From Gemmatimonas phototrophica (GTDB lineage Bacteria > Gemmatimonadota > Gemmatimonadetes > Gemmatimonadales > Gemmatimonadaceae), in NCBI RefSeq assembly GCF_000695095.2, contig NZ_CP011454.1, positions 3,410,001 to 3,474,000 of the forward strand: a DNA stretch of 64,000 bases. The letters run 5' to 3'. Position numbers and translations under genes: made by a program. The notes beneath the pieces are model-generated. The model saw only the letters and a program-made list of their open reading frames with translations. It had not been told where the DNA came from and did not search any database. Within the stretch, counting starts at the first letter, position 1. Every line of letters begins with the position of its first letter. This document shows positions 1-64,000 of the stretch, piece by piece.

Positions 1-1227
1 GGTGGCCAGCCATTCGACAAGGCGGCCATGGAGCAGACCATCGCCGGGTTGGGCAAGCGGGTCTTCCTGTTGCACAGCGTGCACGAACCGGCGCCCATCA
101 CCTTCGAAACCCGCTGGACCATGTCGTATCTCGCGGGGCCCATGACCCGTGAACAGATCAAGAGTGTGTCGGCGCAACAGGCATCGGCACCCGTCACGGC
201 GGCGGGTACGGCATCGGCTCCGGCGCTGAGTACCAGCGGCACGGGCGGCGGACTGGCGGCGCTCGACGCGCGCGCGGCCACGCAGGCTCCGGTGTTGCCG
301 CACGATGTTGCCCAGTACTACCTACCGCCCACCAAGGGCCATGCCGGTCCATTGGTCTATAATCCAGTAGTCCTCGGGCTGGCCGACGTCAGCTTTGCCA
401 ACGCCAAGTTGGGGGTCACGGAGCAGCGGCGCGTCGCATTGCTGGCGCCGGTGGATGACGGCCCCATTGCTCTCGAGTGGGACAGCGCCGAGTCGGTCGA
501 ACTGGAGCCGTCATTGCTCGAACAGTCGGCGCGCGATGGCGCCACCTTTGGGGCACTCCCTGCCGCCGCCAGCAAAGCCAAAAACTATGCGGTGTGGGCG
601 AAGACGCTGCAGAAGTGGGTGGTGACCAACCAACAGGTCTCGCTCTTCAAGAGCGTCGCGTTCAAGACCACCTCCAACCCCGGAGAGTCGGAAGCGCAGT
701 TCCGTATCCGCTTGCAGCTGTTGGCCCACGAAGCACGGGACGCAAAAATTGAGCAACTGCGTGGCAAGTACGCCACCAAACTCACCGCCATGCAGGACAA
801 GTTGCGGCGTGCCGAACAGGCCATGCAGCGTGAGCAGGCGCAGGCGTCACAAGCAAAAATGGACACGGCCATTTCGGTGGGCGGCGCCATTCTTGGCGCG
901 ATCTTCGGCCGCGGCAAGGTGGGCGTGGGGACCCTTGGCAAGGTGGCCACGGCCACGCGTGGCGCTGGACGCGCCGCACAGCAAGCCGGCGACGTCACGC
1001 GCGCGCAGGAAAGCCTGGAGGCCGTGCAACAGCAGTACGCTGACCTCGAAGCCAAACTGCAGGCCGAGGTGGACGCATTGGGCGCCGCCTACGACGCCCA
1101 GCAGGAAGCGTTGGAGGAGGTCGTCGTGAAAGCAAGGTCCGGCGACGTACAGATCCAGCTCTGTGCGCTGCTCTGGGTTCCCTTCACGAAAGATCCGCAC
1201 GGTATGGTGACGGCGGCCTGGCGCTGA
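1..1227 (+). CDS. HerA/DUF87-like ATP-binding protein, C-terminal part (5' truncated)
   Basis: The frame is open from the first base of the window, so the gene starts upstream and only about 408 residues are seen. The first visible residues (GKRVFLLHSVHE, then ETRWTMSYLAGPMTREQI) match the end of the ATPase domain in HerA/DUF87-type ATP-binding proteins, where a conserved 'flexible N/H-V-H, RW-SYLRGP-T' stretch closes the domain. An Ala/Gly/Thr-rich linker follows, then a domain of unknown role, then a long coiled coil rich in Lys, Glu and Gln that is interrupted by a glycine-rich hydrophobic segment (GGAILGAIFGRGKVGVGTLG). That segment could be a membrane-interacting hairpin. The Walker motifs lie outside the window, so ATPase activity cannot be checked here. 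A role in DNA or protein translocation is only inferred from the family. Confidence 0.7.
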   Translation, partial: GGQPFDKAAMEQTIAGLGKRVFLLHSVHEPAPITFETRWTMSYLAGPMTREQIKSVSAQQASAPVTAAGTASAPALSTSGTGGGLAALDARAATQAPVLPHDVAQYYLPPTKGHAGPLVYNPVVLGLADVSFANAKLGVTEQRRVALLAPVDDGPIALEWDSAESVELEPSLLEQSARDGATFGALPAAASKAKNYAVWAKTLQKWVVTNQQVSLFKSVAFKTTSNPGESEAQFRIRLQLLAHEARDAKIEQLRGKYATKLTAMQDKLRRAEQAMQREQAQASQAKMDTAISVGGAILGAIFGRGKVGVGTLGKVATATRGAGRAAQQAGDVTRAQESLEAVQQQYADLEAKLQAEVDALGAAYDAQQEALEEVVVKARSGDVQIQLCALLWVPFTKDPHGMVTAAWR

Positions 1228-1282
1228 CGCGCCAGCCGACCGACGTCACCTGACGCGTGCCCCAAGCACGATCAGATGGCGT

Positions 1283-2131
1283 TCACCGTGGCCGAGGTAA
1301 CGCGGCGGGTGGGGTGACGGAAGCGCCGGCCGGCCGCGCGGGCGCCTGGACGTTCAGCGACCAATCATACGATCGCCCCTGAACAAACACGGGCGGATTC
1401 CCCTCCGTGAGCCGTTTCTTCTGTTCTTCCTGGGCACGCAGGGTCACGTACGGCGCGACAAACTGTACCAACTCCTGTCGCGAGGAGGCAAAGTCGCGTT
1501 CGTACGCCACCATGACCTGGTTCACCCCCAGCACCCCACGGCGGTACCACGTCCACATGGTGTCCGACAATAGTCGCCGCGTCTGATCTTCCAGCTGCTC
1601 TTCCAGCCGGGCGCCCGTGTACGCCTCACTGCGCAACGGTGGCGCCCCCTTGGACGCCGGCACCACGGCGAAATGCATGCGAGGTTCGCGAAACTGCTTG
1701 CGCAACACCCGATGAAACACCTCGTCAAGGGTGTACACCTTCCCGCCCGCTCTCACCAGGCGCTCATTCCACGGCCCCTTGAGCTGCAACAGCCCCAGCG
1801 ACCGATTGATGTTCCGAATGGACTGGCGCTCGTGGTGCGTGAGAATGAGCTGGACGGTGTAGGCGTTGTAGGCGTTGATCCAGAAAGCCAGTCGCCCGTT
1901 TTCATCCAGCGCCTCCACCGTCACGGTGTCGAGTGAGGCCAGATAGCGCGTAAACGCTGGCGCCCGTTCCAATGCGTCGTAGTCCACCAGCCCCTGGCGG
2001 ACATGCGCCTTGAGCAGGCTGTCCCACGGAGCATGCAACGTGGACTGTGCCTCCGCGGTGCGCGCAGGCCAGAGGCTTATGGCGAAGAGTATCGCCAGCC
2101 CGACGTGGTGCACCTGCTTCCCGAATCGCAT
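1283..2131 (-). CDS. DUF547 domain secreted protein
   Basis: The 282-residue protein begins with a Sec-type signal peptide ending near ARTAEA, so it is probably periplasmic. The body carries the DUF547 signature: FWINAYNAYTVQLIL, then a conserved segment around KVYTLDEVFHRVLR, then MHFAVVPASKGAPPLRSEAY, where most family members have a Cys instead of PASKG. The family has no firmly assigned reaction. The gene starts only 12 bases from the start of the opposite-strand gene at 2144, so the two 5' ends are back to back and their promoters must overlap the neighbouring coding sequence. Confidence 0.85.
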   Translation of the reverse strand: MRFGKQVHHVGLAILFAISLWPARTAEAQSTLHAPWDSLLKAHVRQGLVDYDALERAPAFTRYLASLDTVTVEALDENGRLAFWINAYNAYTVQLILTHHERQSIRNINRSLGLLQLKGPWNERLVRAGGKVYTLDEVFHRVLRKQFREPRMHFAVVPASKGAPPLRSEAYTGARLEEQLEDQTRRLLSDTMWTWYRRGVLGVNQVMVAYERDFASSRQELVQFVAPYVTLRAQEEQKKRLTEGNPPVFVQGRSYDWSLNVQAPARPAGASVTPPAALPRPR

Positions 2132-2143
2132 TATCGTTCACCC

Positions 2144-2461
2144 ATGTCGACCGACTGGTTGCTGGGCACATGGCGCCTGATGCGCGCCGATGAACCGCTG
2201 GATTTTGCTCCCGGCGTGAGAATGGAATTTCTCCCCGCTGGGGTGCTGCGCTACCACGTGGATGTGGGCGGCACCGATCGCATCATCGAACTGGTCTACC
2301 GCGTGGACGGGGATCTGCTGCACACCGATAACCCCGCCGCGCCACACTCCATGTCCGTACGGATGACGCACGGCGAAGGTGACAGCCTGCTCTTCGACTT
2401 TGGGGGACCACAGGCGCTGCTGGTTCGTGAAGCCGCCGTGTTGCGGGGGCCCCTGCCATAA
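2144..2461 (+). CDS. Small lipocalin-like hypothetical protein
   Basis: This 105-residue protein has no signal peptide. The opening STDWLLGTWRLMRADEPLDF, followed by alternating short beta-strand-like segments (MEFLPAGVLRYHVD, IELVYRVDGDLLHTD, DSLLFDFGGPQALLV), resembles small lipocalin-like proteins, in which an N-terminal 'L-G-TW-L' motif caps a beta barrel. The ATG at 2144 is preferred to an upstream in-frame codon at 2003, because that one would overlap the divergent DUF547 gene by about 130 bases. Function unknown. It converges with the CPBP protease gene, with a 15-base gap. Confidence 0.6.
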   Translation: MSTDWLLGTWRLMRADEPLDFAPGVRMEFLPAGVLRYHVDVGGTDRIIELVYRVDGDLLHTDNPAAPHSMSVRMTHGEGDSLLFDFGGPQALLVREAAVLRGPLP

Positions 2462-2476
2462 CCGGCAGCACCAGCG

Positions 2477-3172
2477 CTACATCCAGTACGCGTACTGTTT
2501 GGTGACCAACACAAACGCCGACAACGCCGCATTGGTGACCGCGTGCACCAGCACCAGATCACCCAGCGACTTCGTCTTCCACATGTACCAGTTGTAGATC
2601 ACTCCACACAGCAGCCCCACTTCCCAGTAGGGGCCGTGTTCGCTGGCAAAGAGCAGCGCCGTACCGACAAATGCGAGCGTGTTGTACGTGCCCATGGGCA
2701 CCCGCTCCCAGTTGTTGTCCACGATCCAGCGCGGCAAAAATCCGCGCCAGAACAATTCCTCGAGAATGGGCACCAGCAGGGCCGCCCGAAGCACCCGCAG
2801 CGACAGCACCAGCGGATTGCTCAGCTCCCCTTCCGGAATGGACGTGGTGATCTCCCCCGTGACGCTGTTCTGGAAGAGCCAGTGTGAGCGGTAGCCTTCA
2901 AACAGCTGGTCGGGCAGCACCCACATGCCGCACACGACCAGCCCCAGCAGCGTACTGGGGATCCAGTGTCGCACCCGCAGCGAGAAGACCACATCGCGCG
3001 AAATGGTGAGCAGTACGGCAAGCAGTACGCCCACCCGCACGATGGATTCCCACGGCTGCGGCAGTCCCAGTGACGGACCGACGGCCAGCCACAGCATGAA
3101 CACGGCAAAGGGCGCAACCCACGGCGTGGCCGAGGACTGCGGGGTCATTTCAGAAGGCAGGGGAGCAGACAT
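2477..3172 (-). CDS. CPBP (CAAX/Abi-type) intramembrane metalloprotease
   Basis: The 231-residue membrane protein has about six hydrophobic segments and the three motifs of the CPBP glutamic/metallo-protease family: EELFWRGF (Glu138, Glu139 and the following Arg), SEHG (His179) and HAVTN (His210, Asn214). The arrangement, with a long C-terminal helix GVIYNWYMWKTKSLGDL, recalls the CAAX-protease-related proteins found next to exosortases, but no exosortase or PEP-CTERM gene is in the window. It probably cleaves an unknown membrane substrate in the inner membrane. Confidence 0.85.
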   Translation of the reverse strand: MSAPLPSEMTPQSSATPWVAPFAVFMLWLAVGPSLGLPQPWESIVRVGVLLAVLLTISRDVVFSLRVRHWIPSTLLGLVVCGMWVLPDQLFEGYRSHWLFQNSVTGEITTSIPEGELSNPLVLSLRVLRAALLVPILEELFWRGFLPRWIVDNNWERVPMGTYNTLAFVGTALLFASEHGPYWEVGLLCGVIYNWYMWKTKSLGDLVLVHAVTNAALSAFVLVTKQYAYWM

Positions 3173-3212
3173 TCGCCAAAACTACATACGCCGACCGGCC
3201 CCGCGCACGGGC

Positions 3213-3506
3213 TTACGGCCCGTACACGATGGGCGAGGTGCCCTGCCGGATATCCCGAGCCCCGGCGGCCACACCTGAACCGACCGCCAACGCGGCGGTG
3301 AGGGCGGTGCCAAGCCCCACAATGGGGAGCACGCCGACAGCCGCGCTACCCACCAGGAAAGCGGCGCCGCCTGCGAGCCACGGGGCCAGCGACTTCTGCA
3401 CGGCGTCCACGTAACGCAGACGATTGCGGACAAACTTGCGCGTCGTGCCGTGCAGCACGATGGCGACAAGGCTCGCGATAGCGAATGAGAGCAGGAGCGC
3501 GATCAT
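3213..3506 (-). CDS. Small membrane protein, unknown function
   Basis: The 97-residue protein has an N-terminal hydrophobic helix (MIALLLSFAIASLVAIVLHG), a basic stretch (TRKFVRNRLRY), and a hydrophobic Gly/Ala-rich pair of segments (residues about 42-85) that could form a membrane hairpin. It resembles no family I recognise. It lies 40 bases upstream of the CPBP protease on the same strand, so the two may be co-transcribed. Confidence 0.5.
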   Translation of the reverse strand: MIALLLSFAIASLVAIVLHGTTRKFVRNRLRYVDAVQKSLAPWLAGGAAFLVGSAAVGVLPIVGLGTALTAALAVGSGVAAGARDIRQGTSPIVYGP

Positions 3507-3646
3507 GGGACCTCCGGTAATTCAGACGATGCCGCCGGAACGAGCGTCCGTTCCGTAGCGGGGTTGTATCCCCTAACGACAAAGCGGACCAGAGGTTTCA
3601 CCCCGGATCCGCCGTGTCGAAGTGTCACAGGGAGACCGCAGCGCGA

Positions 3647-4330
3647 TCAGCCCGGGGGACGTCCGCCAGGGGCGGCGATCTTGGTGTAATTCGCCGGCAC
3701 CGAAAACAGATCGTTGGCCAGGCGTTTCTTCTCCACCTTGATGACCTCCATGGCCACACTCCCGTCGGGGAGCGACACCTTGAGAGGGAAGCCATCCGCA
3801 ATCTGCTTCTGCCACGCGGGAGCCGGGCCGCGCCGCATCCCCTGCATCGGATCCATGTACCGACCGAGGGCCGTGGTGAGGCACATATCGGTCCCCTCAC
3901 CCTTGGCCGGTGTCAGCAGCACGTGCTCGCAGGTGAGACCGGCCACGACTTCCTTGCGCCCGGTGCGGGTCACCTTGACGTCGTCGGTCGATGCCGCGGC
4001 GGCCGCCTGTGGCGGCACCATGGGCATCTCCATGTACGATTGCTGTGCCACCATGAGCATATAGAGCTTCTGCTCCTGCGGTACCGCCAGCATGGCCATG
4101 CCGCCCGCCATACCGCCGCCCAGGGTCACCCGCACTTTCCCGCCACGAACCTGGTACTCCATCTGCTGCGGCATGGCCGCCTGCCCCTGCGTCGCCGCTC
4201 CTCGTCCAGTGGCGTTGAGACGCATGGTGATGATGCCTTCAAACGTCTGGGCCAACATCACCCCTGGCGCGCTCACCAGTGCGCCCAGGGTACCCAGGGT
4301 GCCCAACACCACTGCTCCTGCACGGATCAT
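3647..4330 (-). CDS. DUF4412-type secreted protein
   Basis: A 227-residue protein with a signal peptide ending near SAPGVMLAQ. The mature part begins TFEGIITMRL and contains the pattern of DUF4412 proteins: an early beta strand with 'G-I-M', a YQVRGGKVRV strand, and a TRTGRKEVVAGLTCEHVLL segment whose 'G-x-x-C-x-x-Y/H' resembles 'I-G-G-Y-x-C-x-x-y'. It ends in a low-complexity PGGRPPG. The ATG at 4330 is chosen because its last bases overlap the TGA of the upstream aminotransferase-like gene (ATGA), which implies translational coupling. Longer upstream starts would run inside that gene and lack the signal peptide. Confidence 0.75.
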   Translation of the reverse strand: MIRAGAVVLGTLGTLGALVSAPGVMLAQTFEGIITMRLNATGRGAATQGQAAMPQQMEYQVRGGKVRVTLGGGMAGGMAMLAVPQEQKLYMLMVAQQSYMEMPMVPPQAAAAASTDDVKVTRTGRKEVVAGLTCEHVLLTPAKGEGTDMCLTTALGRYMDPMQGMRRGPAPAWQKQIADGFPLKVSLPDGSVAMEVIKVEKKRLANDLFSVPANYTKIAAPGGRPPG

Positions 4331-5682
4331 GCAATACCCTTGTGAATGGCCGTGAGAACGAGTTCCGCAAAACGGTCGATCTCCTCCAACGTGGTATACA
4401 CGTTGGGAGTGACACGGATCCCCTTGAACTCGGCATGCACAATGGGCGTCTGGACCACCCGGTGCTTGCTCAGGAGCCATTCGCCCAGCTTGGTCGGCTC
4501 CAACCCGTCCACGTTGAAGAACCCCAAGCCGCCCCCCCATGGGCTGTCGAGCGGCGTGAGCACCTTCACGCGCCCCTGCCCTTCAGCCAGCAGTCGCTTC
4601 GCCCACCGGTCGCGCAGGTAAATCAGGCGTGCCGACTTGCGCCCCGGGCCGAGCGCCCGGTGAAACGCCAAGGACACGGACACGGCGTTGTGGTTGGCCG
4701 CCGGATGCGTACCGACCTCCTCGTATTTCCGGATGTCGTTTGTCTGCCCGTCGTTCTCCGCGTACAAGGGCCAGATGTTCGGGATCTTGTTGCGGCGCAC
4801 GTAGAGGAAGCCGGTACCAATCGGCGCCAACAACCATTTATGCAAACTCGTCCCGTAGTAGTCACACCCCAGATCGTCGCGCGTGAAGGGGAATTGCGCG
4901 AAGGCGTGCGCGCCATCCACAAACACCTCGATATTCTTGGCCCGCGCCATTTCCACAATGGCCTTCACCGGGAGGATCTGTCCGGTGAGGTTGGTGATGT
5001 GCGTGATCTCGATGACCCGGGTACGCTCGGTAATCCCGGCCGCAAAGGCATCGACAATCTGCTGCGGCGTGGTGCACGGTACCGGGAACGAAATCTCCTT
5101 CACGACAATGCCCTGTCGCCGGGCCCGCTGCTTCCAGCCATTGATCATGCGGCCGTAGTTCTGGTTACTCAGCAGCACTTCATCCCCCGCCTTGAGGTCA
5201 AGGCCGTGGATGAGGGTGAGCAGGGCTTCTGACGCGTTGCGCGTGAGCGCCATTTCTTCCGTGTCGCAACCGAACTCACGCGCCATTTCCCGGCGCACCA
5301 CCTCAATGCGGGGCTCGAGTGTCTGCCACATGTGAATGACGGGCAGTTCGTTCGAGAAGCGGAGATCGCGTTCAAGCTGCGCCATGACATGCGACGGCGC
5401 CGGGGAGCAGCCGCCGTTGTTGAGATTGATCCAGGTGCGATCGAGATCAAACGCGCGCTGGACCGGCTCCCAGAAATCCTCGTCACTGGCGAAGGCGAGA
5501 TCCTCGGCGGCACTGCCGCGCCACAACGGCGCATCCGGATCCAGCAGGCGCGTCCCACGGCTTTTGGCAACGTCCGCCGCGTCGAGCAGTCGGCGGATGG
5601 CCCCGGGCGCGAAGCGGGGTGAGGCAAAAGCCGGAAGAGCGGTTGTTCCGGCGAGCGCGGCGACGAACAGGCGGCGGTCCAT
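4327..5682 (-). CDS. Class V aminotransferase-fold PLP enzyme with Tat-like signal
   Basis: The 451-residue enzyme has the fold-type I PLP layout of isopenicillin N epimerase/cysteine desulfurase relatives: NNGGCSPAP near residue 90, TRNASEAL near 147, VDGAHA (Asp256 pairing with the PLP ring nitrogen) and SLHKWLLAP with Lys282 as the Schiff-base lysine. The N-terminus MDRRLFVAALAG followed by an Ala-rich hydrophobic run looks like a twin-arginine export signal. That would put a cofactor-loaded enzyme in the periplasm and is consistent with Tat transport of folded proteins. Substrate unknown; amino-acid epimerase, lyase or aminotransferase are all possible. The gene overlaps the DUF4412 gene by four bases. 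Confidence 0.8.
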   Translation of the reverse strand: MDRRLFVAALAGTTALPAFASPRFAPGAIRRLLDAADVAKSRGTRLLDPDAPLWRGSAAEDLAFASDEDFWEPVQRAFDLDRTWINLNNGGCSPAPSHVMAQLERDLRFSNELPVIHMWQTLEPRIEVVRREMAREFGCDTEEMALTRNASEALLTLIHGLDLKAGDEVLLSNQNYGRMINGWKQRARRQGIVVKEISFPVPCTTPQQIVDAFAAGITERTRVIEITHITNLTGQILPVKAIVEMARAKNIEVFVDGAHAFAQFPFTRDDLGCDYYGTSLHKWLLAPIGTGFLYVRRNKIPNIWPLYAENDGQTNDIRKYEEVGTHPAANHNAVSVSLAFHRALGPGRKSARLIYLRDRWAKRLLAEGQGRVKVLTPLDSPWGGGLGFFNVDGLEPTKLGEWLLSKHRVVQTPIVHAEFKGIRVTPNVYTTLEEIDRFAELVLTAIHKGIA

Positions 5683-5709
5683 GAGGGCATAACATGCGCC
5701 CAAAGCACA

Positions 5710-5742
5710 CGCCCCGCGAGAGCCGAAGCATCTCGCGGGGCG
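5710..5742 (-). terminator. Strong hairpin between kinase-like and aminotransferase-like genes
   Basis: Perfect 12-bp arms (CGCCCCGCGAGA and its complement) flank a 9-nt loop. The hairpin lies 26 bases 3' of the histidine-kinase-like gene and 28 bases 5' of the next gene on the same strand. No T-tract follows, so it may be a terminator that needs help, an mRNA-stabilising 3' end, or a leader structure of the aminotransferase-like gene. Confidence 0.5.
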
Positions 5743-5767
5743 ATCCGGACGAACGGCCGGGTATGCC

Positions 5768-7465
5768 TTACAGGCCGGCGACGACCCGGCGCGGCGGTAC
5801 GGCTGGCACTTCCGGCTTCGCCACCTTCGCGCGGGTCCGGTACCGCGGCAGGACAATTTCGAACCGGGCGCCCAACTGCCGGTACTTGTCGATCCGGAGT
5901 TGCCCGCCGTGAATCTCCACGGCACGGCGCGCGGTCACGAGCCCCAGTCCACTCGCCCCTTCGGCCGATCGGGTGGTGGCCATGGGCTGGAAGATCCAGT
6001 CATGGCGCTCTTCCGGCACGCCCGGACCGTTGTCTTCCACCGCCACGATAATCGTGTCGTCGGTGTGCTGGACCGACACCTGAATGACGCCCCCGCTGCG
6101 CTGCGCATCCCATGCGTTCATCACCAACGCCGTCAGCACCTGCTGCAACTGCGACTCGCTTCCCCGCACCAGCACGTCTCGCGCACCGCCGTCCCAGGTC
6201 AATTGCACATGCTCGGGGAGCATTTGCCGGAACAGCTCAAGATGCGTGTCCACCAACGCGCGAATATCCACCAGCGATGCCGGGTGCTCCTGCTCCGATG
6301 CAATGGCCTGCAGCGCATCCAGCAGCGTTTCGCTTTGCGCGAGCGTGCCGCGCAGCATGGCCGCGTGGGTGGAGCTCAGCACCAGGTCGCTCCCGGGGCG
6401 CACGCCAGCCAGCGGCGACATGGACTGCGACACCGCCGACAGCAGCCCACGAAGACGGCTCGACAGGTCGAGCGTTTGCTGGCGATCAAGTGCCCGCCAC
6501 CGACCGGCATTGAGCGCCTGCTCCGCCCGTCGCTGGTCGCGACGATCGCTGAATTGCGCCGCCACGACCGGCCCCTGCGCCGAATCTTCGAGACGCACCA
6601 AGCGCACCTTGACTGGAATCCCGCGCACCGGCGTGACGCCCATGGTGCATTCCAATTCAACCACGGTGCCCGCAGGGGCACTGAACAATGGCGTGACCGA
6701 TTCCGCCTGCGGCGTGCGATCGGAGGGGACCATCAGCTGCGCGAGATCCGACCCGACGGGCGACACCCGCTGTCCGGTCATCTCCTGCCAGAGGGTCTGC
6801 AACGCCTGATTCGCCTCCCGCACGCGCCCGTCACGGTCGATGAGCGCAATCGCCATGGGCAGCGTGTCGAGCAGCGTCGTTGAAGGCGCCAGCTCGCTCA
6901 CGGTGCGGCGCGTAGCCGATGTAATGAGCCGGCGTAGGGCGCGGACGCTCGAGAGTACCTGATCGGCCCCGGCCGTATCATCAACGACCGCATCGGCGCC
7001 CGCATCATTGAGCTCCGACGGCGTGCCTTGCAGCACGAGTCGCGACTGCCAGGCAATGACCGGGACCGGCGCATGATGCGCATCAAACTGCGCACGCACC
7101 GCGCGGATGAGCTTCCCTCCCAATACGGTATCTGACGCGCTCACGATGATCGCATCGGGATCCATGAGACGCAGAGCATCCGCCACATCCAACGCATCGC
7201 TGGCGGTAATGACGCGAGCGGCTCCCCCCTCGGTGAGCAATTGTCGACGCTGCGTGCGACGCGCCGAATCGGCATCAACCAGCACGACCGCGTACCCCGC
7301 GGTGTTATCGAGGACCCGACGGTGCGCCGTAGTGTCCGGCGAGTACGTCCCACCGCGAATCCAATCGAACTCGTCGAGCGGGGTGGGGAGAGCGGGCGAG
7401 GTGCGATCAGTCGGTGAGACTGCGCTCCGCAAGACGCCTTCGTCGGCGGCTTTCAACGGATTCAT
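5768..7465 (-). CDS. Histidine-kinase-like protein lacking the phospho-accepting His and Asp
   Basis: Domains in the 565 residues: a receiver-like domain (about 55-180), a PAS-like domain (about 195-305), a helical region equivalent to DHp (310-395), and a HATPase domain (420-545). The HATPase boxes are intact: N-box Asn450, DNGPG 478-482, FQPM 492-495 and GASGLGL 503-509. The usual His of the H-box is absent: the segment aligned with 'AHDFNNLL' reads LSSRLRGLL (Ser at the His position). In the receiver the phospho-Asp position is Ser109 (PDAIIVSAS). The protein should bind ATP but cannot phosphorylate itself in the classical way. Cytoplasmic; no membrane segment. Confidence 0.8.
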   Translation of the reverse strand: MNPLKAADEGVLRSAVSPTDRTSPALPTPLDEFDWIRGGTYSPDTTAHRRVLDNTAGYAVVLVDADSARRTQRRQLLTEGGAARVITASDALDVADALRLMDPDAIIVSASDTVLGGKLIRAVRAQFDAHHAPVPVIAWQSRLVLQGTPSELNDAGADAVVDDTAGADQVLSSVRALRRLITSATRRTVSELAPSTTLLDTLPMAIALIDRDGRVREANQALQTLWQEMTGQRVSPVGSDLAQLMVPSDRTPQAESVTPLFSAPAGTVVELECTMGVTPVRGIPVKVRLVRLEDSAQGPVVAAQFSDRRDQRRAEQALNAGRWRALDRQQTLDLSSRLRGLLSAVSQSMSPLAGVRPGSDLVLSSTHAAMLRGTLAQSETLLDALQAIASEQEHPASLVDIRALVDTHLELFRQMLPEHVQLTWDGGARDVLVRGSESQLQQVLTALVMNAWDAQRSGGVIQVSVQHTDDTIIVAVEDNGPGVPEERHDWIFQPMATTRSAEGASGLGLVTARRAVEIHGGQLRIDKYRQLGARFEIVLPRYRTRAKVAKPEVPAVPPRRVVAGL

Positions 7466-7676
7466 GGTGCGGTTGGGTTGGGGGGATGAACCGTGTATAC
7501 GGTGTGGACAAATCCTCCCAAACGCCAGAGCACTTCCGTGAATATGATGAATATTTAATTATTGAAACTCCTTAATTTGGAGGAGCTTAGCGTGATCTAG
7601 CTCACCAAGTATCTCAGGTAGACAGGCACGGGTTTTGACAACAGCTTTGTGTCCGCTCGTTTCGGGAGCGTACGAT
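7466..7676. other. AT-rich intergenic region upstream of the kinase-like gene
   Basis: This 211-base gap is much richer in A and T than its surroundings, especially 7540-7640. It probably holds the promoter of the kinase-like gene. A short symmetric element with 5-bp arms, ACCGT-(4)-ACGGT, lies near 7489-7502 just upstream of the start. No ORF, tRNA or T-tracted hairpin is seen. Confidence 0.4.
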
Positions 7677-8135
7677 TTACCCCCTCAAATGCACGTCTCG
7701 CATAAGCCGCCGGAGGGCGAACGCGTTGGCCAGTAAATCGGTGGTTGAGGATGGGGCCTCAAGCACACTGTCGGCCCCGATGTGGAGCATGATGGCGCGG
7801 CTGGCACACGGACCGGTGGCGTCTACCTGCCAGGCGATCAGGGGGACCGATTCTTCTGCGGCAGTGATCTGAGCACGGGTTTCGTGGACCAGCTGTTGAC
7901 AGACAGTCGGATCGTCGGCGCAGACGACCACGACATCGACATGGGCAGCCCGCAGCGCATTTGCCACCCGCGAGGCATCAGGGAGTTCGGCGACACGCGC
8001 CCAGCAGCCTCGCAGCTCGGTAGCCCGCGCCGCACGACGCACCGGGTCTGGATCAATGAGCAGAATGAGCGGGGAAGACAAATCCGATTCACCCCGTGTC
8101 CGCTTGACGGAAACACACGCGTCGGCGTCGGTCAT
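7677..8135 (-). CDS. Stand-alone degenerate receiver-domain protein
   Basis: The 152-residue protein is a single response-regulator receiver fold without an output domain. The acidic pocket is represented by LLIDPDP (Asp28, Asp30). The phospho-accepting Asp is replaced by Cys72 in the strand VDVVVVCADD. It is clearly a paralogue of the N-terminal domain of the neighbouring kinase-like protein: both share VP[VL]IAWQ, a following GAD and an ALRRL helix. An ATG at 8135 is used; a GTG three codons earlier (8144) is possible. It may act as a partner or decoy for the kinase-like protein. No phosphorelay role can be inferred. Confidence 0.7.
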   Translation of the reverse strand: MTDADACVSVKRTRGESDLSSPLILLIDPDPVRRAARATELRGCWARVAELPDASRVANALRAAHVDVVVVCADDPTVCQQLVHETRAQITAAEESVPLIAWQVDATGPCASRAIMLHIGADSVLEAPSSTTDLLANAFALRRLMRDVHLRG

Positions 8136-8384
8136 CAGAAGCACTGGCAGGAGGGTTAGGCGCGATTGGTTGTATGCCTGAGCTCGCTAAGTCTTTAGGG
8201 CTACGACCAAAGTCGCTAGGCGCGCCACATTAGTTTTCCATTAACACGATATAAGACAATAACTTACCAGTTTCCGGATGGCTTCGAAACACTGCCGCGA
8301 AGAGTATAAACCACTCCCCGTAAAAACGTGAGTTCGTCGATGAGCCGTATCGCGCCAAACCGCGTCCCCACGTATCCTGACCAG
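8136..8384. other. Divergent intergenic region
   Basis: It separates the receiver-like gene (-) from the lipoprotein hydrolase gene (+) and is moderately AT-rich at 8225-8320, consistent with promoters for both. It contains GGCGCG near 8159 and a complementary CGCGCC near 8220 enclosing a small CGAC-CAAA-GTCG stem, but lacks the conserved parts of any RNA family I recognise. Confidence 0.35.
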
Positions 8385-10346
8385 ATGCGAAGCTCCCTGC
8401 ACTTTCGCGAGACCTCCGTGTCCCGCGCCGTCGCCTCCACCGTCGCCTCCGGCGTCCTCGCGGTCGTCGCGCTGGCCACGTTCAGTGGCTGCGTGCAACC
8501 CCTCACCATTGCCCCCAGCGACGCCGGCCGTGTGCTCGCCAACCGCACGGTGACGGCGCCGAACCCCGGCCTTCCCGGGCCGCTCGCCGTCCGGCGGCTG
8601 TACTATGGCAGCGGCAAGGACACGCGCCGGCCGGAATACCGCGACTCCGTCACCTATCGGACCGGGACGGTGGATGCGTCGGCGTTCGCGCGCACCGAGC
8701 CCGCCAACGCCAAAGCCCGCAAGAAGTATTGGGGCTTCGACAATACCGCCTTTCCCCTCAATGCACGCGTCTGGTATCCCGAAGGGGATGGCCCATTCCC
8801 CCTCGTGCTCGTCGTGCACGGCAATCACAACATGCGGGAGTTCTCCGATCCGGGCTACCAGTGGCTCGGCGAACTGCTGGCGTCGCGCGGGTTCATCCTG
8901 GCGTCCATTGACGAAAACTTCCTCAACGGGAATCTCCGCGGCGAAAACGATGCGCGCGGCTGGATGCTGCTCAAGCACCTGGAAGTGTTCCGGGCCCTGA
9001 ACGACAGTGCGGGCAAACCGCTCTTTGGCCGGATCGACATGAAGCGCATTGCGCTCATGGGGCATTCGCGCGGCGGCGAAGCCGTGGCCATTGCCGGCGC
9101 CTTCAACCGCCTGTCGCATTATCCCGATGACGCCACCGTTCGCTTCAATTTCAATTTTGACATCAAGGCGCTCGTTGCCATTGCGCCGGTAGACGGACAG
9201 TACAAGCCGGCCGAACAGCCCACGCCGGTCAGTGACTACAACTATCTCGTCATCCACGGCTCGCACGATGGCGACGTGTCAAGCTTCATGGGACTCACGC
9301 AGTACAATCGGTTCCGCTTTACGCGCGCCGGGCCAGAGTTCAAGAGCGCCATTTGGATGCACCGCGCCAACCACGGGCAGTGGAACACCGTGTGGAACAA
9401 CAAGGACAACGGCACGTATTCCGTGCGGGCGTTGCAGCTCAAGGCCCTCGTGGAGGGCGAAGAGCAGCGCCGGTTTGGCCGCGTTGTGATTGGCGGTTTT
9501 CTCGAGGCCGCCCTCAATGGTCGCACCGAGTACCAGGCAATCTTCCGCGATCATCGCGCGGCTGGCGACTGGCTGCCACCGGAGATGTACATCACGCGCT
9601 ACGCGGATGCCCGAACACAGTGGTTGGCCACCTTTGAAGAAGATGTGGACGTGACCACCGGCACGGCGCCGGGGGTCCGCATTCAGGCCGACTCGGTGAG
9701 CGTCTGGAAGGAAAACGACTCGCCGGCGCGTGCGCGCGCCTCAACGTTCCGCAGCAACCTGGCCACGATTGGCTGGAACAACACGGCACTCGGAAAGGAT
9801 ACCACGGCGGTGCGGTGGCCGGCGCGCGTGTCTGTGAGTGTGCCGGATTCGCTGCGGCGCGCCTGGCAGATTTCCGGCACCAGCACACTCATGCTCACGA
9901 TCGGAAGTACCGACCAGAAGCCCGGTGCGCGCAAACTGCCTCGGGATACGACCAAGCGTGATAGCACGGCGCGCGACAGCACAAAACAATCGGCCGCCAA
10001 GCGGCCGGATGTCCCGAAGCCCAAGACGCCATCCAAGGATACCGTGGCGCCCGATCTGACCGTGGAACTCGAAGATGGGAGTGGCCGCATAGCACGCCTG
10101 CCATTGAGCACCTTTGGCCCGGTACGCATGCCCATCGAGAGTTACATCTACCGACGCAAGGGCCGCGACAAACGCCAGTTCCCCATGTTGGCGGAACCCG
10201 TGATGCACACCTTCGTCGCGCCTTTGGCGGCGTTTACCGCCACCGGTTCTGGCTTTGATCCCGCCTCGCTGCGCACGATTCGTCTGGTCTTCGACCGCAA
10301 GAAAGTCGGTGCCATCACGCTCGACGACATCGGGATCAGCCGTTAA
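8385..10346 (+). CDS. Large lipoprotein alpha/beta hydrolase (PET-hydrolase/dienelactone hydrolase-like)
   Basis: The protein has a lipoprotein signal (VVALATFSGC lipobox) and an alpha/beta-hydrolase domain: the oxyanion strand LVLVVHGNHN, the nucleophile elbow MGHSRGGEA, a later strand LVIHGSHDGD with the acid residue, and HRANHGQWN with the probable catalytic His. The C-terminal third is beta-rich and contains a Lys/Asp/Ser/Thr linker (DTTKRDSTARDSTKQ). Exported and membrane-anchored, it probably hydrolyses an ester outside the cytoplasm; substrate unknown. The start is uncertain: ATG 8385 gives a 36-residue signal of usual length, while ATG 8340 or GTG 8328 would give unusually long leaders. 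None has a clear ribosome-binding site. Confidence 0.75.
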   Translation: MRSSLHFRETSVSRAVASTVASGVLAVVALATFSGCVQPLTIAPSDAGRVLANRTVTAPNPGLPGPLAVRRLYYGSGKDTRRPEYRDSVTYRTGTVDASAFARTEPANAKARKKYWGFDNTAFPLNARVWYPEGDGPFPLVLVVHGNHNMREFSDPGYQWLGELLASRGFILASIDENFLNGNLRGENDARGWMLLKHLEVFRALNDSAGKPLFGRIDMKRIALMGHSRGGEAVAIAGAFNRLSHYPDDATVRFNFNFDIKALVAIAPVDGQYKPAEQPTPVSDYNYLVIHGSHDGDVSSFMGLTQYNRFRFTRAGPEFKSAIWMHRANHGQWNTVWNNKDNGTYSVRALQLKALVEGEEQRRFGRVVIGGFLEAALNGRTEYQAIFRDHRAAGDWLPPEMYITRYADARTQWLATFEEDVDVTTGTAPGVRIQADSVSVWKENDSPARARASTFRSNLATIGWNNTALGKDTTAVRWPARVSVSVPDSLRRAWQISGTSTLMLTIGSTDQKPGARKLPRDTTKRDSTARDSTKQSAAKRPDVPKPKTPSKDTVAPDLTVELEDGSGRIARLPLSTFGPVRMPIESYIYRRKGRDKRQFPMLAEPVMHTFVAPLAAFTATGSGFDPASLRTIRLVFDRKKVGAITLDDIGISR

Positions 10347-10382
10347 CGGTGCCGCCGATGCACTGGGCCCGCACCTGCGTGC

Positions 10383-13097
10383 TCAAAATGTGGTGCGCAG
10401 TCCGAGCGTGAGCGTGCGCCCCGCAATGACGGTGGCATTGTCGGGGGCGCCGGTCTGCACGTTGAGCAGATTATCGCCGCCCAGCAGCATCGACAGATCA
10501 CTGCGCACCCGGAGCGTCACGCCGCCACGCAGGCGCGTGACGCCGGGATAGCGGAGCCAGTAGCGGCGCAGGTTGGCGCCCTCAAACTCGCGTGGCGACA
10601 GTTCATTCGCCGAGAGCGCGGCGCCAATCGCGGCGCGGTCGTACCCTATCCAGTCGGTCGCCCGAATCGCACTGCCAGTCAAGGTCCAGCGCCCCGCGCT
10701 GTAGGCCCCGGAGAGACTCACGGTGCTGGACGGAACATCGAGCATGCGATCACCCACCCGCATCTCGCCGCGATAGCCAGCGGCCAATTGCGCCACACGA
10801 CTCTCCACCAGTGCCAGGGTGCCGGCGACCGACAGTCGCTGCACACGTGTCGTCGCCTCAAGCTCCCAGCCACGGTTGTCGATGGCCCCCACGTTCTGCA
10901 ACGTGTACGTCATGGCACGACTGATCCGCCCGTTCGCTCCCACCGCCGTCACCAGCGACGACACGGGCTGTATGAGCCCCGACGCACGCTGATCGAAGCG
11001 GGTGAGATGCAGGGCGCTGCGTGCGCCCATGAGCAGATCCACCCCGACTTCGGTACCGCTTTGTTTTTCCGGTTCAAGTGCCGAGAGCGCGGCCAGTTGC
11101 CCCTGTCCGAGCCAGGAAGACGACCGGACCAGCGCACGCGCCGGACGAATGCCCGTACCAAAGGCGCCGCGCAGCTTGACCACCGTGTTGCCCACATCCC
11201 GGACATAGGCCGCCCCCACCATGGGCAGCAACGATTGCTGCGCCGTGGGTGTGGCACCATCGGTCCGTTCGCCGCGCACCCCCGCCGACGCAAACCACCG
11301 GTCGCGCCAGGCGATCTGCGCCTGCGCCGAAAGTCCACTGTTGTCATACAGCGTGCGCTGCGACGGAACGCGGTTGGCGGGTCGCGTCAGCAACTGACCC
11401 ACCACCGCACCGGGACCGGCCCCACCTCCTGGGGGAGCAGCCGCGTATCCCAACTCACTACGCACCACTTCGTTCGTGAACGCCTGTTCCGCCGCAAAGG
11501 TCAACGTGAGCAGCGTGGCAGGGGCCACGTCAAACCGCCCCACCGTACGCAGGCGCAACGAGGCCCGATCGGCCGCCCCCTCACCGTTCCCCGCCAGCGC
11601 GGCGTTGGACAACGTTTGCGGACCCGCCAAGGCAAACGCCGACAATCCACGCATCCGGTACCCATCCACACCGGCAATGACGGTATGGGTCCACAGCAGA
11701 CTGGGCATCACGGCAATGCTGCCGCCAATCGTATACTGCGCGACATCCTGTCCGCTGGCACTATCGGCCGTAACCACCCGTGGCAGTGAATCACCAGGCA
11801 AGCGCCCACGGGTACTGTCGCCCACGGCGGCTGCGAGCGTGGTACGTACATCGTTCACGCTCCCCGCCAAGGGGAGCCTTGTCAGCGCCCGGCCAGTTGA
11901 AAAACCCGCCAATCCATCATTGCCAAGCATCAGTGACGAGCCGGCGTTCGCGCGCTGCAGCGACAGGCGCGCCATGCCGGTAAAAATCGAATGCTGTCGC
12001 GAGAAGCGCCCATCGGCATCGACCAGCAGGCGACGTTCCGAGGCCCCCGGTACATAGGCGCCCACTGTACCCACATTCACGCCGAGTCCGAGGTTCCGGG
12101 CCGCAGACCCACGGCGGAACGACAGCGAATGCTCCTGCACGAACGGGTCGCGGGCGGCGTAGGAGGTATTGGAAACGCCGGCGCTGGTGGACATCTGCAG
12201 CTGGCGTCGCCCCTCTGGCGCGCCATCATGACGCGTCAGAATGTTCACCACTCCGCTAATTGCGTCGGCGCCGTATAACGCCGCCCCCTGCGGCCCGCGT
12301 ATGACTTCGACCCGGGCCACGCGCGCGGGATCGAGCTGGGTGACCAGCAGCGGGTTTGCCACCTCGATACCGTCAAGGTAGATCTTGGGCGCGCTCGCCC
12401 CAAATGAACTCGCACCGCGAATACTCCCGTAACGCGCCGTGACCGAGCCCGCCGTGGCGGTCCAGGTCCACACACCAGGCACTGATAACTCCAGCGCCTC
12501 CCCCAGCGTATTCACGCCGTGCTGGGCAAGCAGTGCTCCATCCAGCACGTCGAGCGCGTAGGGCGATCCACGCTGTGCCGCACCGTCGGGTGATCCCGTC
12601 ACCACCACCCGGTCCAATTGACTGGCGCGACGCGATATTCCCCCGTCTGGTGCATGGGACGCCGAAACACGTGATGGCGCCAGCACCACTTGGGTGCTCC
12701 CCAGGACAATCGGGCGCAACGGGCTGCCCTCAAGCAGCAAGTCCAGCACGGCGCCCACCGGCACGCGCTCCAACGCGAGACAGACGCGGCGATCGGTGGG
12801 CAACAGGTCCGCACTATACGACACTTCAAGCTTCGCCACGGCCGCCAGGCGATCCACCGCGTCACGGACCGAGAGATCGGAGATGCGCAGCGTAACGGTG
12901 CGATCAAGTGGCGGGGCCCAGAGCGACGCCCGATCGGCCGACGGCACCGACACGGTGCACGGCGGCTCACGAAGCGACCCCGTGTCATGCCGGGGGGATG
13001 CGCCGAACGCCGAAGCGGGCAGCAGCGCCCCTGCCAACTGCAAGGCCGCTACGCCCGCCAGTCGCCACCGGCGCTGCGAGTCGTGCAATGGAGGCAT
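10383..13097 (-). CDS. TonB-dependent receptor with N-terminal STN signalling domain
   Basis: The 904-residue outer-membrane protein has a signal peptide (to about residue 32), an STN (secretin/TonB N-terminal) domain at about 65-140 (VTLRISDLSVRDAVDRLA, VPVGAVLDLLLEGSPLRP), a TonB-box-like VVVTG at 164-168, and a plug (EALELSVPGV, KIYLDGIEV, VARVEVIRGPQGAALYGADAI). A 22-strand-type barrel follows, ending in an aromatic Phe, as outer-membrane proteins do. The STN domain signals through the FecR protein encoded 17 bases upstream. The substrate cannot be told from sequence; siderophore, B12 and oligosaccharide receptors share this layout. Confidence 0.92.
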   Translation of the reverse strand: MPPLHDSQRRWRLAGVAALQLAGALLPASAFGASPRHDTGSLREPPCTVSVPSADRASLWAPPLDRTVTLRISDLSVRDAVDRLAAVAKLEVSYSADLLPTDRRVCLALERVPVGAVLDLLLEGSPLRPIVLGSTQVVLAPSRVSASHAPDGGISRRASQLDRVVVTGSPDGAAQRGSPYALDVLDGALLAQHGVNTLGEALELSVPGVWTWTATAGSVTARYGSIRGASSFGASAPKIYLDGIEVANPLLVTQLDPARVARVEVIRGPQGAALYGADAISGVVNILTRHDGAPEGRRQLQMSTSAGVSNTSYAARDPFVQEHSLSFRRGSAARNLGLGVNVGTVGAYVPGASERRLLVDADGRFSRQHSIFTGMARLSLQRANAGSSLMLGNDGLAGFSTGRALTRLPLAGSVNDVRTTLAAAVGDSTRGRLPGDSLPRVVTADSASGQDVAQYTIGGSIAVMPSLLWTHTVIAGVDGYRMRGLSAFALAGPQTLSNAALAGNGEGAADRASLRLRTVGRFDVAPATLLTLTFAAEQAFTNEVVRSELGYAAAPPGGGAGPGAVVGQLLTRPANRVPSQRTLYDNSGLSAQAQIAWRDRWFASAGVRGERTDGATPTAQQSLLPMVGAAYVRDVGNTVVKLRGAFGTGIRPARALVRSSSWLGQGQLAALSALEPEKQSGTEVGVDLLMGARSALHLTRFDQRASGLIQPVSSLVTAVGANGRISRAMTYTLQNVGAIDNRGWELEATTRVQRLSVAGTLALVESRVAQLAAGYRGEMRVGDRMLDVPSSTVSLSGAYSAGRWTLTGSAIRATDWIGYDRAAIGAALSANELSPREFEGANLRRYWLRYPGVTRLRGGVTLRVRSDLSMLLGGDNLLNVQTGAPDNATVIAGRTLTLGLRTTF

Positions 13098-13114
13098 GCG
13101 CCGGTGCGCCTCGA

Positions 13115-14245
13115 TCAGGGGATCGGCGTGGGGCTGAGTCCTTGCGGCTGAAGCAGCACCGTATCGCCCTGCTGAACCACGTCAGCGCCAAGAGCGAGCG
13201 CGATCACCCGCACCACCTGCGTGGCGGAATCACCCCGGAAGGACGCCGTCAGCGTACGACGGGCGAGGACACTGTCTGCGATACGCAATTCGAGCCCATA
13301 CCACCGCTGCAGGTCGGCACGCACTTCGGCGAGGGATGCGTCGCGGTAGGAGAGCACCCCCCGCGTCCATGCCACATCATCGGCGGTCACGGTGCCACGC
13401 CGTACCGTGACGGCCTGCTGCGCGAGGACGCCTCGATCACCCGCCCGCAATTCCACCGGCGCGGCAGCGTTCGCGCGGGCACTCAACGCCACGATGCCAT
13501 GCGTTACATCTACCGCCACTTCCCCATCAGCCGCCGTCTTCACGGAGAACGCGGTGCCGATGTCGCGAATGTCGGCACTGGCCGTGTGGACGGTAAACGG
13601 GTGCCCTTCATCGTGCTGCACATCAAAGTATGCCGCACCCTCAAGCGTGACCTCGCGAGTCCTGGTGCCGTAGTCGGCGGCCAGCGTCAGGACACTGCCG
13701 GGCGCGAGCACCACGGTACTGCCGTCGGGCAGCCGCACGGAATCGCGCTGACCTACCTGAGTGCGGTACTCCTGCGCCACGCCGGCACCGGACACACTTC
13801 CGGCGCGCCACTGCCCCACCGCTGCGATGGCCGCGAGGCCCGCCGCCATGGCGAACCCCACCACGCGCCACGACCGGCGTGGTGCGGCCACCGCGGCAGC
13901 CGGTCGTGCCCCCGACGATGCCGCCGCTCCGCCCCGCTCCACCCGCAGCATGGGGGGGGCGTCGTTCTGGGCCTCGGCATCAATCCGGGCCCGCACGCGG
14001 GCCAGCGCCGCCTCGGTGTTCACGGAAATATCGGCCTGCTGCACCACCCGTTCCGATCGGGCCTTAACGACTGCCGCCAGGGCGGCGTCTTCCGGATGGG
14101 CCTCCAACCAGGCACGCATGGCGGTGGCCTCCAACGCCGGGCTCTCCCCCGCGACATAACGGGCGAGGGCTTCCCAGTGGTCGTCGTCCATGGCCAAAGG
14201 CGCCAGGTCGGAGTCAGGACGGATTTCGTCGGAACGGTCGGACAT
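13115..14245 (-). CDS. FecR-family anti-sigma factor
   Basis: The 376-residue protein has a cytoplasmic N-terminal part (about 1-125, including HWEALARYVAGE, the sigma-binding zinc-free anti-sigma region typical of FecR), one membrane helix at about 126-146 (WRVVGFAMAAGLAAIAAVG), and a periplasmic FecR domain (SVRLPDGSTVVLAPGSVL, EVTLEGAAYFDVQHD, IGTAFSV). The C-terminal DUF4974/STN-like segment (EVRADLQRWYGLELRI) would contact the receptor. It is encoded directly upstream of the TonB receptor and divergently from the ECF sigma gene at 14394, its likely target. Confidence 0.92.
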   Translation of the reverse strand: MSDRSDEIRPDSDLAPLAMDDDHWEALARYVAGESPALEATAMRAWLEAHPEDAALAAVVKARSERVVQQADISVNTEAALARVRARIDAEAQNDAPPMLRVERGGAAASSGARPAAAVAAPRRSWRVVGFAMAAGLAAIAAVGQWRAGSVSGAGVAQEYRTQVGQRDSVRLPDGSTVVLAPGSVLTLAADYGTRTREVTLEGAAYFDVQHDEGHPFTVHTASADIRDIGTAFSVKTAADGEVAVDVTHGIVALSARANAAAPVELRAGDRGVLAQQAVTVRRGTVTADDVAWTRGVLSYRDASLAEVRADLQRWYGLELRIADSVLARRTLTASFRGDSATQVVRVIALALGADVVQQGDTVLLQPQGLSPTPIP

Positions 14246-14393
14246 GCCAGAGAAACACGGGGGCCAAACGATACCCTACGTCCCGGAGCCGGGATGGCAG
14301 GCAGGAGGGAAAATAGCATCGGAAACCGCGGGTACGGGTGTAAGATACCAGCAACCGCCGCACCGGCACGCCCACTTCCTTCCCGCATTCACC

Positions 14394-14945
14394 GTGACCG
14401 ACTCCGACCTGCTGATACGGCTCCGTCAGGGCGATCACGCAGCATTTGAGACGATCTTCCGGCAGTGGTACGAACCGGTGGTTCGGTCGGCCAACCGCAT
14501 TCTGCACGAGCCGCAGGTGGCCGAGGAACTGGCGCAGGATGTGTTTCTCGAATTGTGGCGCCGCCGTGAGCAATTGCCCGAGGGGAGCAGTGTGCCGGGC
14601 TACCTCATGCAGGCGGCGCGGAACCGTGCGCTCAATCATCTGCGACACCTGCAGGTGCAAAAAAAGTCGCAAGTCTTTGTAGAAGCGCTGAGTGAACCGA
14701 CCGAACAGGCGGATGCCGATGCGCAGGCCAATGAACTCGACGTCGCCATTCGCGAAGCGATTGCCGAACTGCCGCCGCGTACCCGCGAAGTGTTTCTCAT
14801 GAGCCGCGAGCGGAATCTCAAGTACAGCGAGATTGCCGAACAGCTGGGCATCACGGTCAAAGCCGTGGAAGCCAATATGAGCCGGGCATTGCGACAGTTA
14901 CGTGAGAAATTGTCGCCGTTCTTGCGCCGCACCGACAGCACATAG
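14394..14945 (+). CDS. ECF RNA polymerase sigma factor (FecI-type)
   Basis: The 183-residue ECF sigma factor has region 2 (DHAAFETIFRQWYEPVVRSA, VAEELAQDVFLELWRRR) and region 4 (AIAELPPRTREVFLMSRE, YSEIAEQLGITVKAVEANMS). The GTG at 14394 is chosen because it places region 2.1 a few residues from the start, as in the family; in-frame upstream ATGs at 14190 and later would run into the divergent FecR gene. It is expected to direct transcription of the FecR-receptor operon and perhaps of itself after release by FecR. Unlike the classical fecI-fecR-fecA order, the sigma gene is divergent from its anti-sigma factor. Confidence 0.9.
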   Translation: MTDSDLLIRLRQGDHAAFETIFRQWYEPVVRSANRILHEPQVAEELAQDVFLELWRRREQLPEGSSVPGYLMQAARNRALNHLRHLQVQKKSQVFVEALSEPTEQADADAQANELDVAIREAIAELPPRTREVFLMSRERNLKYSEIAEQLGITVKAVEANMSRALRQLREKLSPFLRRTDST

Positions 14946-15043
14946 GGTTACGCGCCGAACACGTGTTGCAGAGGATGAACGCCCAGACGATTCCCCGGCG
15001 ACGGTCGCCGGCCCCGTTTGGCCGCAAACAGGAACCTCCACAT

Positions 15044-15955
15044 ATGTCACGCCCATTCTTCCGCACGCTGGCCACGGCAACCGCGCTGCTCAGCGCGACT
15101 GCGTGCACGCTGGACAACTTCGGTGGCCCCAACGACACCATGCAGTTCGACACGGCGTTCGACAGTGCGCCGGCGGGCATGGATGTGACCTCGAGTACCT
15201 TCGCCGCCGATAGCAACGGCGCCTGGGGCGGCCCGCGTCGCGGCCGTGGCCCCGGCGGACCGGGGATGTTGGGGCTGATGGGCGGTGGCATGGGGCCGGA
15301 ATTCATGGGCAGTGGTGGCATTGGCCGCGGCGCGCATCGCGGGCCGTTCGCCATTCGCATTGATTCCAGCTGTACGGTGGCAGCGGGTGATGTGACCTGC
15401 ACCCGTACCCATAATGGACTGACCGCCACGACGATCTACACGATCAAGGATGCGGGTGGCGCGGCGCAGACGAAGCTCGACACCATTACCACGAACTCGG
15501 TGCGTACGCGCACCACGGTGAGCGGCACCACCACACGTGGTCGCGATGGCGCGAGCGTCACGGCGACCGTCAGCAACTCGAGCGACCGCACCGTCACCGG
15601 GCTCGCGGCGGCCAGCACGCAGCGTACCGTCAACGGCACGTCCGCCGGGAGCGAAAGCACCACCGGCACCAACCGCGACGGACAGGCCTTCACCGCGGCC
15701 CGCGTCTCCTTCGACACGACCACCGGGCTGGTGATCCCCGTGTCCACCACGGCCCAGACCTTCCCCACAGCGGGCAAAGTCATTCGCCGCATGAAGGTCA
15801 CCACGACGGTGGCTGGCAGCACGCCTTCGGTGCGTGAGCGTCGCGAAGAAGTGACGTACGATGGATCGGCCACCGCCAAGGTCGCCATCACGGTCGATGG
15901 CAGCACCAAGAACTGCACCATGGCACTGCCGCGCGGTCGCCCGAACTGCGGCTGA
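15044..15955 (+). CDS. Secreted lipoprotein, Thr/Ser-rich, unknown function
   Basis: The 303-residue protein starts with a lipoprotein signal (TALLSATAC lipobox, Cys about 21). A Gly-rich, Met-rich low-complexity stretch follows (about residues 60-105, with GPRRGRGPGGPG and GLMGGGMGPEFMG), then a Thr-rich beta region up to the C-terminal Cys-containing NCTMALPRGRPNCG. An AGGAA sequence about 9 bases before the ATG at 15044 supports this start. It is on the same strand 98 bases after the ECF sigma gene and is followed by a strong terminator, so it may be part of the sigma regulon. No family recognised. Confidence 0.6.
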   Translation: MSRPFFRTLATATALLSATACTLDNFGGPNDTMQFDTAFDSAPAGMDVTSSTFAADSNGAWGGPRRGRGPGGPGMLGLMGGGMGPEFMGSGGIGRGAHRGPFAIRIDSSCTVAAGDVTCTRTHNGLTATTIYTIKDAGGAAQTKLDTITTNSVRTRTTVSGTTTRGRDGASVTATVSNSSDRTVTGLAAASTQRTVNGTSAGSESTTGTNRDGQAFTAARVSFDTTTGLVIPVSTTAQTFPTAGKVIRRMKVTTTVAGSTPSVRERREEVTYDGSATAKVAITVDGSTKNCTMALPRGRPNCG

Positions 15956-15980
15956 TCGGTTGTGGGTCTGAACGCGTAAA

Positions 15981-16016
15981 CCGCCCCGCATCGTCCACGA
16001 TGCGGGGCGGTTTTTT
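15981..16016 (+). terminator. Rho-independent terminator
   Basis: A 13-bp GC-rich stem (CCGCCCCGCATCG and its complement) with a TCCA loop is followed directly by six T. It lies 25 bases after the lipoprotein stop codon and is the clearest intrinsic terminator in the window. Confidence 0.93.
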
Positions 16017-16165
16017 CGCGGCCATGGGTACGGCGCGGTGTTCGGCCAGTGTGTGTGTGTAATCGGCGTATGCGATCGGCGCATGCGATCGCGAGGCCGC
16101 AACACGGCCCCCTCAGCGAGTCTGTTCGGGGCAGCCGTGCGCTTCCGCGCGGCACGACCGAAGTA

Positions 16166-17116
16166 TCAGCGAATGCGCACGCCAACCCTGTGCGCCACCG
16201 GTCGGCCGCCGCGCATGGGCTCCATGGCGTAGTCCAGCGAGAACCGATCGACGTTCACCCCCACCCCCGCGGTGACCAGCGACTCGTCGCGCTCGCGGGG
16301 CAAGCGCAGTCCCTGGCGCAGCACGATCGCCACCCCTTCCACCGGCACGTAGCCCAGCTCCACCCCACCCGCCGGACGAACGAAGCCGTCGCGCTCCACG
16401 CTGAGTTGGGTCTGCATACCAATGTCCCAATGCTCCCAGATGGGAAAGAGCCCGCCGCCATACCCCACGGTCACTCGCGTGGGCAGGGCGCCGTTCACGC
16501 CCCCCAGGGCTGGCGATGCTCCGAGATTCTGGATGCTCGCGCTCAAGGTGGCGGGGCCCATGGCTTTGTTGATCCCCACATCAACGGCCAGCGAACCGTC
16601 ACGCACGTCGGCGAGGCGCTCTTCGGCATACTTCACGCTCGCGCCGAGCCGCAGCCCCTTGATGGTGTGCGCCACCCCAACGGTAAACGCGCTGCTGGAC
16701 GCGGACACCGGTCCGCCATCGGAGAGGCGTGTAGCCCCGGCACGTACCGCGGCGTCCAGATCGTTATAGCCCGGCGCACCGTAGTTGAGCGTTTGCGCCC
16801 CTATCCCAATGGAAAACGACCCGAGCGCCTGCACACTGCCGAACGCCCCCGTCGTGGCCTGCGCGCCGTATCGCTGGACCGACACCGCCACCCCGCGCGC
16901 CTGCGCCAGCATCCCCGGGTTGTAGAAAATCACATCGCCATCATTGCCGGACACCCCGGCGTTGGCCATGGCGGCGTACCGGGCGCTGGCCGGCAGCCGC
17001 AGCACCAGCGGCGCCTCCGGGCGCCCTGACGTTTGCGCCAACGCCTCGCGACCAGCCACGAGGGCGAGGGCGGCACACATGAAGGCTCGAACAGAATACC
17101 GCGACCGGCGCAGCAT
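16166..17116 (-). CDS. PorV/PorQ-like outer-membrane protein
   Basis: The 316-residue protein has a signal peptide ending near REALAQ, then the signature start of PorV/PorQ/UPF0164-type barrels: LRLPASARYAAMANAGVSGNDGD, with the FYNPGML segment (residues about 60-66). The rest is alternating beta strands of a FadL-like barrel (SIGIGAQTLNYG, GLRLGASVKYAEERLADVRDG, DVGINKAMGP) ending in VGVRIR. Such proteins often assist type IX secretion, but no other secretion-system gene is visible here. The ATG at 17116 gives a signal of normal length; a start 17 codons earlier is possible. Confidence 0.8.
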   Translation of the reverse strand: MLRRSRYSVRAFMCAALALVAGREALAQTSGRPEAPLVLRLPASARYAAMANAGVSGNDGDVIFYNPGMLAQARGVAVSVQRYGAQATTGAFGSVQALGSFSIGIGAQTLNYGAPGYNDLDAAVRAGATRLSDGGPVSASSSAFTVGVAHTIKGLRLGASVKYAEERLADVRDGSLAVDVGINKAMGPATLSASIQNLGASPALGGVNGALPTRVTVGYGGGLFPIWEHWDIGMQTQLSVERDGFVRPAGGVELGYVPVEGVAIVLRQGLRLPRERDESLVTAGVGVNVDRFSLDYAMEPMRGGRPVAHRVGVRIR

Positions 17117-17175
17117 ACGATGGCGGGCACCGTGAGGCGTCCGTCCCTTGCGGAGCAAATGGGTCATGAGTTCAA

Positions 17176-17787
17176 ATGAACGCCATGTCGCAATCCGTCG
17201 CCAGTTGGCAGCTCGGTCCCGAAGCTCCCCAATCCCATCGTCCCTGGCTGCGCGCCCTCGGATGGTGGATCCTCCGCCGTGCCGGATGGGACTTTTCCGG
17301 GCAGATGCCGAACATCCCCAAGTTTGTGGCTATCGTGGCCCCGCATACGTCAAACTGGGACTTCCCCATTGGCCTCGCAGCCAAATGGGCGCTGGGGTTT
17401 GATGCCCATTGGTGGGGTAAGGACTCCCTCTTCAAGCCGCCCCTCGGCTGGTTCATGCGCGCGAACGGGGGTATCCCGGTTGTGCGGACCAACAAGAACA
17501 ATGCCGTGGAGCGCACCGTGGAGCTGGCGCGCCGCAGTGAGCGGTTTGCACTGGCTCTCGCCCCCGAAGGCACCCGCAAGAAAGTCAGCGATTGGCGCAG
17601 TGGCTTCTGGCATGTGGCCAAGGGTGCCGACATCCCCATCTGCTGCGTGGCGCTGGACTGGGAGCACAAGCTCGTGAGACTTGGCCCTACGGTCACCGCC
17701 GACGAGGATGATCCCGCCGTTGGTATGGCCCGTATTCAGGCCCTGTACCATGGCATCAAGGGCTACAACCCTTCGCAACAGCTATAG
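17176..17787 (+). CDS. Lysophospholipid/1-acylglycerol-3-phosphate-type acyltransferase
   Basis: The 203-residue protein is a PlsC-like acyltransferase. It shows the HX4D catalytic motif (APHTSNWDFP), a GWFMRANGGIPVVR block resembling motif II, and the APEGTRKK motif III. No strongly hydrophobic transmembrane helix is obvious, but one amphipathic region (GWWILRRAGWDFSG) may attach it to the inner membrane. It should transfer an acyl chain to a glycerophosphate or related acceptor. Divergent from the PorV-like gene with a 59-base gap. Confidence 0.88.
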   Translation: MNAMSQSVASWQLGPEAPQSHRPWLRALGWWILRRAGWDFSGQMPNIPKFVAIVAPHTSNWDFPIGLAAKWALGFDAHWWGKDSLFKPPLGWFMRANGGIPVVRTNKNNAVERTVELARRSERFALALAPEGTRKKVSDWRSGFWHVAKGADIPICCVALDWEHKLVRLGPTVTADEDDPAVGMARIQALYHGIKGYNPSQQL

Positions 17788-17865
17788 GGCACGGGCCGTT
17801 CGCTCGGTGGAGGGCACCCCATGGCATGATTGCCAACGTGCCGCCGTGAGCGGTGCTCCCAATCG

Positions 17866-19857
17866 TTACGCCACGCGCACCGGTGCTCCGTACGATCGGG
17901 GCGCGATTGACGGAGTGACGAGCACATCGTTCGACGACTCCAGCTCAAAGCGATCCACCTGATCCAATACGCGCTCGGCATCGGTCAACACCACCGTCGC
18001 CACCTGCACCGTGGCATCGGCAGCCCGCGCCGTCTCCATCAGCTGTGCTCCCAGCAATCCCAGCGACGCCGCCTGATCATGCACATCAGCCGCTTCCTGA
18101 GCGACCTCGTCCGCTTTTTCGGCCACCCGGTGCCGGAGCTGCGCCACGTCCTGCTGCACAACAACCAGTTGGGCCGCAACGGCATCGGCAAACTCCGATC
18201 CGTCACGCGCCGCTTCGGCGGAGCGCGCAATCAACTCCCCGGTCTGTCGTGACGCTTCGGCAGCGCGGAGGGCAAGGCTTCGCACCTCCTCAGCCACCAC
18301 GGCGAATCCACGACCCGCGTCGCCGGCGCGCGCCGCTTCAACCGCCGCATTCAACGCTAACAGATTGGTCTGGAAGGCGATCTCCTCAATAGTGCGGGCG
18401 ATACGCGCACTTTCCGCGGTCGAGGACCGCACGCGCTGCATGCGCTCGGCCACGCCGGTGACCGCTTCTGCCCCCGTACGCACGGCGCCATCGACCCGAC
18501 CCGCCTCGTCACGCAGCTCCAGCATCTCCCGCGACGACAGGGTGATCCGTTCCACCGTCTGATCCAACAACCGGGCCACGTCACCAAGGCGGCTGGCCCG
18601 GGCCGATGCATCATCGCGCAACTGGGTGTTCACGTCCACCAGGTCATGGGCATGCGAGCGGGTTTCGTCCGCGGCTTCCCGAATCTCCAGCAGGGCAGTG
18701 GCCAATTGTCCCAACGCGGTATTCACGGCGCTGGAGATCGCCCCAAACTCACCCGGCAGGTTCGCCGGCATCCGGCCCTGCAAGTTCCCCTCTGCAGCCT
18801 GCGCCAGCACGGTTTTGGCCGAACGCATAGGGGCGGCGACCGCAGCAACGGCACTGTCCAACGCGGCATGCAAGTCGCCGTAGACGCCGGGGTGGACGCT
18901 GCCACGTGTGAGATTTTCCGGCGAGAGATCACCGACTTGGACCCGACCGATGCGCTCCTGCATCGTGGCGAGCACCTCTTCCAGGGCCGCCATCGCCTCC
19001 CCCACGCTGCGCACGACCGCGTCGGCTTCGGAGGCAATTGCATTACTACTATCGGCAATGGCGCCAATTTCGTCTTCGCGCTGCAACGCCAGCGGCGCGA
19101 CAACCGCGACTTCGCTGAGTTCGAGCTTGCCAATCGAAATGGCCTGGGCTGACGACGCCAGTGGCGCGACGACCTGCGTCCGCACCAGGTCAAGCTGGCG
19201 CGAGACCGCCAGGACGGGCTGCGTAATGCCACGGATCACGCGCCAGCCACCTACCGCCAGCCCGCCGCACATGAGAATTGCCAAAATCGTCAGGAATACT
19301 TCATCACGCGCCAGCTGGGTCTTGTGACTGCCGGCGGTCGCTTCCAGATCATCGGCCACCATGTCGACCAGAGAATCGAGGGTGGCCACCGGCGGGCGGT
19401 CGAGCCCCTTGACCTCAGCGTCGGCGGTGGCCGCGAGCCGATGTGTGTCGGCCTCGAAGTTCGCCATCGCGGCGAGATACCGGGTATTCAGTGTGCTGTG
19501 ACTGTCGCTGAACCGCGCCAGGAGCGCGTGCTGGGTGCTGTCGGGAAGGAGGCTATTCAACGTGTCAGCCAGCGCTTGTACTGTGCGCGATTCGTCCAGG
19601 AATTGCGCGCGGTATTTCTTCAGGCTCGCATCGTCCTGTCCACGGAGCAGCACATTCTTCCACTCCTGCACCTGCATCTTGAACGCCACTTGGGTTCGCC
19701 GAGCCATGAGCGCAGCCCGCACCGTTCGACCGATCAGCTGCTCTTCCTGGCGCCCCAGGTCCCGAACGTGTGCAAGGGTGAGCATAATGATTCCCGCCAC
19801 GGCCGCGAGGCCAGCAGCAAGGATCCATGTCAGACGAGTCGTCATCGACTTTGACAT
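17866..19857 (-). CDS. Methyl-accepting chemotaxis protein
   Basis: About 663 residues: a first membrane helix ([20 protein letters not shown]), a helical periplasmic sensor region of about 155 residues (four-helix-bundle type), a second membrane helix ([18 protein letters not shown]), HAMP-like regions, and the cytoplasmic signalling hairpin. The hairpin tip is intact: [20 protein letters not shown] then [14 protein letters not shown]. No CheR/CheB-docking pentapeptide is visible at the C-terminus, and no che, fli or pil gene lies nearby. The start is uncertain: 19857 puts the first helix near the N-terminus; 19935 would add a 26-residue leader. Confidence 0.9.
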
Positions 19858-19995
19858 ACGTTCGGCGAGCGTGTTGTTGGAGATCCAGCGTTGTCCAAGA
19901 AGGCTTCGGACGATATGACATGACGCTGAAGTCATTTTTCACGGCCGTTACAGAGGGCGCCATTCCGTTACACCCGGCACCTGGCAGTTTCTGGA

Positions 19996-20019
19996 AAACA
20001 TGACGCCGGCGTCGTGTTT
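19996..20019. promoter_or_regulatory. 24-bp near-perfect palindrome, candidate operator of fadN-fadA
   Basis: The core GACGCCGGCGTC (20002-20013) is perfectly symmetric; the outer halves AAACA and TGTTT extend it to 24 bp with one mismatched pair. It sits 73-96 bases upstream of the fadN-like start, between that gene and the divergent chemoreceptor. Operators of fatty-acid regulators often have this size and position, but no regulator gene is adjacent. The assignment is inferred from symmetry and location only. Confidence 0.5.
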
Positions 20020-20091
20020 CTATCCCTTACCCCCTTCCGCCCGGCCGTTCCGGCATGGATGTTTTCCGTATCCCTTACGGAGAGAGCCTGA

Positions 20092-22404
20092 ATGCGTGTG
20101 ACGACCGTCGGCGTGGTGGGCGCCGGCGCCATGGGGAGCGGCATTGCCGCGCTCGCGGCGTCGGCGGGCTGCCGCGTCGTGCTCCTCGACATCCCCGGCG
20201 ACGCGGACCCCGCCTCGCCCAATCGCAGTGCCCCCGCAAAGAACGGGCTTGCCAAGGCCATCAAGAGCAAGCCGGCGTCCTTCATGGAAGCCGCCGCGGT
20301 GGCGCGCGTGCGCGTGGGGAACACCGACGACCATGTGTCCTGGCTCGCCGAGTGCGACTGGATTTGCGAAGCCATCATTGAACTGGCGGAACCCAAGCAG
20401 CAGCTGTTCGCGCGCATCGAAGCGCTCATGAAGCCCACCGCGATTGTGTCGTCGAACACATCGGGCATTCCCATGGCTACGTTGCTCGAGGGACGCAGTG
20501 AGAAGTTCCGTCGCCGGTTTCTGGGCACGCACTTCTTCAATCCGCCGCGCTACATGCACCTGCTCGAAGTCATCCCTACCCCGGAGACCGATCCCGCGGT
20601 CATTGGTGCGATGAATGGCTTCGCCGAACGCACGCTGGGCAAGGGCATCGTGATCGCGAAGGACGTGCCCGGATTCATTGCCAACCGATTGGGCGTCTAC
20701 GGCATGGTGGCCACCATGCGCCGCATGCAGCAGCACGGTCTTACTATTGACGAAGTGGATGGTCTTACCGGCTCACTCATTGGGCGCGCCCGTTCAGCGA
20801 CCTTTCGCACCGGCGACCTGTCGGGGCTGGACGTCCTCGCGCACGTCACCAAGGGAATAGGGGCCGCCACCGGCGAGGATTTTGCGCTGCCTACCTGGGT
20901 GCACGAGGCGCTGGTGGGCACCGGCAAGCTCGGTGACAAAACCGGTGGCGGTTTTTACAGCAAGACCAAAACCGGCACCCTCACCTTCGACTGGAAGACC
21001 ACGAGCTACGTTCCGCAGCAGCGGCTTGAAGGTGGAGACATTAGGCAAGCCATTCGGTTGCCCATTGCCCAGCGACTCCCCGTCATCAAGACGCTGCCGG
21101 GGGCGCAGGGCGCCTTTGTGCGTGATCATGTCGTGGATGCCGCGCACTACACGCTCACGTTGGCGTCGCAGCTCGCCCACGACATTGTCGCCATCGATCG
21201 CGCCATGGAGTGGGGTTACGGCTGGGAAGCAGGGCCGTTTCAGGTCATGGATGCCCTCGGCATTGACTGGCTGCGGGAGCAGTTCAAGGCGGAAGGGCTG
21301 GATGTTCCGCCGCTGTTGGAGCTGGCACAGGGATCGTTCTACAAGAATGGCGAATACCTCACCTTCGATGGTCAGTACGAACCCCTCCCCGCCATCCCGG
21401 GACGCATCTCGCTGGCCGGATTGGCGCAGAGCGGACGCGTGCTCGAAGACAACGGCCTCTCGCGCCTCATCGACCTTGGTGACGGCGTGGCCTGTTTCGA
21501 GTTCCGCTCCAAGATGAACAGTCTTGGACAGGGCGTGTTGGAAGGACTCGAAAAGTCGCTGCGCAAGGTGGAGAAGCTGGGCTTCAACGGCCTGGTCATC
21601 GGCAACGAAGACCCGCGCGCTTTCAGTGTGGGCGCCGACCTGTCGCTGGTGTCGTTTGCCGTCTCGGCCGGCGCGTGGGATGACATTGAAGCCTCCATCC
21701 GCACGTTCCAGGATGCCGTGATGTCCATTCGTCGCGCACCGTTCCCGGTGGTGGTGGCGCCGGCGGGCATGACGCTTGGCGGCGGCTGCGAGTTCACGCT
21801 GCACGCCGATGCCGTGCAGGCGCACGCGGAAACGTACATGGGGCTCGTGGAAGTGGGCGTGGGCCTGCTCCCCGGTGGCGGCGGCACGAAAGAACTGCTC
21901 ATGCGCTTCACCAGCGAATTGCAGAACTACGAAGAGGTGGATCTCTTCGCCGCCGTAAAGCGCGCCTTCAAGCTCATCGCGTTTGCCACTACCACCACGT
22001 CGGCTTTCGAAGGCCGCGCCTTTGGCTTCCTGCGTGATCGCGATCGCATTTCCATGAATCGTGATCATCAGCTCAGCGATGCCAAGCAGCGCGTGCTTGA
22101 TCTGGCGCCGGGCTATCTGCCGCCCATCGAGCGTACGGTGCGGGCGCTGGGCCGTGAAGGGATTGGCAATCTCGAATACGCCCTCTGGGCGGCCAAGGAA
22201 GGCGGACAGGCCAGTGCGCATGATGTCCGGGTCGGCCGCGCCGTCGCCTATGTGCTCTGCGGTGGTGATGGATCACCGCGCGATGTCACCGAGCAGGACC
22301 TCCTCGACCTCGAACGCGAACAGTTCCTGTCGCTCCTTGGCACCAAGGAAACGCAGGAGCGCATCGCGTATACCCTCAAGACCGGCAAGCCGCTGCGCAA
22401 CTGA
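20092..22404 (+). CDS. fadN: 3-hydroxyacyl-CoA dehydrogenase / enoyl-CoA hydratase (FadN-type)
   Basis: The 770-residue beta-oxidation enzyme has dehydrogenase first and hydratase last, the reverse of FadB. N-terminal NAD-binding motif GVVGAGAMGSGIA (8-20), a THFFNPPRYMHLLEVIP block with the catalytic His, and KDVPGFIANRLG precede the C-terminal crotonase domain (from about 465). That domain has oxyanion-forming FSVGADLSL and GMTLGGGCE and the acid GLVEVGVGLLPGGGG. It hydrates trans-2-enoyl-CoA and oxidises the 3-hydroxyacyl-CoA in the cytoplasm. GGAGAG lies about 5 bases before the ATG. The thiolase gene follows after 22 bases. Confidence 0.93.
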   Translation: MRVTTVGVVGAGAMGSGIAALAASAGCRVVLLDIPGDADPASPNRSAPAKNGLAKAIKSKPASFMEAAAVARVRVGNTDDHVSWLAECDWICEAIIELAEPKQQLFARIEALMKPTAIVSSNTSGIPMATLLEGRSEKFRRRFLGTHFFNPPRYMHLLEVIPTPETDPAVIGAMNGFAERTLGKGIVIAKDVPGFIANRLGVYGMVATMRRMQQHGLTIDEVDGLTGSLIGRARSATFRTGDLSGLDVLAHVTKGIGAATGEDFALPTWVHEALVGTGKLGDKTGGGFYSKTKTGTLTFDWKTTSYVPQQRLEGGDIRQAIRLPIAQRLPVIKTLPGAQGAFVRDHVVDAAHYTLTLASQLAHDIVAIDRAMEWGYGWEAGPFQVMDALGIDWLREQFKAEGLDVPPLLELAQGSFYKNGEYLTFDGQYEPLPAIPGRISLAGLAQSGRVLEDNGLSRLIDLGDGVACFEFRSKMNSLGQGVLEGLEKSLRKVEKLGFNGLVIGNEDPRAFSVGADLSLVSFAVSAGAWDDIEASIRTFQDAVMSIRRAPFPVVVAPAGMTLGGGCEFTLHADAVQAHAETYMGLVEVGVGLLPGGGGTKELLMRFTSELQNYEEVDLFAAVKRAFKLIAFATTTTSAFEGRAFGFLRDRDRISMNRDHQLSDAKQRVLDLAPGYLPPIERTVRALGREGIGNLEYALWAAKEGGQASAHDVRVGRAVAYVLCGGDGSPRDVTEQDLLDLEREQFLSLLGTKETQERIAYTLKTGKPLRN

Positions 22405-22426
22405 GCGCGCGACAGGAGATAACGAG

Positions 22427-23593
22427 ATGACCGAGGTCGTGATTGTCAGTTGTGCGCGCAGCGCCGTGGCCCGCGGAAAGGCCGATGGGGCGCTGGCGAA
22501 CGTGCATCCGGTGGATCTGTCGTCCACCGTCATGAAGGCTGCCATCGAACGGGCCGGGGTGGATCCCGTGCTGATTGAGGATGTGCAGTGGGGGTGCGCC
22601 ATGCCGGAAGCATCCCAGGGGCTTAACCACGCGCGTTTGGCGTGGCTACGCGGCGGATTGCCGGTGGAAACGGCAGCGGCTACCGTGAACCGGTTCTGTT
22701 CATCAGGGTTGCAGTCGGTGGCGTATGCCGCGCAGGCCATCATGGCTGGACAGGGCGACGCCATCATGGCCGGTGGCATCGAGATGATGTCGCAGGTGCC
22801 CATGAGCGGCTACAACGCGCGGCTGGCACCGGAAATCACCGAGAGCTACATCGGCATGGGCTTCACCGCCGAGCGCGTGGCCAAACGGTGGGAGATCACT
22901 CGCGAACAGCAGGATGCGTTTGCGCTGGCCAGTCAGCAGAAGGCCGCCGCCGCCGTGGCGAGCGGCGTCTTTGCGCCGGAGATCGTCCCCATCCATACGC
23001 AGCGCTACCACTGGAAGGGCGCCAGCAAGACGGTCACCGACATGGTGTTCGATACGGACGAATGCCCACGTGCCACAACGGCCGAGGCTCTGGCCAAATT
23101 GCGCCCCGCGTTCATGCCTACGGGTTCGGTAACGGCGGGCAACGCGAGTCCCTACTCCGATGGTGCCGCCGCCGTGCTGGTGATGCGCGCCGACACGGCC
23201 AAGTCCCTCGGCCTCACGCCGCTCGCCCGGTTCGTGAGCTTCGCGGTAGGCGGCGTGGAGCCGGACATCATGGGTGTGGGCCCCATCAAGGCGGTGCCCA
23301 AGGCACTCAAGCGCGCTGGCCTGTCGCTTTCCGATCTCAAGCTGATCGAGTTCAACGAAGCGTTCGCCGCGCAGGCGCTCGCCGTGATCAAGGAGCTCGA
23401 CATGCCCACGGACATCATCAACGTGAACGGTGGCGCCATTGCCCTTGGCCACCCGCTCGGCGCCACCGGCGCCAAGCTCACGACCCAGTTGGTGCACGAA
23501 CTCCGCCGCCGTGGTGGTGGCTACGGCATGGTCACCATGTGCATTGGCGGAGGCATGGGCGCGGCGGGAGTCTTTGAAGTGTACCCGCAGTAG
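22427..23593 (+). CDS. fadA: Acetyl-CoA acyltransferase (3-ketoacyl-CoA thiolase)
   Basis: A 388-residue thiolase with all catalytic groups: nucleophile Cys91 in NRFCSSGLQS, EFNEAFAAQA, NGGAIALGHPLGATG with the active His, and MCIGGGMGAA with the second Cys. It carries out the last step of beta-oxidation, giving acetyl-CoA. The AGGAGA 8 bases before the ATG at 22427 fixes the start and rejects a longer frame that overlaps fadN by about 340 bases. Co-transcribed with fadN. Confidence 0.95.
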   Translation: MTEVVIVSCARSAVARGKADGALANVHPVDLSSTVMKAAIERAGVDPVLIEDVQWGCAMPEASQGLNHARLAWLRGGLPVETAAATVNRFCSSGLQSVAYAAQAIMAGQGDAIMAGGIEMMSQVPMSGYNARLAPEITESYIGMGFTAERVAKRWEITREQQDAFALASQQKAAAAVASGVFAPEIVPIHTQRYHWKGASKTVTDMVFDTDECPRATTAEALAKLRPAFMPTGSVTAGNASPYSDGAAAVLVMRADTAKSLGLTPLARFVSFAVGGVEPDIMGVGPIKAVPKALKRAGLSLSDLKLIEFNEAFAAQALAVIKELDMPTDIINVNGGAIALGHPLGATGAKLTTQLVHELRRRGGGYGMVTMCIGGGMGAAGVFEVYPQ

Positions 23594-23611
23594 GGGATAA
23601 CAGCAGTAACA

Positions 23612-23707
23612 GCGTTATGGGTTATGGGTTATCGGGTTACCGCGTTAACGCGGCAACCGCAGTTCCCGCAGTTACTCGGTAACCCGATAACCCATAACCC
23701 ATAACGC
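23612..23707. repeat. 31-bp perfect inverted repeat with telomere-like heptamers between convergent genes
   Basis: Left arm 23612-23642 and right arm 23677-23707 are exact reverse complements. Each arm is built from repeats of the heptamer GGGTTAT (TTATGGGTTATGGGTTATCGG). The 34-base spacer contains further GTTAACGC and GCAGTTCCCGCAGTTAC sequences. It fills the gap between thiolase (+) and phosphotransferase (-), so the transcript from either side ends in a very long hairpin. It likely works as a two-way terminator, but the repeated, word-like build is not that of a normal terminator. Confidence 0.9.
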
Positions 23708-23709
23708 AG

Positions 23710-24810
23710 TTACGCTGTTAAAACCGCCCTTTCCGCTCTCTCTCCGAGCGCCGCGACTACGTTGCCCAGCGACGCAAACCGCGGGTCTGCGGTGAGGCCT
23801 TGGCGGTAGCGCGCATAAATCTGCTGGGCAATGACCGCGACCTTGAACAATCCGAAGGCCAGGTAGAAGGGCGCATCACTGATGTCACGCCCACTCGCCG
23901 CTCCGTACGCGGCCACCAGTTCGGCCCGCGTGTACGCTCCGGGCAAGGCGGTGACTCCCAGCCCCAGCGAACGAAAGATCGGCGCGTCATCGGCTTCCAC
24001 CCAATACGCCAGTGAGGTGCCCAGATCCATGAGCGGGTCGCCCACCGTGGCCATTTCCCAGTCGAGAATGGCCAGCACCTGCGACAGGTCGGGGGACAGG
24101 ATCAGGTTATCCAGTTTGAAATCGTTGTGCACCAGACTCACGCCGCGCTCTGGCGGGCGATTGGCCTCCAGCCATGTGGCCACCCGGCTTATCGACGGCA
24201 CATCGTCCGTGCGTGATGCCTGCCATCGCTTGGTCCACCCCTGCACCTGACGCTGCACATAACCCTCAGGGCGTCCCAGGGTTGCCAGTGGGCCATCATC
24301 TACGGGCACCGCATGCAACTGCGTCAGGGTGTGCACGAAAGTGCGGGACAACGCCCGCAGGCGCCCCGACACTGTTTCGCCGTCCTGAGGCAGTGACGGC
24401 GGCGCCGCTCCGCGCAGAATCACGCCGCGCACATGCTCCATGAGATAGAACGGCGCGCCAATTACCGACGGCTCGTCGCATTTCACGAGAGGGCGCGGGA
24501 CGGGTACTCCCAGCGGATGCAACGCAGCAAGAATTCCGTACTCACGGGCCACATCATGCGCGATACCACCGCTCACGCCGCGGGGCGGTCGGCGCAGCAC
24601 CAACCCGCTGTCCCCATGTTCATGGTGCAGGGTGACCAGATACGTCAGATTCGAGAACCCGGCCGGGAACTGCCGCACGTCCATCGTACTGCCGGCCGGC
24701 ACCAACATTGGCATGGCCGTGGCCAACCAGCCCCGTAGCGCTTCCACCGGCACGTCCTCGCCGGAACGCACCGCTGTGGTGTCAGCAGCGGCGCCTGCAA
24801 CATCACCCAT
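23710..24810 (-). CDS. APH-type phosphotransferase (ACAD10/11 kinase-like, LvaA-like)
   Basis: A 366-residue aminoglycoside-phosphotransferase-fold kinase. The N-lobe has FSNLTYLVTL and VLRRPPRG; the catalytic loop is VHNDFKLDNLI with the base Asp, and the metal-binding motif is ILDWEMATVGDPLMDLG. In the ACAD10/11 family and in Pseudomonas LvaA, this kinase phosphorylates the 4-hydroxyl of a hydroxyacyl-CoA. The gene follows the acyl-CoA dehydrogenase gene after only 6 bases, the same pairing, so a hydroxyacyl-CoA substrate is more likely than an antibiotic. Confidence 0.85.
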   Translation of the reverse strand: MGDVAGAAADTTAVRSGEDVPVEALRGWLATAMPMLVPAGSTMDVRQFPAGFSNLTYLVTLHHEHGDSGLVLRRPPRGVSGGIAHDVAREYGILAALHPLGVPVPRPLVKCDEPSVIGAPFYLMEHVRGVILRGAAPPSLPQDGETVSGRLRALSRTFVHTLTQLHAVPVDDGPLATLGRPEGYVQRQVQGWTKRWQASRTDDVPSISRVATWLEANRPPERGVSLVHNDFKLDNLILSPDLSQVLAILDWEMATVGDPLMDLGTSLAYWVEADDAPIFRSLGLGVTALPGAYTRAELVAAYGAASGRDISDAPFYLAFGLFKVAVIAQQIYARYRQGLTADPRFASLGNVVAALGERAERAVLTA

Positions 24811-24816
24811 ACAGGC

Positions 24817-26058
24817 TCAGTGCTCCCTGGGAATCCGGGGGGCCACCTCGAGATACGGCCGTAGGGCCCGACGGGCAATGACGGTCTTGTGCACTTCGTC
24901 CGCCCCGTCGTAAATGCGGGCGGCGCGTTCGTGACGGTACCACCACGCCAGCGGTGTGTCGTCCGTCATGCCCAGCGCGCCGTGTACCTGAATGGCGCGA
25001 TCCAGCACCCGTTGCAGCGTATTGGCGACGAACACCTTGATATAGGAAATTTCCTCCCGCGCCGACTCCTGCCCCTCACGCGCCATACGGGTTGCGGCAT
25101 CCAGGACCATCAATCGCGATGCGTGAATCTCCAGACGGGATTCGGCAATCCAGAACTGCACCTGCTGTTTGGTGGCCAGGGTTTCACCCGGGGCCACTTC
25201 GCGGGTAGTGGCGTAGCGGCACATGAGATCGAACGCCCGTTCACAAATGCCAATCCACCGCATGCAATGGTGAATGCGCCCCGGCCCCAGACGCTCCTGC
25301 GCCAGCGCAAAGCCGTGCCCTTGCAGTCCCAGCAGATTGCCCGTCGGCACACGCACGTCATCAAAGCGCACTTCAGCGTGACTGGCCCAGCCGCCGCCGG
25401 CCTCACCCATCACGGAGATGTTTCGCACGAGCTTGTACCCCGGCGTTTGCAGCGGCACGATGATCTGACTGGCCCGGTAGTGGCGCCGAGTCTCATCGGC
25501 GTCGGTGACCGCCATGACGACGGCAAACGCGGCACCATCGGCACTGCTCGTAAACCACTTGTGCCCGTTGATGACCCACGCCCCCGACTCATGGACTGCC
25601 GTGGTGGATAGCTGCACCGGGTTGGACCCCGCATGTTCCGGCTCCGTCATGGCGAAGCAGCTGCGAATCTCGCCGCGCGCCAACGGCTCAAGGTATTCCT
25701 GCTTCTGCGCGTCCGACCCAAAGGCCAGTAGCAGTTCCATGTTCCCCACGTCCGGCGCTTGGCAGTTGCACACGTAGTGCCCAAAAGGCGACCAGCCAAG
25801 CACTTCGCTGAGCCGGGCAAAGGCATCCAGCGGCATGTCGAGCCCACCGTACTGTGCGGGGAGAAACGGGGCCCACAACCCCAGCGCCTTGGCGCGGACG
25901 CGCAAGGCATTGAGCGTAGGCTCAGCCACATGCCAAGGCGCACCAAGCAGGGTGGCCTCAAGCGGTACGATTTCTTCGCGCACAAAGCGCCGTGCGGTGG
26001 CGAGCAGCGCATCGTGATCGACCGGCGTCATATCCGACGGGTACGCCGTAACGATCAC
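24817..26058 (-). CDS. Acyl-CoA dehydrogenase (ACAD10/11-type)
   Basis: A 413-residue flavoprotein with the family hallmarks: FAMTEPEHAGSNP and WVINGHKWFTS in the FAD/substrate region, TKQQVQFWIAES, and the C-terminal HGALGMTDDTPLAWWYRHERAARIYDG. The GTG at 26058 is chosen because GGAGG lies about 9 bases upstream and the start overlaps the TGA of the SDR gene (GTGA). ATG 26031 has no such site. With the phosphotransferase gene it probably converts phosphorylated 4-hydroxyacyl-CoA or similar substrates. Confidence 0.9.
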   Translation of the reverse strand: MIVTAYPSDMTPVDHDALLATARRFVREEIVPLEATLLGAPWHVAEPTLNALRVRAKALGLWAPFLPAQYGGLDMPLDAFARLSEVLGWSPFGHYVCNCQAPDVGNMELLLAFGSDAQKQEYLEPLARGEIRSCFAMTEPEHAGSNPVQLSTTAVHESGAWVINGHKWFTSSADGAAFAVVMAVTDADETRRHYRASQIIVPLQTPGYKLVRNISVMGEAGGGWASHAEVRFDDVRVPTGNLLGLQGHGFALAQERLGPGRIHHCMRWIGICERAFDLMCRYATTREVAPGETLATKQQVQFWIAESRLEIHASRLMVLDAATRMAREGQESAREEISYIKVFVANTLQRVLDRAIQVHGALGMTDDTPLAWWYRHERAARIYDGADEVHKTVIARRALRPYLEVAPRIPREH

Positions 26059-26867
26059 GACAGGTATCCTCCGTCCACCATGTACACCGATCCGGTGCAA
26101 TAGGCCGACGCATCGGACGCGAGAAAGAGCGCCAAGCCGGCCACATCGTCCGGGACCCCGATGCGTCGCAGTGGCTGATGTCCCAGCACCTTGTCGGCGA
26201 TCGCATGGTCCTGCCAGAGCGCCGAGGAAAACTTGGTCTTGATGAGACCGGGGCAAATCACATTGGCCCGGATACCGTCGGCTCCCCACTCCTGCGCCAT
26301 CACCTTCGTCAGGGACACGAGGGCCGACTTGCTCATGCTGTACAGCCCCAGTCCGGCTTCCGGCGTAATACCACCGATGCTTGAAATGTTCACGATCGCC
26401 CCACCACCACGCTCCACCATGACGGAGTGCGCCGTTTTGCACAGCTCAAACGGCCCCTTCACGTTCACACTGAAAATCTTGTCGAACGCTTCGTCGGTCG
26501 CCGTTTGCAGCGGACCGAAAATTGGATTGGTGGCGGCGTTGTTGACGATGATATCAATGCCATCGAAGTGCTCCACGGTGCGAGCCGCCAGTTCGTGGGC
26601 ATCGGCCGCCTTCCCCATATTGGACGCCAACCCCAGCACGTCGTGCCCCTCAGCCCGCAGGGCGCGGACCACCGCCTCCACATGCTCGGCCTTGCGACTC
26701 GAAACCATGACGCGGGCGCCAGCGCGGGCAAACGTCGTGGCGATGGAGAGCCCAATACCACGTGTGCCCCCGGTGACGATGGCCACCTTTCCGTCGAGGC
26801 GAAACCGGGAGATGGCATCGGCGCCAACAGGGGTCAGCGGATCAGGAAGCGCGTTCGGGGAGTTCAT
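26055..26867 (-). CDS. SDR-family oxidoreductase
   Basis: A 270-residue classical short-chain dehydrogenase with TGGTRGIGLSIA (NAD(P)-binding TGxxxGIG), NNAATNP, NISSIGG with the catalytic Ser, and YSMSKSAL with Tyr and Lys. The end GSVYMVDGGYLS is typical of 3-oxoacyl reductases and hydroxyacyl dehydrogenases. It is first in the SDR - acyl-CoA dehydrogenase - kinase operon and overlaps the dehydrogenase by four bases. In the levulinate operon the SDR (LvaD) acts on the product of the kinase/dehydrogenase pair. A similar role is an inference. Confidence 0.9.
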   Translation of the reverse strand: MNSPNALPDPLTPVGADAISRFRLDGKVAIVTGGTRGIGLSIATTFARAGARVMVSSRKAEHVEAVVRALRAEGHDVLGLASNMGKAADAHELAARTVEHFDGIDIIVNNAATNPIFGPLQTATDEAFDKIFSVNVKGPFELCKTAHSVMVERGGGAIVNISSIGGITPEAGLGLYSMSKSALVSLTKVMAQEWGADGIRANVICPGLIKTKFSSALWQDHAIADKVLGHQPLRRIGVPDDVAGLALFLASDASAYCTGSVYMVDGGYLS

Positions 26868-26993
26868 GGGGAGTACCGGTGAAGAACAGGGAAACGCCTC
26901 TGCTCGCAATGTGCACCGATCATGCTGATCGGTCGAGTCGGAGCAGCGGCCGTCTTGCGGCGGCGGCGTTACCAGCCGCCGGTGTCCAGCTCA

Positions 26994-27707
26994 TCAATGC
27001 GCCTCGAGGTTGATATGCAGAAACTCCAGGGTCCGGGTCCACGCCAGCTGTGCGGCCTGTGCGTTGTAGACCACGTCCCGGGAATCATTGAAAAATGCAT
27101 GACCGGCTTCGTAGAAATAGCCGTCACATTCGGCGCCGGCATGTGCCATGTCCCGCAGCAGCCGGTCGGCCTTGTCACGCGGAATCGACGCGTCGTGCAC
27201 GCCAAAATGGGCCAGCACCGGCGCCCGCAGTGCTTTGAGATTCACCGGCACATTCGGGTTGAACACCCCGTAGAAGTCCACCACGGCATCAAACATTTCC
27301 GGATGGATGGTGGCGGCGTAGAGCGCCAGCTGGCCACCCATGCAGAAGCCGAGGACGCCCACCCGTTTGGGGTGCACCGCATCGTGCGCTAAGAGATACT
27401 CGGCCGCACCGCCGAGGGCCTGGGCCGCGAAGGGGAGGTCAAGCGCCATCATGAGACGCTGCGCATCGTCGGGACTGGTGGCCGATTTTCCCTTGTACAG
27501 GTCGGGGGCCAACACGACATAGCCCGCCTCGGCAAAGCGGTCCGCCACGGACTTGATGTGATCCACCAGCCCCCACCATTCCTGCAGCACGATCAACCCG
27601 GGGCCGGTTCCCGCGGGGGGCAGGGAGAGATAGCCGTGGGCCTGTCCGCCAGCGGTCTCCTGACCGGGGGCACGGAAGTCCATCATGCTGCCACGAAGCT
27701 CGCTCAT
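26994..27707 (-). CDS. Dienelactone hydrolase family protein
   Basis: A 237-residue alpha/beta hydrolase of the carboxymethylenebutenolidase type: VLQEWWGLVDHIK, nucleophile Cys in LGFCMGGQLA, acid Asp in FGVHDASIP, and His in EAGHAFFN. It should open enol-lactones or similar esters in the cytoplasm. The start at 27707 is preferred to 27737, although neither has a ribosome-binding site. On the same strand as the SDR operon, 126 bases upstream of it. Confidence 0.9.
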   Translation of the reverse strand: MSELRGSMMDFRAPGQETAGGQAHGYLSLPPAGTGPGLIVLQEWWGLVDHIKSVADRFAEAGYVVLAPDLYKGKSATSPDDAQRLMMALDLPFAAQALGGAAEYLLAHDAVHPKRVGVLGFCMGGQLALYAATIHPEMFDAVVDFYGVFNPNVPVNLKALRAPVLAHFGVHDASIPRDKADRLLRDMAHAGAECDGYFYEAGHAFFNDSRDVVYNAQAAQLAWTRTLEFLHINLEAH

Positions 27708-27816
27708 GGGATGCTCGGAAGGGGGATTCCTGAACATTCGCCAAACGACGACGCGGCGCCAGTCTCCCGGCGCCGCGTGGGCTCACGTACGCGTTGGTAT
27801 TGTCAGCCGCTCGTGA

Positions 27817-29079
27817 TCAGACGACCGATGCCGGATCAATCCCGCGAATGGCGAAGACCCGGGCCACGGCCTGACCGATCTTGTTGTTGGGCGTGCTGGC
27901 CCCGGCGGTAATCCCCACCCGCAGCGGGCCGTTGGTGGGCAACCACGGCGCCATCGTGTCTTCCACGTGATGCTTGGCAATACGGCGGAACCGCACCGCA
28001 TTGTCCTCCACCAGAATGTCGTCCGGATCGGCAATGTGATACGTGGGCACCTGCTCAGCGCACAGTGCCGCGAGCGAGATGGTGTTGCTGGAGTTGTAGC
28101 CGCCAACCACCACCATGAGGTCCATGGGTTCCCGCATCAGCTCCATCACCGCATCCTGACGGTCCTGCGTGGCACTGCAGATCGTGTCGAACGTGCGAAA
28201 ATGTTCCGCCTTGTGCGACTCGCCGTAGGCACGGGCCATCGCCTCGCCCACCGCCGCGCCAATGGCCAACGACTCGCGCGCGAGCATCGTGGTCTGATTG
28301 GCCACCCCGATACGATCAAGATGCAGGTCCGGATCAAATCCGTCTGACGCACCCACGGAGAACTTCTCGAGGAATGCTTCACGGGAAAGCGGCGTACGCG
28401 GCGGGGTGAGCCCCGCCTTCGCCTCGATGTAGTCCATCACCATGTCCGCCTCGGCCATGTCCCGTACTACGAGGTACTGTCCATTCGGGTACTTCTCCAC
28501 CTGCGACGCCGTGGCACGGGTCTCTTCGTGGTAGTACTTGCCGTGAATGAGCGAGGTATACCCGTCTCGGGCGTACACTTCCACGCGCTTCCACACGTTG
28601 AGCACCGAGCCGCATGTCGTGTCGACAATCACGCAGCCCAGGTCGCGTAGTGTCTGGAAATCCTGAATCGTCACACCAAAGGCGGGCAAGATGACCACGT
28701 CCGGCGCTTCCACCGGCGAATAGTCAAACCCCTTGCCGCTGGCCGATAGAAAGACCACGCCCATTTCGCGCAGCTTGGCATTCACATGCGGATTGTGAAT
28801 GATCTCGCCCGCCAGAAAAATGCGCTTGTCGGGAAACTTGATGCGCGTCTGATAGGCATAGTCCACCGCGCGCTCCACGCCGTAGCAGAACCCGAACTCC
28901 CGGGCGAGCCGGATGGTGGTCTCTCCCACGTTGAGCGAGTAGTCGCGCGCGCGCAGCAGGTCCACCAGGTGACCGGTATAGTCGGCCGCGAGGGTATCCT
29001 GGACTTCGGCCTTGAGGCCGAAGCCCTTGCGCACGTAGGTAGCGGCGGGAGACGAGGTCTCGGAAGAGCTGTTGGACAT
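27817..29079 (-). CDS. ispH: 4-hydroxy-3-methylbut-2-enyl diphosphate reductase
   Basis: At 420 residues this is the long IspH form seen in cyanobacteria and plants, against about 310 for E. coli. It performs the last step of the methylerythritol phosphate pathway, giving IPP and DMAPP. The three [4Fe-4S] ligand cysteines are present: Cys65 in FGFCYGVERAV, Cys156 in DTTCGSVLN, and Cys301 in TICSATQDRQ. An N-terminal extension of about 50 residues has no recognisable motif. No other isoprenoid gene is adjacent. Confidence 0.95.
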   Translation of the reverse strand: MSNSSSETSSPAATYVRKGFGLKAEVQDTLAADYTGHLVDLLRARDYSLNVGETTIRLAREFGFCYGVERAVDYAYQTRIKFPDKRIFLAGEIIHNPHVNAKLREMGVVFLSASGKGFDYSPVEAPDVVILPAFGVTIQDFQTLRDLGCVIVDTTCGSVLNVWKRVEVYARDGYTSLIHGKYYHEETRATASQVEKYPNGQYLVVRDMAEADMVMDYIEAKAGLTPPRTPLSREAFLEKFSVGASDGFDPDLHLDRIGVANQTTMLARESLAIGAAVGEAMARAYGESHKAEHFRTFDTICSATQDRQDAVMELMREPMDLMVVVGGYNSSNTISLAALCAEQVPTYHIADPDDILVEDNAVRFRRIAKHHVEDTMAPWLPTNGPLRVGITAGASTPNNKIGQAVARVFAIRGIDPASVV

Positions 29080-29135
29080 GCGACAAATCTAGTCGGGAAT
29101 GCTCGGTCCGGCGCCTCCCCCGGGAGTTCGGGAGG

Positions 29136-29594
29136 TTACGGTGTCGGGGTCGCGCGCGCGTCGTCGTCAGCGCACAGAAACGGGGCCATGGCGTCCCGGA
29201 GAATCCGCGGCAACGGGCGTTTGGCGAACCCCTCCACGGCCACGCACACCACCACCAGCGAGACCGTAGCCACCATCCGGCCGTCGTCATGCCGGAGGTG
29301 CATGGTGAGCGTGAGGGAGGTCTCCCCAAGTCGGGACACCCAAATGACCATATGCAGCAGATCGTCGAGACGCGCCGGGATCAGATAGTCTATCGACAGA
29401 TGCCGGCGCGGCATCCACACCTTCGGGGCTTCAAAGATGAACGTGTATGGCAGCCCAGCCGCCCGCAGCAGTTCCTGCTCGGCCGTATCCAGGAACCGGG
29501 TAACGGCGCTGTACCGCATGATGCCCACCAGATCCACATCCGCCCAACGGACGCGGTCGGAGCAGAAAAACGGACGGGGGGACTCCACCGACAT
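29136..29594 (-). CDS. 4HBT-fold acyl-CoA thioesterase
   Basis: A 152-residue hotdog-fold protein similar to YbgC/4-hydroxybenzoyl-CoA thioesterases: VRWADVDLVGIMRYSAVTRFLDTAEQELLR contains the D-x-x-G/N-x-x catalytic Asp and the central hotdog helix. It would hydrolyse acyl-CoA thioesters. The start at 29594 (MSVESP) follows family length; an ATG nine codons earlier is possible. It is 56 bases upstream of ispH on the same strand and divergent from the stress-protein gene. Confidence 0.85.
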   Translation of the reverse strand: MSVESPRPFFCSDRVRWADVDLVGIMRYSAVTRFLDTAEQELLRAAGLPYTFIFEAPKVWMPRRHLSIDYLIPARLDDLLHMVIWVSRLGETSLTLTMHLRHDDGRMVATVSLVVVCVAVEGFAKRPLPRILRDAMAPFLCADDDARATPTP

Positions 29595-29688
29595 GAGCGA
29601 TCTACCGGATGAGGGAGGCACCAGCTTGTGACAAAGGGTCAGGACTTTCCCTCTGGCAAAAATAGCGCGGTTGGTGCACCGTCACAGT

Positions 29689-30609
29689 ATGTATACGTCC
29701 ATCTTCGTGCCTTTCGATGGCTCGGCGCACAGTGCGCGAGCCCTGCCTGTCGCGGCCGCGCTCGCCGCCCGCACGGGCGCCAGCGTTCAGCTCGCAATCG
29801 TCCACGATCCCAGCGCGTATATCCCTTTCGTACCGGGCGAAGTCGCCATCCCGGTTTATGATCAGGAACTGGTGCAGGCACACCGCGCGCATGACCAGCA
29901 GGTGCTGGACGCGGCGGTCGCGCAACTCACGCAGCAGGGCGTAAACGCCAGCGGTGTGCTGCTCGACGGCACTATTGTTGAAGCGCTGGAGGAACACCTG
30001 CTCACGTCGCACGCCGACCTGGTCATTCTGACCACCCACGGGCGCAGTGGGTTCGAGCGGTTGCGCCTGGGGAGCGTCGCGTCCGCCTTTCTCACCCGCG
30101 CCACAGCGCCCGTCCTGCTGGTGCGTGGCGCCGGTAGTGAACCCGGCAACGAGCAACCGGTGCTGCCAACAGGCTCACTGCTCTGCGCCCTGGATGGATC
30201 GGCGTTTGCCGAGGCAGTCCTCCCGCACGCCCGTACCTTCGCAGAAGCCACCGGCATGCAGATGCATCTGGTGGCGGTGACCGTGCCGCACGCCATTTCC
30301 ATGGCGCCCTTTGGCACGGAGGCTCTGTTGGCCGACGACAGCGCACTCGTGGCCGAGGAACATCTGCGGGAGGAATACCTGCAGCGCATGGCGGCGACCT
30401 GTCCACCCGGCACCACGGTGCACGCGATCACGGACATGAGCGTATCCCGTGGGCTGCTCGATGCCACCGATCAAAAGCCATGTGCGGCCATTGCCATGGC
30501 GACACACGGCCGCGGTGGCTTCAAGCGCTTCATGCTGGGCAGTGTGGCGGACGAAGTGATTCGCCACGCCCATGTACCACTGCTGGTGTATCGCCCCAGC
30601 GCCCAATAG
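29689..30609 (+). CDS. Tandem universal stress protein (two USP domains)
   Basis: The 306-residue protein holds two UspA folds. Domain 1 has [14 protein letters not shown] and a nucleotide-binding [14 protein letters not shown]; domain 2 has [13 protein letters not shown] and [19 protein letters not shown]. The G-9x-G-S pattern supports ATP binding in both. The ATG at 29689 starts directly at the first beta strand; a GTG six codons earlier is possible. A stress or energy-limitation role is known only at family level. Confidence 0.92.
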
Positions 30610-30622
30610 CCAACTGCGCAGG

Positions 30623-31180
30623 TCAGGCGTCGAAGAAGGCTGGCGCCAACCATGGTGCCAGCGCGTACGCCACCATGGGCTCGTAGGCCCGTTGCCGGTC
30701 TACGAGCCCCGCTGTGAGGATGCCCACCGCCCCACGCCCATGCTTGGTCCCCACCGTGTCCGCCTCAGCGTCCATGGCGTGCCCAAGCTCTTCACCGGCG
30801 CGAATGCGGGCGGCCACCCGATCAGGGAGCGGCATGGACAGAGAGCCGCCAATTCCCTCCCGCCCGTGGCAATCAACCACCACGGCCCAGGCACAGCTGC
30901 GCATCCGTCCGTCGGGAAGCACCACCACGCCGCCTTCGAGTCCCACGGCGAACGTCGCGCCCTCGGTGCTCGCCAAGGCAGATCGTGCCCGTTGACGGGC
31001 ACCGGCCTGCGTTTCCTCATCACCCACGGGCTGACTGGGGACGCCGCTGGCGACCGCCACGCCACGCACCGTGGCGTTTGGCGCGATGCGCGCCACCACC
31101 GCCTGCACGGCGGCCACTTTCACCGGATTCGTAGACCCAACGATCACCAGGTCCATGTTCAGCGGGGTTTGGGCGTCCAT
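30623..31180 (-). CDS. DUF84 inosine/xanthosine triphosphatase (YjjX-like)
   Basis: A 185-residue house-cleaning NTPase. The first strand [15 protein letters not shown] carries the S/T-x-NPxK nucleotide pocket, followed by [19 protein letters not shown] and [11 protein letters not shown] with the metal-binding Glu. The family hydrolyses ITP and XTP to prevent their use in nucleic acids. GGGAGG immediately upstream of ATG 31180 favours this start over ATG 31156. It converges with the stress-protein gene, 13 bases apart. Confidence 0.88.
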
Positions 31181-31201
31181 GGGCCTCCCTTGAGAGCAAA
31201 A

Positions 31202-31255
31202 ACGTGAGGAAGTAACCGGCAACCCGCTTGCTTGCAGGCACGTAGAGAAGTAACC
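31202..31255. promoter_or_regulatory. Imperfect direct repeats in the divergent DUF84/CGNR promoter region
   Basis: Two 16-base copies, ACGTGAGGAAGTAACC (31202-31217) and ACGTAGAGAAGTAACC (31240-31255), match at 13 positions and are 38 bases apart start to start. They occupy the gap between the DUF84 NTPase and the CGNR regulator. They are possible regulator half-sites; the spacing is close to 3.6 helical turns, so the copies would not lie on exactly the same face. Confidence 0.35.
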
Positions 31256-31277
31256 TCTGTACAACCGCTACCACCAT

Positions 31278-31931
31278 ATGCCCGTTTCCACATCCGAATC
31301 GCGGCGGGCAGATTCGCGCGAACGGTCGCCGGGACCGGTACCACCGCGCACGCGACTCTGGCTCGACTTCGTAAACACCGACGCCGCCGCGCAATTGCCC
31401 GGGGGCGATTTGTTGCGCGATTTCGAGGCGCTGCTGTCGTGGCTCCAGGGGCAATCGGCGGTGGATGACGAACGAGGATCGGGTATTCGCCGCCGGGCCG
31501 TGTTGCAGCCGGCAGCAGCAGCGGCCACACTGGTGGACGCCCGTCGGGTGCGGGCGGCGCTGCGGGCCCTCGCTGAGCGCGGAGACACCCAGGAACGCGT
31601 TCGCGAAGACGCGGTGGTGGAGATCAACCGGGTTCTCGGGCGCAGTGCAGGCACCCGCCGACTGGATCCGTTACCGGATGGAGGGTTCCTTCGCAGCTTC
31701 GTGCCGACGGGTGATGCCTTTGCCGGTCTCATGATTCCTATCGTGGAATCAGCGGCCGACTCGCTCATTGAAGATGAACTGCCACGGGTGCGTCGCTGCG
31801 CGGATCCGCGCTGCCATCGGGTCTTCCTCGACGGCACAAAGAACGGACTCCGTCGCTGGTGTGATATGGGGACGTGCGGCAACCGGGCCAAGGCGGCCCG
31901 TCATCGCGCGCGCCATGGAGACAGCCGTTGA
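31278..31931 (+). CDS. CGNR zinc-finger / ABATE-domain transcriptional regulator
   Basis: The 217-residue protein has an N-terminal ABATE-like helical domain (RLWLDFVNTDAAA, the stress-linked domain, residues 25-150). The C-terminal CGNR zinc finger has ligands Cys-x4-Cys (CADPRCHRVF) and Cys-x4-Cys (CDMGTCGNR) followed by KAARHRARH. The finger probably binds DNA. Direct repeats in its own promoter region (31202-31217 and 31240-31255) may be its target. Confidence 0.88.
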   Translation: MPVSTSESRRADSRERSPGPVPPRTRLWLDFVNTDAAAQLPGGDLLRDFEALLSWLQGQSAVDDERGSGIRRRAVLQPAAAAATLVDARRVRAALRALAERGDTQERVREDAVVEINRVLGRSAGTRRLDPLPDGGFLRSFVPTGDAFAGLMIPIVESAADSLIEDELPRVRRCADPRCHRVFLDGTKNGLRRWCDMGTCGNRAKAARHRARHGDSR

Positions 31932-31959
31932 CGGCGCTCTCGCCCTGGTGCCTCGCTGA

Positions 31960-32622
31960 ATGACCACACCGCGGACCCCCTCCCACGCGGTCGGCAGCGT
32001 GCCTACACCTCCCGTCGCTCAGGATCTGTCACTGGAGCGCGGCTTTGTGGCGTCGCTCCGGTGGCTTGTCTCCGAAGGCGATGCCCGTGGCGTGCGGCGC
32101 ATTGCCGTGGAACTGCGGGCGCTCCGCGAAGCGCTGGCCACGCTCGACGAAACCCGTACCGCCCGTGATGAGCAGGTGCGCCGCAACACCGAACTCGATC
32201 GCGAAATTCAGTCGGCATTGTCCATTCTGGGGCCGGGCACCGCAGTCAATGGCAACGGGACGCTGGTGCAGCGCCTGATCAAGTTGCGTGAGCGCCTGGC
32301 CGAGGATACGGCGGCCCGACAGCAACTCACCTTGGAGCGCGACGCCTGGCGCGCCATGTGCACGTTACTCACGCACACGCGCGCTGGCGTACAGGAGTTG
32401 CTCACGCGCACGGAAGACGAGCGTGACTACGCGGTCTCGCAACTCGAGGTCATGCAGGAGCGCGTCATGGAGTTGGCGGTAATGCACGATGATGCCGCGG
32501 CCCAGGCACAGGCAACTCGGCAGGAAATGTCGGCCCTGCGCGAACAGTTGCGGCAGTGGAGCGGCACCGTGGAACGGGCGCTCGCCGAGCTGACGCAGGG
32601 GGCACGCGAGCTGGCGGACTGA
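31960..32622 (+). CDS. Coiled-coil protein of unknown function
   Basis: The 220 residues are mainly long amphipathic helices rich in Glu, Arg, Gln and Leu (about 40-215), for example RRIAVELRALREALATLDETR and NTELDREIQSALSIL, with a small turn around GPGTAVNGNGT. No signal peptide or membrane helix is present, so it is probably a cytoplasmic coiled coil. It lies 28 bases after the CGNR gene on the same strand and may share its transcript. No family recognised. Confidence 0.55.
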   Translation: MTTPRTPSHAVGSVPTPPVAQDLSLERGFVASLRWLVSEGDARGVRRIAVELRALREALATLDETRTARDEQVRRNTELDREIQSALSILGPGTAVNGNGTLVQRLIKLRERLAEDTAARQQLTLERDAWRAMCTLLTHTRAGVQELLTRTEDERDYAVSQLEVMQERVMELAVMHDDAAAQAQATRQEMSALREQLRQWSGTVERALAELTQGARELAD

Positions 32623-32651
32623 GCGTCCTACGGCAAACCCAAAACACAAGA

Positions 32652-32699
32652 CCCGAACGCCTGACCCGAAACTGATCCGTTCCGGGTTATGCGTTCGGG
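32652..32699. repeat. Palindromic element between convergent genes (type A, copy 1)
   Basis: Nested arms: CCCGAACGC (32652-32660) pairs with GCGTTCGGG (32691-32699), and inside it ACCCGAAAC pairs with GTTCCGGGT with one mismatch. The centre ACTGATCCGTTCCGGGTT is almost the same as the core of the element at 37287-37312. It lies between the coiled-coil gene (+) and ECF sigma gene (-), where it can end transcripts from both sides. Confidence 0.7.
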
Positions 32700-32735
32700 C
32701 CTTGAGTATTGAGTCTCGCGGGCCGACGGTACTAC

Positions 32736-33425
32736 TTACGCGCTCATCAACGTCGTTACCGAGGGCTGCATCACCGCACGCACGACCGACTCCTTGAGGT
32801 ATCCCATTTCGACGGCATAGTTGGCCAGCTTGCGCTGCAGCAGACGACGCCCGCGGAACAACCGCGACTTCACCGTTCCTTCCGGTACGCCAAGCACATT
32901 GGCGATTTCCGCGTAACGCAACCCCTGCAGATCGCTCAACACCACCGCCGAGCGATACTCTTCTGGCAACGAGCGGATGGCCCGCGTGATTTCGTCGTCG
33001 AGGAAGGAGTCGTAGAACTTGCCTTCCGGATCGGCCTCCCCCACCGCTTCGAACAGCGCCCAGCCTTCGGTATCCTCAGGCTGCTGCACCTCGCGGGCAT
33101 CGATGCGCCGCTTGCGGCTCACGAAGACATGGTACAGGATCGTGAACAACCAGGCCCGGATGTTCGTGCCGAGATGATACTGCTCCCACCGCTCCAGCGC
33201 CCGGAGCAATGTGTCGGAGACGAGATCTTCGGCGTCATCGCGCGAGCGCGCCAATTTGAGCGCAAACGAGTACAGCGCATCGAGGTGGACAAGCGCCTCG
33301 CGCTCGAACTGCGCACGCCGGGCGGCGCGCTCCTCGGCGGAGAACACCGTTGGCCGCGTCTCCTCGGCGTCGCTTTCGCGATCCACCACCGCCTGCTGCA
33401 CCGCGTTGTCGTTCATGCTCACCAT
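32736..33425 (-). CDS. ECF RNA polymerase sigma factor (SigE-like)
   Basis: A 229-residue ECF sigma factor. Region 2 covers YSFALKLARSRDDAEDLVSD and AWLFTILYHVFVSRKRR; region 4 covers AIRSLPEEYRSAVVLSDL and YAEIANVLGVPEGTVKSRL. The C-terminus (MGYLKESVVRAVMQPSVTT) extends beyond region 4, as in some SigE/RpoE groups. GGAGA about 7 bases upstream favours the ATG at 33425. No anti-sigma gene is adjacent, so its control is not visible here. It lies 116 bases downstream of the TetR gene on the same strand. Confidence 0.9.
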   Translation of the reverse strand: MVSMNDNAVQQAVVDRESDAEETRPTVFSAEERAARRAQFEREALVHLDALYSFALKLARSRDDAEDLVSDTLLRALERWEQYHLGTNIRAWLFTILYHVFVSRKRRIDAREVQQPEDTEGWALFEAVGEADPEGKFYDSFLDDEITRAIRSLPEEYRSAVVLSDLQGLRYAEIANVLGVPEGTVKSRLFRGRRLLQRKLANYAVEMGYLKESVVRAVMQPSVTTLMSA

Positions 33426-33541
33426 GATCCGTCTCCAAGGTCGCGTCCTGCGCAACCAGTTCCGTCTGCGTGTCACCGCGTGGACCGACATGCCCTCGCG
33501 CGTGTGTGTCCCGGTCATGCCCCTACGTCGGAGAACGAGGG

Positions 33542-34159
33542 TTACTCGTGACTCCGATTTTGCTGCATGGCCGCGCCATCGCGCACATGCATCGCGATAA
33601 ATCGCTTGAGGTCGGCCGCGATTCCTTCAAGCACCGACAAGTCGCGCTTCACCCGCGTCATGAGCACGGCCCCTTCGAGCGCCGCGATGATGAACCGCGA
33701 CAGGCGTACCGCATCCACGTCGTCGAGCAGCTGCGGCCGCGCTTCCCACAGCAGTGAGCGGATCTGACTGGCCCAGCGTTCGAACACGGCTTCGATGCGC
33801 ACCCGGAACCCCTCGTGCGCGTCGGCAAGTTCGGCCGCCAAATTGCCAAATGGCGAACCGCGCCGACCGCCACTTTCCGACTGCAACGCCACGACCGCAT
33901 CGATGAACAGATTCAGACGTTCCAGCGGATCAATCATCGGCTCACGCAGAATCGCGAGACCGCGCTCGGCAAATCGTTCGAACTGCCGGTTCAGTACTTC
34001 ATAGCCCAATTCTTCCTTGGACTTGAAATAATGATAGAAATGGCTCTTCCCACTGAGCTTCGCCCCCTTGATCACATCGTCAACCGACGTGGACGTAAAG
34101 CCCCGTTCGGAGATGAGTGTGGCGGCGGCGTCGAGGATCTGCGTGCGTCTGTCTGACAT
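33542..34159 (-). CDS. TetR-family transcriptional regulator
   Basis: A 205-residue repressor-type protein. N-terminal helix-turn-helix: RRTQILDAAATLISERGFTS, then VDDVIKGAKLSGKSHFYHYF with the recognition helix. The C-terminal ligand domain (about 55-195) resembles the AcrR/YcdC groups with SPFGNLAAEL. The ATG at 34159 is chosen because the first operator (34173-34192) begins 14 bases upstream; a longer start would place the operator inside the gene. It is very likely autoregulated. Confidence 0.92.
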   Translation of the reverse strand: MSDRRTQILDAAATLISERGFTSTSVDDVIKGAKLSGKSHFYHYFKSKEELGYEVLNRQFERFAERGLAILREPMIDPLERLNLFIDAVVALQSESGGRRGSPFGNLAAELADAHEGFRVRIEAVFERWASQIRSLLWEARPQLLDDVDAVRLSRFIIAALEGAVLMTRVKRDLSVLEGIAADLKRFIAMHVRDGAAMQQNRSHE

Positions 34160-34172
34160 TATGGAAGGTATA

Positions 34173-34192
34173 TTAGGACCAAGTGGTCCTAA
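34173..34192. promoter_or_regulatory. TetR operator 1 (autoregulatory)
   Basis: Perfect palindrome TTAGGACC-(4)-GGTCCTAA directly upstream of the TetR start, where binding would block its transcription. The same TAGGACC-N4-GGTCCTA core occurs at 34296-34319, which strongly suggests one regulator uses both. Confidence 0.88.
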
Positions 34193-34530
34193 GCGCAAGT
34201 GCGAATTAAATGGATTTGTAACTTCTTATTTAACAACGCTTTATAAGCTATCGAGACATCTCGATGAACTTTTAAGAGTCGCGTTTATCCCATCAGACTA
34301 GGACCATTTGGTCCTAGTCAAGACACACCACCCTCGACCACTATTCAGGTACGTTCCTCGACAGCATCGTTATCGAGGCTCGTCCCGCCTAAAGGGAATC
34401 GCCGGGATTCGTGCCATTGCAGGTTCCCGGGCGCGCCACCACTTCGCTCGCAGCAGGCGGAGACGTCAAGCAGTCCTCCTCGCCCCCAAGGAAGCGGGAG
34501 CCCGTTAACAGGCGTGAAGCGGGGCGCGGT
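34193..34530. other. Gene-free, partly AT-rich region between TetR and the helicase 3' end
   Basis: No convincing ORF is found. The segment 34200-34295 is markedly AT-rich and holds a palindrome ATCGAGACATCTCGAT (34250-34265), the second TetR operator, and then ordinary high-GC sequence from about 34320. The gene normally found divergent from a TetR regulator is missing: nothing coding faces away from TetR before the opposite-strand helicase 3' end at 34531. Confidence 0.5.
34296..34319. promoter_or_regulatory. TetR operator 2
   Basis: Perfect 10-bp arms (GACTAGGACC and its complement) flank ATTT. It shares the core TAGGACC-N4-GGTCCTA with operator 1, with centres 125 bp apart. The two could bind dimers that loop the AT-rich DNA between them, or this site could control a rightward transcript that has lost its gene. 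Confidence 0.85.
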
Positions 34531-34544
34531 CTATCGACCGCGCC
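34523..34544. terminator. Hairpin over the helicase stop codon
   Basis: Nine-bp GC-rich arms (GGCGCGGTC and complement) with a TATC loop cover the TAG at 34531-34533. There is no T-tract on the helicase strand, so termination by this hairpin alone is doubtful. Confidence 0.35.
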
Positions 34545-37269
34545 GCTTTCCCGGATGACGCCCACCACCCTTGCCGGGCTTTCCCCGCGGCCCACCACCC
34601 TGACGCCCACCACTCCGTTCGTGACGACCGTGACCGCGCACCTCCCGCTCGCGTCCTTCACGACCGCGTGACACCCGCGCATCGTGCGCCGCACGTTCCT
34701 CGTCGGTAAACGGCAGGTCGAGCCTGTCCTGCAGCTCCAGTAAGTCATCAGCGCGCACCGAACCGCGCTGACCGCGGGGCACCATGAAGCGGAGCGATCG
34801 GTCGAGCACAGGCAACTCCTCGTGCACGATCGTGCGCGCCAGCTTCTCCGGCAGTCGAAGACGCGCAACCGGCACCCATCCGCCGTCGTGCTCCTCGACG
34901 TCATAATCAATGGAGACCGTTCGGTCACGAATCTCCACCGCCCCCGGCAGGGCCCGAGCCGTCGCCAGCTGCGCCTCACTCACGAAGTCCCGACGATCGA
35001 GCAGCATGGGAATGGCCCGCACCTCTTCCCAGCTGCGGGCGTCGCCCATGCGTGATTCATACCAGGCCGTGAGTTCCGCCTGACCAAGTCGCGGCGTAAT
35101 GCCTCCCAACCGCCGCCACACCTCGCGGATCTCTTCCACAACCGGCTGATTGCGACGCACCGCTGTATGCCGCAACTCCCCACGCGCCGCCGCCTCGGCC
35201 AACAGATGACGCGCCCCGGGCGCGAACTCGTCGGAGAACACGGTGAGCGGCTCACTTTCACGCGACAGCTCGAATCCGTAGTACGTCACCCGACGCCGCA
35301 GCAACACCGGTGAATGTTTGCGCTCCGCGTCCAGCGCCAACTCCGGCGGGTGACGCTGCGCATACTGCCGGACCAGATCCATCGAGAGCTGCGTGCCTTC
35401 AATGGCGGCGCGCGGAATACCATGACGGTCGGCGAAATAGCGCAGGGATCCGGCAACGGCCCCCCACGATCCGCACACGCTGGTCTTGGACACGCGGGCT
35501 TCGTGGCCATCCACCGTCTCCTCCTCAATCACCAGATCGAAGGGCATGAAGCGCGCCAGCAAATCGGCGAATTTGCGGTGCATGACCTGGCCGGCAATGG
35601 GCAGGGTCTGCGGCAGCGGCATACCCACACTGCGATACACACTGGCCATCGCCAGTGCGGCATCTTCCAATGCCTTCACCAGCACCGCGCGCTGCTCAGC
35701 CCAATGGGCAATACGCTCAGCGTCGAACATGTGGCGCGGTAATCCGTACACTTCGCCAATGTATCCAGCCACCCGGAACGCGTCGGCGTACAAGTTGTAG
35801 GCCGTGAGATGATCGCTGCCGCGTACCACCAGCCCTTCCAGATCACGCCCTTCGCGCGTCATGCGGTGTAGCGACTCGATCCCACTCATGACAGCCAGTG
35901 CGGGCAGCAGCTCGTCGTCGCCGTTCACAATGAGTTCGCCCCAAGCGCGATCAACCGGGAGCGCTTCTACGGCGCGACCATATCCGGTGAGGCGCCCGTT
36001 CTCAATGAGCCCGCGCTCCTCGAGCCGCAGCAGCGCCTTGCGATACGCCGCACGATCCAGCGGAACCGGGAGATCCAGATCATCGGCCCGCACCCCGAGC
36101 CCCGCACAGGTGAGCGCCACGCGCTCGCTGTCGCCGGCCAACTGGAACTCAGGCTCCGTGGGGCGAAGCGCTTCGAAGCGAATGTCGCGGTCACTCAAAA
36201 TGTACACGCGTCCGCCTTCCACCCGCCCGTGTACGCGCCCGGCCATCTGCAGAATTTCGTTGGCACCCAGATGCACGCGCGTGAGCACGTTGCGGCCACG
36301 ATCAATGAGATTCGTGAAGCGCGTATCGTCGATGATGACGGTATCAAGCCCCGGCACGTTCAGCGCGCTTTGCCCCGCCGCGGTCATGGCGATGAAGAAC
36401 GGCTTGGGCACCACGCCCTCGAGGAACGGGCGGATGACCCGAATGGGTTCGCCACCGTGGTAGTGCGCGGCCGTGATTTTGGGGAAGCGCGTGCGCACCC
36501 ACTCCGCGGCTTCTTCCACACTGGCGCGCGTCGGCATGAACAACGCCACGCCGCGTTCGCTGCGCGCGAGTTTCTGCAGGAACTTGTCATCAAGAAAGTT
36601 GAGCGGCTGCTTGCGCTCCACTTCCACCTTGGCGGCCTTGCTGGCGTCAAACGCTGACACCTGCAAGACATCGGCACTTTCGAGATACCGGGAGTAAAAC
36701 GCCGGATCAACGGTTGCGGACAACCAGATATAGCGGCACCCCACACGCTTGCCGAGCGCGAGGCAGAGCTCAAGTTCGGCGCTGGTCTGGTGAATCTCAT
36801 CCACGACCAGCGTGTCGCTGGCCTGGATATCGCCATCCTGAAACCAGCGACGCGCTATACCGGTGGTTACCACCACCACATTCCAGGTGGGCGTCTCCGG
36901 TGTGGCTTCACGCTCGCGATTCACGACGCCGACGCGCAGCGTCTCCGTGCCAAGAATGGTCTCGGCAATAGGGCGGATGGCCAGTGTTTTGCCGGTCCCT
37001 GTACCGGCCACAATGCCAAACCCCTCGCCGCTGCCAGCCAGTCGGCGCAAATCATCGCCACGGGTACGCTCGAGGAAGGTGTCGAGATGCAGCCCAACGG
37101 CCAACTCAATCGTTTCGCATGCGGCGCGCGTGGGCGCAATCACGATGATGCGGCCCGTAGGCGGCTTGGTCGCGAGATAGGTCTCGCGATCCGGCGGGAG
37201 GTATCGGTCGGTGGTGTGTCGCACCTGTGGAATGTACGACCTAGACCCGTACAGGGGGATACTCACCAC
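34531..37269 (-). CDS. DEIH-box superfamily 2 helicase with basic RG-rich tail
   Basis: About 912 residues. Motif I GTGTGKT near 90-96, motif II VVDEIH near 156-161, motif III LSATVDP, and a degenerate motif VI QMAGRVHGR near 340 identify an SF2 helicase of the DEAH side (HrpA/NS3-like). A long central and C-terminal part matches no family I recognise. It ends in about 60 residues rich in Arg, Gly, Lys and His (GGRQGGGPRGKPGKGGGRH), a typical nucleic-acid-binding tail. The start is uncertain: GTG 37269 or 37266 are chosen over a TTG at 37281. Confidence 0.75.
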   Translation of the reverse strand: MVSIPLYGSRSYIPQVRHTTDRYLPPDRETYLATKPPTGRIIVIAPTRAACETIELAVGLHLDTFLERTRGDDLRRLAGSGEGFGIVAGTGTGKTLAIRPIAETILGTETLRVGVVNREREATPETPTWNVVVVTTGIARRWFQDGDIQASDTLVVDEIHQTSAELELCLALGKRVGCRYIWLSATVDPAFYSRYLESADVLQVSAFDASKAAKVEVERKQPLNFLDDKFLQKLARSERGVALFMPTRASVEEAAEWVRTRFPKITAAHYHGGEPIRVIRPFLEGVVPKPFFIAMTAAGQSALNVPGLDTVIIDDTRFTNLIDRGRNVLTRVHLGANEILQMAGRVHGRVEGGRVYILSDRDIRFEALRPTEPEFQLAGDSERVALTCAGLGVRADDLDLPVPLDRAAYRKALLRLEERGLIENGRLTGYGRAVEALPVDRAWGELIVNGDDELLPALAVMSGIESLHRMTREGRDLEGLVVRGSDHLTAYNLYADAFRVAGYIGEVYGLPRHMFDAERIAHWAEQRAVLVKALEDAALAMASVYRSVGMPLPQTLPIAGQVMHRKFADLLARFMPFDLVIEEETVDGHEARVSKTSVCGSWGAVAGSLRYFADRHGIPRAAIEGTQLSMDLVRQYAQRHPPELALDAERKHSPVLLRRRVTYYGFELSRESEPLTVFSDEFAPGARHLLAEAAARGELRHTAVRRNQPVVEEIREVWRRLGGITPRLGQAELTAWYESRMGDARSWEEVRAIPMLLDRRDFVSEAQLATARALPGAVEIRDRTVSIDYDVEEHDGGWVPVARLRLPEKLARTIVHEELPVLDRSLRFMVPRGQRGSVRADDLLELQDRLDLPFTDEERAAHDARVSRGREGREREVRGHGRHERSGGRQGGGPRGKPGKGGGRHPGKRRGR

Positions 37270-37286
37270 TTGCAACCCCAACGCAA

Positions 37287-37312
37287 AACCCGGAACTGAT
37301 CAGTTCCGGGTT
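37287..37312. repeat. 26-bp perfect palindrome (type A, copy 2)
   Basis: A perfect palindrome around GGAACTGATCAGTTCC with AACCC/GGGTT ends lies 40 bases after the stop of the secreted-protein gene, read on the - strand, and is followed there by TTTT. It can end that transcript before the helicase gene. It shares 17 of 18 bases (ACTGATCnGTTCCGGGTT) with the element at 32652-32699. The right flank continues with GAGTTATGGG, like the 23.6-kb element. Confidence 0.8.
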
Positions 37313-37351
37313 CTGGGTTTGAGTCATGAGTTATGGGTGCGGCTTACATAA

Positions 37352-38341
37352 CTACCGCTGAATCAACTTGACCCGCTGTCCGCCCTTGAACACCTCGATG
37401 CGATCGGCACGACCGTCGCGATTCACATCCGTCCACACCTGCAACAGTTCGCTGTTGGTGTCGAGGAAGATGGCGCGCCAGGGAATACCGCCTCGTCCCT
37501 GGTCGGGAATTCGCACAATGAATTCGTTTGTCCCGAGCCACTGCATGATTTCGTTGCTGGGCCGTCCTTGCACGACATCCAGCGCACTCCGCATGGCCGG
37601 AAGTACCTGCGGGTAGGCGCGCGACGCGAACTCCGGCAAGTCGTCGCACCGTCCGTCCTTGTCGCGATCGGTGCACACGGGCGGCCCGTAGCGCAGATCA
37701 TCGCACCATCCATCGCCATCGCGATCCAGACAGGTGGCACTGCCGAAGCCCGGCGGTGGCGCGTTGGGTGCGAAATAGCGCGGATCGTTGACTCCCCCAG
37801 GCACCACCACACCACCCGGCGTCACGTACCCGCCATATGACCCTGCAGGCCCCTGCGGTGACGGTTGGGGGCCAGGATACAACGAAGCCGGCGAATTGCT
37901 CGCCGGCCGGTCGCCGTACAACTGCTCATCGGAAATTTTCTTGGCCTCCCACGCGTCACGGGCCCGGGGATCGGCCTGTGAGAGATCCGGCGGGACCAGT
38001 GGCGGGCCCTTCTTGTCGGTACCGCGCAGACTCTTGATGGGGAGATCGTCGATCTTCTTGCCCTTCGACTTGTCTTCTCCGTACACCACCCGGCCATTGG
38101 ACGGCTTGTTGCGCACCGCCGAGGCACAGTCGGTCGGGGCGGGCTGCTGCTGCGCCGGCACGCCGTCCACCCACACTCGGCACATCCCTGCCGGGGGAAG
38201 ATATTCGCGCGGGACGCCACCCTTGGCGTCCTTGTCCTTGTCTTTCGACTGTGCCCATGCGCGATCCGCCGTCACTGAGAGACTCAGGACGACAGCCGCC
38301 GCAATCAGGCGCCAGGTAGTAGTTCGGTGGGGCATCATCAC
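37352..38341 (-). CDS. Secreted protein with DxDxDG calcium-binding-type repeats
   Basis: The roughly 329-residue protein has a signal peptide (ending TADRAWAQ), a Lys/Asp-rich segment, a Pro/Gly-rich linker (about 145-190), and three acidic loops of thrombospondin type-3/EF-hand kind: CLDRDGDGWCDDL, CTDRDKDGRCDDL, and TDVNRDGRADRI. The first two are bracketed by cysteines. The loops should bind calcium. The C-terminal end folds around AIFLDTNSELLQVWTDV. The start is GTG 38341 or one of two ATGs directly after it. Function unknown; extracellular or periplasmic. Confidence 0.7.
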   Translation of the reverse strand: MMMPHRTTTWRLIAAAVVLSLSVTADRAWAQSKDKDKDAKGGVPREYLPPAGMCRVWVDGVPAQQQPAPTDCASAVRNKPSNGRVVYGEDKSKGKKIDDLPIKSLRGTDKKGPPLVPPDLSQADPRARDAWEAKKISDEQLYGDRPASNSPASLYPGPQPSPQGPAGSYGGYVTPGGVVVPGGVNDPRYFAPNAPPPGFGSATCLDRDGDGWCDDLRYGPPVCTDRDKDGRCDDLPEFASRAYPQVLPAMRSALDVVQGRPSNEIMQWLGTNEFIVRIPDQGRGGIPWRAIFLDTNSELLQVWTDVNRDGRADRIEVFKGGQRVKLIQR

Positions 38342-38521
38342 GCACGTCCTCCAGCAGAGCCCTCGTGAACGCTCACCATTGAGCGATCAGTGGATCTCGT
38401 GCCGGCTACAGGGGCAGAGGGTGTGCCATCCCCAGCCAGAGTGGCTGAGTCCTCGTAAGTATCGGCAGATTGGTACCCTACGGACAGGGGGAGGGTCCGA
38501 TCGGTCACGGGGGTGTCCAGC

Positions 38522-38547
38522 AGAGGGGACACTTGGGTGTCCCCTCT
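38522..38547. terminator. Perfect 11-bp hairpin with TTGG loop
   Basis: The arms AGAGGGGACAC and GTGTCCCCTCT are perfect. No T-tract follows on either strand. It is downstream of pfkA and upstream of the secreted-protein gene, close to the long inverted repeat, and may act together with it at the pfkA 3' end. Confidence 0.5.
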
Positions 38548-38554
38548 ATGCCAA

Positions 38555-38682
38555 ACTGACCTCTGAAAACTCCCACTGAAAACTCAATACTCCCACTGAG
38601 AACTGAAAACTCGCCACGGGCCAGGAGTCCTCAGTTTTCAGTCGGAGTTTTCAGTTCGCAGTGGGAGTTGTCAGGTTTCAGT
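38555..38682. repeat. Degenerate inverted repeat of ACTGAAAACTC words, 3' of pfkA
   Basis: Segment 38589-38612 and the reverse complement of 38645-38668 match at 23 of 24 positions. Around them the words ACTGAAAACTC, CCCACTGA and TCAGTTTTCAGT recur on both sides (for example 38575-38585 and 38602-38612), so the whole region folds back on itself in several registers. It lies 24 bases after the pfkA stop. The AT-leaning words stand out against the GC-rich genome. Confidence 0.8.
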
Positions 38683-38705
38683 TGCTCCGCGTTCGCGGCG
38701 ACCCC

Positions 38706-39785
38706 TCAATCCCCGAAGCTGATCCCGATCATGCGGGCGGTCTGGACAACGTCGTGCTTGGGGTCCACGCGTTTGGTCTCGCGCAGGACTTCCTCAATGG
38801 GAATGGTCACGAGGTGCGGCGACTGCAGAGCCACCATGTGCCCCCACTTCTTGTCGGCCACGGCCTGCACCGCTGCCGCGCCGAAGCGGGTAGCCAGCAG
38901 GCGATCGTAACCCGTTGGCGAGCCGCCACGCTGCAGGTGCCCCAGCACCATGGAGCGGGTTTCCTTCCCGGTCAGGCGCTGAATGTCATAGCCCAGCCGT
39001 TCGGCAATGCCGCCAAGCCGGCGATCCTGCCCCGGCAGGGACTCCCCGATGATGGACTCATGCCCGCCCTTGGGCTTGGAGCCTTCCGCCACCACCACGA
39101 TGCTGAAACGCTTCCCGCTCGCATCGCGCGCCATGATCTTCTCACACACCTTGTCGATCTCCCACTCGATTTCGGGAATGAGAATCACGTCGGCTGTCCC
39201 GGCCACACCGGCATGCAGCGCAATGAACCCCGCTTCGCGCCCCATGACCTCAAGCACCATCACCCGATCGTGCGATTCGGCGGTGGTGTGCAGCTTGTCG
39301 ATCGCTTCCATGGCCGTATTCACGGCCGTATCGAACCCGAACGTGGTAATGGTGCCGGCCACGTCGTTGTCGATCGTCTTGGGCACGCTCACCACGCGGA
39401 CCCCCTTCTCCTGCAACTGCTGGGCAATCTTCAGCGAGCCGTCGCCGCCAATGGAGATGATCGCTTCAATTCCCAGATTGCGGGCGTTCTCCACCAACTC
39501 GTCCGACCGGTCCACGTTTTTCCACGTGCCGTCGGGCTGCTGAATGGGATAGGCGAATGGGCTGCCGCGATTCGTGGTCTTGATGATCGTACCGCCCTGA
39601 CCGGCAATACCGCGGACGCTGTCCGTGGTCAGGGGGACGATCTCGTCTTCACCAAGGAGGCCCGAAAAGCCACGCTTGATGCCGAGGACGTCCCAGCCGC
39701 GGGTACGTGCCGAGAGCACGGCCGCCCGGATGACCGCGTTGAGGCCTGGGGCGTCACCGCCGCCGGTGGAGATGGCAATCCGCAT
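38706..39785 (-). CDS. pfkA: 6-phosphofructokinase, mixed-type (group III)
   Basis: A 359-residue phosphofructokinase: TGGGDAPGLN (7-16), GGDGSLK (113-119), PKTIDND (135-141) with catalytic Asp, MGREAGFIAL and LGHLQRGGSPT. The residue equivalent to E. coli Gly104 is Gly116, as in ATP-dependent enzymes, while that equivalent to Gly124 is Lys136, as in pyrophosphate-dependent ones. This Gly/Lys combination defines the so-called mixed or group III enzymes, so the phosphate donor cannot be settled by sequence alone. Confidence 0.95.
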   Translation of the reverse strand: MRIAISTGGGDAPGLNAVIRAAVLSARTRGWDVLGIKRGFSGLLGEDEIVPLTTDSVRGIAGQGGTIIKTTNRGSPFAYPIQQPDGTWKNVDRSDELVENARNLGIEAIISIGGDGSLKIAQQLQEKGVRVVSVPKTIDNDVAGTITTFGFDTAVNTAMEAIDKLHTTAESHDRVMVLEVMGREAGFIALHAGVAGTADVILIPEIEWEIDKVCEKIMARDASGKRFSIVVVAEGSKPKGGHESIIGESLPGQDRRLGGIAERLGYDIQRLTGKETRSMVLGHLQRGGSPTGYDRLLATRFGAAAVQAVADKKWGHMVALQSPHLVTIPIEEVLRETKRVDPKHDVVQTARMIGISFGD

Positions 39786-39950
39786 GTTTCTGAAAATGAC
39801 GTGGGTATAGGGAGTGAGGCGTAATGTACCTAGAGGACCGGAATTGGGGAGCAGGGGCAGGGGCGTGGAAATGGGCGGATGCGCAACAATTTGATGACAG
39901 GAAACCAGCGCTCCGGTGACAGGTTGGGTCGTCTCCCACCCTCACTTGCC

Positions 39951-40427
39951 ATGACACAGCGCACCGCCGGTATCCCCTCCACTCGCCAGCTCCCCATGCG
40001 TGGCCCGTGCCGCCGCGGTACCACCACTGTGGAGCAACTCCTCGTGCTCGTCACCCTCGGTATCCTGTTCGGGCTCGCCTGCACCAGCGGCATGCCCCTG
40101 CTGCAGGCGGTAGCTGTTGAGACGGCGTCACGTGAAACAGTCAGTCTCTTTGCCCTGGCCCGCGACCATGCGCTGGCGACTGGCGCCCGGACGGCCGTGC
40201 GCCTGGATGAGCGGCGCCAGCGGGTCCTCGTGCACCGGGGAATCGACACCCTGGCCGTGGCGGACTTCGTGCAGCGCGGGGTCCGGTTGGAGGCCACCCG
40301 CGACTCCATGGCCTACGGCGCCTCGGGGCTCGGGGTGGGCGCCGCCAATCTGCGGGTCATTCTTTCCCGCGGGAGCCGCGCCGACACCCTCACCGTCTCA
40401 CGATTGGGACGGGTTTCCTCGCAATAG
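39951..40427 (+). CDS. GspH/FimT-type pseudopilin
   Basis: The protein has a class III (prepilin) signal: CRRGTTTVEQLLVLVTLGIL, with cleavage after the Gly, Glu at +5 and a hydrophobic helix. A GspH-like beta-rich domain follows (SLFALARDHALATGARTAV, LDERRQRVLVHRG). The ATG at 39996 would give an 8-residue leader and is equally plausible. No prepilin peptidase, secretin or pilus ATPase gene is nearby, so this is an isolated pseudopilin. It is divergent from pfkA. Confidence 0.75.
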   Translation: MTQRTAGIPSTRQLPMRGPCRRGTTTVEQLLVLVTLGILFGLACTSGMPLLQAVAVETASRETVSLFALARDHALATGARTAVRLDERRQRVLVHRGIDTLAVADFVQRGVRLEATRDSMAYGASGLGVGAANLRVILSRGSRADTLTVSRLGRVSSQ

Positions 40428-40462
40428 CCCGTGAGGCCCCCTTGGGGACCCCACGGCCCCCG

Positions 40463-41623
40463 TCAGGTCCCGAAATCGAACCCCGGCACGCTCACACGTG
40501 GAATCTCCTGCCCAATGGTGCGCTCAATCGTGCGCACCATGCCGATATCTTCGGCGCTCATGAACGTGTACGCGTCGCCCGTGCTGGCGGCCCGACCGGT
40601 CCGGCCAATTCGGTGCACGTAGTCTTCCGGCTGTTGCGGCACGTCGTAGTTGATCACGTGCGTGATGCCACTGATGTCGAGCCCGCGCTGCGCAATATCG
40701 GTGGCCACGAGCACCCGGAGCGTGCCGTTCTTGAAGTCTTCCAGTGCCGCCATGCGCTCGCGCTGTGACTTGTCCGCATGCATGGCCCCGGCCCGCACAC
40801 CCGCCTTCTCGAGATCACGCACCACCCGGTCTGCGCCGCTCTTCGTGCGCGTGAACACCAGCACCGAGTCGTGGGAGTCCTTGGTGAGCAGATGCACCAG
40901 CAGGTCGTTCTTGCGGTGACGGGGCACCGGGTACACCGCGTGCGTGACCGTGATGGCCGCACTCGAGCGCCGGCCCACCTGCACCACCACCGGCTTGCGC
41001 AGATACTTGCGGGCCAGCGCTTCCACTTCAGGAGGCATGGTGGCCGAAAAAAGCAGCGTCTGACGATAGCGGGGAATCTGCTCCACAATCCGGTTCAGCT
41101 GCGGCGCGAAACCCATGTCGAGCATGCGGTCCGCCTCGTCGAGCACCAACGTCTCGAGGTAGGTAAAGTCCACGTTGCGCTTCTCGAGATGGTCGAGCAG
41201 ACGGCCTGGCGTGGCCACGACCACGTCCACCCCTTGCCGCAGCGCCTTTTCCTGCGGCTCGTACCCCACACCACCAAACACCGGGATCACGTTGACCGGG
41301 GCATGGCTGGAGTACTTCCGCACGCTTTCTTCCACTTGAAGGCACAGTTCGCGGGTGGGCGTCAGCACCAACACGCGGGTACGGCGCGGTCCGCCAATGA
41401 GGCGGTGCACCATGGGCAGCGTAAAGCTGGCCGTTTTGCCGGTACCCGTCTGGGCCAGACCGATGAGGTCACGCCCCATGAGCGCAAGCGGGATCGCTTC
41501 GCGCTGGATGGGTGTGGGACGTTCGTAGCCGGCGTCGCGCAGGGCATTGAGCAGGGGCTGGGCCAGCCCCAGGTCGGCGAATGTTACGTCGCCGACGAGC
41601 GTATCAGGATCGATGACTGTCAT
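40463..41623 (-). CDS. rhlE: DEAD-box RNA helicase (RhlE-like)
   Basis: A 386-residue minimal DEAD-box helicase with all motifs: Q motif (YERPTPIQREAIP), AQTGTGKT, PTRELCLQ, TPGRLLDHL, DEADRML, FSATMP, VLVFTRTKSGAD, ATDIAQRGLDI, and HRIGRTGR. The C-terminal basic tail of many RhlE/DeaD proteins is absent. It probably remodels RNA in ribosome assembly or decay. Convergent with the pseudopilin gene, 35 bases apart. Confidence 0.93.
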   Translation of the reverse strand: MTVIDPDTLVGDVTFADLGLAQPLLNALRDAGYERPTPIQREAIPLALMGRDLIGLAQTGTGKTASFTLPMVHRLIGGPRRTRVLVLTPTRELCLQVEESVRKYSSHAPVNVIPVFGGVGYEPQEKALRQGVDVVVATPGRLLDHLEKRNVDFTYLETLVLDEADRMLDMGFAPQLNRIVEQIPRYRQTLLFSATMPPEVEALARKYLRKPVVVQVGRRSSAAITVTHAVYPVPRHRKNDLLVHLLTKDSHDSVLVFTRTKSGADRVVRDLEKAGVRAGAMHADKSQRERMAALEDFKNGTLRVLVATDIAQRGLDISGITHVINYDVPQQPEDYVHRIGRTGRAASTGDAYTFMSAEDIGMVRTIERTIGQEIPRVSVPGFDFGT

Positions 41624-41716
41624 GTGTGTACAGGAAAGGTAATGCCATGGGCCTTTCCCTGGGGTATCCGGGGGCAAACACAGCGGTGGCAGTCCGTCCC
41701 TCGGGGGCCGCCGCGG

Positions 41717-42904
41717 TCAGAGCAATTCCAGGGTACGTCCGGCCAGCTTGGCAATCAGCCCTAGCCGGAACGTCACATCGGCGGAGAGCACCGCATCCAA
41801 TTCGCCCCCACCCGTACTGTCTCCCAGCGGGAGCACCGGCCATGCCCAGGCCGGCACCTGCGGGGGCATCACCACCGAACGAGGCGGGGTCCACACCGCC
41901 TTCCGGCTCCGGTCATCCAGCGTCCGGTCGAGCAACTTGACCCAACCGTCGTGCCGCATCAGGAAGCCCATACGGGCCATGGTTTCCAGCCACGCCAGCG
42001 CACTGGGCATGTCGCTATCGAGAGCACTGCGCGTGGTGAGAAAGTCCCCCAGCACGTAGTGCGGCTGCTCAATAAGCCGTTCGCCCATTTGCTGCATGGG
42101 CACCTGACGGGGCCAGGGCTGCGTCAGCCACGCATACAGCTGGTCCATGAACTGGTAGTGCTCACTGCGGAACTGCGGCATGTAGCTGAGCATCACCAGC
42201 AGGTGAAACGACGGCGGAGCGACTTCGGGGGGGAGCACATGCTGGTTCCCTACGCGGATCCACGGCTTCTGGGCCAGCGGCGATTTGAAGAACGTGTGCA
42301 CGCGGTCAATCAGCCGCCGAGCCGCCCCACGCAGCCGGGGGTCATCCTCAAATCCCGCCTGAGCAAGGGCTGCCGCCGCGGCTTCCCGCAGCTGCAACCG
42401 GCCCCGGAGCACCAGATCCTCCTCGTCATCCGCCGGGCGCAGCTCGGCCAAATACGTTGGGTCCGTGTCCTCGGCCAGCAGCCGGAAGAGCAGCCGCTTG
42501 GTCACCGTCATGCCCGGGGTTTCGGTGTCCCACCCCAACTCCACCATCCGACGATAGGCCGGGATGGTGCCCACCCCCTCCAGTCCGAGCCCCTGGGGAA
42601 CGCTCAGCATTCCCCCCGGCCAAGTCCCGTCGTGGTCCTGCATGCCCAGCAGATGCCAGCCGGCCCGACTCCCTAACGGCACGCGGGACCACCCCGGGTG
42701 GTTTGGAGGGGACCCCACCACATCGCGCATCACGCGGTACTGCACGGCGGGACTGCCGTGCCCCAGCAACCATGTCACCGGCACCGGCACCACCGCTGGC
42801 GGCGGCGGGGGCGGCACGTAGACCGGGCGCGGTACCGTCAGTTCGCCAGGGACAAGTACAGCGTCCGGGCCCGGAAGCGGTGGGATCGAGGGAGGAAGGG
42901 TCAC
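41717..42904 (-). CDS. Hypothetical protein with helical repeats
   Basis: The 395-residue protein starts with a Pro-rich segment (PPPPPPAVVPVPV, residues 31-43). The body is helical with several Trp/Pro/Gly turns, including WLLGHGSPAVQYRVMRDV and GMQDHDGTWPGGMLSVPQG. The latter resembles repeats of the terpenoid-cyclase/prenyltransferase alpha-toroid fold (QxxDGxW). No signal peptide is obvious. I do not recognise the family; a squalene-cyclase-like toroid is only a guess from the single QDHDGTWPGG motif. Confidence 0.55.
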   Translation of the reverse strand: MTLPPSIPPLPGPDAVLVPGELTVPRPVYVPPPPPPAVVPVPVTWLLGHGSPAVQYRVMRDVVGSPPNHPGWSRVPLGSRAGWHLLGMQDHDGTWPGGMLSVPQGLGLEGVGTIPAYRRMVELGWDTETPGMTVTKRLLFRLLAEDTDPTYLAELRPADDEEDLVLRGRLQLREAAAAALAQAGFEDDPRLRGAARRLIDRVHTFFKSPLAQKPWIRVGNQHVLPPEVAPPSFHLLVMLSYMPQFRSEHYQFMDQLYAWLTQPWPRQVPMQQMGERLIEQPHYVLGDFLTTRSALDSDMPSALAWLETMARMGFLMRHDGWVKLLDRTLDDRSRKAVWTPPRSVVMPPQVPAWAWPVLPLGDSTGGGELDAVLSADVTFRLGLIAKLAGRTLELL

Positions 42905-43047
42905 AATTCCGCTATTGTACGCCCAATTCGCGGGTTCGCCAGAGGCGCCTTAACACTTTCGCCCCTTTCGACGTCTTCACTTCAAGGCACGCGACGCGGC
43001 GCAGGGGCGCCATTGGCCGTGCCTACCCCACCCCACGGACCATATCC

Positions 43048-43440
43048 ATGAAGAACACCCTTCGTGTTATTGCCGCAGTTGCCGCTCTTGCATTGGCTAC
43101 GCCGGCGTTCGCCCAAGGTGGCGGACGTGGCGGCGGCGGAATGCAGATGTCGCCCGAGCAGCGCATGGCGCGCCAGAAAGAAATGCTCTTTGCCGGCATT
43201 ACCCTGTCCAGCGACCAGGCGGCCAAGGTGGACACCATCATGGTCCAGGGCATGAAGAAGCAGGCCGAGGCCCGGCAGGCTGCCATGAGCGGTGGCGGCG
43301 GCGGCCCCGCCATGATGGAAGCGATGCGCAAGATGAACGGAGAGCAGATGGAGGCTCTCAAGGCCGTGCTGACCGACGAACAGAAGAAGAAGTTCGACGA
43401 AAACGTGGCCGCCATGCCCCAGCGTCGCGGCGGCCGCTGA
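43048..43440 (+). CDS. Small periplasmic Spy/CpxP-like protein
   Basis: The 130-residue protein has a signal peptide ending ATPAFA, a Gly-rich start (QGGGRGGGG), and helices typical of LTxxQ/Spy-like chaperones: LFAGITLSSDQAAKVDTIM and LKAVLTDEQKKKFDENVA. Spy-like proteins protect other periplasmic proteins or sense envelope stress; here that is inferred from the fold pattern. It is divergent from the hypothetical gene at 41717, with a 143-base gap holding the promoters. Confidence 0.75.
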   Translation: MKNTLRVIAAVAALALATPAFAQGGGRGGGGMQMSPEQRMARQKEMLFAGITLSSDQAAKVDTIMVQGMKKQAEARQAAMSGGGGGPAMMEAMRKMNGEQMEALKAVLTDEQKKKFDENVAAMPQRRGGR

Positions 43441-43465
43441 CACGTTCCATCCGGGGGCCTCTCAT

Positions 43466-43489
43466 GATGCCCCGAAAATCGGGGGCATC
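43466..43489 (+). terminator. Probable hairpin terminator after the Spy-like gene
   Basis: An imperfect stem, GATGCCCCGA with its complement TCGGGGGCATC (one bulged G), has an AAA loop and lies 26 bases after the stop codon. No T-tract follows, so confidence is moderate. Confidence 0.45.
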
Positions 43490-43579
43490 GGCGATCACAG
43501 CCGGTGCCCCCGTGTTCGTGTGTTCATTACCCTTGAAGCAATGGCGCCTACGGCCTGCCCCCTTTCGTTCCGCCGCTGA

Positions 43580-44434
43580 ATGCGCGGTGAATTTGTGGAC
43601 CTCAACGGGGTCCGGTTGTACTGCTATGCCTTTGGGCAGCGCGGCGCCGGTCATCCCATTGTGTTGGTCCACGGCTCCTTCACGTCCTCACATCTGTGGC
43701 AGGACGTGCTGCCACGCCTCCCCAAGGGGCATCGGGTCCTCGTGCTCGACCTGCTTGGCCACGGGCGCAGTGATCCACCAGGCTCGACGTCCATGACCGT
43801 GGCCGCGCACGCAGACCGCCTGGCGCAGCTGCTCGACGTGATGGGGGTGCGTGAGGCGATGCTGGTGGGGCATGGCATGGGCGCTGCGGTTTCGGCACGT
43901 GTGGCGCATGAGCACCCGGACCGCATTGCGCATCTCATGCTGGTCAACCCCACGCTGCTTTCCGGCCACGTCAATGAAGCCGTGCTCAATCACCGCGTGC
44001 GGCGCGTGGCCGCGCTGGTGCCACTCTGGCGGCGCCTCGCCCCCTCGTGGCTCGCCTCGGCGCTGCACGCCGCGTTGCTCCCGTGTTTTGCTCACCGTGA
44101 CGCAGGAGCCCGCTCCCTCGACGTCTACCTCAAGCCCTTCCGTCTGCGCGATGGCCGGGATGCGGCCTGCGCCCAGCTGTCTGCACTGGCGCTCTCGCGC
44201 GGAGATACCGTGCCGGCGCTGGCGCCTGGCGCTCTGCAGTGCCCCACGGCCCTGGTGCTCGGCGCCACCGACCCGTTTCTCGATGACGCTCGCAGCGCCC
44301 GTGTCATCAACTGGGTGAAGACGGCCACCGACAACACCGCCACCGTACACTCACTCCCGGGCGTCGCCCACGTGGCGCCGGAAGAGGCGCCCGACCGCCT
44401 GGGCACCCTCGTGAGCGAACTCATTACCCGCTGA
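43580..44434 (+). CDS. Alpha/beta hydrolase-fold protein with Gly at the nucleophile position
   Basis: The 284-residue protein has the alpha/beta-hydrolase pattern: IVLVHGSFTSSHLWQ (oxyanion region), LDLLGHGRSDPPG, elbow VGHGMGAA (97-101), LGATDPFLDD with the acid, and GVAHVAPEEAPD with the His. The nucleophile position of G-x-S-x-G is Gly99, not Ser, Cys or Asp. The fold is intact but classical esterase or lipase chemistry is not expected. It is the first gene of the three-gene operon 43580-45590. Confidence 0.85.
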   Translation: MRGEFVDLNGVRLYCYAFGQRGAGHPIVLVHGSFTSSHLWQDVLPRLPKGHRVLVLDLLGHGRSDPPGSTSMTVAAHADRLAQLLDVMGVREAMLVGHGMGAAVSARVAHEHPDRIAHLMLVNPTLLSGHVNEAVLNHRVRRVAALVPLWRRLAPSWLASALHAALLPCFAHRDAGARSLDVYLKPFRLRDGRDAACAQLSALALSRGDTVPALAPGALQCPTALVLGATDPFLDDARSARVINWVKTATDNTATVHSLPGVAHVAPEEAPDRLGTLVSELITR

Positions 44435-44448
44435 CCTCTCCAATTCTC

Positions 44449-44751
44449 ATGACCGATCGTCTCGAAACCATGCGCGCGATGGCCGCGCGCCAGCCGAACA
44501 ACGCCCTCGTGCGATTCGGCCTGGCCAACGAACTGCTCAAGGCCAACCTGCTCGAAGAAGCGGCAACTGAGCTTGGGGCCTACCTCGCCACGTACGACGA
44601 TGAAGGCAACGGCTGGCTGCGCTATTGCGACACGCTGGTCGCCCTCGGACGCCACGACGAGGCGCGCGCCGCAGCCGAACGGGGCAAGGACGCCGCCTCG
44701 CGCTATGGGCATGGAACGCTCATGCAGGAATTCGACGAACGGGGCTACTGA
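44449..44751 (+). CDS. Small TPR protein
   Basis: The 100-residue protein contains about two tetratricopeptide helices: NNALVRFGLANELLKANLLE and NGWLRYCDTLVALGRHDEAR. It is a possible adaptor or chaperone-like protein of the operon. It lies 14 bases after the hydrolase gene and ends two bases before the cyclase ATG, so co-expression is very likely. Confidence 0.75.
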   Translation: MTDRLETMRAMAARQPNNALVRFGLANELLKANLLEEAATELGAYLATYDDEGNGWLRYCDTLVALGRHDEARAAAERGKDAASRYGHGTLMQEFDERGY

Positions 44752-44753
44752 TC

Positions 44754-45590
44754 ATGACTACGCGTTGCCCGCGCTCTGCGATGCGATCGCTGGTTCCGGT
44801 TGTCGCGGTGTTGCTCAGTGGTTGCCAGTCGCCATCGTCGCAGGCGACGAAGACACCGCCGGCACTCGACCTCGCACGGCTGCGCCCCATCGATCTCTCG
44901 CACGCGTACAACGCGCAAACCATCTACTGGCCCAATTCACCCACCACGTTCTCTCTGCAGTCCCAGGCGAAGGGCCCCACGCCGGGCGGCTGGTTCTACT
45001 CGGCCAACAGCTTCTCGTCACCTGAACACGGCGGCACCCATCTCGATGCACCCATTCACTTCAGCGAGCAGGGGCGCAGCAGCGAGCAGATTCCGGTGGC
45101 GCAGCTCATTGGCGCAGCGGTGGTGATCGACATCAGTGGCAAGGTGGCGCAGGCGCCCGACTATTTGCTAACGCGCGACGACGTGTTGGCATTCGAGCAG
45201 ACGCACGGGAAGATCGCCGCGAACAGCATGGTGCTGCTGCGCACCGGCTGGAGCAGCCGCTGGCCCGACCGCAAAGCCTACCTCGGCGACGACACGCCTG
45301 GCCGTACCGACCAGCTGCACTTCCCGAGCTTCGGCCCCGAGGCGGCAACGTTACTTGTGGAGGAGCGCCAGGTGTCGGTGCTCGGCGCCGACGTGGCGAG
45401 CATCGATGGCGGGCAGTCGAAGGATTTCCGGGTGCATCGCATTGCCGCGGCGAAGAATGTACCGGGGCTCGAGAATCTCACCAACCTCGATTCGCTACCG
45501 CCCACGGGTGCGTTCGTACTGGCGCTGCCCATGAAGATCGAAGGCGGTTCGGGCGGGCCGCTGCGGGCCGTGGCGCTGGTGCCGCGCTGA
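44754..45590 (+). CDS. Cyclase-family lipoprotein (kynurenine formamidase-like)
   Basis: The 278-residue protein has a lipoprotein signal (VAVLLSGC) and the metal-binding motif of the cyclase family, HGGTHLDAPIHF (HxGTHxDxPxH), plus the downstream VSVLGADVASIDGG. Family members include bacterial kynurenine formamidase, which hydrolyses N-formylkynurenine, and uncharacterised relatives. A secreted version acting outside the cytoplasm is unusual for kynurenine formamidase, so a different amide or lactone substrate is likely. Confidence 0.82.
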   Translation: MTTRCPRSAMRSLVPVVAVLLSGCQSPSSQATKTPPALDLARLRPIDLSHAYNAQTIYWPNSPTTFSLQSQAKGPTPGGWFYSANSFSSPEHGGTHLDAPIHFSEQGRSSEQIPVAQLIGAAVVIDISGKVAQAPDYLLTRDDVLAFEQTHGKIAANSMVLLRTGWSSRWPDRKAYLGDDTPGRTDQLHFPSFGPEAATLLVEERQVSVLGADVASIDGGQSKDFRVHRIAAAKNVPGLENLTNLDSLPPTGAFVLALPMKIEGGSGGPLRAVALVPR

Positions 45591-45656
45591 GCCGTTCCGA
45601 CCACCGGCGAGCGCTCAGCGCGCAATGGCGAGGGCTTTAGTGCAAATTCTCAAACC

Positions 45657-48416
45657 ATGACTGTCTTCTCCCGACTGGCCACGGCCCTCGCCGACCGCTA
45701 TCACGTAGAGCGTGAACTGGGCGCCGGTGGCATGGCGACCGTGTATCTCGCGCACGATCTCAAGCACGAGCGGGATGTGGCCATCAAGGTACTGCACCCC
45801 GACCTTGGCGCCGTACTTGGCGGTGAGCGGTTCCTGGCCGAGATCAAGACGACTGCGAAGTTGCAGCACCCGCACATTCTGCCGCTGCTCGACAGCGGGG
45901 TGGCGGACGGATTGCTGTTCTACGTCATGCCGTTTGTCGAAGGCGAGACGCTGCGGGCGCGCCTCGACCGAGAGCGGCAGTTGCCCATCGCCGATGCCTT
46001 GCAGCTCGCGCGCGAAGTGGCCGATGGGCTGCAGTATGCACACGACCGCGGCGTGATTCACCGCGACATCAAGCCGGAAAACGTCCTGCTCCAAGGCGGT
46101 CATGCGTTGGTCGCGGACTTCGGCATCGCGTTGGCGGTGCAGCAGTCAGGTGGCGCGCGCATGACGCAAACGGGGCTCTCGCTGGGCACGCCGCAATACA
46201 TGGCCCCTGAGCAGGCGATGGGCGAACGCGCCATCGACGCGCGGGCCGATGTGTATGCCCTGGGTGCCGTTACGTACGAAATGCTCACCGGCGAGCCGCC
46301 GTTCACGGGACCTACGAGTCAGGCTATCGTGGCGCGTGTGCTCACCGTGCCGCCGGCGCCGCTTTCGCAGACACGCAGCACGGTGCCGGCGCACGTCGAA
46401 GTGGCGGTACTGACGGCATTGCAGAAACTACCCGCGGATCGTTTCGCGACCGTCGCCATATTGTCCGACGCGCTGCGTGGGGCCATGACGGGGCCGACGG
46501 TCACCATACCTGCCGGCAGTCCCAACGTGGCCGTGCGGCGTGGAGTGCCGCCGCTGCTTTTCGGCGCGGTGTGTATGGCCGCCATCGGCGCCGCGCTCTG
46601 GGGGTGGCGCGCGTCGCGCGTACCTGCCTCCCCGACGGTAGCCACCCGCTTCATGCTCGCGCTGCCCGACTCGTTGCGCTTGAGTACGACCGGAGCCCAG
46701 CAGGTCATCGCGGTCGCCCCGAGCGGCAGCGAATTCGTGTTCGCGGCCGAAGGCGATCGCCTGTCGCTATATCGGCGACGGCTCGACAGCCTCGAACTCA
46801 AGCGCGTGCCGGTCAACGTCGGCTTTGGCAATCCCGTCTATTCGCCCGATGGCCGCTGGTTGGCTTTGCAGGATGCCGACGGTCAGCTGGTGCAGGTACC
46901 GCTCGGCGGAGGTGACCCGGTTCTGATCGACAGCAGCGGGAGCCGCCCCTCGTGGTCCGACCCGGACCGTGTCCTGTATCTGCGGGAAGGGCGCCTCTGG
47001 GTGCGCGACGGGCTCGACGCTCCGCGGGCCGTCGAACTCAACGGTGTGTCATTGAAGGGCGTCGGACTGGCATTCCCCTTCCTGTTGCCCGGTGGACGTG
47101 TGGGGCTCGTGAATCTCCGGCGCGTTGGCGAGGACAACCCAGACGAGTGGGAGGTGGCGGCCGTCTCGCTCTCCGATGGCACGCTCACGCCGCTCGGCGT
47201 GCGCGGCGCCCAGCCCCGATTCGTCGCCCCTGACCTGCTCCTGTTGGCCCGGCAGAACCAGACGCTGGTGGCCGTCACGTTCGACCCCGACCGGTTGGCC
47301 GTATCCGGGACGCCGTTGACGGTGCTCGACGAGGTGTTCGTGCGAAACGGCGGCGCCGGCATGTATGGCCTCTCCGGGAACGGGGTGCTGGCCTATTTGA
47401 CGGGAGACTTCCTGGCCGAGGCCGTCGTCGTAGGGCGCGACCGGACGACTAGGTTCCGGCTCGCGGCAAGCCAGGGCGCCAACCGGGCGAGCCAAGGCCT
47501 GTTCAACAATCGCGACGGGCGACTTTCCCCCGATGGGCGACGGGTGGTGCTGGTCGCCGAGCGCGCCTTCTTGAATGACCTGTACATCGGCACCGTCGCC
47601 ACCGGCGAATTGCAGCCGTTTTCCTCCCGTCAGCGGAATCTGAGTACCTCACCGGTCTGGAGTAGCGATGGCCAGTCGGTGCTCTGGACGCGGGTGGAGA
47701 ACGGGCGCAACGAAGTGGTCCGACGGCGTGTCGATGGAACGGGGGGCGAAGAGGTCGTCCATCGCCTGGAGCCCGGCCTCCGGGCGCGCTCCATGGAGAC
47801 GATCCCTGGCCGCCAGGAGTTCCTGCTCGCGGTCTATAGAGATCGAAGTGGAATCCAGAGTGTGACCGAACCCGCAAAGCCGAATGCGGCCGAACTCTGG
47901 GCGATCACCCCGGGCAGCACGACGCCACCACGTGTGTTGCTCCGCGGTCAGGCCGTCTGGCAACTGCGGAGTTCACCCGACGGGAAGTGGGTGGCCGCCG
48001 CGTTCATCGAGGGCGGCAGCTCATTCGTGCGCATTCTCGACCTGGCGCGTCCCGAGCGGTCGGTCGTGGCGTTCAACGCGGCGAGTGCGATCAATGGTAG
48101 TCTCTTTTCGTGGCTCAGTGACGCGCGCACGCTGCTGTATCGTCAGGGGGATCAACTGGTGACCGCGACCATCGCCGAGGATGACCGGCTGGAGATCGTC
48201 CGGCGGGACACGCTTGGCCGCACACCCACCGGCGCCCCCGCCCCGGGGGTGCTCGCGCAGGCCAATGCCCTCGTGACCGATGTCAGCCGCAACGGCGACC
48301 TGATGCTCGGCACTGTGCGCGGCGATGGCGCCACCGGCAACTTGCTCGTGGTTGAGACCCACTGGATCGAGCGGGTGCGGCAGTTGATGGCCCGTATGCG
48401 CGACACGAACAAGTAA
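45657..48416 (+). CDS. Ser/Thr protein kinase with C-terminal beta-propeller
   Basis: The 919-residue kinase is an N-terminal eukaryote-like kinase (about 15-280) with Gly-loop GAGGMATVY, Lys44 in VAIK, HRDIKPEN (135-142), DFG (154-156) and APEQ. One membrane helix follows (about 298-318), then an extracytoplasmic WD40/PD40-like propeller (about 330-910) with repeats such as SPDGRWLAL, SPDGRRVVL, SSDGQSVLW, and SPDGKWVAA. It may sense a periplasmic ligand or surface event and phosphorylate cytoplasmic targets. The layout is the common Gemmatimonadota type of propeller kinase. Confidence 0.92.
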   Translation: MTVFSRLATALADRYHVERELGAGGMATVYLAHDLKHERDVAIKVLHPDLGAVLGGERFLAEIKTTAKLQHPHILPLLDSGVADGLLFYVMPFVEGETLRARLDRERQLPIADALQLAREVADGLQYAHDRGVIHRDIKPENVLLQGGHALVADFGIALAVQQSGGARMTQTGLSLGTPQYMAPEQAMGERAIDARADVYALGAVTYEMLTGEPPFTGPTSQAIVARVLTVPPAPLSQTRSTVPAHVEVAVLTALQKLPADRFATVAILSDALRGAMTGPTVTIPAGSPNVAVRRGVPPLLFGAVCMAAIGAALWGWRASRVPASPTVATRFMLALPDSLRLSTTGAQQVIAVAPSGSEFVFAAEGDRLSLYRRRLDSLELKRVPVNVGFGNPVYSPDGRWLALQDADGQLVQVPLGGGDPVLIDSSGSRPSWSDPDRVLYLREGRLWVRDGLDAPRAVELNGVSLKGVGLAFPFLLPGGRVGLVNLRRVGEDNPDEWEVAAVSLSDGTLTPLGVRGAQPRFVAPDLLLLARQNQTLVAVTFDPDRLAVSGTPLTVLDEVFVRNGGAGMYGLSGNGVLAYLTGDFLAEAVVVGRDRTTRFRLAASQGANRASQGLFNNRDGRLSPDGRRVVLVAERAFLNDLYIGTVATGELQPFSSRQRNLSTSPVWSSDGQSVLWTRVENGRNEVVRRRVDGTGGEEVVHRLEPGLRARSMETIPGRQEFLLAVYRDRSGIQSVTEPAKPNAAELWAITPGSTTPPRVLLRGQAVWQLRSSPDGKWVAAAFIEGGSSFVRILDLARPERSVVAFNAASAINGSLFSWLSDARTLLYRQGDQLVTATIAEDDRLEIVRRDTLGRTPTGAPAPGVLAQANALVTDVSRNGDLMLGTVRGDGATGNLLVVETHWIERVRQLMARMRDTNK

Positions 48417-48471
48417 CCGGGCGATTCGATTCGCCTTTGGAAAGTTTTCCGGCATGCCGGGGTTCAACGGG

Positions 48472-50628
48472 TCAGAGCCGCCGGGTTTCCTCGGCAGCGT
48501 CCAGCACGTAGCCCAGATCGCGTGACACGGCGCGGGCTTCCTGCGTGGCGTTCGTAAAGTCGTCGGCAGTGGCACTCACGCCCATCGTACGCAGCTTCAC
48601 GATATCGAAACGGAGTGACCGCAACGCCATGCTCGCGCTCTCGAGCTGCCGCTGCATGGTGGCCCGACGTGACTGCAAGTCCTCCAGACTGGTCCGCTGA
48701 CGTGTGAGCAAGTCCAGGCGACGCTCCCGATCAGGCGCCTGCGCAGGTTCCGCTTCCACGGCCGCAATGCGCGACTGCAACTCCGCCTGCGCATAGCCCG
48801 GCAAGTCACGATCCAACCGCTCCAGTCCCGTCGCCAACGAGCCCACCCGCTCCAGCAGCGCCTCGGCGGTGGGCTCCACATCGGGCACCAGCTGTCGGTC
48901 TTCCGGCGTCAACGCGCTGGTGATTTCCTGAATCACCAGGCGATCGTCGGCCGCATTGCGCACGGCATTGCCGTACGGGGACTGCATTACCACCGGGCCC
49001 GCATGACGTTCGGTGAGTTCGCGCAGGCGATCGGCGTGCGTGCGGGTATCCAACCGTGCCGCCGTCTGACGCCAGTCTTCGCGCCACGCGGCCAAGGGCG
49101 AGACGCCCAGCTTGCGCAGTTTGAAAAAGTCGATCGTGAGGAGCTGCAGACTCACCATCGACGCAATCAGACCGCCAACCGCCGGAATGAGGAGCGGCTC
49201 GATGTTGAGTGGGGCGCCAATCAGAAGGCTTGCCGTGCCAACTGCCGCCGATGCCCCAAGCCATTTGACGTGTTTGCGGAAGGTGAGGACACGCTCCGCC
49301 AACTTGCCCGGTGTCGCGGCGGGGAGATTGGCCAACTGCTGCGCCTTCAGCTGTTCGACGAATACCGCCGAATTGGCCTTGCGCTGTTCCTTCACCGATT
49401 GGCGCCATGTGCGCACCGCATCCTTCTGTGCCTTCTTCCAGGCGCGCTGCGCTGAGCGGTCGGCGCCCAGCGGCAACGGCGGCAGCTGCGGCACCGGAGG
49501 CAACGCGCCAACCGCTGGCAACTGCCGCGGTGCCGGTGCGGGCTCCACGATACGACGCGGCGCCCAGTCTTCCGCCCGGTGTCCGAACTTGTCGTCCCCC
49601 GCCTCACGTGACAGCGATGGCGGCGGCACCACGGGCGCCAGCGCCTGAGCAGCGTGCGGCCCCACGTTTGGCGACAATAACGACCCGTCGCGTTGCACGC
49701 GCCGCAATGTATCCCGCAGTTGCAGGGCGCTTTCCCACCGGTCTGACGGCCGCTTGGCCAGACACCGATCGAGAATCTCCACCAGCACGCGCGGCGCATC
49801 GGGGCGCAAGCCGCGCAGCAGCGGCGGCGTCTCGCTCACCTGCTTCATGAGCATCGCCGGCGTAGTCGACGCCTCAAACGGCAGCTTTCCAGTGAGCATG
49901 AGATAGCCAATGACGCCCACGGAATACACGTCACTGCGGCCGTCGACTTCCTTGTCGCCCATGGCTTGTTCAGGGCTCATGAAGGCAGGCGTGCCCACGG
50001 CAATACCGGTCTGCGTCAGCCGTGATCCGCTCTCAGCAGCGCGCGCAATGCCGAAGTCGGTCACCATCGCGCGCCCGGAATCCTTGTCGAGCAGCACGTT
50101 GTCCGGCTTGATATCGCGATGCACCACTCCGCTGGCATGCGCATACGCCAACGCATCGGCCATCTGCTCCAGCATATTGGCCACAAAGGCAAACGCGGGG
50201 CGGGGCTCGCGCAGAATCCGCGCCGCGAGGCTCTCCCCTTCCACCAGCGACATGGCGAAGCACACCAGCCCCTGCGTTTCGTGCACCGCGTAAATGGGCA
50301 CGATATGCGGGTGATTGAGTCGTGCCGCCGTCTGGGCTTCACGCACAAAGCGCTCGCGAACCTCAGGGCGAAACGCGAGGTCGGGCGGCAGCACCTTCAA
50401 GGCCACCTTCCGCTGCAGTCGAATGTCCTCGGCTGCGTACACCACGGCCATGCCCCCACGTCCCACCTCACGATCAATGAGGTAGATGTCACCGACCGCC
50501 GCGGTGACCCGGTCGCGCAGCATCGCTGCGTCTGCGGCGTGCGCATCGTGCCGGCCGAGGTTGCCGTGCACGTTGCCGGCACGATGTCCGGGGAGCTGCT
50601 CAGGCGCGACGTCAGGGGTGTCGAACAT
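48472..50628 (-). CDS. Ser/Thr protein kinase with C-terminal membrane and coiled-coil domain
   Basis: A 718-residue kinase: Gly-loop GRGGMAVVY, Lys78, HRDIKPDN (170-177), DFG (191-193), TPAFMSPEQ. The kinase is followed by a Pro-rich linker, a basic helical stretch, a pair of hydrophobic segments (about 465-500: WLGASAAVGTASLLIGAP, LIPAVGGLIASMVSLQLL), and a coiled-coil tail of about 200 residues. It is a paralogue of the next upstream kinase, with similar kinase and tail arrangement (for example ALRSLRFDIVKLRTM against ALENVRLDLVRLRTG). It converges with the propeller kinase. Confidence 0.92.
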   Translation of the reverse strand: MFDTPDVAPEQLPGHRAGNVHGNLGRHDAHAADAAMLRDRVTAAVGDIYLIDREVGRGGMAVVYAAEDIRLQRKVALKVLPPDLAFRPEVRERFVREAQTAARLNHPHIVPIYAVHETQGLVCFAMSLVEGESLAARILREPRPAFAFVANMLEQMADALAYAHASGVVHRDIKPDNVLLDKDSGRAMVTDFGIARAAESGSRLTQTGIAVGTPAFMSPEQAMGDKEVDGRSDVYSVGVIGYLMLTGKLPFEASTTPAMLMKQVSETPPLLRGLRPDAPRVLVEILDRCLAKRPSDRWESALQLRDTLRRVQRDGSLLSPNVGPHAAQALAPVVPPPSLSREAGDDKFGHRAEDWAPRRIVEPAPAPRQLPAVGALPPVPQLPPLPLGADRSAQRAWKKAQKDAVRTWRQSVKEQRKANSAVFVEQLKAQQLANLPAATPGKLAERVLTFRKHVKWLGASAAVGTASLLIGAPLNIEPLLIPAVGGLIASMVSLQLLTIDFFKLRKLGVSPLAAWREDWRQTAARLDTRTHADRLRELTERHAGPVVMQSPYGNAVRNAADDRLVIQEITSALTPEDRQLVPDVEPTAEALLERVGSLATGLERLDRDLPGYAQAELQSRIAAVEAEPAQAPDRERRLDLLTRQRTSLEDLQSRRATMQRQLESASMALRSLRFDIVKLRTMGVSATADDFTNATQEARAVSRDLGYVLDAAEETRRL

Positions 50629-50644
50629 CGACGCGCCTACGCTC

Positions 50645-52792
50645 TCAGACGCGGCCGGATGCCGCGCCAGTGGCCGAGCGTGGCGACGTCAGATCGCGCA
50701 CCTCGTTCACCGCCTGCACGGCAATATCAACGTCCCGGGCCATTTGCATGGCCTGTTCGGCAATGAGTGTGACGCTCTGCACCGAGCTGTTCCCGGTGCG
50801 GAGGCGCACGAGATCGAGGCGGACGTTTTCGAGCGCCAGCCGGCAGCTCTCCAGCTGGCCGCGCCGCGCCTGCACTTTGGCTTGCCCGTCCACCAGCGCG
50901 CGCCGTTCGCGACGAAGCTGCGCCAACCGCCGCACGCGGGCCTCACTGCGCGACGTGTCCAGCGGGTTGGCTTCGGCTTCGAGGCTGGCGATTTCCTGAT
51001 CGGCTCGCGCGAGCAGTTCGGGCGACAGCGTCACCTCCATGCGCACGAGATCCCTGGCGATCGTCTCCAGCTTGTTCACCAGATCGACAGCCGTGGCCGC
51101 GACATCAGGAATGCGCTTGCGCTCGTCGGCAGGCAGCGTGGATAACAACCGGCCAATCTCTTCACGATCAGCCCGTGCCGCACGGACGAGCGGCATATAG
51201 CTGCCCAATTCGTCGTCGCGCGCCGGGGCCATGGCGGCGCCTGGGCGCGACGGACCGCGCACCGTGAGCGCCGTATTGGGCCCGCCCAGCGTGAGCGATC
51301 CTTTGAGGCGGTTGGTGAGCTTGCCTTGTGCGCGCAACTCCTCGCGCTTCTTGCTGCTGAAGGTGGCCAGCACCGAGTTGGTCAGGTCTTCGATGACCTC
51401 CCCAAACATGCGGTGCTTGGGCTGACGCAGCACGTCCTTCCAGTCGTACCCATCGGACCAGAGCTTGGCGTACTTCCACGCCATGAACACGGACCAAATG
51501 GTGGTGACCCCACCAAAGCTGGCATCCCCAAGAATGGAGAAGACCACGAAGGCGCTGTTGACGAACAGATATGGCACCAGCTGCCGACGGAACTTCTGGA
51601 CCTGCGGCGCTTCCCAACGCGCCACATCCTCGGCGGTAGCCACATACGCGTCATCGTGAGACGCGTACCCCTGACCGTATGACAGCGGCGTCGGCATCCC
51701 CGACGCCCCGGTGGCCGTGGACATGCCGAAGCCTGCGGGAGCGGTCGTCAGCGTGCGGGGCGAATAGGCTGGGGCCTGATAGGACGGCGGCGAAAACGAC
51801 GGCGTTCCGTTCCCGGGCAACGGCATCCCGCCAATGGGCGCGCCATTGAAGGTGACAGGCGAATTGGACAACGGCATGCTGGCGGACGTCGCGCCGGGAT
51901 GCGCGGGCGGCAGAATACCGGTCTTGATGGCCTGCGTGAGGTCGTTGGCCTGCTGAAACCGATGGTCCGGGTTCTTCTCCAGCAGACGCATGACAATAGC
52001 CGCCAGATCGGGGGGCACGTCAGGGCGACGCTGCGTAATGGGGACCGGCGCTTCGGCGAGATGCTTGACCAGCAAGGCCGGCGTGGTGCCGCCCGTAAAG
52101 GGTGGTTCACCACACAGCATCTGATACGCCACGATGCCCAGCGAATACAGATCGCTGCGGGCGTCCAGATCCCGATCGCCCGAAGCCTGTTCCGGGCTCA
52201 TGTACGCCGGTGTGCCAATGGCCATGCCCGTGGCGGTCAGCCGCGGTGTATCGGTGCCATCGCTGCTGGCGGCGCGTGCGATCCCGAAGTCGGTCACCAG
52301 CGCCCGGCCATCAATGCCGTCGAGCAGAATGTTGTCAGGCTTGATGTCGCGATGCACCACACCGCGCGAATGCGCATAGGCCAGGGCATCCGACACTTCC
52401 TGCAGCCAGCGCCGCACGTTCTCAATGGGCAGCGGCCCGCGCTTCTGCACGAGGGTGCCGAGGTTGTCTCCGTCAATGCAGGCCATGACGAAGAACACCA
52501 GATTGCCCACCTCATCAACGGAGTAGATGGGCACGATGTTCGGGTGGCTCAGCTGCGCGGCGGTTTCGGCTTCCTTGAGAAAGCGCGAACGCACATCGCG
52601 CCGGAACGACAGCTCCGGCGGCAACAGCTTGATGGCCACGAACCGTTTGAGACGCCGGTCGCGGGCACGATAGACGATGCCCATACCGCCACGACCGATT
52701 TCCTGGTCGAGCTCGTAGGCGGCGCTGAGCGCCTGCTCTACGTGAGCACGCAGTTCGGCGTCTTCGGCGTGGTGGGCGGCGTTTTCGGACAC
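50645..52792 (-). CDS. Ser/Thr protein kinase with C-terminal membrane and coiled-coil domain (paralogue)
   Basis: A 715-residue kinase: GRGGMGIVY, Lys55, HRDIKPDN (147-154), DFG (168-170), TPAYMSPEQ. A Pro/Ser/Gly-rich linker, a hydrophobic pair (VPYLFVNSAFVVFSILGDA, GGVTTIWSVFMAWKYAKLW) and a coiled-coil tail follow, as in the neighbour kinase 17 bases downstream. The membrane pair resembles a '2TM' domain. The two kinases are encoded in one operon (50645-52792 then 48472-50628) and could form a heterodimer or a phosphorylation chain. Substrates unknown. Confidence 0.92.
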   Translation of the reverse strand: MSENAAHHAEDAELRAHVEQALSAAYELDQEIGRGGMGIVYRARDRRLKRFVAIKLLPPELSFRRDVRSRFLKEAETAAQLSHPNIVPIYSVDEVGNLVFFVMACIDGDNLGTLVQKRGPLPIENVRRWLQEVSDALAYAHSRGVVHRDIKPDNILLDGIDGRALVTDFGIARAASSDGTDTPRLTATGMAIGTPAYMSPEQASGDRDLDARSDLYSLGIVAYQMLCGEPPFTGGTTPALLVKHLAEAPVPITQRRPDVPPDLAAIVMRLLEKNPDHRFQQANDLTQAIKTGILPPAHPGATSASMPLSNSPVTFNGAPIGGMPLPGNGTPSFSPPSYQAPAYSPRTLTTAPAGFGMSTATGASGMPTPLSYGQGYASHDDAYVATAEDVARWEAPQVQKFRRQLVPYLFVNSAFVVFSILGDASFGGVTTIWSVFMAWKYAKLWSDGYDWKDVLRQPKHRMFGEVIEDLTNSVLATFSSKKREELRAQGKLTNRLKGSLTLGGPNTALTVRGPSRPGAAMAPARDDELGSYMPLVRAARADREEIGRLLSTLPADERKRIPDVAATAVDLVNKLETIARDLVRMEVTLSPELLARADQEIASLEAEANPLDTSRSEARVRRLAQLRRERRALVDGQAKVQARRGQLESCRLALENVRLDLVRLRTGNSSVQSVTLIAEQAMQMARDVDIAVQAVNEVRDLTSPRSATGAASGRV

Positions 52793-53127
52793 TCGGGACG
52801 GATTACGGGGAGTCGGACCGGTACTTCATAGTGTAGCACCGCGGGCAAACCGGGAATAGCATCTGGTTGGGACCAACCGTCTCCCGGAGCACCTGTGTCA
52901 CCCAGCCAGGGCCGGGATGGGGGGTAATACGGGGGGAAGATACCTGAAGTTGCAAAATGACTCACCCCACGGCGACGGGAGGGGCGACGCCTTTTTGGCA
53001 GGGGGCGGGGAGGTCATCCCGGCACCCTTCCGCCGGTTCAGCTTGCGAATGCTGCCGCGATGGCGTAATCCCGACGGTGCGGATCGTGCTCCTTCATGAG
53101 CGCCATTCCTCTTGATCGGGATTTCCT
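52793..53127. other. 335-base region between kinase operon and lon
   Basis: It contains the divergent promoters of the kinase pair and lon. No coding frame, RNA motif or well-matched heat-shock promoter is seen. The run ACGGGGGGAAGAT and other G-rich stretches (52917-53020) are unusual but not diagnostic. Confidence 0.4.
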
Positions 53128-55677
53128 ATGAGTCAGCGCCAGACCCTTCCCGTCCTGCCCCTGCGTGGGACGGTCATGTTCCCCGGAATCACCGCGCCCA
53201 TTGCGGCGGGGCGACCCGGCACCCTTCGCGCCATTGAAACAGCGCTCAAGGGTGACCGGCTTGTCTTCGCCGTGGCGCAGCGGGATAACACCGAGGAGCC
53301 TACCTCCGACATCCTCTTCACCACGGGCGTCATTGCCCGCATCGGTCAGGTGCAGCGCGGCCTGGGCGGGGTGCAGCTGCTGCTGCAGGGAGAGCAACGC
53401 GCCACGGCGCTGCACTACGCCGAACAGGATGGCCATCTCACGGCGGTCATTGTGCCGGCCGAAGAGATGACGCCGCTGGATCTCAAAGATCCCGCCTTTA
53501 CCGCCTTGCACAAGGAAGCCCGCGAACGGGCGGCTGAACTGGGCGAGAAGCGCGGCCTGCCGGAAGAGGTCGTGCATCAAGTGCTCGACTCGGTCGAAGA
53601 CGCCGGTCGTTTTTCTGACCTCGTGGCGGGCTACATCGAGCTCACCGTCCCGGAGAAACAGGGACTGCTGGAAACGCTGAGCGTGGAAGAGCGCCTCCGC
53701 CGGGTGCTCGTGCATGTCCAGCGGCAGATCGGCCTGCTGGAAGCGCAGGAGGACATCAAGAGTCAGGTGCAGGAAGAGCTGGGTGAACGGCAGCGCGAGA
53801 TGTTCCTGCGCGAGCAGCTCAAGGCCATTCAGAAGGAGTTGGGCGACGACGATTCCAGCAAGGAGATCTCCGAGCTGCGCGACAAGCTCAGCAAGCTCGA
53901 TCTTCCCAAGGAGGCACGCGCGGAAGTGGAACGCGAGCTGGGGCGCTTGGAGCGTGCCGGACGCGAAAGCATGGAGGCGCAGGTCATTCGCACCTACCTC
54001 GAGTGGATCGCCGAACTGCCGTGGAACAGCCGCAGCGATGATCATCTCGAACTGGCGCGCTCCGGTGAGATTCTCGACGAAGATCACTACGGCCTCAAGG
54101 ATGTGAAGGATCGCGTGCTGGAGTTCCTCGCCGTGCGTCAGTTGAGAGCGCAGCAGGTGGCGGCCGAAGTCGCGACGACGGGGGAGTTCCCGGTGTCGAA
54201 GCTCAAGGGCGACACGTCAGACGCGACCCCATCGCTGGGCAGCAGCGACGCCGAGCAGAAGATCACGGACACCAGGGAAGCCAAGTCGCGTGCCATGGCG
54301 CGTGGCCCCATTCTGCTTTTCAACGGGCCGCCGGGGGTGGGCAAGACCAGCATTGCGAAGTCCATCGCACGCGCCCTTGGCCGTGAGTACGTGCGCGTGG
54401 CGCTGGGTGGCGCCCGCGATGAGGCAGACATCCGTGGGCACCGGCGCACCTACGTAGGGGCGATGCCGGGGCGTATCATCCAGGGCATGAAGCAGGCGGG
54501 CACGCGCAATCCGGTCTTCCTGCTGGACGAGGTGGACAAGCTCGGCCAGTCGTATCAGGGCGACCCGAGCAGTGCCCTGCTGGAAGTCCTTGATCCGGCA
54601 CAGAACGATTCCTTTACCGACCACTACTTGGGCGTCCCCTTCGACTTGAGCGAGGTGCTGTTCATCGCCACGTCGAATTTCATCCAGAACATTCCCGGCC
54701 CGCTGCTGGACCGTATGGAAGTGGTGGACTTCAGCGGCTACACCGAGCGGGAGAAGGCGGAAATCGCCAAGACGTATCTGGTGCCGCGACAGCTGGAGGA
54801 ATCCGGACTGGCCGGGCGCGAACTCGTCTTCAGCGACGAGGCCATCATGAAGGTCATCAGCGAGTACACGCGCGAGAGCGGCGTGCGCCAGCTGGAGCGT
54901 CAGGTGGGCGCCGTGGCGCGCAAGGTGGCGCGACGGGTCGCCATGGGTGATACGGCCACCATCGACGACAAGGTGATCAGCGCGGACGAAGTGCGCGAAC
55001 TGCTGGGCCGCCCCAAGGTGCATCCGGAGCGTGCCAACGAACACGATGAGGTGGGGATCTCCACCGGGATGTACTACACGCCCATGGGCGGCGACATCAT
55101 GTTCGTGGAAGCGAGTATTCGTCGCGGCGGCCGTACCAAGCCGACGGACGATGAGGAACAGGTGCGCGTGGGGCCCATCTCCCTCATCCTCACCGGGCAG
55201 TTGGGTGACGTGATGAAGGAAAGCGCCCGCGCGGCGCTGACCTACGCGACCAACAACGCCGAGCTGTTGGGCATTCCGGCCGATCGGGTGGCCGGGGCCA
55301 GCGAAGCACATATCCATGTGCCCGCCGGCGCGATTCCGAAGGATGGTCCCAGTGCCGGGATCGCCATTGCCACCGCGCTGGTGAGCGAGATGTCCAACCG
55401 CAAAGTGCGGCGCGACGTCTCCATGACCGGAGAGATCACCCTGCGCGGCCGTGTGCTCCCCATTGGCGGCGTAAAGGAGAAGGTGCTCGGTGCCCACCGG
55501 GCGGGCATCAAGGAAGTGATCATCCCCAAGGCCAACGAGGCAGACCTTGAGGATGTGCCGGATGAAGTGCGCAAGCAGCTCACCTTCCATCCGGTGGAGA
55601 CGCTGCGTGATGTGCTGCGCATTGCGCTCATTGATGCCGGGGCAGCCGCTGCGGTAGAGGAGTTGGTGGGGGTGTAA
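53128..55677 (+). CDS. lon: ATP-dependent protease Lon with insert before Walker A
   Basis: An 849-residue Lon: N-terminal substrate-binding domain (LPVLPLRGTVMFPG), coiled coil, AAA+ module with Walker A GPPGVGKT (400-407) and Walker B PVFLLDEVD (462-470), and the protease domain with Ser742 (PKDGPSAG) and Lys785 (GGVKEKVLGAH). Between about 342 and 391 there is an Ala/Thr/Ser/Asp-rich insert of about 45-50 residues not found in typical Lon proteins, where only a short link joins LEYLAV to GPILC. Lon degrades misfolded and regulatory proteins. Confidence 0.95.
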   Translation: MSQRQTLPVLPLRGTVMFPGITAPIAAGRPGTLRAIETALKGDRLVFAVAQRDNTEEPTSDILFTTGVIARIGQVQRGLGGVQLLLQGEQRATALHYAEQDGHLTAVIVPAEEMTPLDLKDPAFTALHKEARERAAELGEKRGLPEEVVHQVLDSVEDAGRFSDLVAGYIELTVPEKQGLLETLSVEERLRRVLVHVQRQIGLLEAQEDIKSQVQEELGERQREMFLREQLKAIQKELGDDDSSKEISELRDKLSKLDLPKEARAEVERELGRLERAGRESMEAQVIRTYLEWIAELPWNSRSDDHLELARSGEILDEDHYGLKDVKDRVLEFLAVRQLRAQQVAAEVATTGEFPVSKLKGDTSDATPSLGSSDAEQKITDTREAKSRAMARGPILLFNGPPGVGKTSIAKSIARALGREYVRVALGGARDEADIRGHRRTYVGAMPGRIIQGMKQAGTRNPVFLLDEVDKLGQSYQGDPSSALLEVLDPAQNDSFTDHYLGVPFDLSEVLFIATSNFIQNIPGPLLDRMEVVDFSGYTEREKAEIAKTYLVPRQLEESGLAGRELVFSDEAIMKVISEYTRESGVRQLERQVGAVARKVARRVAMGDTATIDDKVISADEVRELLGRPKVHPERANEHDEVGISTGMYYTPMGGDIMFVEASIRRGGRTKPTDDEEQVRVGPISLILTGQLGDVMKESARAALTYATNNAELLGIPADRVAGASEAHIHVPAGAIPKDGPSAGIAIATALVSEMSNRKVRRDVSMTGEITLRGRVLPIGGVKEKVLGAHRAGIKEVIIPKANEADLEDVPDEVRKQLTFHPVETLRDVLRIALIDAGAAAAVEELVGV

Positions 55678-55689
55678 GCTCACCGAACA

Positions 55690-55725
55690 ACAAACGGCCC
55701 GCGCATGGCTGCGCGGGCCGTTTGT
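55690..55725. terminator. Bidirectional terminator between lon and the ABC/M1 gene
   Basis: A perfect 15-bp stem (ACAAACGGCCCGCGC and complement) has a 6-nt ATGGCT loop; the sequence after it on the + strand is TTTGTCGTTT-like, and the opposite strand also starts with T-rich GTTGTT. It sits 12 bases after lon and 14 bases before the stop of the convergent ABC/M1 gene. Confidence 0.85.
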
Positions 55726-55739
55726 CGTTTCAGACCTCC

Positions 55740-58700
55740 TCAGTTGCCGATATCGCGGGAGTTGTCCCCCGGATTGCGATCAATGAGGAGGTTGTACGGG
55801 TCAATACCGGCGCGAGCCGGCTTGACCGGTACCACGAATTCGTAGCGCGCGGTGCCCGCTTTCACCCGCACACGCCTGAGGCTCAGCGCCTCGCCAATGC
55901 GGGTTCCAGTCTTGGCTGCACCGAACACCCCGATATCCACCAGATCGTTCATGGGGATTTCGGTTTCCGCGCCAAGTGAATCGGCCCGCAGCTTCTTGGC
56001 CGTGGCCGTGAGCACCACCTTGTACGACCCATTGGCCAGTTTCGTACTGGAGAGACTGTCGGTCTTCACATCCCACAGGGTGATCGTCTCGAAGTAATCC
56101 TCAATGGCGTACTTGAGCGAATCCGGCGTGGCCGCATTGATGTGCCGCATGAGGTCGAGCGAGGTGGCGTACGGCGGGCCGGTAAACCGGCCTTCGTCGA
56201 GGTAGGCGCGCAGCGCGGTGTGCAGCGCCTCCTGCCCAATGAGATCGCGTAAGGCGAAAAACGCGATCGCTCCCTTCTGGTACCAGATGTAACTCTGGAG
56301 ATCTACCCGCGTGAGTGGCCGCTCGCCCTTGCTTTCACCGGCGCGACCACGGAGGTACCGCTCCAGTTCGGCGCGCAGGAACTTCTGCGTAAAGGCCCGC
56401 CCGTGCTGGCGGTCGGTCACCACCAACGCCGCGTACTCCGAGAGCGACTCCGACAACATCTGCGAACCTTCCACATCGGCCGGCATGCGCTGATACGGGA
56501 ACCACTGGTGGGCGATTTCGTGCGCGGTGACAAAGTACGGCAGATCCGTGTCTTCCACGTCCGAACTGTCTACCCGTGCCACAAAGCCGATGTCCTCGGA
56601 GTACGGCACCGTATTGGGAAACGACTGCGCAAAGCCGGCGTAGCGCGGAAATTCGAGAATGCGGAGCTGCCGGTGCTGGTACGGACCGAACTCCTGCGAA
56701 AAGAACGCCAACGATGCCTTGGACGCATCCAGCATGCGCGCCACGTTGAACGTGTGCGTGGGATGGTGATACACCTCCACTGGCACCGTGCCCCACATGG
56801 CTTTCGTCACGGTCCACCGTGCGGACAGCACCGAAAAGAAATTCGGCATCGGCGTATCCATCACATAGTGGAAGTAGCGCCGCCCATTGGCCGTCCATTC
56901 CTTTTGCAGGTAGCCGGGCGCCATGGCAATCTGATCCGGATCGGTACTGACGGTGGCCTCGAACGTCACGAAGTCGGCATCGGCCAGGAACGACTGTCGC
57001 TGTAGCCCCGCCGAATCGGTGCGTGGCTTTCCACGGCGGGCGAGCGGCAGTGCATACTTGCGACGCAGTTCATCGCTGGCGAGCTCGTTGGACGCCTGGT
57101 ACCCGAAGGAGGGAAACATCTCCCGGTTGAAGAATGTGCCATTCTCCACCAACGAGCGGTCAGGCTGCCCGTTCGGGAAACCACGACGGGCAAACCGCTG
57201 CACCACGCGAACGCGCAGCGAGTCCCCGGGCGCGAGAGGGCTTGCCAGGCGCAGCAGGTGCACGCCCCAGGCGCTGTCGTGCCGGATTGTCGTGAACGGC
57301 CGGTCGATGGTGACTGAATCCAGCGTGACGGTCAGTGCGGCGGCATCGGCGGCCACATTGAGCAACATTGTATCAATCGGCACGCCACTCCGGTTCAGCA
57401 CGGTATAGCTCGTGGCTGTGCGGGCCGTACCGGCCGTGGGTGCAAGATCTACCTGCAGCTCAACGGCCACGACCTTGGGCAGCACCAGCCGTTCCATCGG
57501 GCGCCACTGCTGTTCGTAGCGCACCTGCCGCTGCTCCCGTTCCTTACGCGTGAAGTAGGGATTGAGCACACTGGCGTTGTAAAAAAAAAGTCCACCAAAC
57601 GCGCCGGCTCCTGCCAATCCGCCCGCCACCGCCGCGCGCGTTCCACCGGTGAACCGCGCTCGCATACGCACCGCAAACGGTACGTCCGCCGTGCCCCGTT
57701 GCCAGGACAGATACGCCAACACCGCCAGCACCACGCCAATGGATGTCCAGTACCCATGTATTGCCGGAAAGGCCTGCAGATACGGACCGGTGCCGTTAAG
57801 GTCGGACCAGCGCAGACTGGGCGTGGACAGCAGATTCAGCAGCCGGTAGTCATATCCCAGATTGGCGGTGGCAGCGGTACTCACCCACACCAGAATCATG
57901 ATCACATGACCAATGGGCTTGCGCGGCACCAGCGCTTGCACGAGAAACGCCAACGCCACCATGGGCATCCACGTCGGAAAGTCCGCGACGTAGACGTACA
58001 ACCCGTACACCGGCAGATCGAGCACCGGATAGCCCTTTAGCAATTGCACGGCCATGGTGCCCACCATGGCGGCGGTGGCGAACGCCAGCAAGAGCAGCAG
58101 CATGGCCGACATCTTGCCCAAAACAATACTCGCTGTTTGTACCGGTGAGGCGTCCAGTACCTGATCAAGCTTCACCTGTCGTTCACGCCACACCAGCTCC
58201 CCGGCATAGAACGTCAGCAGAATGAGCATGAACAGGAACGACGCGTTAATGGACGACTCGGCCATCAGCCAGCTCATGGGCCACGAGCGGTTCTGCCCGT
58301 TCTGATCCGCATACCACGCGTTCATCAGCGTGTTGATAAGTCCGATGGTGGCAATGGCCAGAAACGGCACGCTACGTACGAGCGATTGGGCATGAAACCG
58401 TGTGACGCTCCACCATCCCGCCACCATACCTGGTGGTGCATAGCTCCCTGCGGCTCGTGGCAGCACATTCACCGGGTCGCGCACCACGGCGTCGGCCTTG
58501 GACGCGCGTGACTTACGCGTAACCCGCGATTCCTTTTCGAGTCGCATGAAGCGGAACGTCACGGCAAGCAACAGCGCCCCGAGCGCCGACCACGCCGCGC
58601 GATTGATGCCAATGAATCCCTCCACCGGGAGCGTCCGGGCGTTCTTCTCCACCGGCGTCCAGTAGCGCGTCACCAGATCGATGGAGCGAATGGCAAACGG

Positions 58701-59327
58701 ATCAATCAGGTTGGCGAGCTGGTCGCGATCGAGCGTGCGCACCAGTTCGTCGGCGACGGAATACCCCACCAGCAGCAGGATTCCAGCTACGTACACACTA
58801 AAGGCACTGCGGGTGAGCGACCCAACCGAGAACAGCAGCGCGCTGAGAAAGAAGACCCCTGGCACGCCAATGAGCAGAAATGGCTGCAGGTAGAACCAGA
58901 GATTGATGGGCTGCAGCGTTTCCTGGTCGACCCATGGCATGGCCGAGCCCACGATGGCGCCCAGCGGCAGCGCAGCAAACACGAGCAACATGGCCAGCAG
59001 GGCAGCCATGTATTTGGACGCGAGATATCCGCTGCGGGAGATTCGGGTGGTAAAGACCAGTTCGTGCACGCCGGCCTCGAAGTCCCGCAACACCGACGAC
59101 CCCACCAGCGCGCTGGTGATGATCTGCCCAATGGCCAGCATGATGGCGTACATCTGTGCCAGAGCATACGGGCTGTTCTTCTTTACCTTCCCCATGGCCG
59201 CGCCGGTGAGCACCGCTTCCGTACTCAGGGCAAAGAAGGCTAGGAAGAACATGATGGCCACGTACAGCCATGTGGTGGGACGCCGGAAGTGCCCGCGCAG
59301 CTCAAACGCAAACAGAGGGCCGAACAT
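55740..59327 (-). CDS. ABC-2 permease fused to M1-family metallopeptidase
   Basis: A 1195-residue fusion. Residues 1-570 are a double ABC-2-type permease with about 12 membrane helices (FRRPTTWLYVAIMFFLAFFA, then a second half with GELVWRERQVKLDQVLDASP). Residues 590-1195 form an M1 peptidase: zinc motif HEIAHQW (936-942), followed by LSESLSEY where Glu960 is the probable third ligand, one residue further than in the classical HExxH-18-E spacing. The same fusion occurs in Bacteroidetes. The peptidase would face the periplasm. The ATP-binding partner is encoded directly upstream, overlapping by one base. Confidence 0.9.
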   Translation of the reverse strand: MFGPLFAFELRGHFRRPTTWLYVAIMFFLAFFALSTEAVLTGAAMGKVKKNSPYALAQMYAIMLAIGQIITSALVGSSVLRDFEAGVHELVFTTRISRSGYLASKYMAALLAMLLVFAALPLGAIVGSAMPWVDQETLQPINLWFYLQPFLLIGVPGVFFLSALLFSVGSLTRSAFSVYVAGILLLVGYSVADELVRTLDRDQLANLIDPFAIRSIDLVTRYWTPVEKNARTLPVEGFIGINRAAWSALGALLLAVTFRFMRLEKESRVTRKSRASKADAVVRDPVNVLPRAAGSYAPPGMVAGWWSVTRFHAQSLVRSVPFLAIATIGLINTLMNAWYADQNGQNRSWPMSWLMAESSINASFLFMLILLTFYAGELVWRERQVKLDQVLDASPVQTASIVLGKMSAMLLLLLAFATAAMVGTMAVQLLKGYPVLDLPVYGLYVYVADFPTWMPMVALAFLVQALVPRKPIGHVIMILVWVSTAATANLGYDYRLLNLLSTPSLRWSDLNGTGPYLQAFPAIHGYWTSIGVVLAVLAYLSWQRGTADVPFAVRMRARFTGGTRAAVAGGLAGAGAFGGLFFYNASVLNPYFTRKEREQRQVRYEQQWRPMERLVLPKVVAVELQVDLAPTAGTARTATSYTVLNRSGVPIDTMLLNVAADAAALTVTLDSVTIDRPFTTIRHDSAWGVHLLRLASPLAPGDSLRVRVVQRFARRGFPNGQPDRSLVENGTFFNREMFPSFGYQASNELASDELRRKYALPLARRGKPRTDSAGLQRQSFLADADFVTFEATVSTDPDQIAMAPGYLQKEWTANGRRYFHYVMDTPMPNFFSVLSARWTVTKAMWGTVPVEVYHHPTHTFNVARMLDASKASLAFFSQEFGPYQHRQLRILEFPRYAGFAQSFPNTVPYSEDIGFVARVDSSDVEDTDLPYFVTAHEIAHQWFPYQRMPADVEGSQMLSESLSEYAALVVTDRQHGRAFTQKFLRAELERYLRGRAGESKGERPLTRVDLQSYIWYQKGAIAFFALRDLIGQEALHTALRAYLDEGRFTGPPYATSLDLMRHINAATPDSLKYAIEDYFETITLWDVKTDSLSSTKLANGSYKVVLTATAKKLRADSLGAETEIPMNDLVDIGVFGAAKTGTRIGEALSLRRVRVKAGTARYEFVVPVKPARAGIDPYNLLIDRNPGDNSRDIGN

Positions 59328-60223
59328 CAGGCCTCCACGGGAACACGACCACCGGAGGCTTCCGCCAGACGGTGGAAGTACACGTCCTCGAGACTGGGCT
59401 CCACCTGTTCGAAGCCATCACCCGGGTGACTCGTGGCATACACATGCAGCACCGTGTTGCCGGCCACCATGCGACTCGAGATCACCTGATACTGCGCGCG
59501 ATACGCCTCGGCTTGTTGCCGCGGAATGGTGCGGCGCCAGATATGCCCACGCACTTCATCCAGAATGCGCTCCGGCTCCCCCTGCACCACCACCTGCCCC
59601 TTGTTGATCACGGCCATCTGCGAACAGAGTTCGCGGACATCTTCCACGATGTGTGTGGACAGGATCACCACCACATCGTCACCGATCTCGGCCAACAGAT
59701 TGAGAAAACGGTTCCGCTCCGTGGGATCAAGGCCAGCGGTGGGTTCGTCCACAATGAGCAGTTTGGGGCTGCCGGCGAGCGCAATGGCAATGCCCAGCCG
59801 CTGCTTCATGCCTCCCGAATACCCGCCCACACTCTTCTTGCGGACATCGTAGAGGTTGACCTGATGCAGCAGCGATGCCACCAGCTCCTTGCGCTCGCCC
59901 GGCTGCACCACCCCTTTGAGCGTGGCGAAGTGATCGAGGATGGCGTCGGCCGGCATGTTGGGGTACAGCCCGAATTCCTGTGGCAGGTACCCCAGTTGCG
60001 CGCGCAGCTTCTCCGGCTCGCGCAGGACATCGAGGTCGCGGAACATGATGGAACCGCTGTCGGGTGGCTGCAGCGTCGCAATGGTGCGCATCAGCGACGA
60101 CTTGCCCGCACCGTTGGGGCCAAGCAGCCCGAACATTCCCGGCGCAATAGTCAACGACAGATCCTGCAACGCACGAACGCCGTTGGGATACGTTTTGGAA
60201 ACGCTTTGAATTCGCAGGGTCAT
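59327..60223 (-). CDS. ABC transporter ATP-binding protein
   Basis: A 298-residue ATPase: Walker A GPNGAGKS, Q-loop LPQEFGLYPNM, signature YSGGMKQRLG, Walker B LLIVDEPTAGLD, and the switch His in STHIVED. It belongs to the ABC-2 (NatA/CcmA-like) export type and must power the permease-peptidase fusion encoded downstream, whose ATG overlaps its TGA (TGATG). The start 60223 (MTLRIQ) is preferred to an ATG 13 codons upstream. Confidence 0.93.
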   Translation of the reverse strand: MTLRIQSVSKTYPNGVRALQDLSLTIAPGMFGLLGPNGAGKSSLMRTIATLQPPDSGSIMFRDLDVLREPEKLRAQLGYLPQEFGLYPNMPADAILDHFATLKGVVQPGERKELVASLLHQVNLYDVRKKSVGGYSGGMKQRLGIAIALAGSPKLLIVDEPTAGLDPTERNRFLNLLAEIGDDVVVILSTHIVEDVRELCSQMAVINKGQVVVQGEPERILDEVRGHIWRRTIPRQQAEAYRAQYQVISSRMVAGNTVLHVYATSHPGDGFEQVEPSLEDVYFHRLAEASGGRVPVEA

Positions 60224-60338
60224 AGGGGCCGGCCGGTAATGGAGGGGGCTTTCCAGAGTCACCGATCAGCTTGCAGCCACGCCCCGTCATTCGCAACGAC
60301 GACATACGTTCCCGTTCATGACACGGGGTACATCCGCA

Positions 60339-61565
60339 CTAGAACGCCTGCTGCCAACGCATGACCGCGACATGTTCACGACGACCGCCAAGGGTCGGTG
60401 TGGTTGCATCAAGAGCGGCAGTCAGGCGAGTGGTCACGGTGGGAATCCACCCAATGGCCACACCAGCCGTGCGAGCCTCACGCACCGATCCCCCCGCTAA
60501 CAGCCGCGGGGCCACGTCATGCGTGAGCCGCAACAGGCCGGCGCGTGCGCCTACTTCGATGGCGCCGGCGCCGCCGCGTGGCGTGATCTCCTGATGCACA
60601 TCGCGGATGCCGTTCAAGACCAGTGCCGAGCGCAGCGAGAGCGCCGCGCTGCGAACGAGGCGATCGGTGGCGGACAGTCGGACCCGCTGCCACTGCTGCG
60701 CGGCTTCGGCGCCAACCATGAGGCGCGCAGTGCCCGCGACGCCGCCCACCGAGGCGCGCCCGCGCCGGCCGTCGGCAATAACCGTCCCTTCGTTGGTCCC
60801 GTCGCTGCGAAACACGGCCAGCGGCTGCTGGCCGACCGAAAGCAGCCGGGCCACGGCTGGCGTCTCGAGTGTCCCCCGTTCCTCGCCCGCCAGGACGCTC
60901 GCCTGCACTTCCGCATAGATCGTCTTGGCGGTACGTCGCCAACTGCTGCGCGCCAGCAGGTCGTAGCCGACGCCGGAGGTGGCACTGACATCGCCGTCGG
61001 TGTCCACAATAGGCGCATCGGTCCGCAACGGCGTGCGGAAGGCGCCGCCCGTCAGGGTGAGCGCCCCTCCCTGAACGCTGATTTGGCCACCCATACTGCG
61101 GCTGGGCATAAGCGTGTTCACCGCGCTGCGTTCGGCGAACAACAGTGTACTGGAGGACTGCATGCGCTCGGTGCCGAACGCGGGGCGAAAGCGCCCCAAT
61201 CGAGCCGTCAGGGCGCGGCCGCGCCAGCCCACAAAGGCATCCTGGACCTGCACGCGCCCCTGGCCGAAGTCCGGTTGTAATCGCACATGCCATCCTTGCC
61301 GATGGGCGGCATCGAAGACCAACCGCGCGCGACGCAGCAGCAGGCCATCGGGGGCGCGCGCCTGCGGTCCGGATGCCCATCGGCCATCCACCTGGAGATA
61401 GCCGCCAAGACTGACGCGTATCTCATCGCCAACGCCGAGATCAAGACGGCCGCGCTCATCATCGGTGCGCGCCGGCGGGCGCCCAGCATCCTGTGCATCG
61501 AGGCGCCCCCCCACAAGCATCGCCCAGCACCACCATGTACGCCGCCAGAGCACGCGCCCCCTCAT
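60339..61565 (-). CDS. Phosphate-selective porin O/P-like outer-membrane protein
   Basis: A 408-residue beta-barrel protein with a short signal peptide (WAMLVGGRLDAQ) and the OprP/OprO features: VSLGGYLQVDGRW, LLLRRARLVFDAAHRQGWHVRLQP, VQVQDAFVGWRG, LTARLGRFRPAFGTERM. It ends with WQQAF, an aromatic terminus for BAM insertion. In Pseudomonas such porins pass phosphate or polyphosphate. The gene is 25 bases after the SPFH-lipoprotein gene on the same strand. Confidence 0.82.
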   Translation of the reverse strand: MRGRVLWRRTWWCWAMLVGGRLDAQDAGRPPARTDDERGRLDLGVGDEIRVSLGGYLQVDGRWASGPQARAPDGLLLRRARLVFDAAHRQGWHVRLQPDFGQGRVQVQDAFVGWRGRALTARLGRFRPAFGTERMQSSSTLLFAERSAVNTLMPSRSMGGQISVQGGALTLTGGAFRTPLRTDAPIVDTDGDVSATSGVGYDLLARSSWRRTAKTIYAEVQASVLAGEERGTLETPAVARLLSVGQQPLAVFRSDGTNEGTVIADGRRGRASVGGVAGTARLMVGAEAAQQWQRVRLSATDRLVRSAALSLRSALVLNGIRDVHQEITPRGGAGAIEVGARAGLLRLTHDVAPRLLAGGSVREARTAGVAIGWIPTVTTRLTAALDATTPTLGGRREHVAVMRWQQAF

Positions 61566-61590
61566 GCGCCGCCCCGTCCGACCGGTACGA

Positions 61591-62511
61591 TCACGGCTTG
61601 CGTACAGGGAGCGGCGGCAGCGACGGCCGGACTTCGCGACGCGGGGCGTTGGCCGTACTCGATTCCATCGCGCCCGTGCTGATGCGCGGGTCCACCGAGG
61701 TGTCGTTTGTCAGCATCATGGGTGACTTGCCATCCGTCACGATGACCTTGGCGTTGTTGCTGCGCGCCAACTCCCGGAACGCTTCGATCTGCTGGTAATT
61801 GATGATGGCCGGCGTCAACCCCTGGGCGATGATCGCCCACGAATCACGGATACCCTGCGCCTCAATAGTCCGCCGCTCGGCCTCCTGCTTTTCCCGATCA
61901 AGAACGAAGCGCATCTGCTCCGAACGCTGCTCCGCTTCCAGCTTCTCCTCAATGGCGCGCGCCAGGTCCGAAGGCAGCTTGATACTCTTGAGCAGCACAT
62001 TCTCCACCACGAAGCCTCGCGGTGAGAGGGTCTCCATCATCTGCTGCCGAATGGCCTGCTCGATGCCCGTACGGGTACCCGAGTGCATGTCCTTGGCCAT
62101 ATAGCGCGCCGAGACATCGGCCGCGGCAGAGCGGAACACCGGAATAATGACATCGTCTTCGTAGCTCACACCGCTCGTTTCGAGGATCTGGCGGATGTTT
62201 TCCGTTTTCGCGCGATAGAGAATGGATACTTCCGCCGCCACATTGAGCCCTTCCTTGGACGGCATCTCAAGACGCACCTCGCGATTGACCACACGTGCCG
62301 GCACGCGCAGCACCGAGTTGATGCCGGGAATGACGAACTGGGCACCGGGCTGCAGCGGGCCGCTGGAGATCCGCCCGAAGCTGGTCTTTACCCCGATTTC
62401 ATCCTGACGGATGGTGGCGCAGGCCGTCAGCAGTGGCACCGCACAGAACGCGAGCGCAGTGGCGCGGTAAGCCGTTGGGAATCGGCGGGAGGAGACACGG
62501 GTCGCATGCAT
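61591..62511 (-). CDS. SPFH/prohibitin-like lipoprotein
   Basis: A 306-residue protein with a lipoprotein signal (VPLLTAC) and an SPFH (band-7) domain: IRQDEIGVKTSFGRI, PGINSVLRVPARVVNREVRL, ILYRAKTENIRQIL. A coiled coil rich in Glu, Arg and Ala follows (ARAIEEKLEAEQRSEQMRFV), then a conserved AQGIRDSWAIIAQGLT segment seen in prohibitin-family proteins. SPFH proteins form large ring or cage assemblies on membranes. The ATG at 62511 gives the normal signal length. Confidence 0.88.
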   Translation of the reverse strand: MHATRVSSRRFPTAYRATALAFCAVPLLTACATIRQDEIGVKTSFGRISSGPLQPGAQFVIPGINSVLRVPARVVNREVRLEMPSKEGLNVAAEVSILYRAKTENIRQILETSGVSYEDDVIIPVFRSAAADVSARYMAKDMHSGTRTGIEQAIRQQMMETLSPRGFVVENVLLKSIKLPSDLARAIEEKLEAEQRSEQMRFVLDREKQEAERRTIEAQGIRDSWAIIAQGLTPAIINYQQIEAFRELARSNNAKVIVTDGKSPMMLTNDTSVDPRISTGAMESSTANAPRREVRPSLPPLPVRKP

Positions 62512-62938
62512 GGCAAGAGCTCCAGGATGTGCGAAGTGCGAGCGCTTCGCGTCTTCCCTCGGACGGGACTGCACGGTCGTGCAAGGTCCGATAGGTCGCG
62601 AAGGTCTCGCACAGGCCACAGTGGTGGCCCCAGCCGATCCGTGCGCACTCGCGGGCGCAGTCTTGGCGAATCGGTCGCACCTGCAGCCGGTCCACGTCAG
62701 CAGGCGGCGCTACTCCCCTTCTGAATAGAGCGTAAGCATCCACATTGCATTGTCCCAATCGAATGTTTTGATGTGATGCATAGGTTTTGCCGATGCGTCT
62801 CCGCCTGGCCCTGCCCCCTCCATCTTTTGTGGCAGTCGCCGCACGTTCGCCAAGTTTCCCGGTTCCGCGAGCCATATGTGGGCTATATCCGTCACGTGAC
62901 GGATGTTGCGATGCGCTCCGGCCGGGCATAATTGCCGT
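62512..62938. other. 427-base divergent region between SPFH gene and GNAT-aminotransferase gene
   Basis: It is the promoter region for two divergent genes. The end nearest the + gene is AT-richer (62740-62790) and includes the 18-bp palindrome at 62887-62904. No ORF or RNA gene is recognised here. Confidence 0.45.
62887..62904. promoter_or_regulatory. 18-bp perfect palindrome, candidate operator
   Basis: The sequence ATCCGTCACGTGACGGAT is its own reverse complement. It lies 35 bases before the ATG at 62939 and is the only perfect palindrome of this length in the divergent region. A position overlapping the promoter suggests a repressor or activator site for the GNAT-aminotransferase gene. 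Confidence 0.7.
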
Positions 62939-64000
62939 ATGAACATGCCCCTTTCCGGAACGGTGAGACTGGCGACCCCGGCCGACCACGAGGCCATTCA
63001 TCGCCTGAACTACCGCACATTCGTCGAGGAAATCCCTCAGCATGCGCCCAACACAGCGCACCGCCTGGTAGATCGTTTCCACGACGAGAACGTGTACGCG
63101 GTCTATGAGGTGGGCGGCGAGGTGGTCGGTATGGTGACCGGCCGTGCCCAGCGCCCATTCTCGCTCGACCAGAAGCTCGGCGCCATCGACCAGTGGCTGC
63201 CGCCGGGGTGCACGCCCGTGGAGATCCGGTTGCTGGCCGTGGAACCGGCGTTCCGGGCCACCAGAGTGTTCGTGCGATTGGCGCAGTTCATCACCGCACA
63301 CTTCATGCAGCGCGGCTTTGATGCGGCCGTCATCTCCGGCACCACCCGCCAGCTGGCGCTCTACCACCATATGGGATTTACCCCTTTTGGCCCGCGTATT
63401 GGCTCAGACGACGCCCAGTACCAGCCGATGGTCATAACCCAGGCGCAGGTGCAGCAGTGGCCACCGGCGCTCATGGTCACAGGTCACCGCCCGGTGCGTG
63501 GCGGCAACTTCCAGACGGGTCCGGTAGGTATGAAGCCTGCCGTCCAGGCCGCCATGAATGCGTCAGCCCTGTCGCACCGGGCAGACGCGTTCATGGCGCA
63601 GTACCGCGAGGTGCAGACACAGCTGTGCACCATGACGCAGGCTCGGCACGCCACCCTGCTCCTTGGTTCGGGGACGTTGGCCAATGACGTGGTGGGTGCG
63701 CAGTTGCTGCAGCTGGATAGCCGTGGCGTGATTGTCAGCAATGGTGAGTTTGGTGAACGGCTCGTGGATCATGCCACGCGACTTGGCCTGCCCCATACGG
63801 TGGTGAGGGCGCCGTGGGGGGCAGCGCTGGATTTCGATGCGGTGGACGCGGCCATGATCACGACTCGCGCCCAGTGGCTGTGGGCGGTGCATACGGAAAC
63901 CAGCACCGGCGTGGTGAATGATCTCGATCTGCTGCGCACGCTGGCGCAACGGCATCGGGCCCGCCTGGCCCTCGACGCCGTGAGTAGTGTAGGGGCTCTC
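62939..64000 (+). CDS. GNAT-like domain fused to class V aminotransferase (3' truncated)
   Basis: The frame is open from ATG 62939 to the window end (354 codons, no stop), so the gene continues beyond it. Residues 1-165 resemble a GNAT-type acyltransferase: VRLATPADHEAIHRLNYRTF, VYAVYEVGGEVVGMVTGRA, EIRLLAVEPAFRATRVFVRL, LALYHHMGFTPFGP. From about residue 180 the class V aminotransferase fold of serine-glyoxylate/alanine-glyoxylate type begins: HRPVRGGNFQTGPVG, LLGSGTLANDVVGAQLL, VIVSNGEFGERLVDHA, HTETSTGVVNDL, LALDAVSSVGAL (Asp of the PLP pocket). The PLP lysine lies beyond the end. Confidence 0.85.
   Translation, partial: MNMPLSGTVRLATPADHEAIHRLNYRTFVEEIPQHAPNTAHRLVDRFHDENVYAVYEVGGEVVGMVTGRAQRPFSLDQKLGAIDQWLPPGCTPVEIRLLAVEPAFRATRVFVRLAQFITAHFMQRGFDAAVISGTTRQLALYHHMGFTPFGPRIGSDDAQYQPMVITQAQVQQWPPALMVTGHRPVRGGNFQTGPVGMKPAVQAAMNASALSHRADAFMAQYREVQTQLCTMTQARHATLLLGSGTLANDVVGAQLLQLDSRGVIVSNGEFGERLVDHATRLGLPHTVVRAPWGAALDFDAVDAAMITTRAQWLWAVHTETSTGVVNDLDLLRTLAQRHRARLALDAVSSVGAL

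Follow-up and report, generated by a model that had tools for sequence, protein, structure and literature searches.

The window analysed here, a stretch of 64,000 nt (positions 3,410,001-3,474,000) from the single-contig 4,716,552-bp (4.72-Mb) genome of Gemmatimonas phototrophica, contains a thiolase gene and a gene for an APH-family phosphotransferase (an APH-type kinase), both with Pfam matches, that converge upon a gap made up almost entirely of one palindrome, the residual DNA being 8 nt. The features of this junction are as follows, in window coordinates.

22427-23593, + strand: thiolase gene, ending 4 nt short of the palindrome (gene call; Pfam Thiolase_N/C)
23598-23720, no strand: whole palindrome, a full copy of the GTTATGG family (inverted-repeat, fold and family searches)
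23606-23657, + strand: left arm of 52 nt, containing the heptamers GTTATGG GTTATGG GTTATCG (inverted-repeat search)
23662-23713, - strand: right arm, 52 nt, holding the kinase stop codon at 23710-23712 (inverted-repeat search)
23710-24771, - strand: APH-family phosphotransferase gene, its last codons within the palindrome (gene call; Pfam APH)

The inverted repeat between convergent genes that the first-pass annotation had picked out is real, and, as claimed, its 31-bp core arms match as reverse complements without a single mismatch (23612-23642 and 23677-23707). The inverted-repeat search extended these to the 52-nt arms, 88% complementary around a loop of 4 nt, and an outer TAACAGC/GCTGTTA pair lengthens the imperfect palindrome to its full span. 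The stop codon of the kinase is itself supplied by the palindrome, appearing as TTA on the + strand inside the right arm. As RNA, the palindrome was predicted to fold with -89.3 kcal/mol, compared with -36.3 +/- 3.9 kcal/mol for dinucleotide shuffles (z -13.6; 0 of 200), and a 26-nt string of the heptamer words occurs twice in the window and in none of 100 shuffles. No U-tailed terminator-like site was found at the locus, which bears out the annotated contrast with ordinary terminators, and Rfam 15 returned no match above gathering score over positions 22000-26000. A likeness to telomeric repeats, also proposed at first, gained no further backing.

The GTTATGG family and its class in the genome

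The GTTATGG family was located at about 33 places in its own genome (74 BLAST hits, both strands), while its core gave 40 matches within three mismatches or fewer and none in the reversed control. The two outcomes named in the first-pass annotation as fatal to its proposal, a single occurrence and an assembly artefact, do not hold. The copies are modular, being found as single half units, head-to-head pairs and triplets; about 22 are full palindromes and about 11 places hold single half units. The half unit measures about 46-60 nt, and a GTAG/CGTC tag of the REP type was not seen as conserved. Full copies at 1300776, 3641546, 3719302 and 1804936 carry an extra left unit, and a few (2713721, 3763265) share an extra block between both arms. 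Most single half units form part of a longer element of another kind, which shares GTGAGGGGCAC...GATATCCATCGCACCTCGC; seven such places are within 896-932 kb. Also observed, at about 13 places, was a MITE-like element whose terminal inverted repeats are 58 nt long (TGCGATGGATATCGA...; L197:9963-10305 and L198:5201-5650), and single GTTATGG half units lie inside a derivative of it.

With genes called by our own codon-usage script, so that single gene boundaries are approximate, the full copies were assigned to 12 convergent, five tandem and five divergent gaps, the last assignment having stood on rechecking. The share of convergent gaps (12 of 22) far exceeds that in an unbiased sample of gaps (27 of 201; binomial p=6e-6), and the earlier suggestion of a dispersed family lying between convergent genes is thereby upheld. 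Almost no other DNA remains in the convergent gaps that hold full copies, and all five tandem copies abut the upstream stop codon. Only two family copies lie between 1.81 and 3.43 Mb, a region overlapping that in which sampled genes are strongly co-oriented (1.9-2.5 Mb); this fits the ter region of high strand bias described for Gemmatimonadota (PMC11237797), in which convergent junctions are few. Tomasch et al. 2024 counted 86 repeats outside and four inside this region in G. phototrophica, and reported short repeats of 90 and 150 bp in a related genus (PMC11237797). Some of their repeats are probably elements of the present kind; palindromes, convergent genes and terminators are not mentioned in the text of that paper.

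A census of long inverted repeats, defined as having arms of at least 25 nt by a cut chosen after the data had been seen, was taken over 20-kb stretches at set positions in this genome and its relatives. Across four Gemmatimonas genomes, such repeats occupied 20 of 84 convergent gaps as opposed to 16 of 579 others (p=1.9e-10); the excess was not significant in G036 alone, and the samples from two more distant genomes of the same order were too small to judge the class. Inverted repeats scoring at least 14 were present in 59% of the convergent gaps of the own genome, compared with 15% of its tandem gaps, none of its divergent ones (0%) and none of the shuffles. All 14 long inverted repeats in tandem gaps lay closer to the upstream 3' end than to the downstream start. 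The long inverted repeats seldom carry a U-tract and are built from many word sets, among them GTTATGG, AACTGAA, AACCCGA, GCAGAGG and CACGGAG. Within the DNA sampled from each genome, 17 of 19 recurred at other places in the own genome, 8 of 9 in G032 and 2 of 5 in G031. A period of 7 in the arms is clear in G032 (lag 7, z 6.1); the own genome (z 3.0) and G031 (z 2.6) show it to a moderate degree, and a universal heptad period was rejected, being absent in the small G036 set.

Other palindromic sequences were noticed in the window. Another family with a AACCCGGAACTGATCAGTTCCGGGTT centre and words of the ACCC type has two members, at about 32623-32735 and 37270-37351, and occurs about 11 more times in the DNA sampled from this genome. 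A palindrome of AACTGAAAACTC words with 59-nt arms, at about 38339-38705, lies in a tandem gap, close to the 3' end of the upstream gene, and recurs at about five other places. Finally, a perfect 18-mer palindrome, TAGGACCA(A/T)(G/T)TGGTCCTA, is present in two copies about 107 nt apart (about 34160-34530), in an AT-rich stretch and with an operator-like look.

Orthologous junctions in related genomes

A search of 30 relatives, of which 18 belong to the genus, found the GTTATGG family in none, and an exact scan of GTDB contigs with a degenerate pattern, from which records very near the own genome were possibly left out, gave no match. The relatives do not fall into the plain presence-or-absence pattern envisaged at the outset, since many of them hold a different palindrome at the locus. 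Three convergent junctions (thiolase/APH, GlgA and TldE), each picked for holding a family copy in the own genome, were compared within the genus. Long palindromes (arms of at least 25 nt) were present in 29 of 47 convergent pairs, a count that includes the own genome and in which species share ancestry and are not independent. By junction, these were 10 of 16 at thiolase/APH, 5 of 11 at GlgA and 14 of 20 at TldE, and clustering resolved them into six, four and eight unrelated sequence sets, respectively. Where the gene after GlgA is co-directional, a palindrome was found in none of 10 genomes, these gaps also being short. The closest junctions differ in sequence, in a set that includes no near-identical genome. 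Recurrence of position and shape, and not of sequence, suggests that shape and position may matter more than the letters.

The own thiolase/APH palindrome clusters, at some distance, with an ACCCATT family; this family occurs dispersed in 9 of 30 genus genomes and gave no match in the own genome. In one relative (G007, L182) the same junction holds a perfect palindrome with 37-bp arms of CACAGAGG-type words, which we take to resemble repeats seen between genes in several other phyla.

Several junctions look like stages of birth, growth and rearrangement, in an inferred order. In the closest relatives (89-90% identical in GlgA), the gap at GlgA is 16 nt or consists of three to four tandem 14-mers that include the stop codon. 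At the thiolase/APH junction, a short hairpin seen in one relative recurs in two others with another palindrome nested in its loop. At TldE (L330, L331, L332), closely related sister species carry the core between the long arms in opposite orientations, as expected from recombination between the arms. Recombination, one of the roles first proposed, occurs here as a by-product, with no sign that it is the function.

A proposed two-way 3'-end hairpin and its rivals

The best explanation, in which our belief and doubt are evenly matched, is that the palindrome belongs to a species-specific REP/BIME-like family at gene 3' ends that prefers convergent gaps and acts as a two-way 3'-end hairpin. The family itself, its modular copies, the bias towards 3' ends and the use of the same convergent junctions by other palindromes in relatives are observed; the function is inferred. 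Transcribed from either side, the element would fold immediately behind each stop codon into a hairpin of high stability, so that a single stretch of DNA would define and protect the 3' ends of both convergent mRNAs and would limit antisense readthrough into the opposing gene. The palindrome shares with intrinsic terminators its position just after stop codons and differs in having no U-tract, so that it would not act as a classical terminator of this kind; it may instead block 3' exonucleases and/or slow the polymerase for factor-dependent release. Position, recurrence with unrelated sequence and the occupation of nearly the whole gap count for this role, which the placement of all 14 tandem-gap repeats nearer the upstream 3' end also fits. 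The contrast with the co-directional GlgA gaps, the apparent in-situ stages in close relatives and the absence of Y1_Tnp are further points in its favour. The missing U-tract, the five of 22 copies in divergent gaps, the lack of covariation and arms no more alike within than between copies count against it. Compensatory evolution was rejected as a general rule, double changes having been seen in only 2 of 24 pairs; together with A-C mismatches about as common as G-U in the arms, this gives no sign of selection on RNA pairing. Arm-to-arm gene conversion was likewise rejected as a general rule (mean own-arm score 32.3, compared with 33.6 between copies), the own-arm match beating all other copies in only 1 of 22.

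Close behind stands the main rival, a sizeable possibility though one we rate below even, namely that these are mobile palindromes of a selfish or neutral sort, resembling MITEs or else REPs moved by some other mobiliser, which insert at any place, survive only where they are harmless, between gene 3' ends, and have no host function. In its favour, whole units are scattered through the genome with the kind of differences expected among descendants of a copied element, half units are carried within another dispersed element, and a second family (ACCCATT) is itself dispersed in 9 of 30 genus genomes; the divergent copies and the absent covariation favour this reading as well. It accounts less readily for elements that replace nearly the whole gap rather than sit in it, and for unrelated palindromes recurring at the same junctions; that no Y1-type transposase was found, and that neither target duplications nor sharp element ends were noticed by eye, also counts against it. 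Mobilisation by a RAYT was rejected, as Y1_Tnp (PF01797) is absent from the genome while positive controls were detected; no matching autonomous element was found in this search, which covered Y1_Tnp only. A loss of SbcCD might explain why long palindromes are tolerated; SbcD-like matches, most of them scoring under the curated cut-off, were present in 29 of the 30 genomes.

Among known repeats, the family resembles REP/BIME elements and REPINs, short extragenic palindromic units dispersed in one genome, singly, in inverted pairs or in mosaics, and often at 3' ends, and the single and inverted-pair arrangement of such units was found here. It departs from them in arms of about 50 nt made of heptamers instead of 20-40 nt hairpin units with a GTAG- or CGTC-type tag, in about 33 copies rather than hundreds (more than 100 per genome), in the absence of a RAYT and in the unrelated palindromes that other Gemmatimonas species place at the same junctions. 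MITEs are likewise small, dispersed and non-coding with long inverted arms, but the present elements have fuzzy ends. Tandem heptanucleotides in intergenic DNA are also a feature of the cyanobacterial short tandemly repeated heptanucleotides (STRR), which are not known to be long palindromes, unlike the elements described here.

For the origin of the proposed 3'-end hairpins, short words beside a stop codon may multiply in tandem, palindromes may form or be inserted nested in existing hairpin loops, and these may be copied to other junctions by a mechanism without a genomic Y1 (RAYT) transposase; words would turn over between species because only shape and position are kept. A stronger version, which we hold to be less likely than not, is that Gemmatimonas genomes retain a hairpin at many convergent junctions while its sequence is free to change. 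Palindromes would be continually born beside stop codons by duplication of short, often 7-nt words, nest, spread without a RAYT and replace each other, since what the cell requires at these places would be a barrier to transcripts from both sides, whatever its sequence.

It is unlikely that the palindrome serves as a nucleoid or gyrase binding site, as in E. coli BIMEs, where convergent transcription piles up positive supercoils, or as a supercoil-absorbing cruciform; the convergent position and near-perfect symmetry would suit either, and the unrelated sequences at the same junctions of relatives argue against a sequence-specific protein, an argument that does not bear on a cruciform. Least credible of all is a word of the DNA-uptake type that serves also as a terminator when paired in inverted orientation, as known from Neisseria and Pasteurellaceae, where a repeated word likewise forms gene-end hairpins usable in both directions (PMC1852404): this was rejected, since uptake words generally occur at least 1,000 times (PMC1852404), whereas GGGTTAT numbered 20 against 15.4 expected in a genome sample, with no enrichment outside the palindromes and no U-tract.

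The literature searched held no description of such palindromes in Gemmatimonas, nor of a class of them between convergent genes. The usual view of dispersed palindromes in bacteria is that REP/RAYT mobility produces them; in the present case, species of a single genus have long palindromes of unrelated sequence at orthologous convergent junctions. If confirmed, this would separate position and shape, which are kept, from sequence, which is free. It would also supply naturally varied junctions at which to ask if long hairpins without a U-tract end or protect convergent transcripts, and, in the 16-nt gap, the tandem stop-codon words and the nested palindromes, a candidate series for the birth of repeats.
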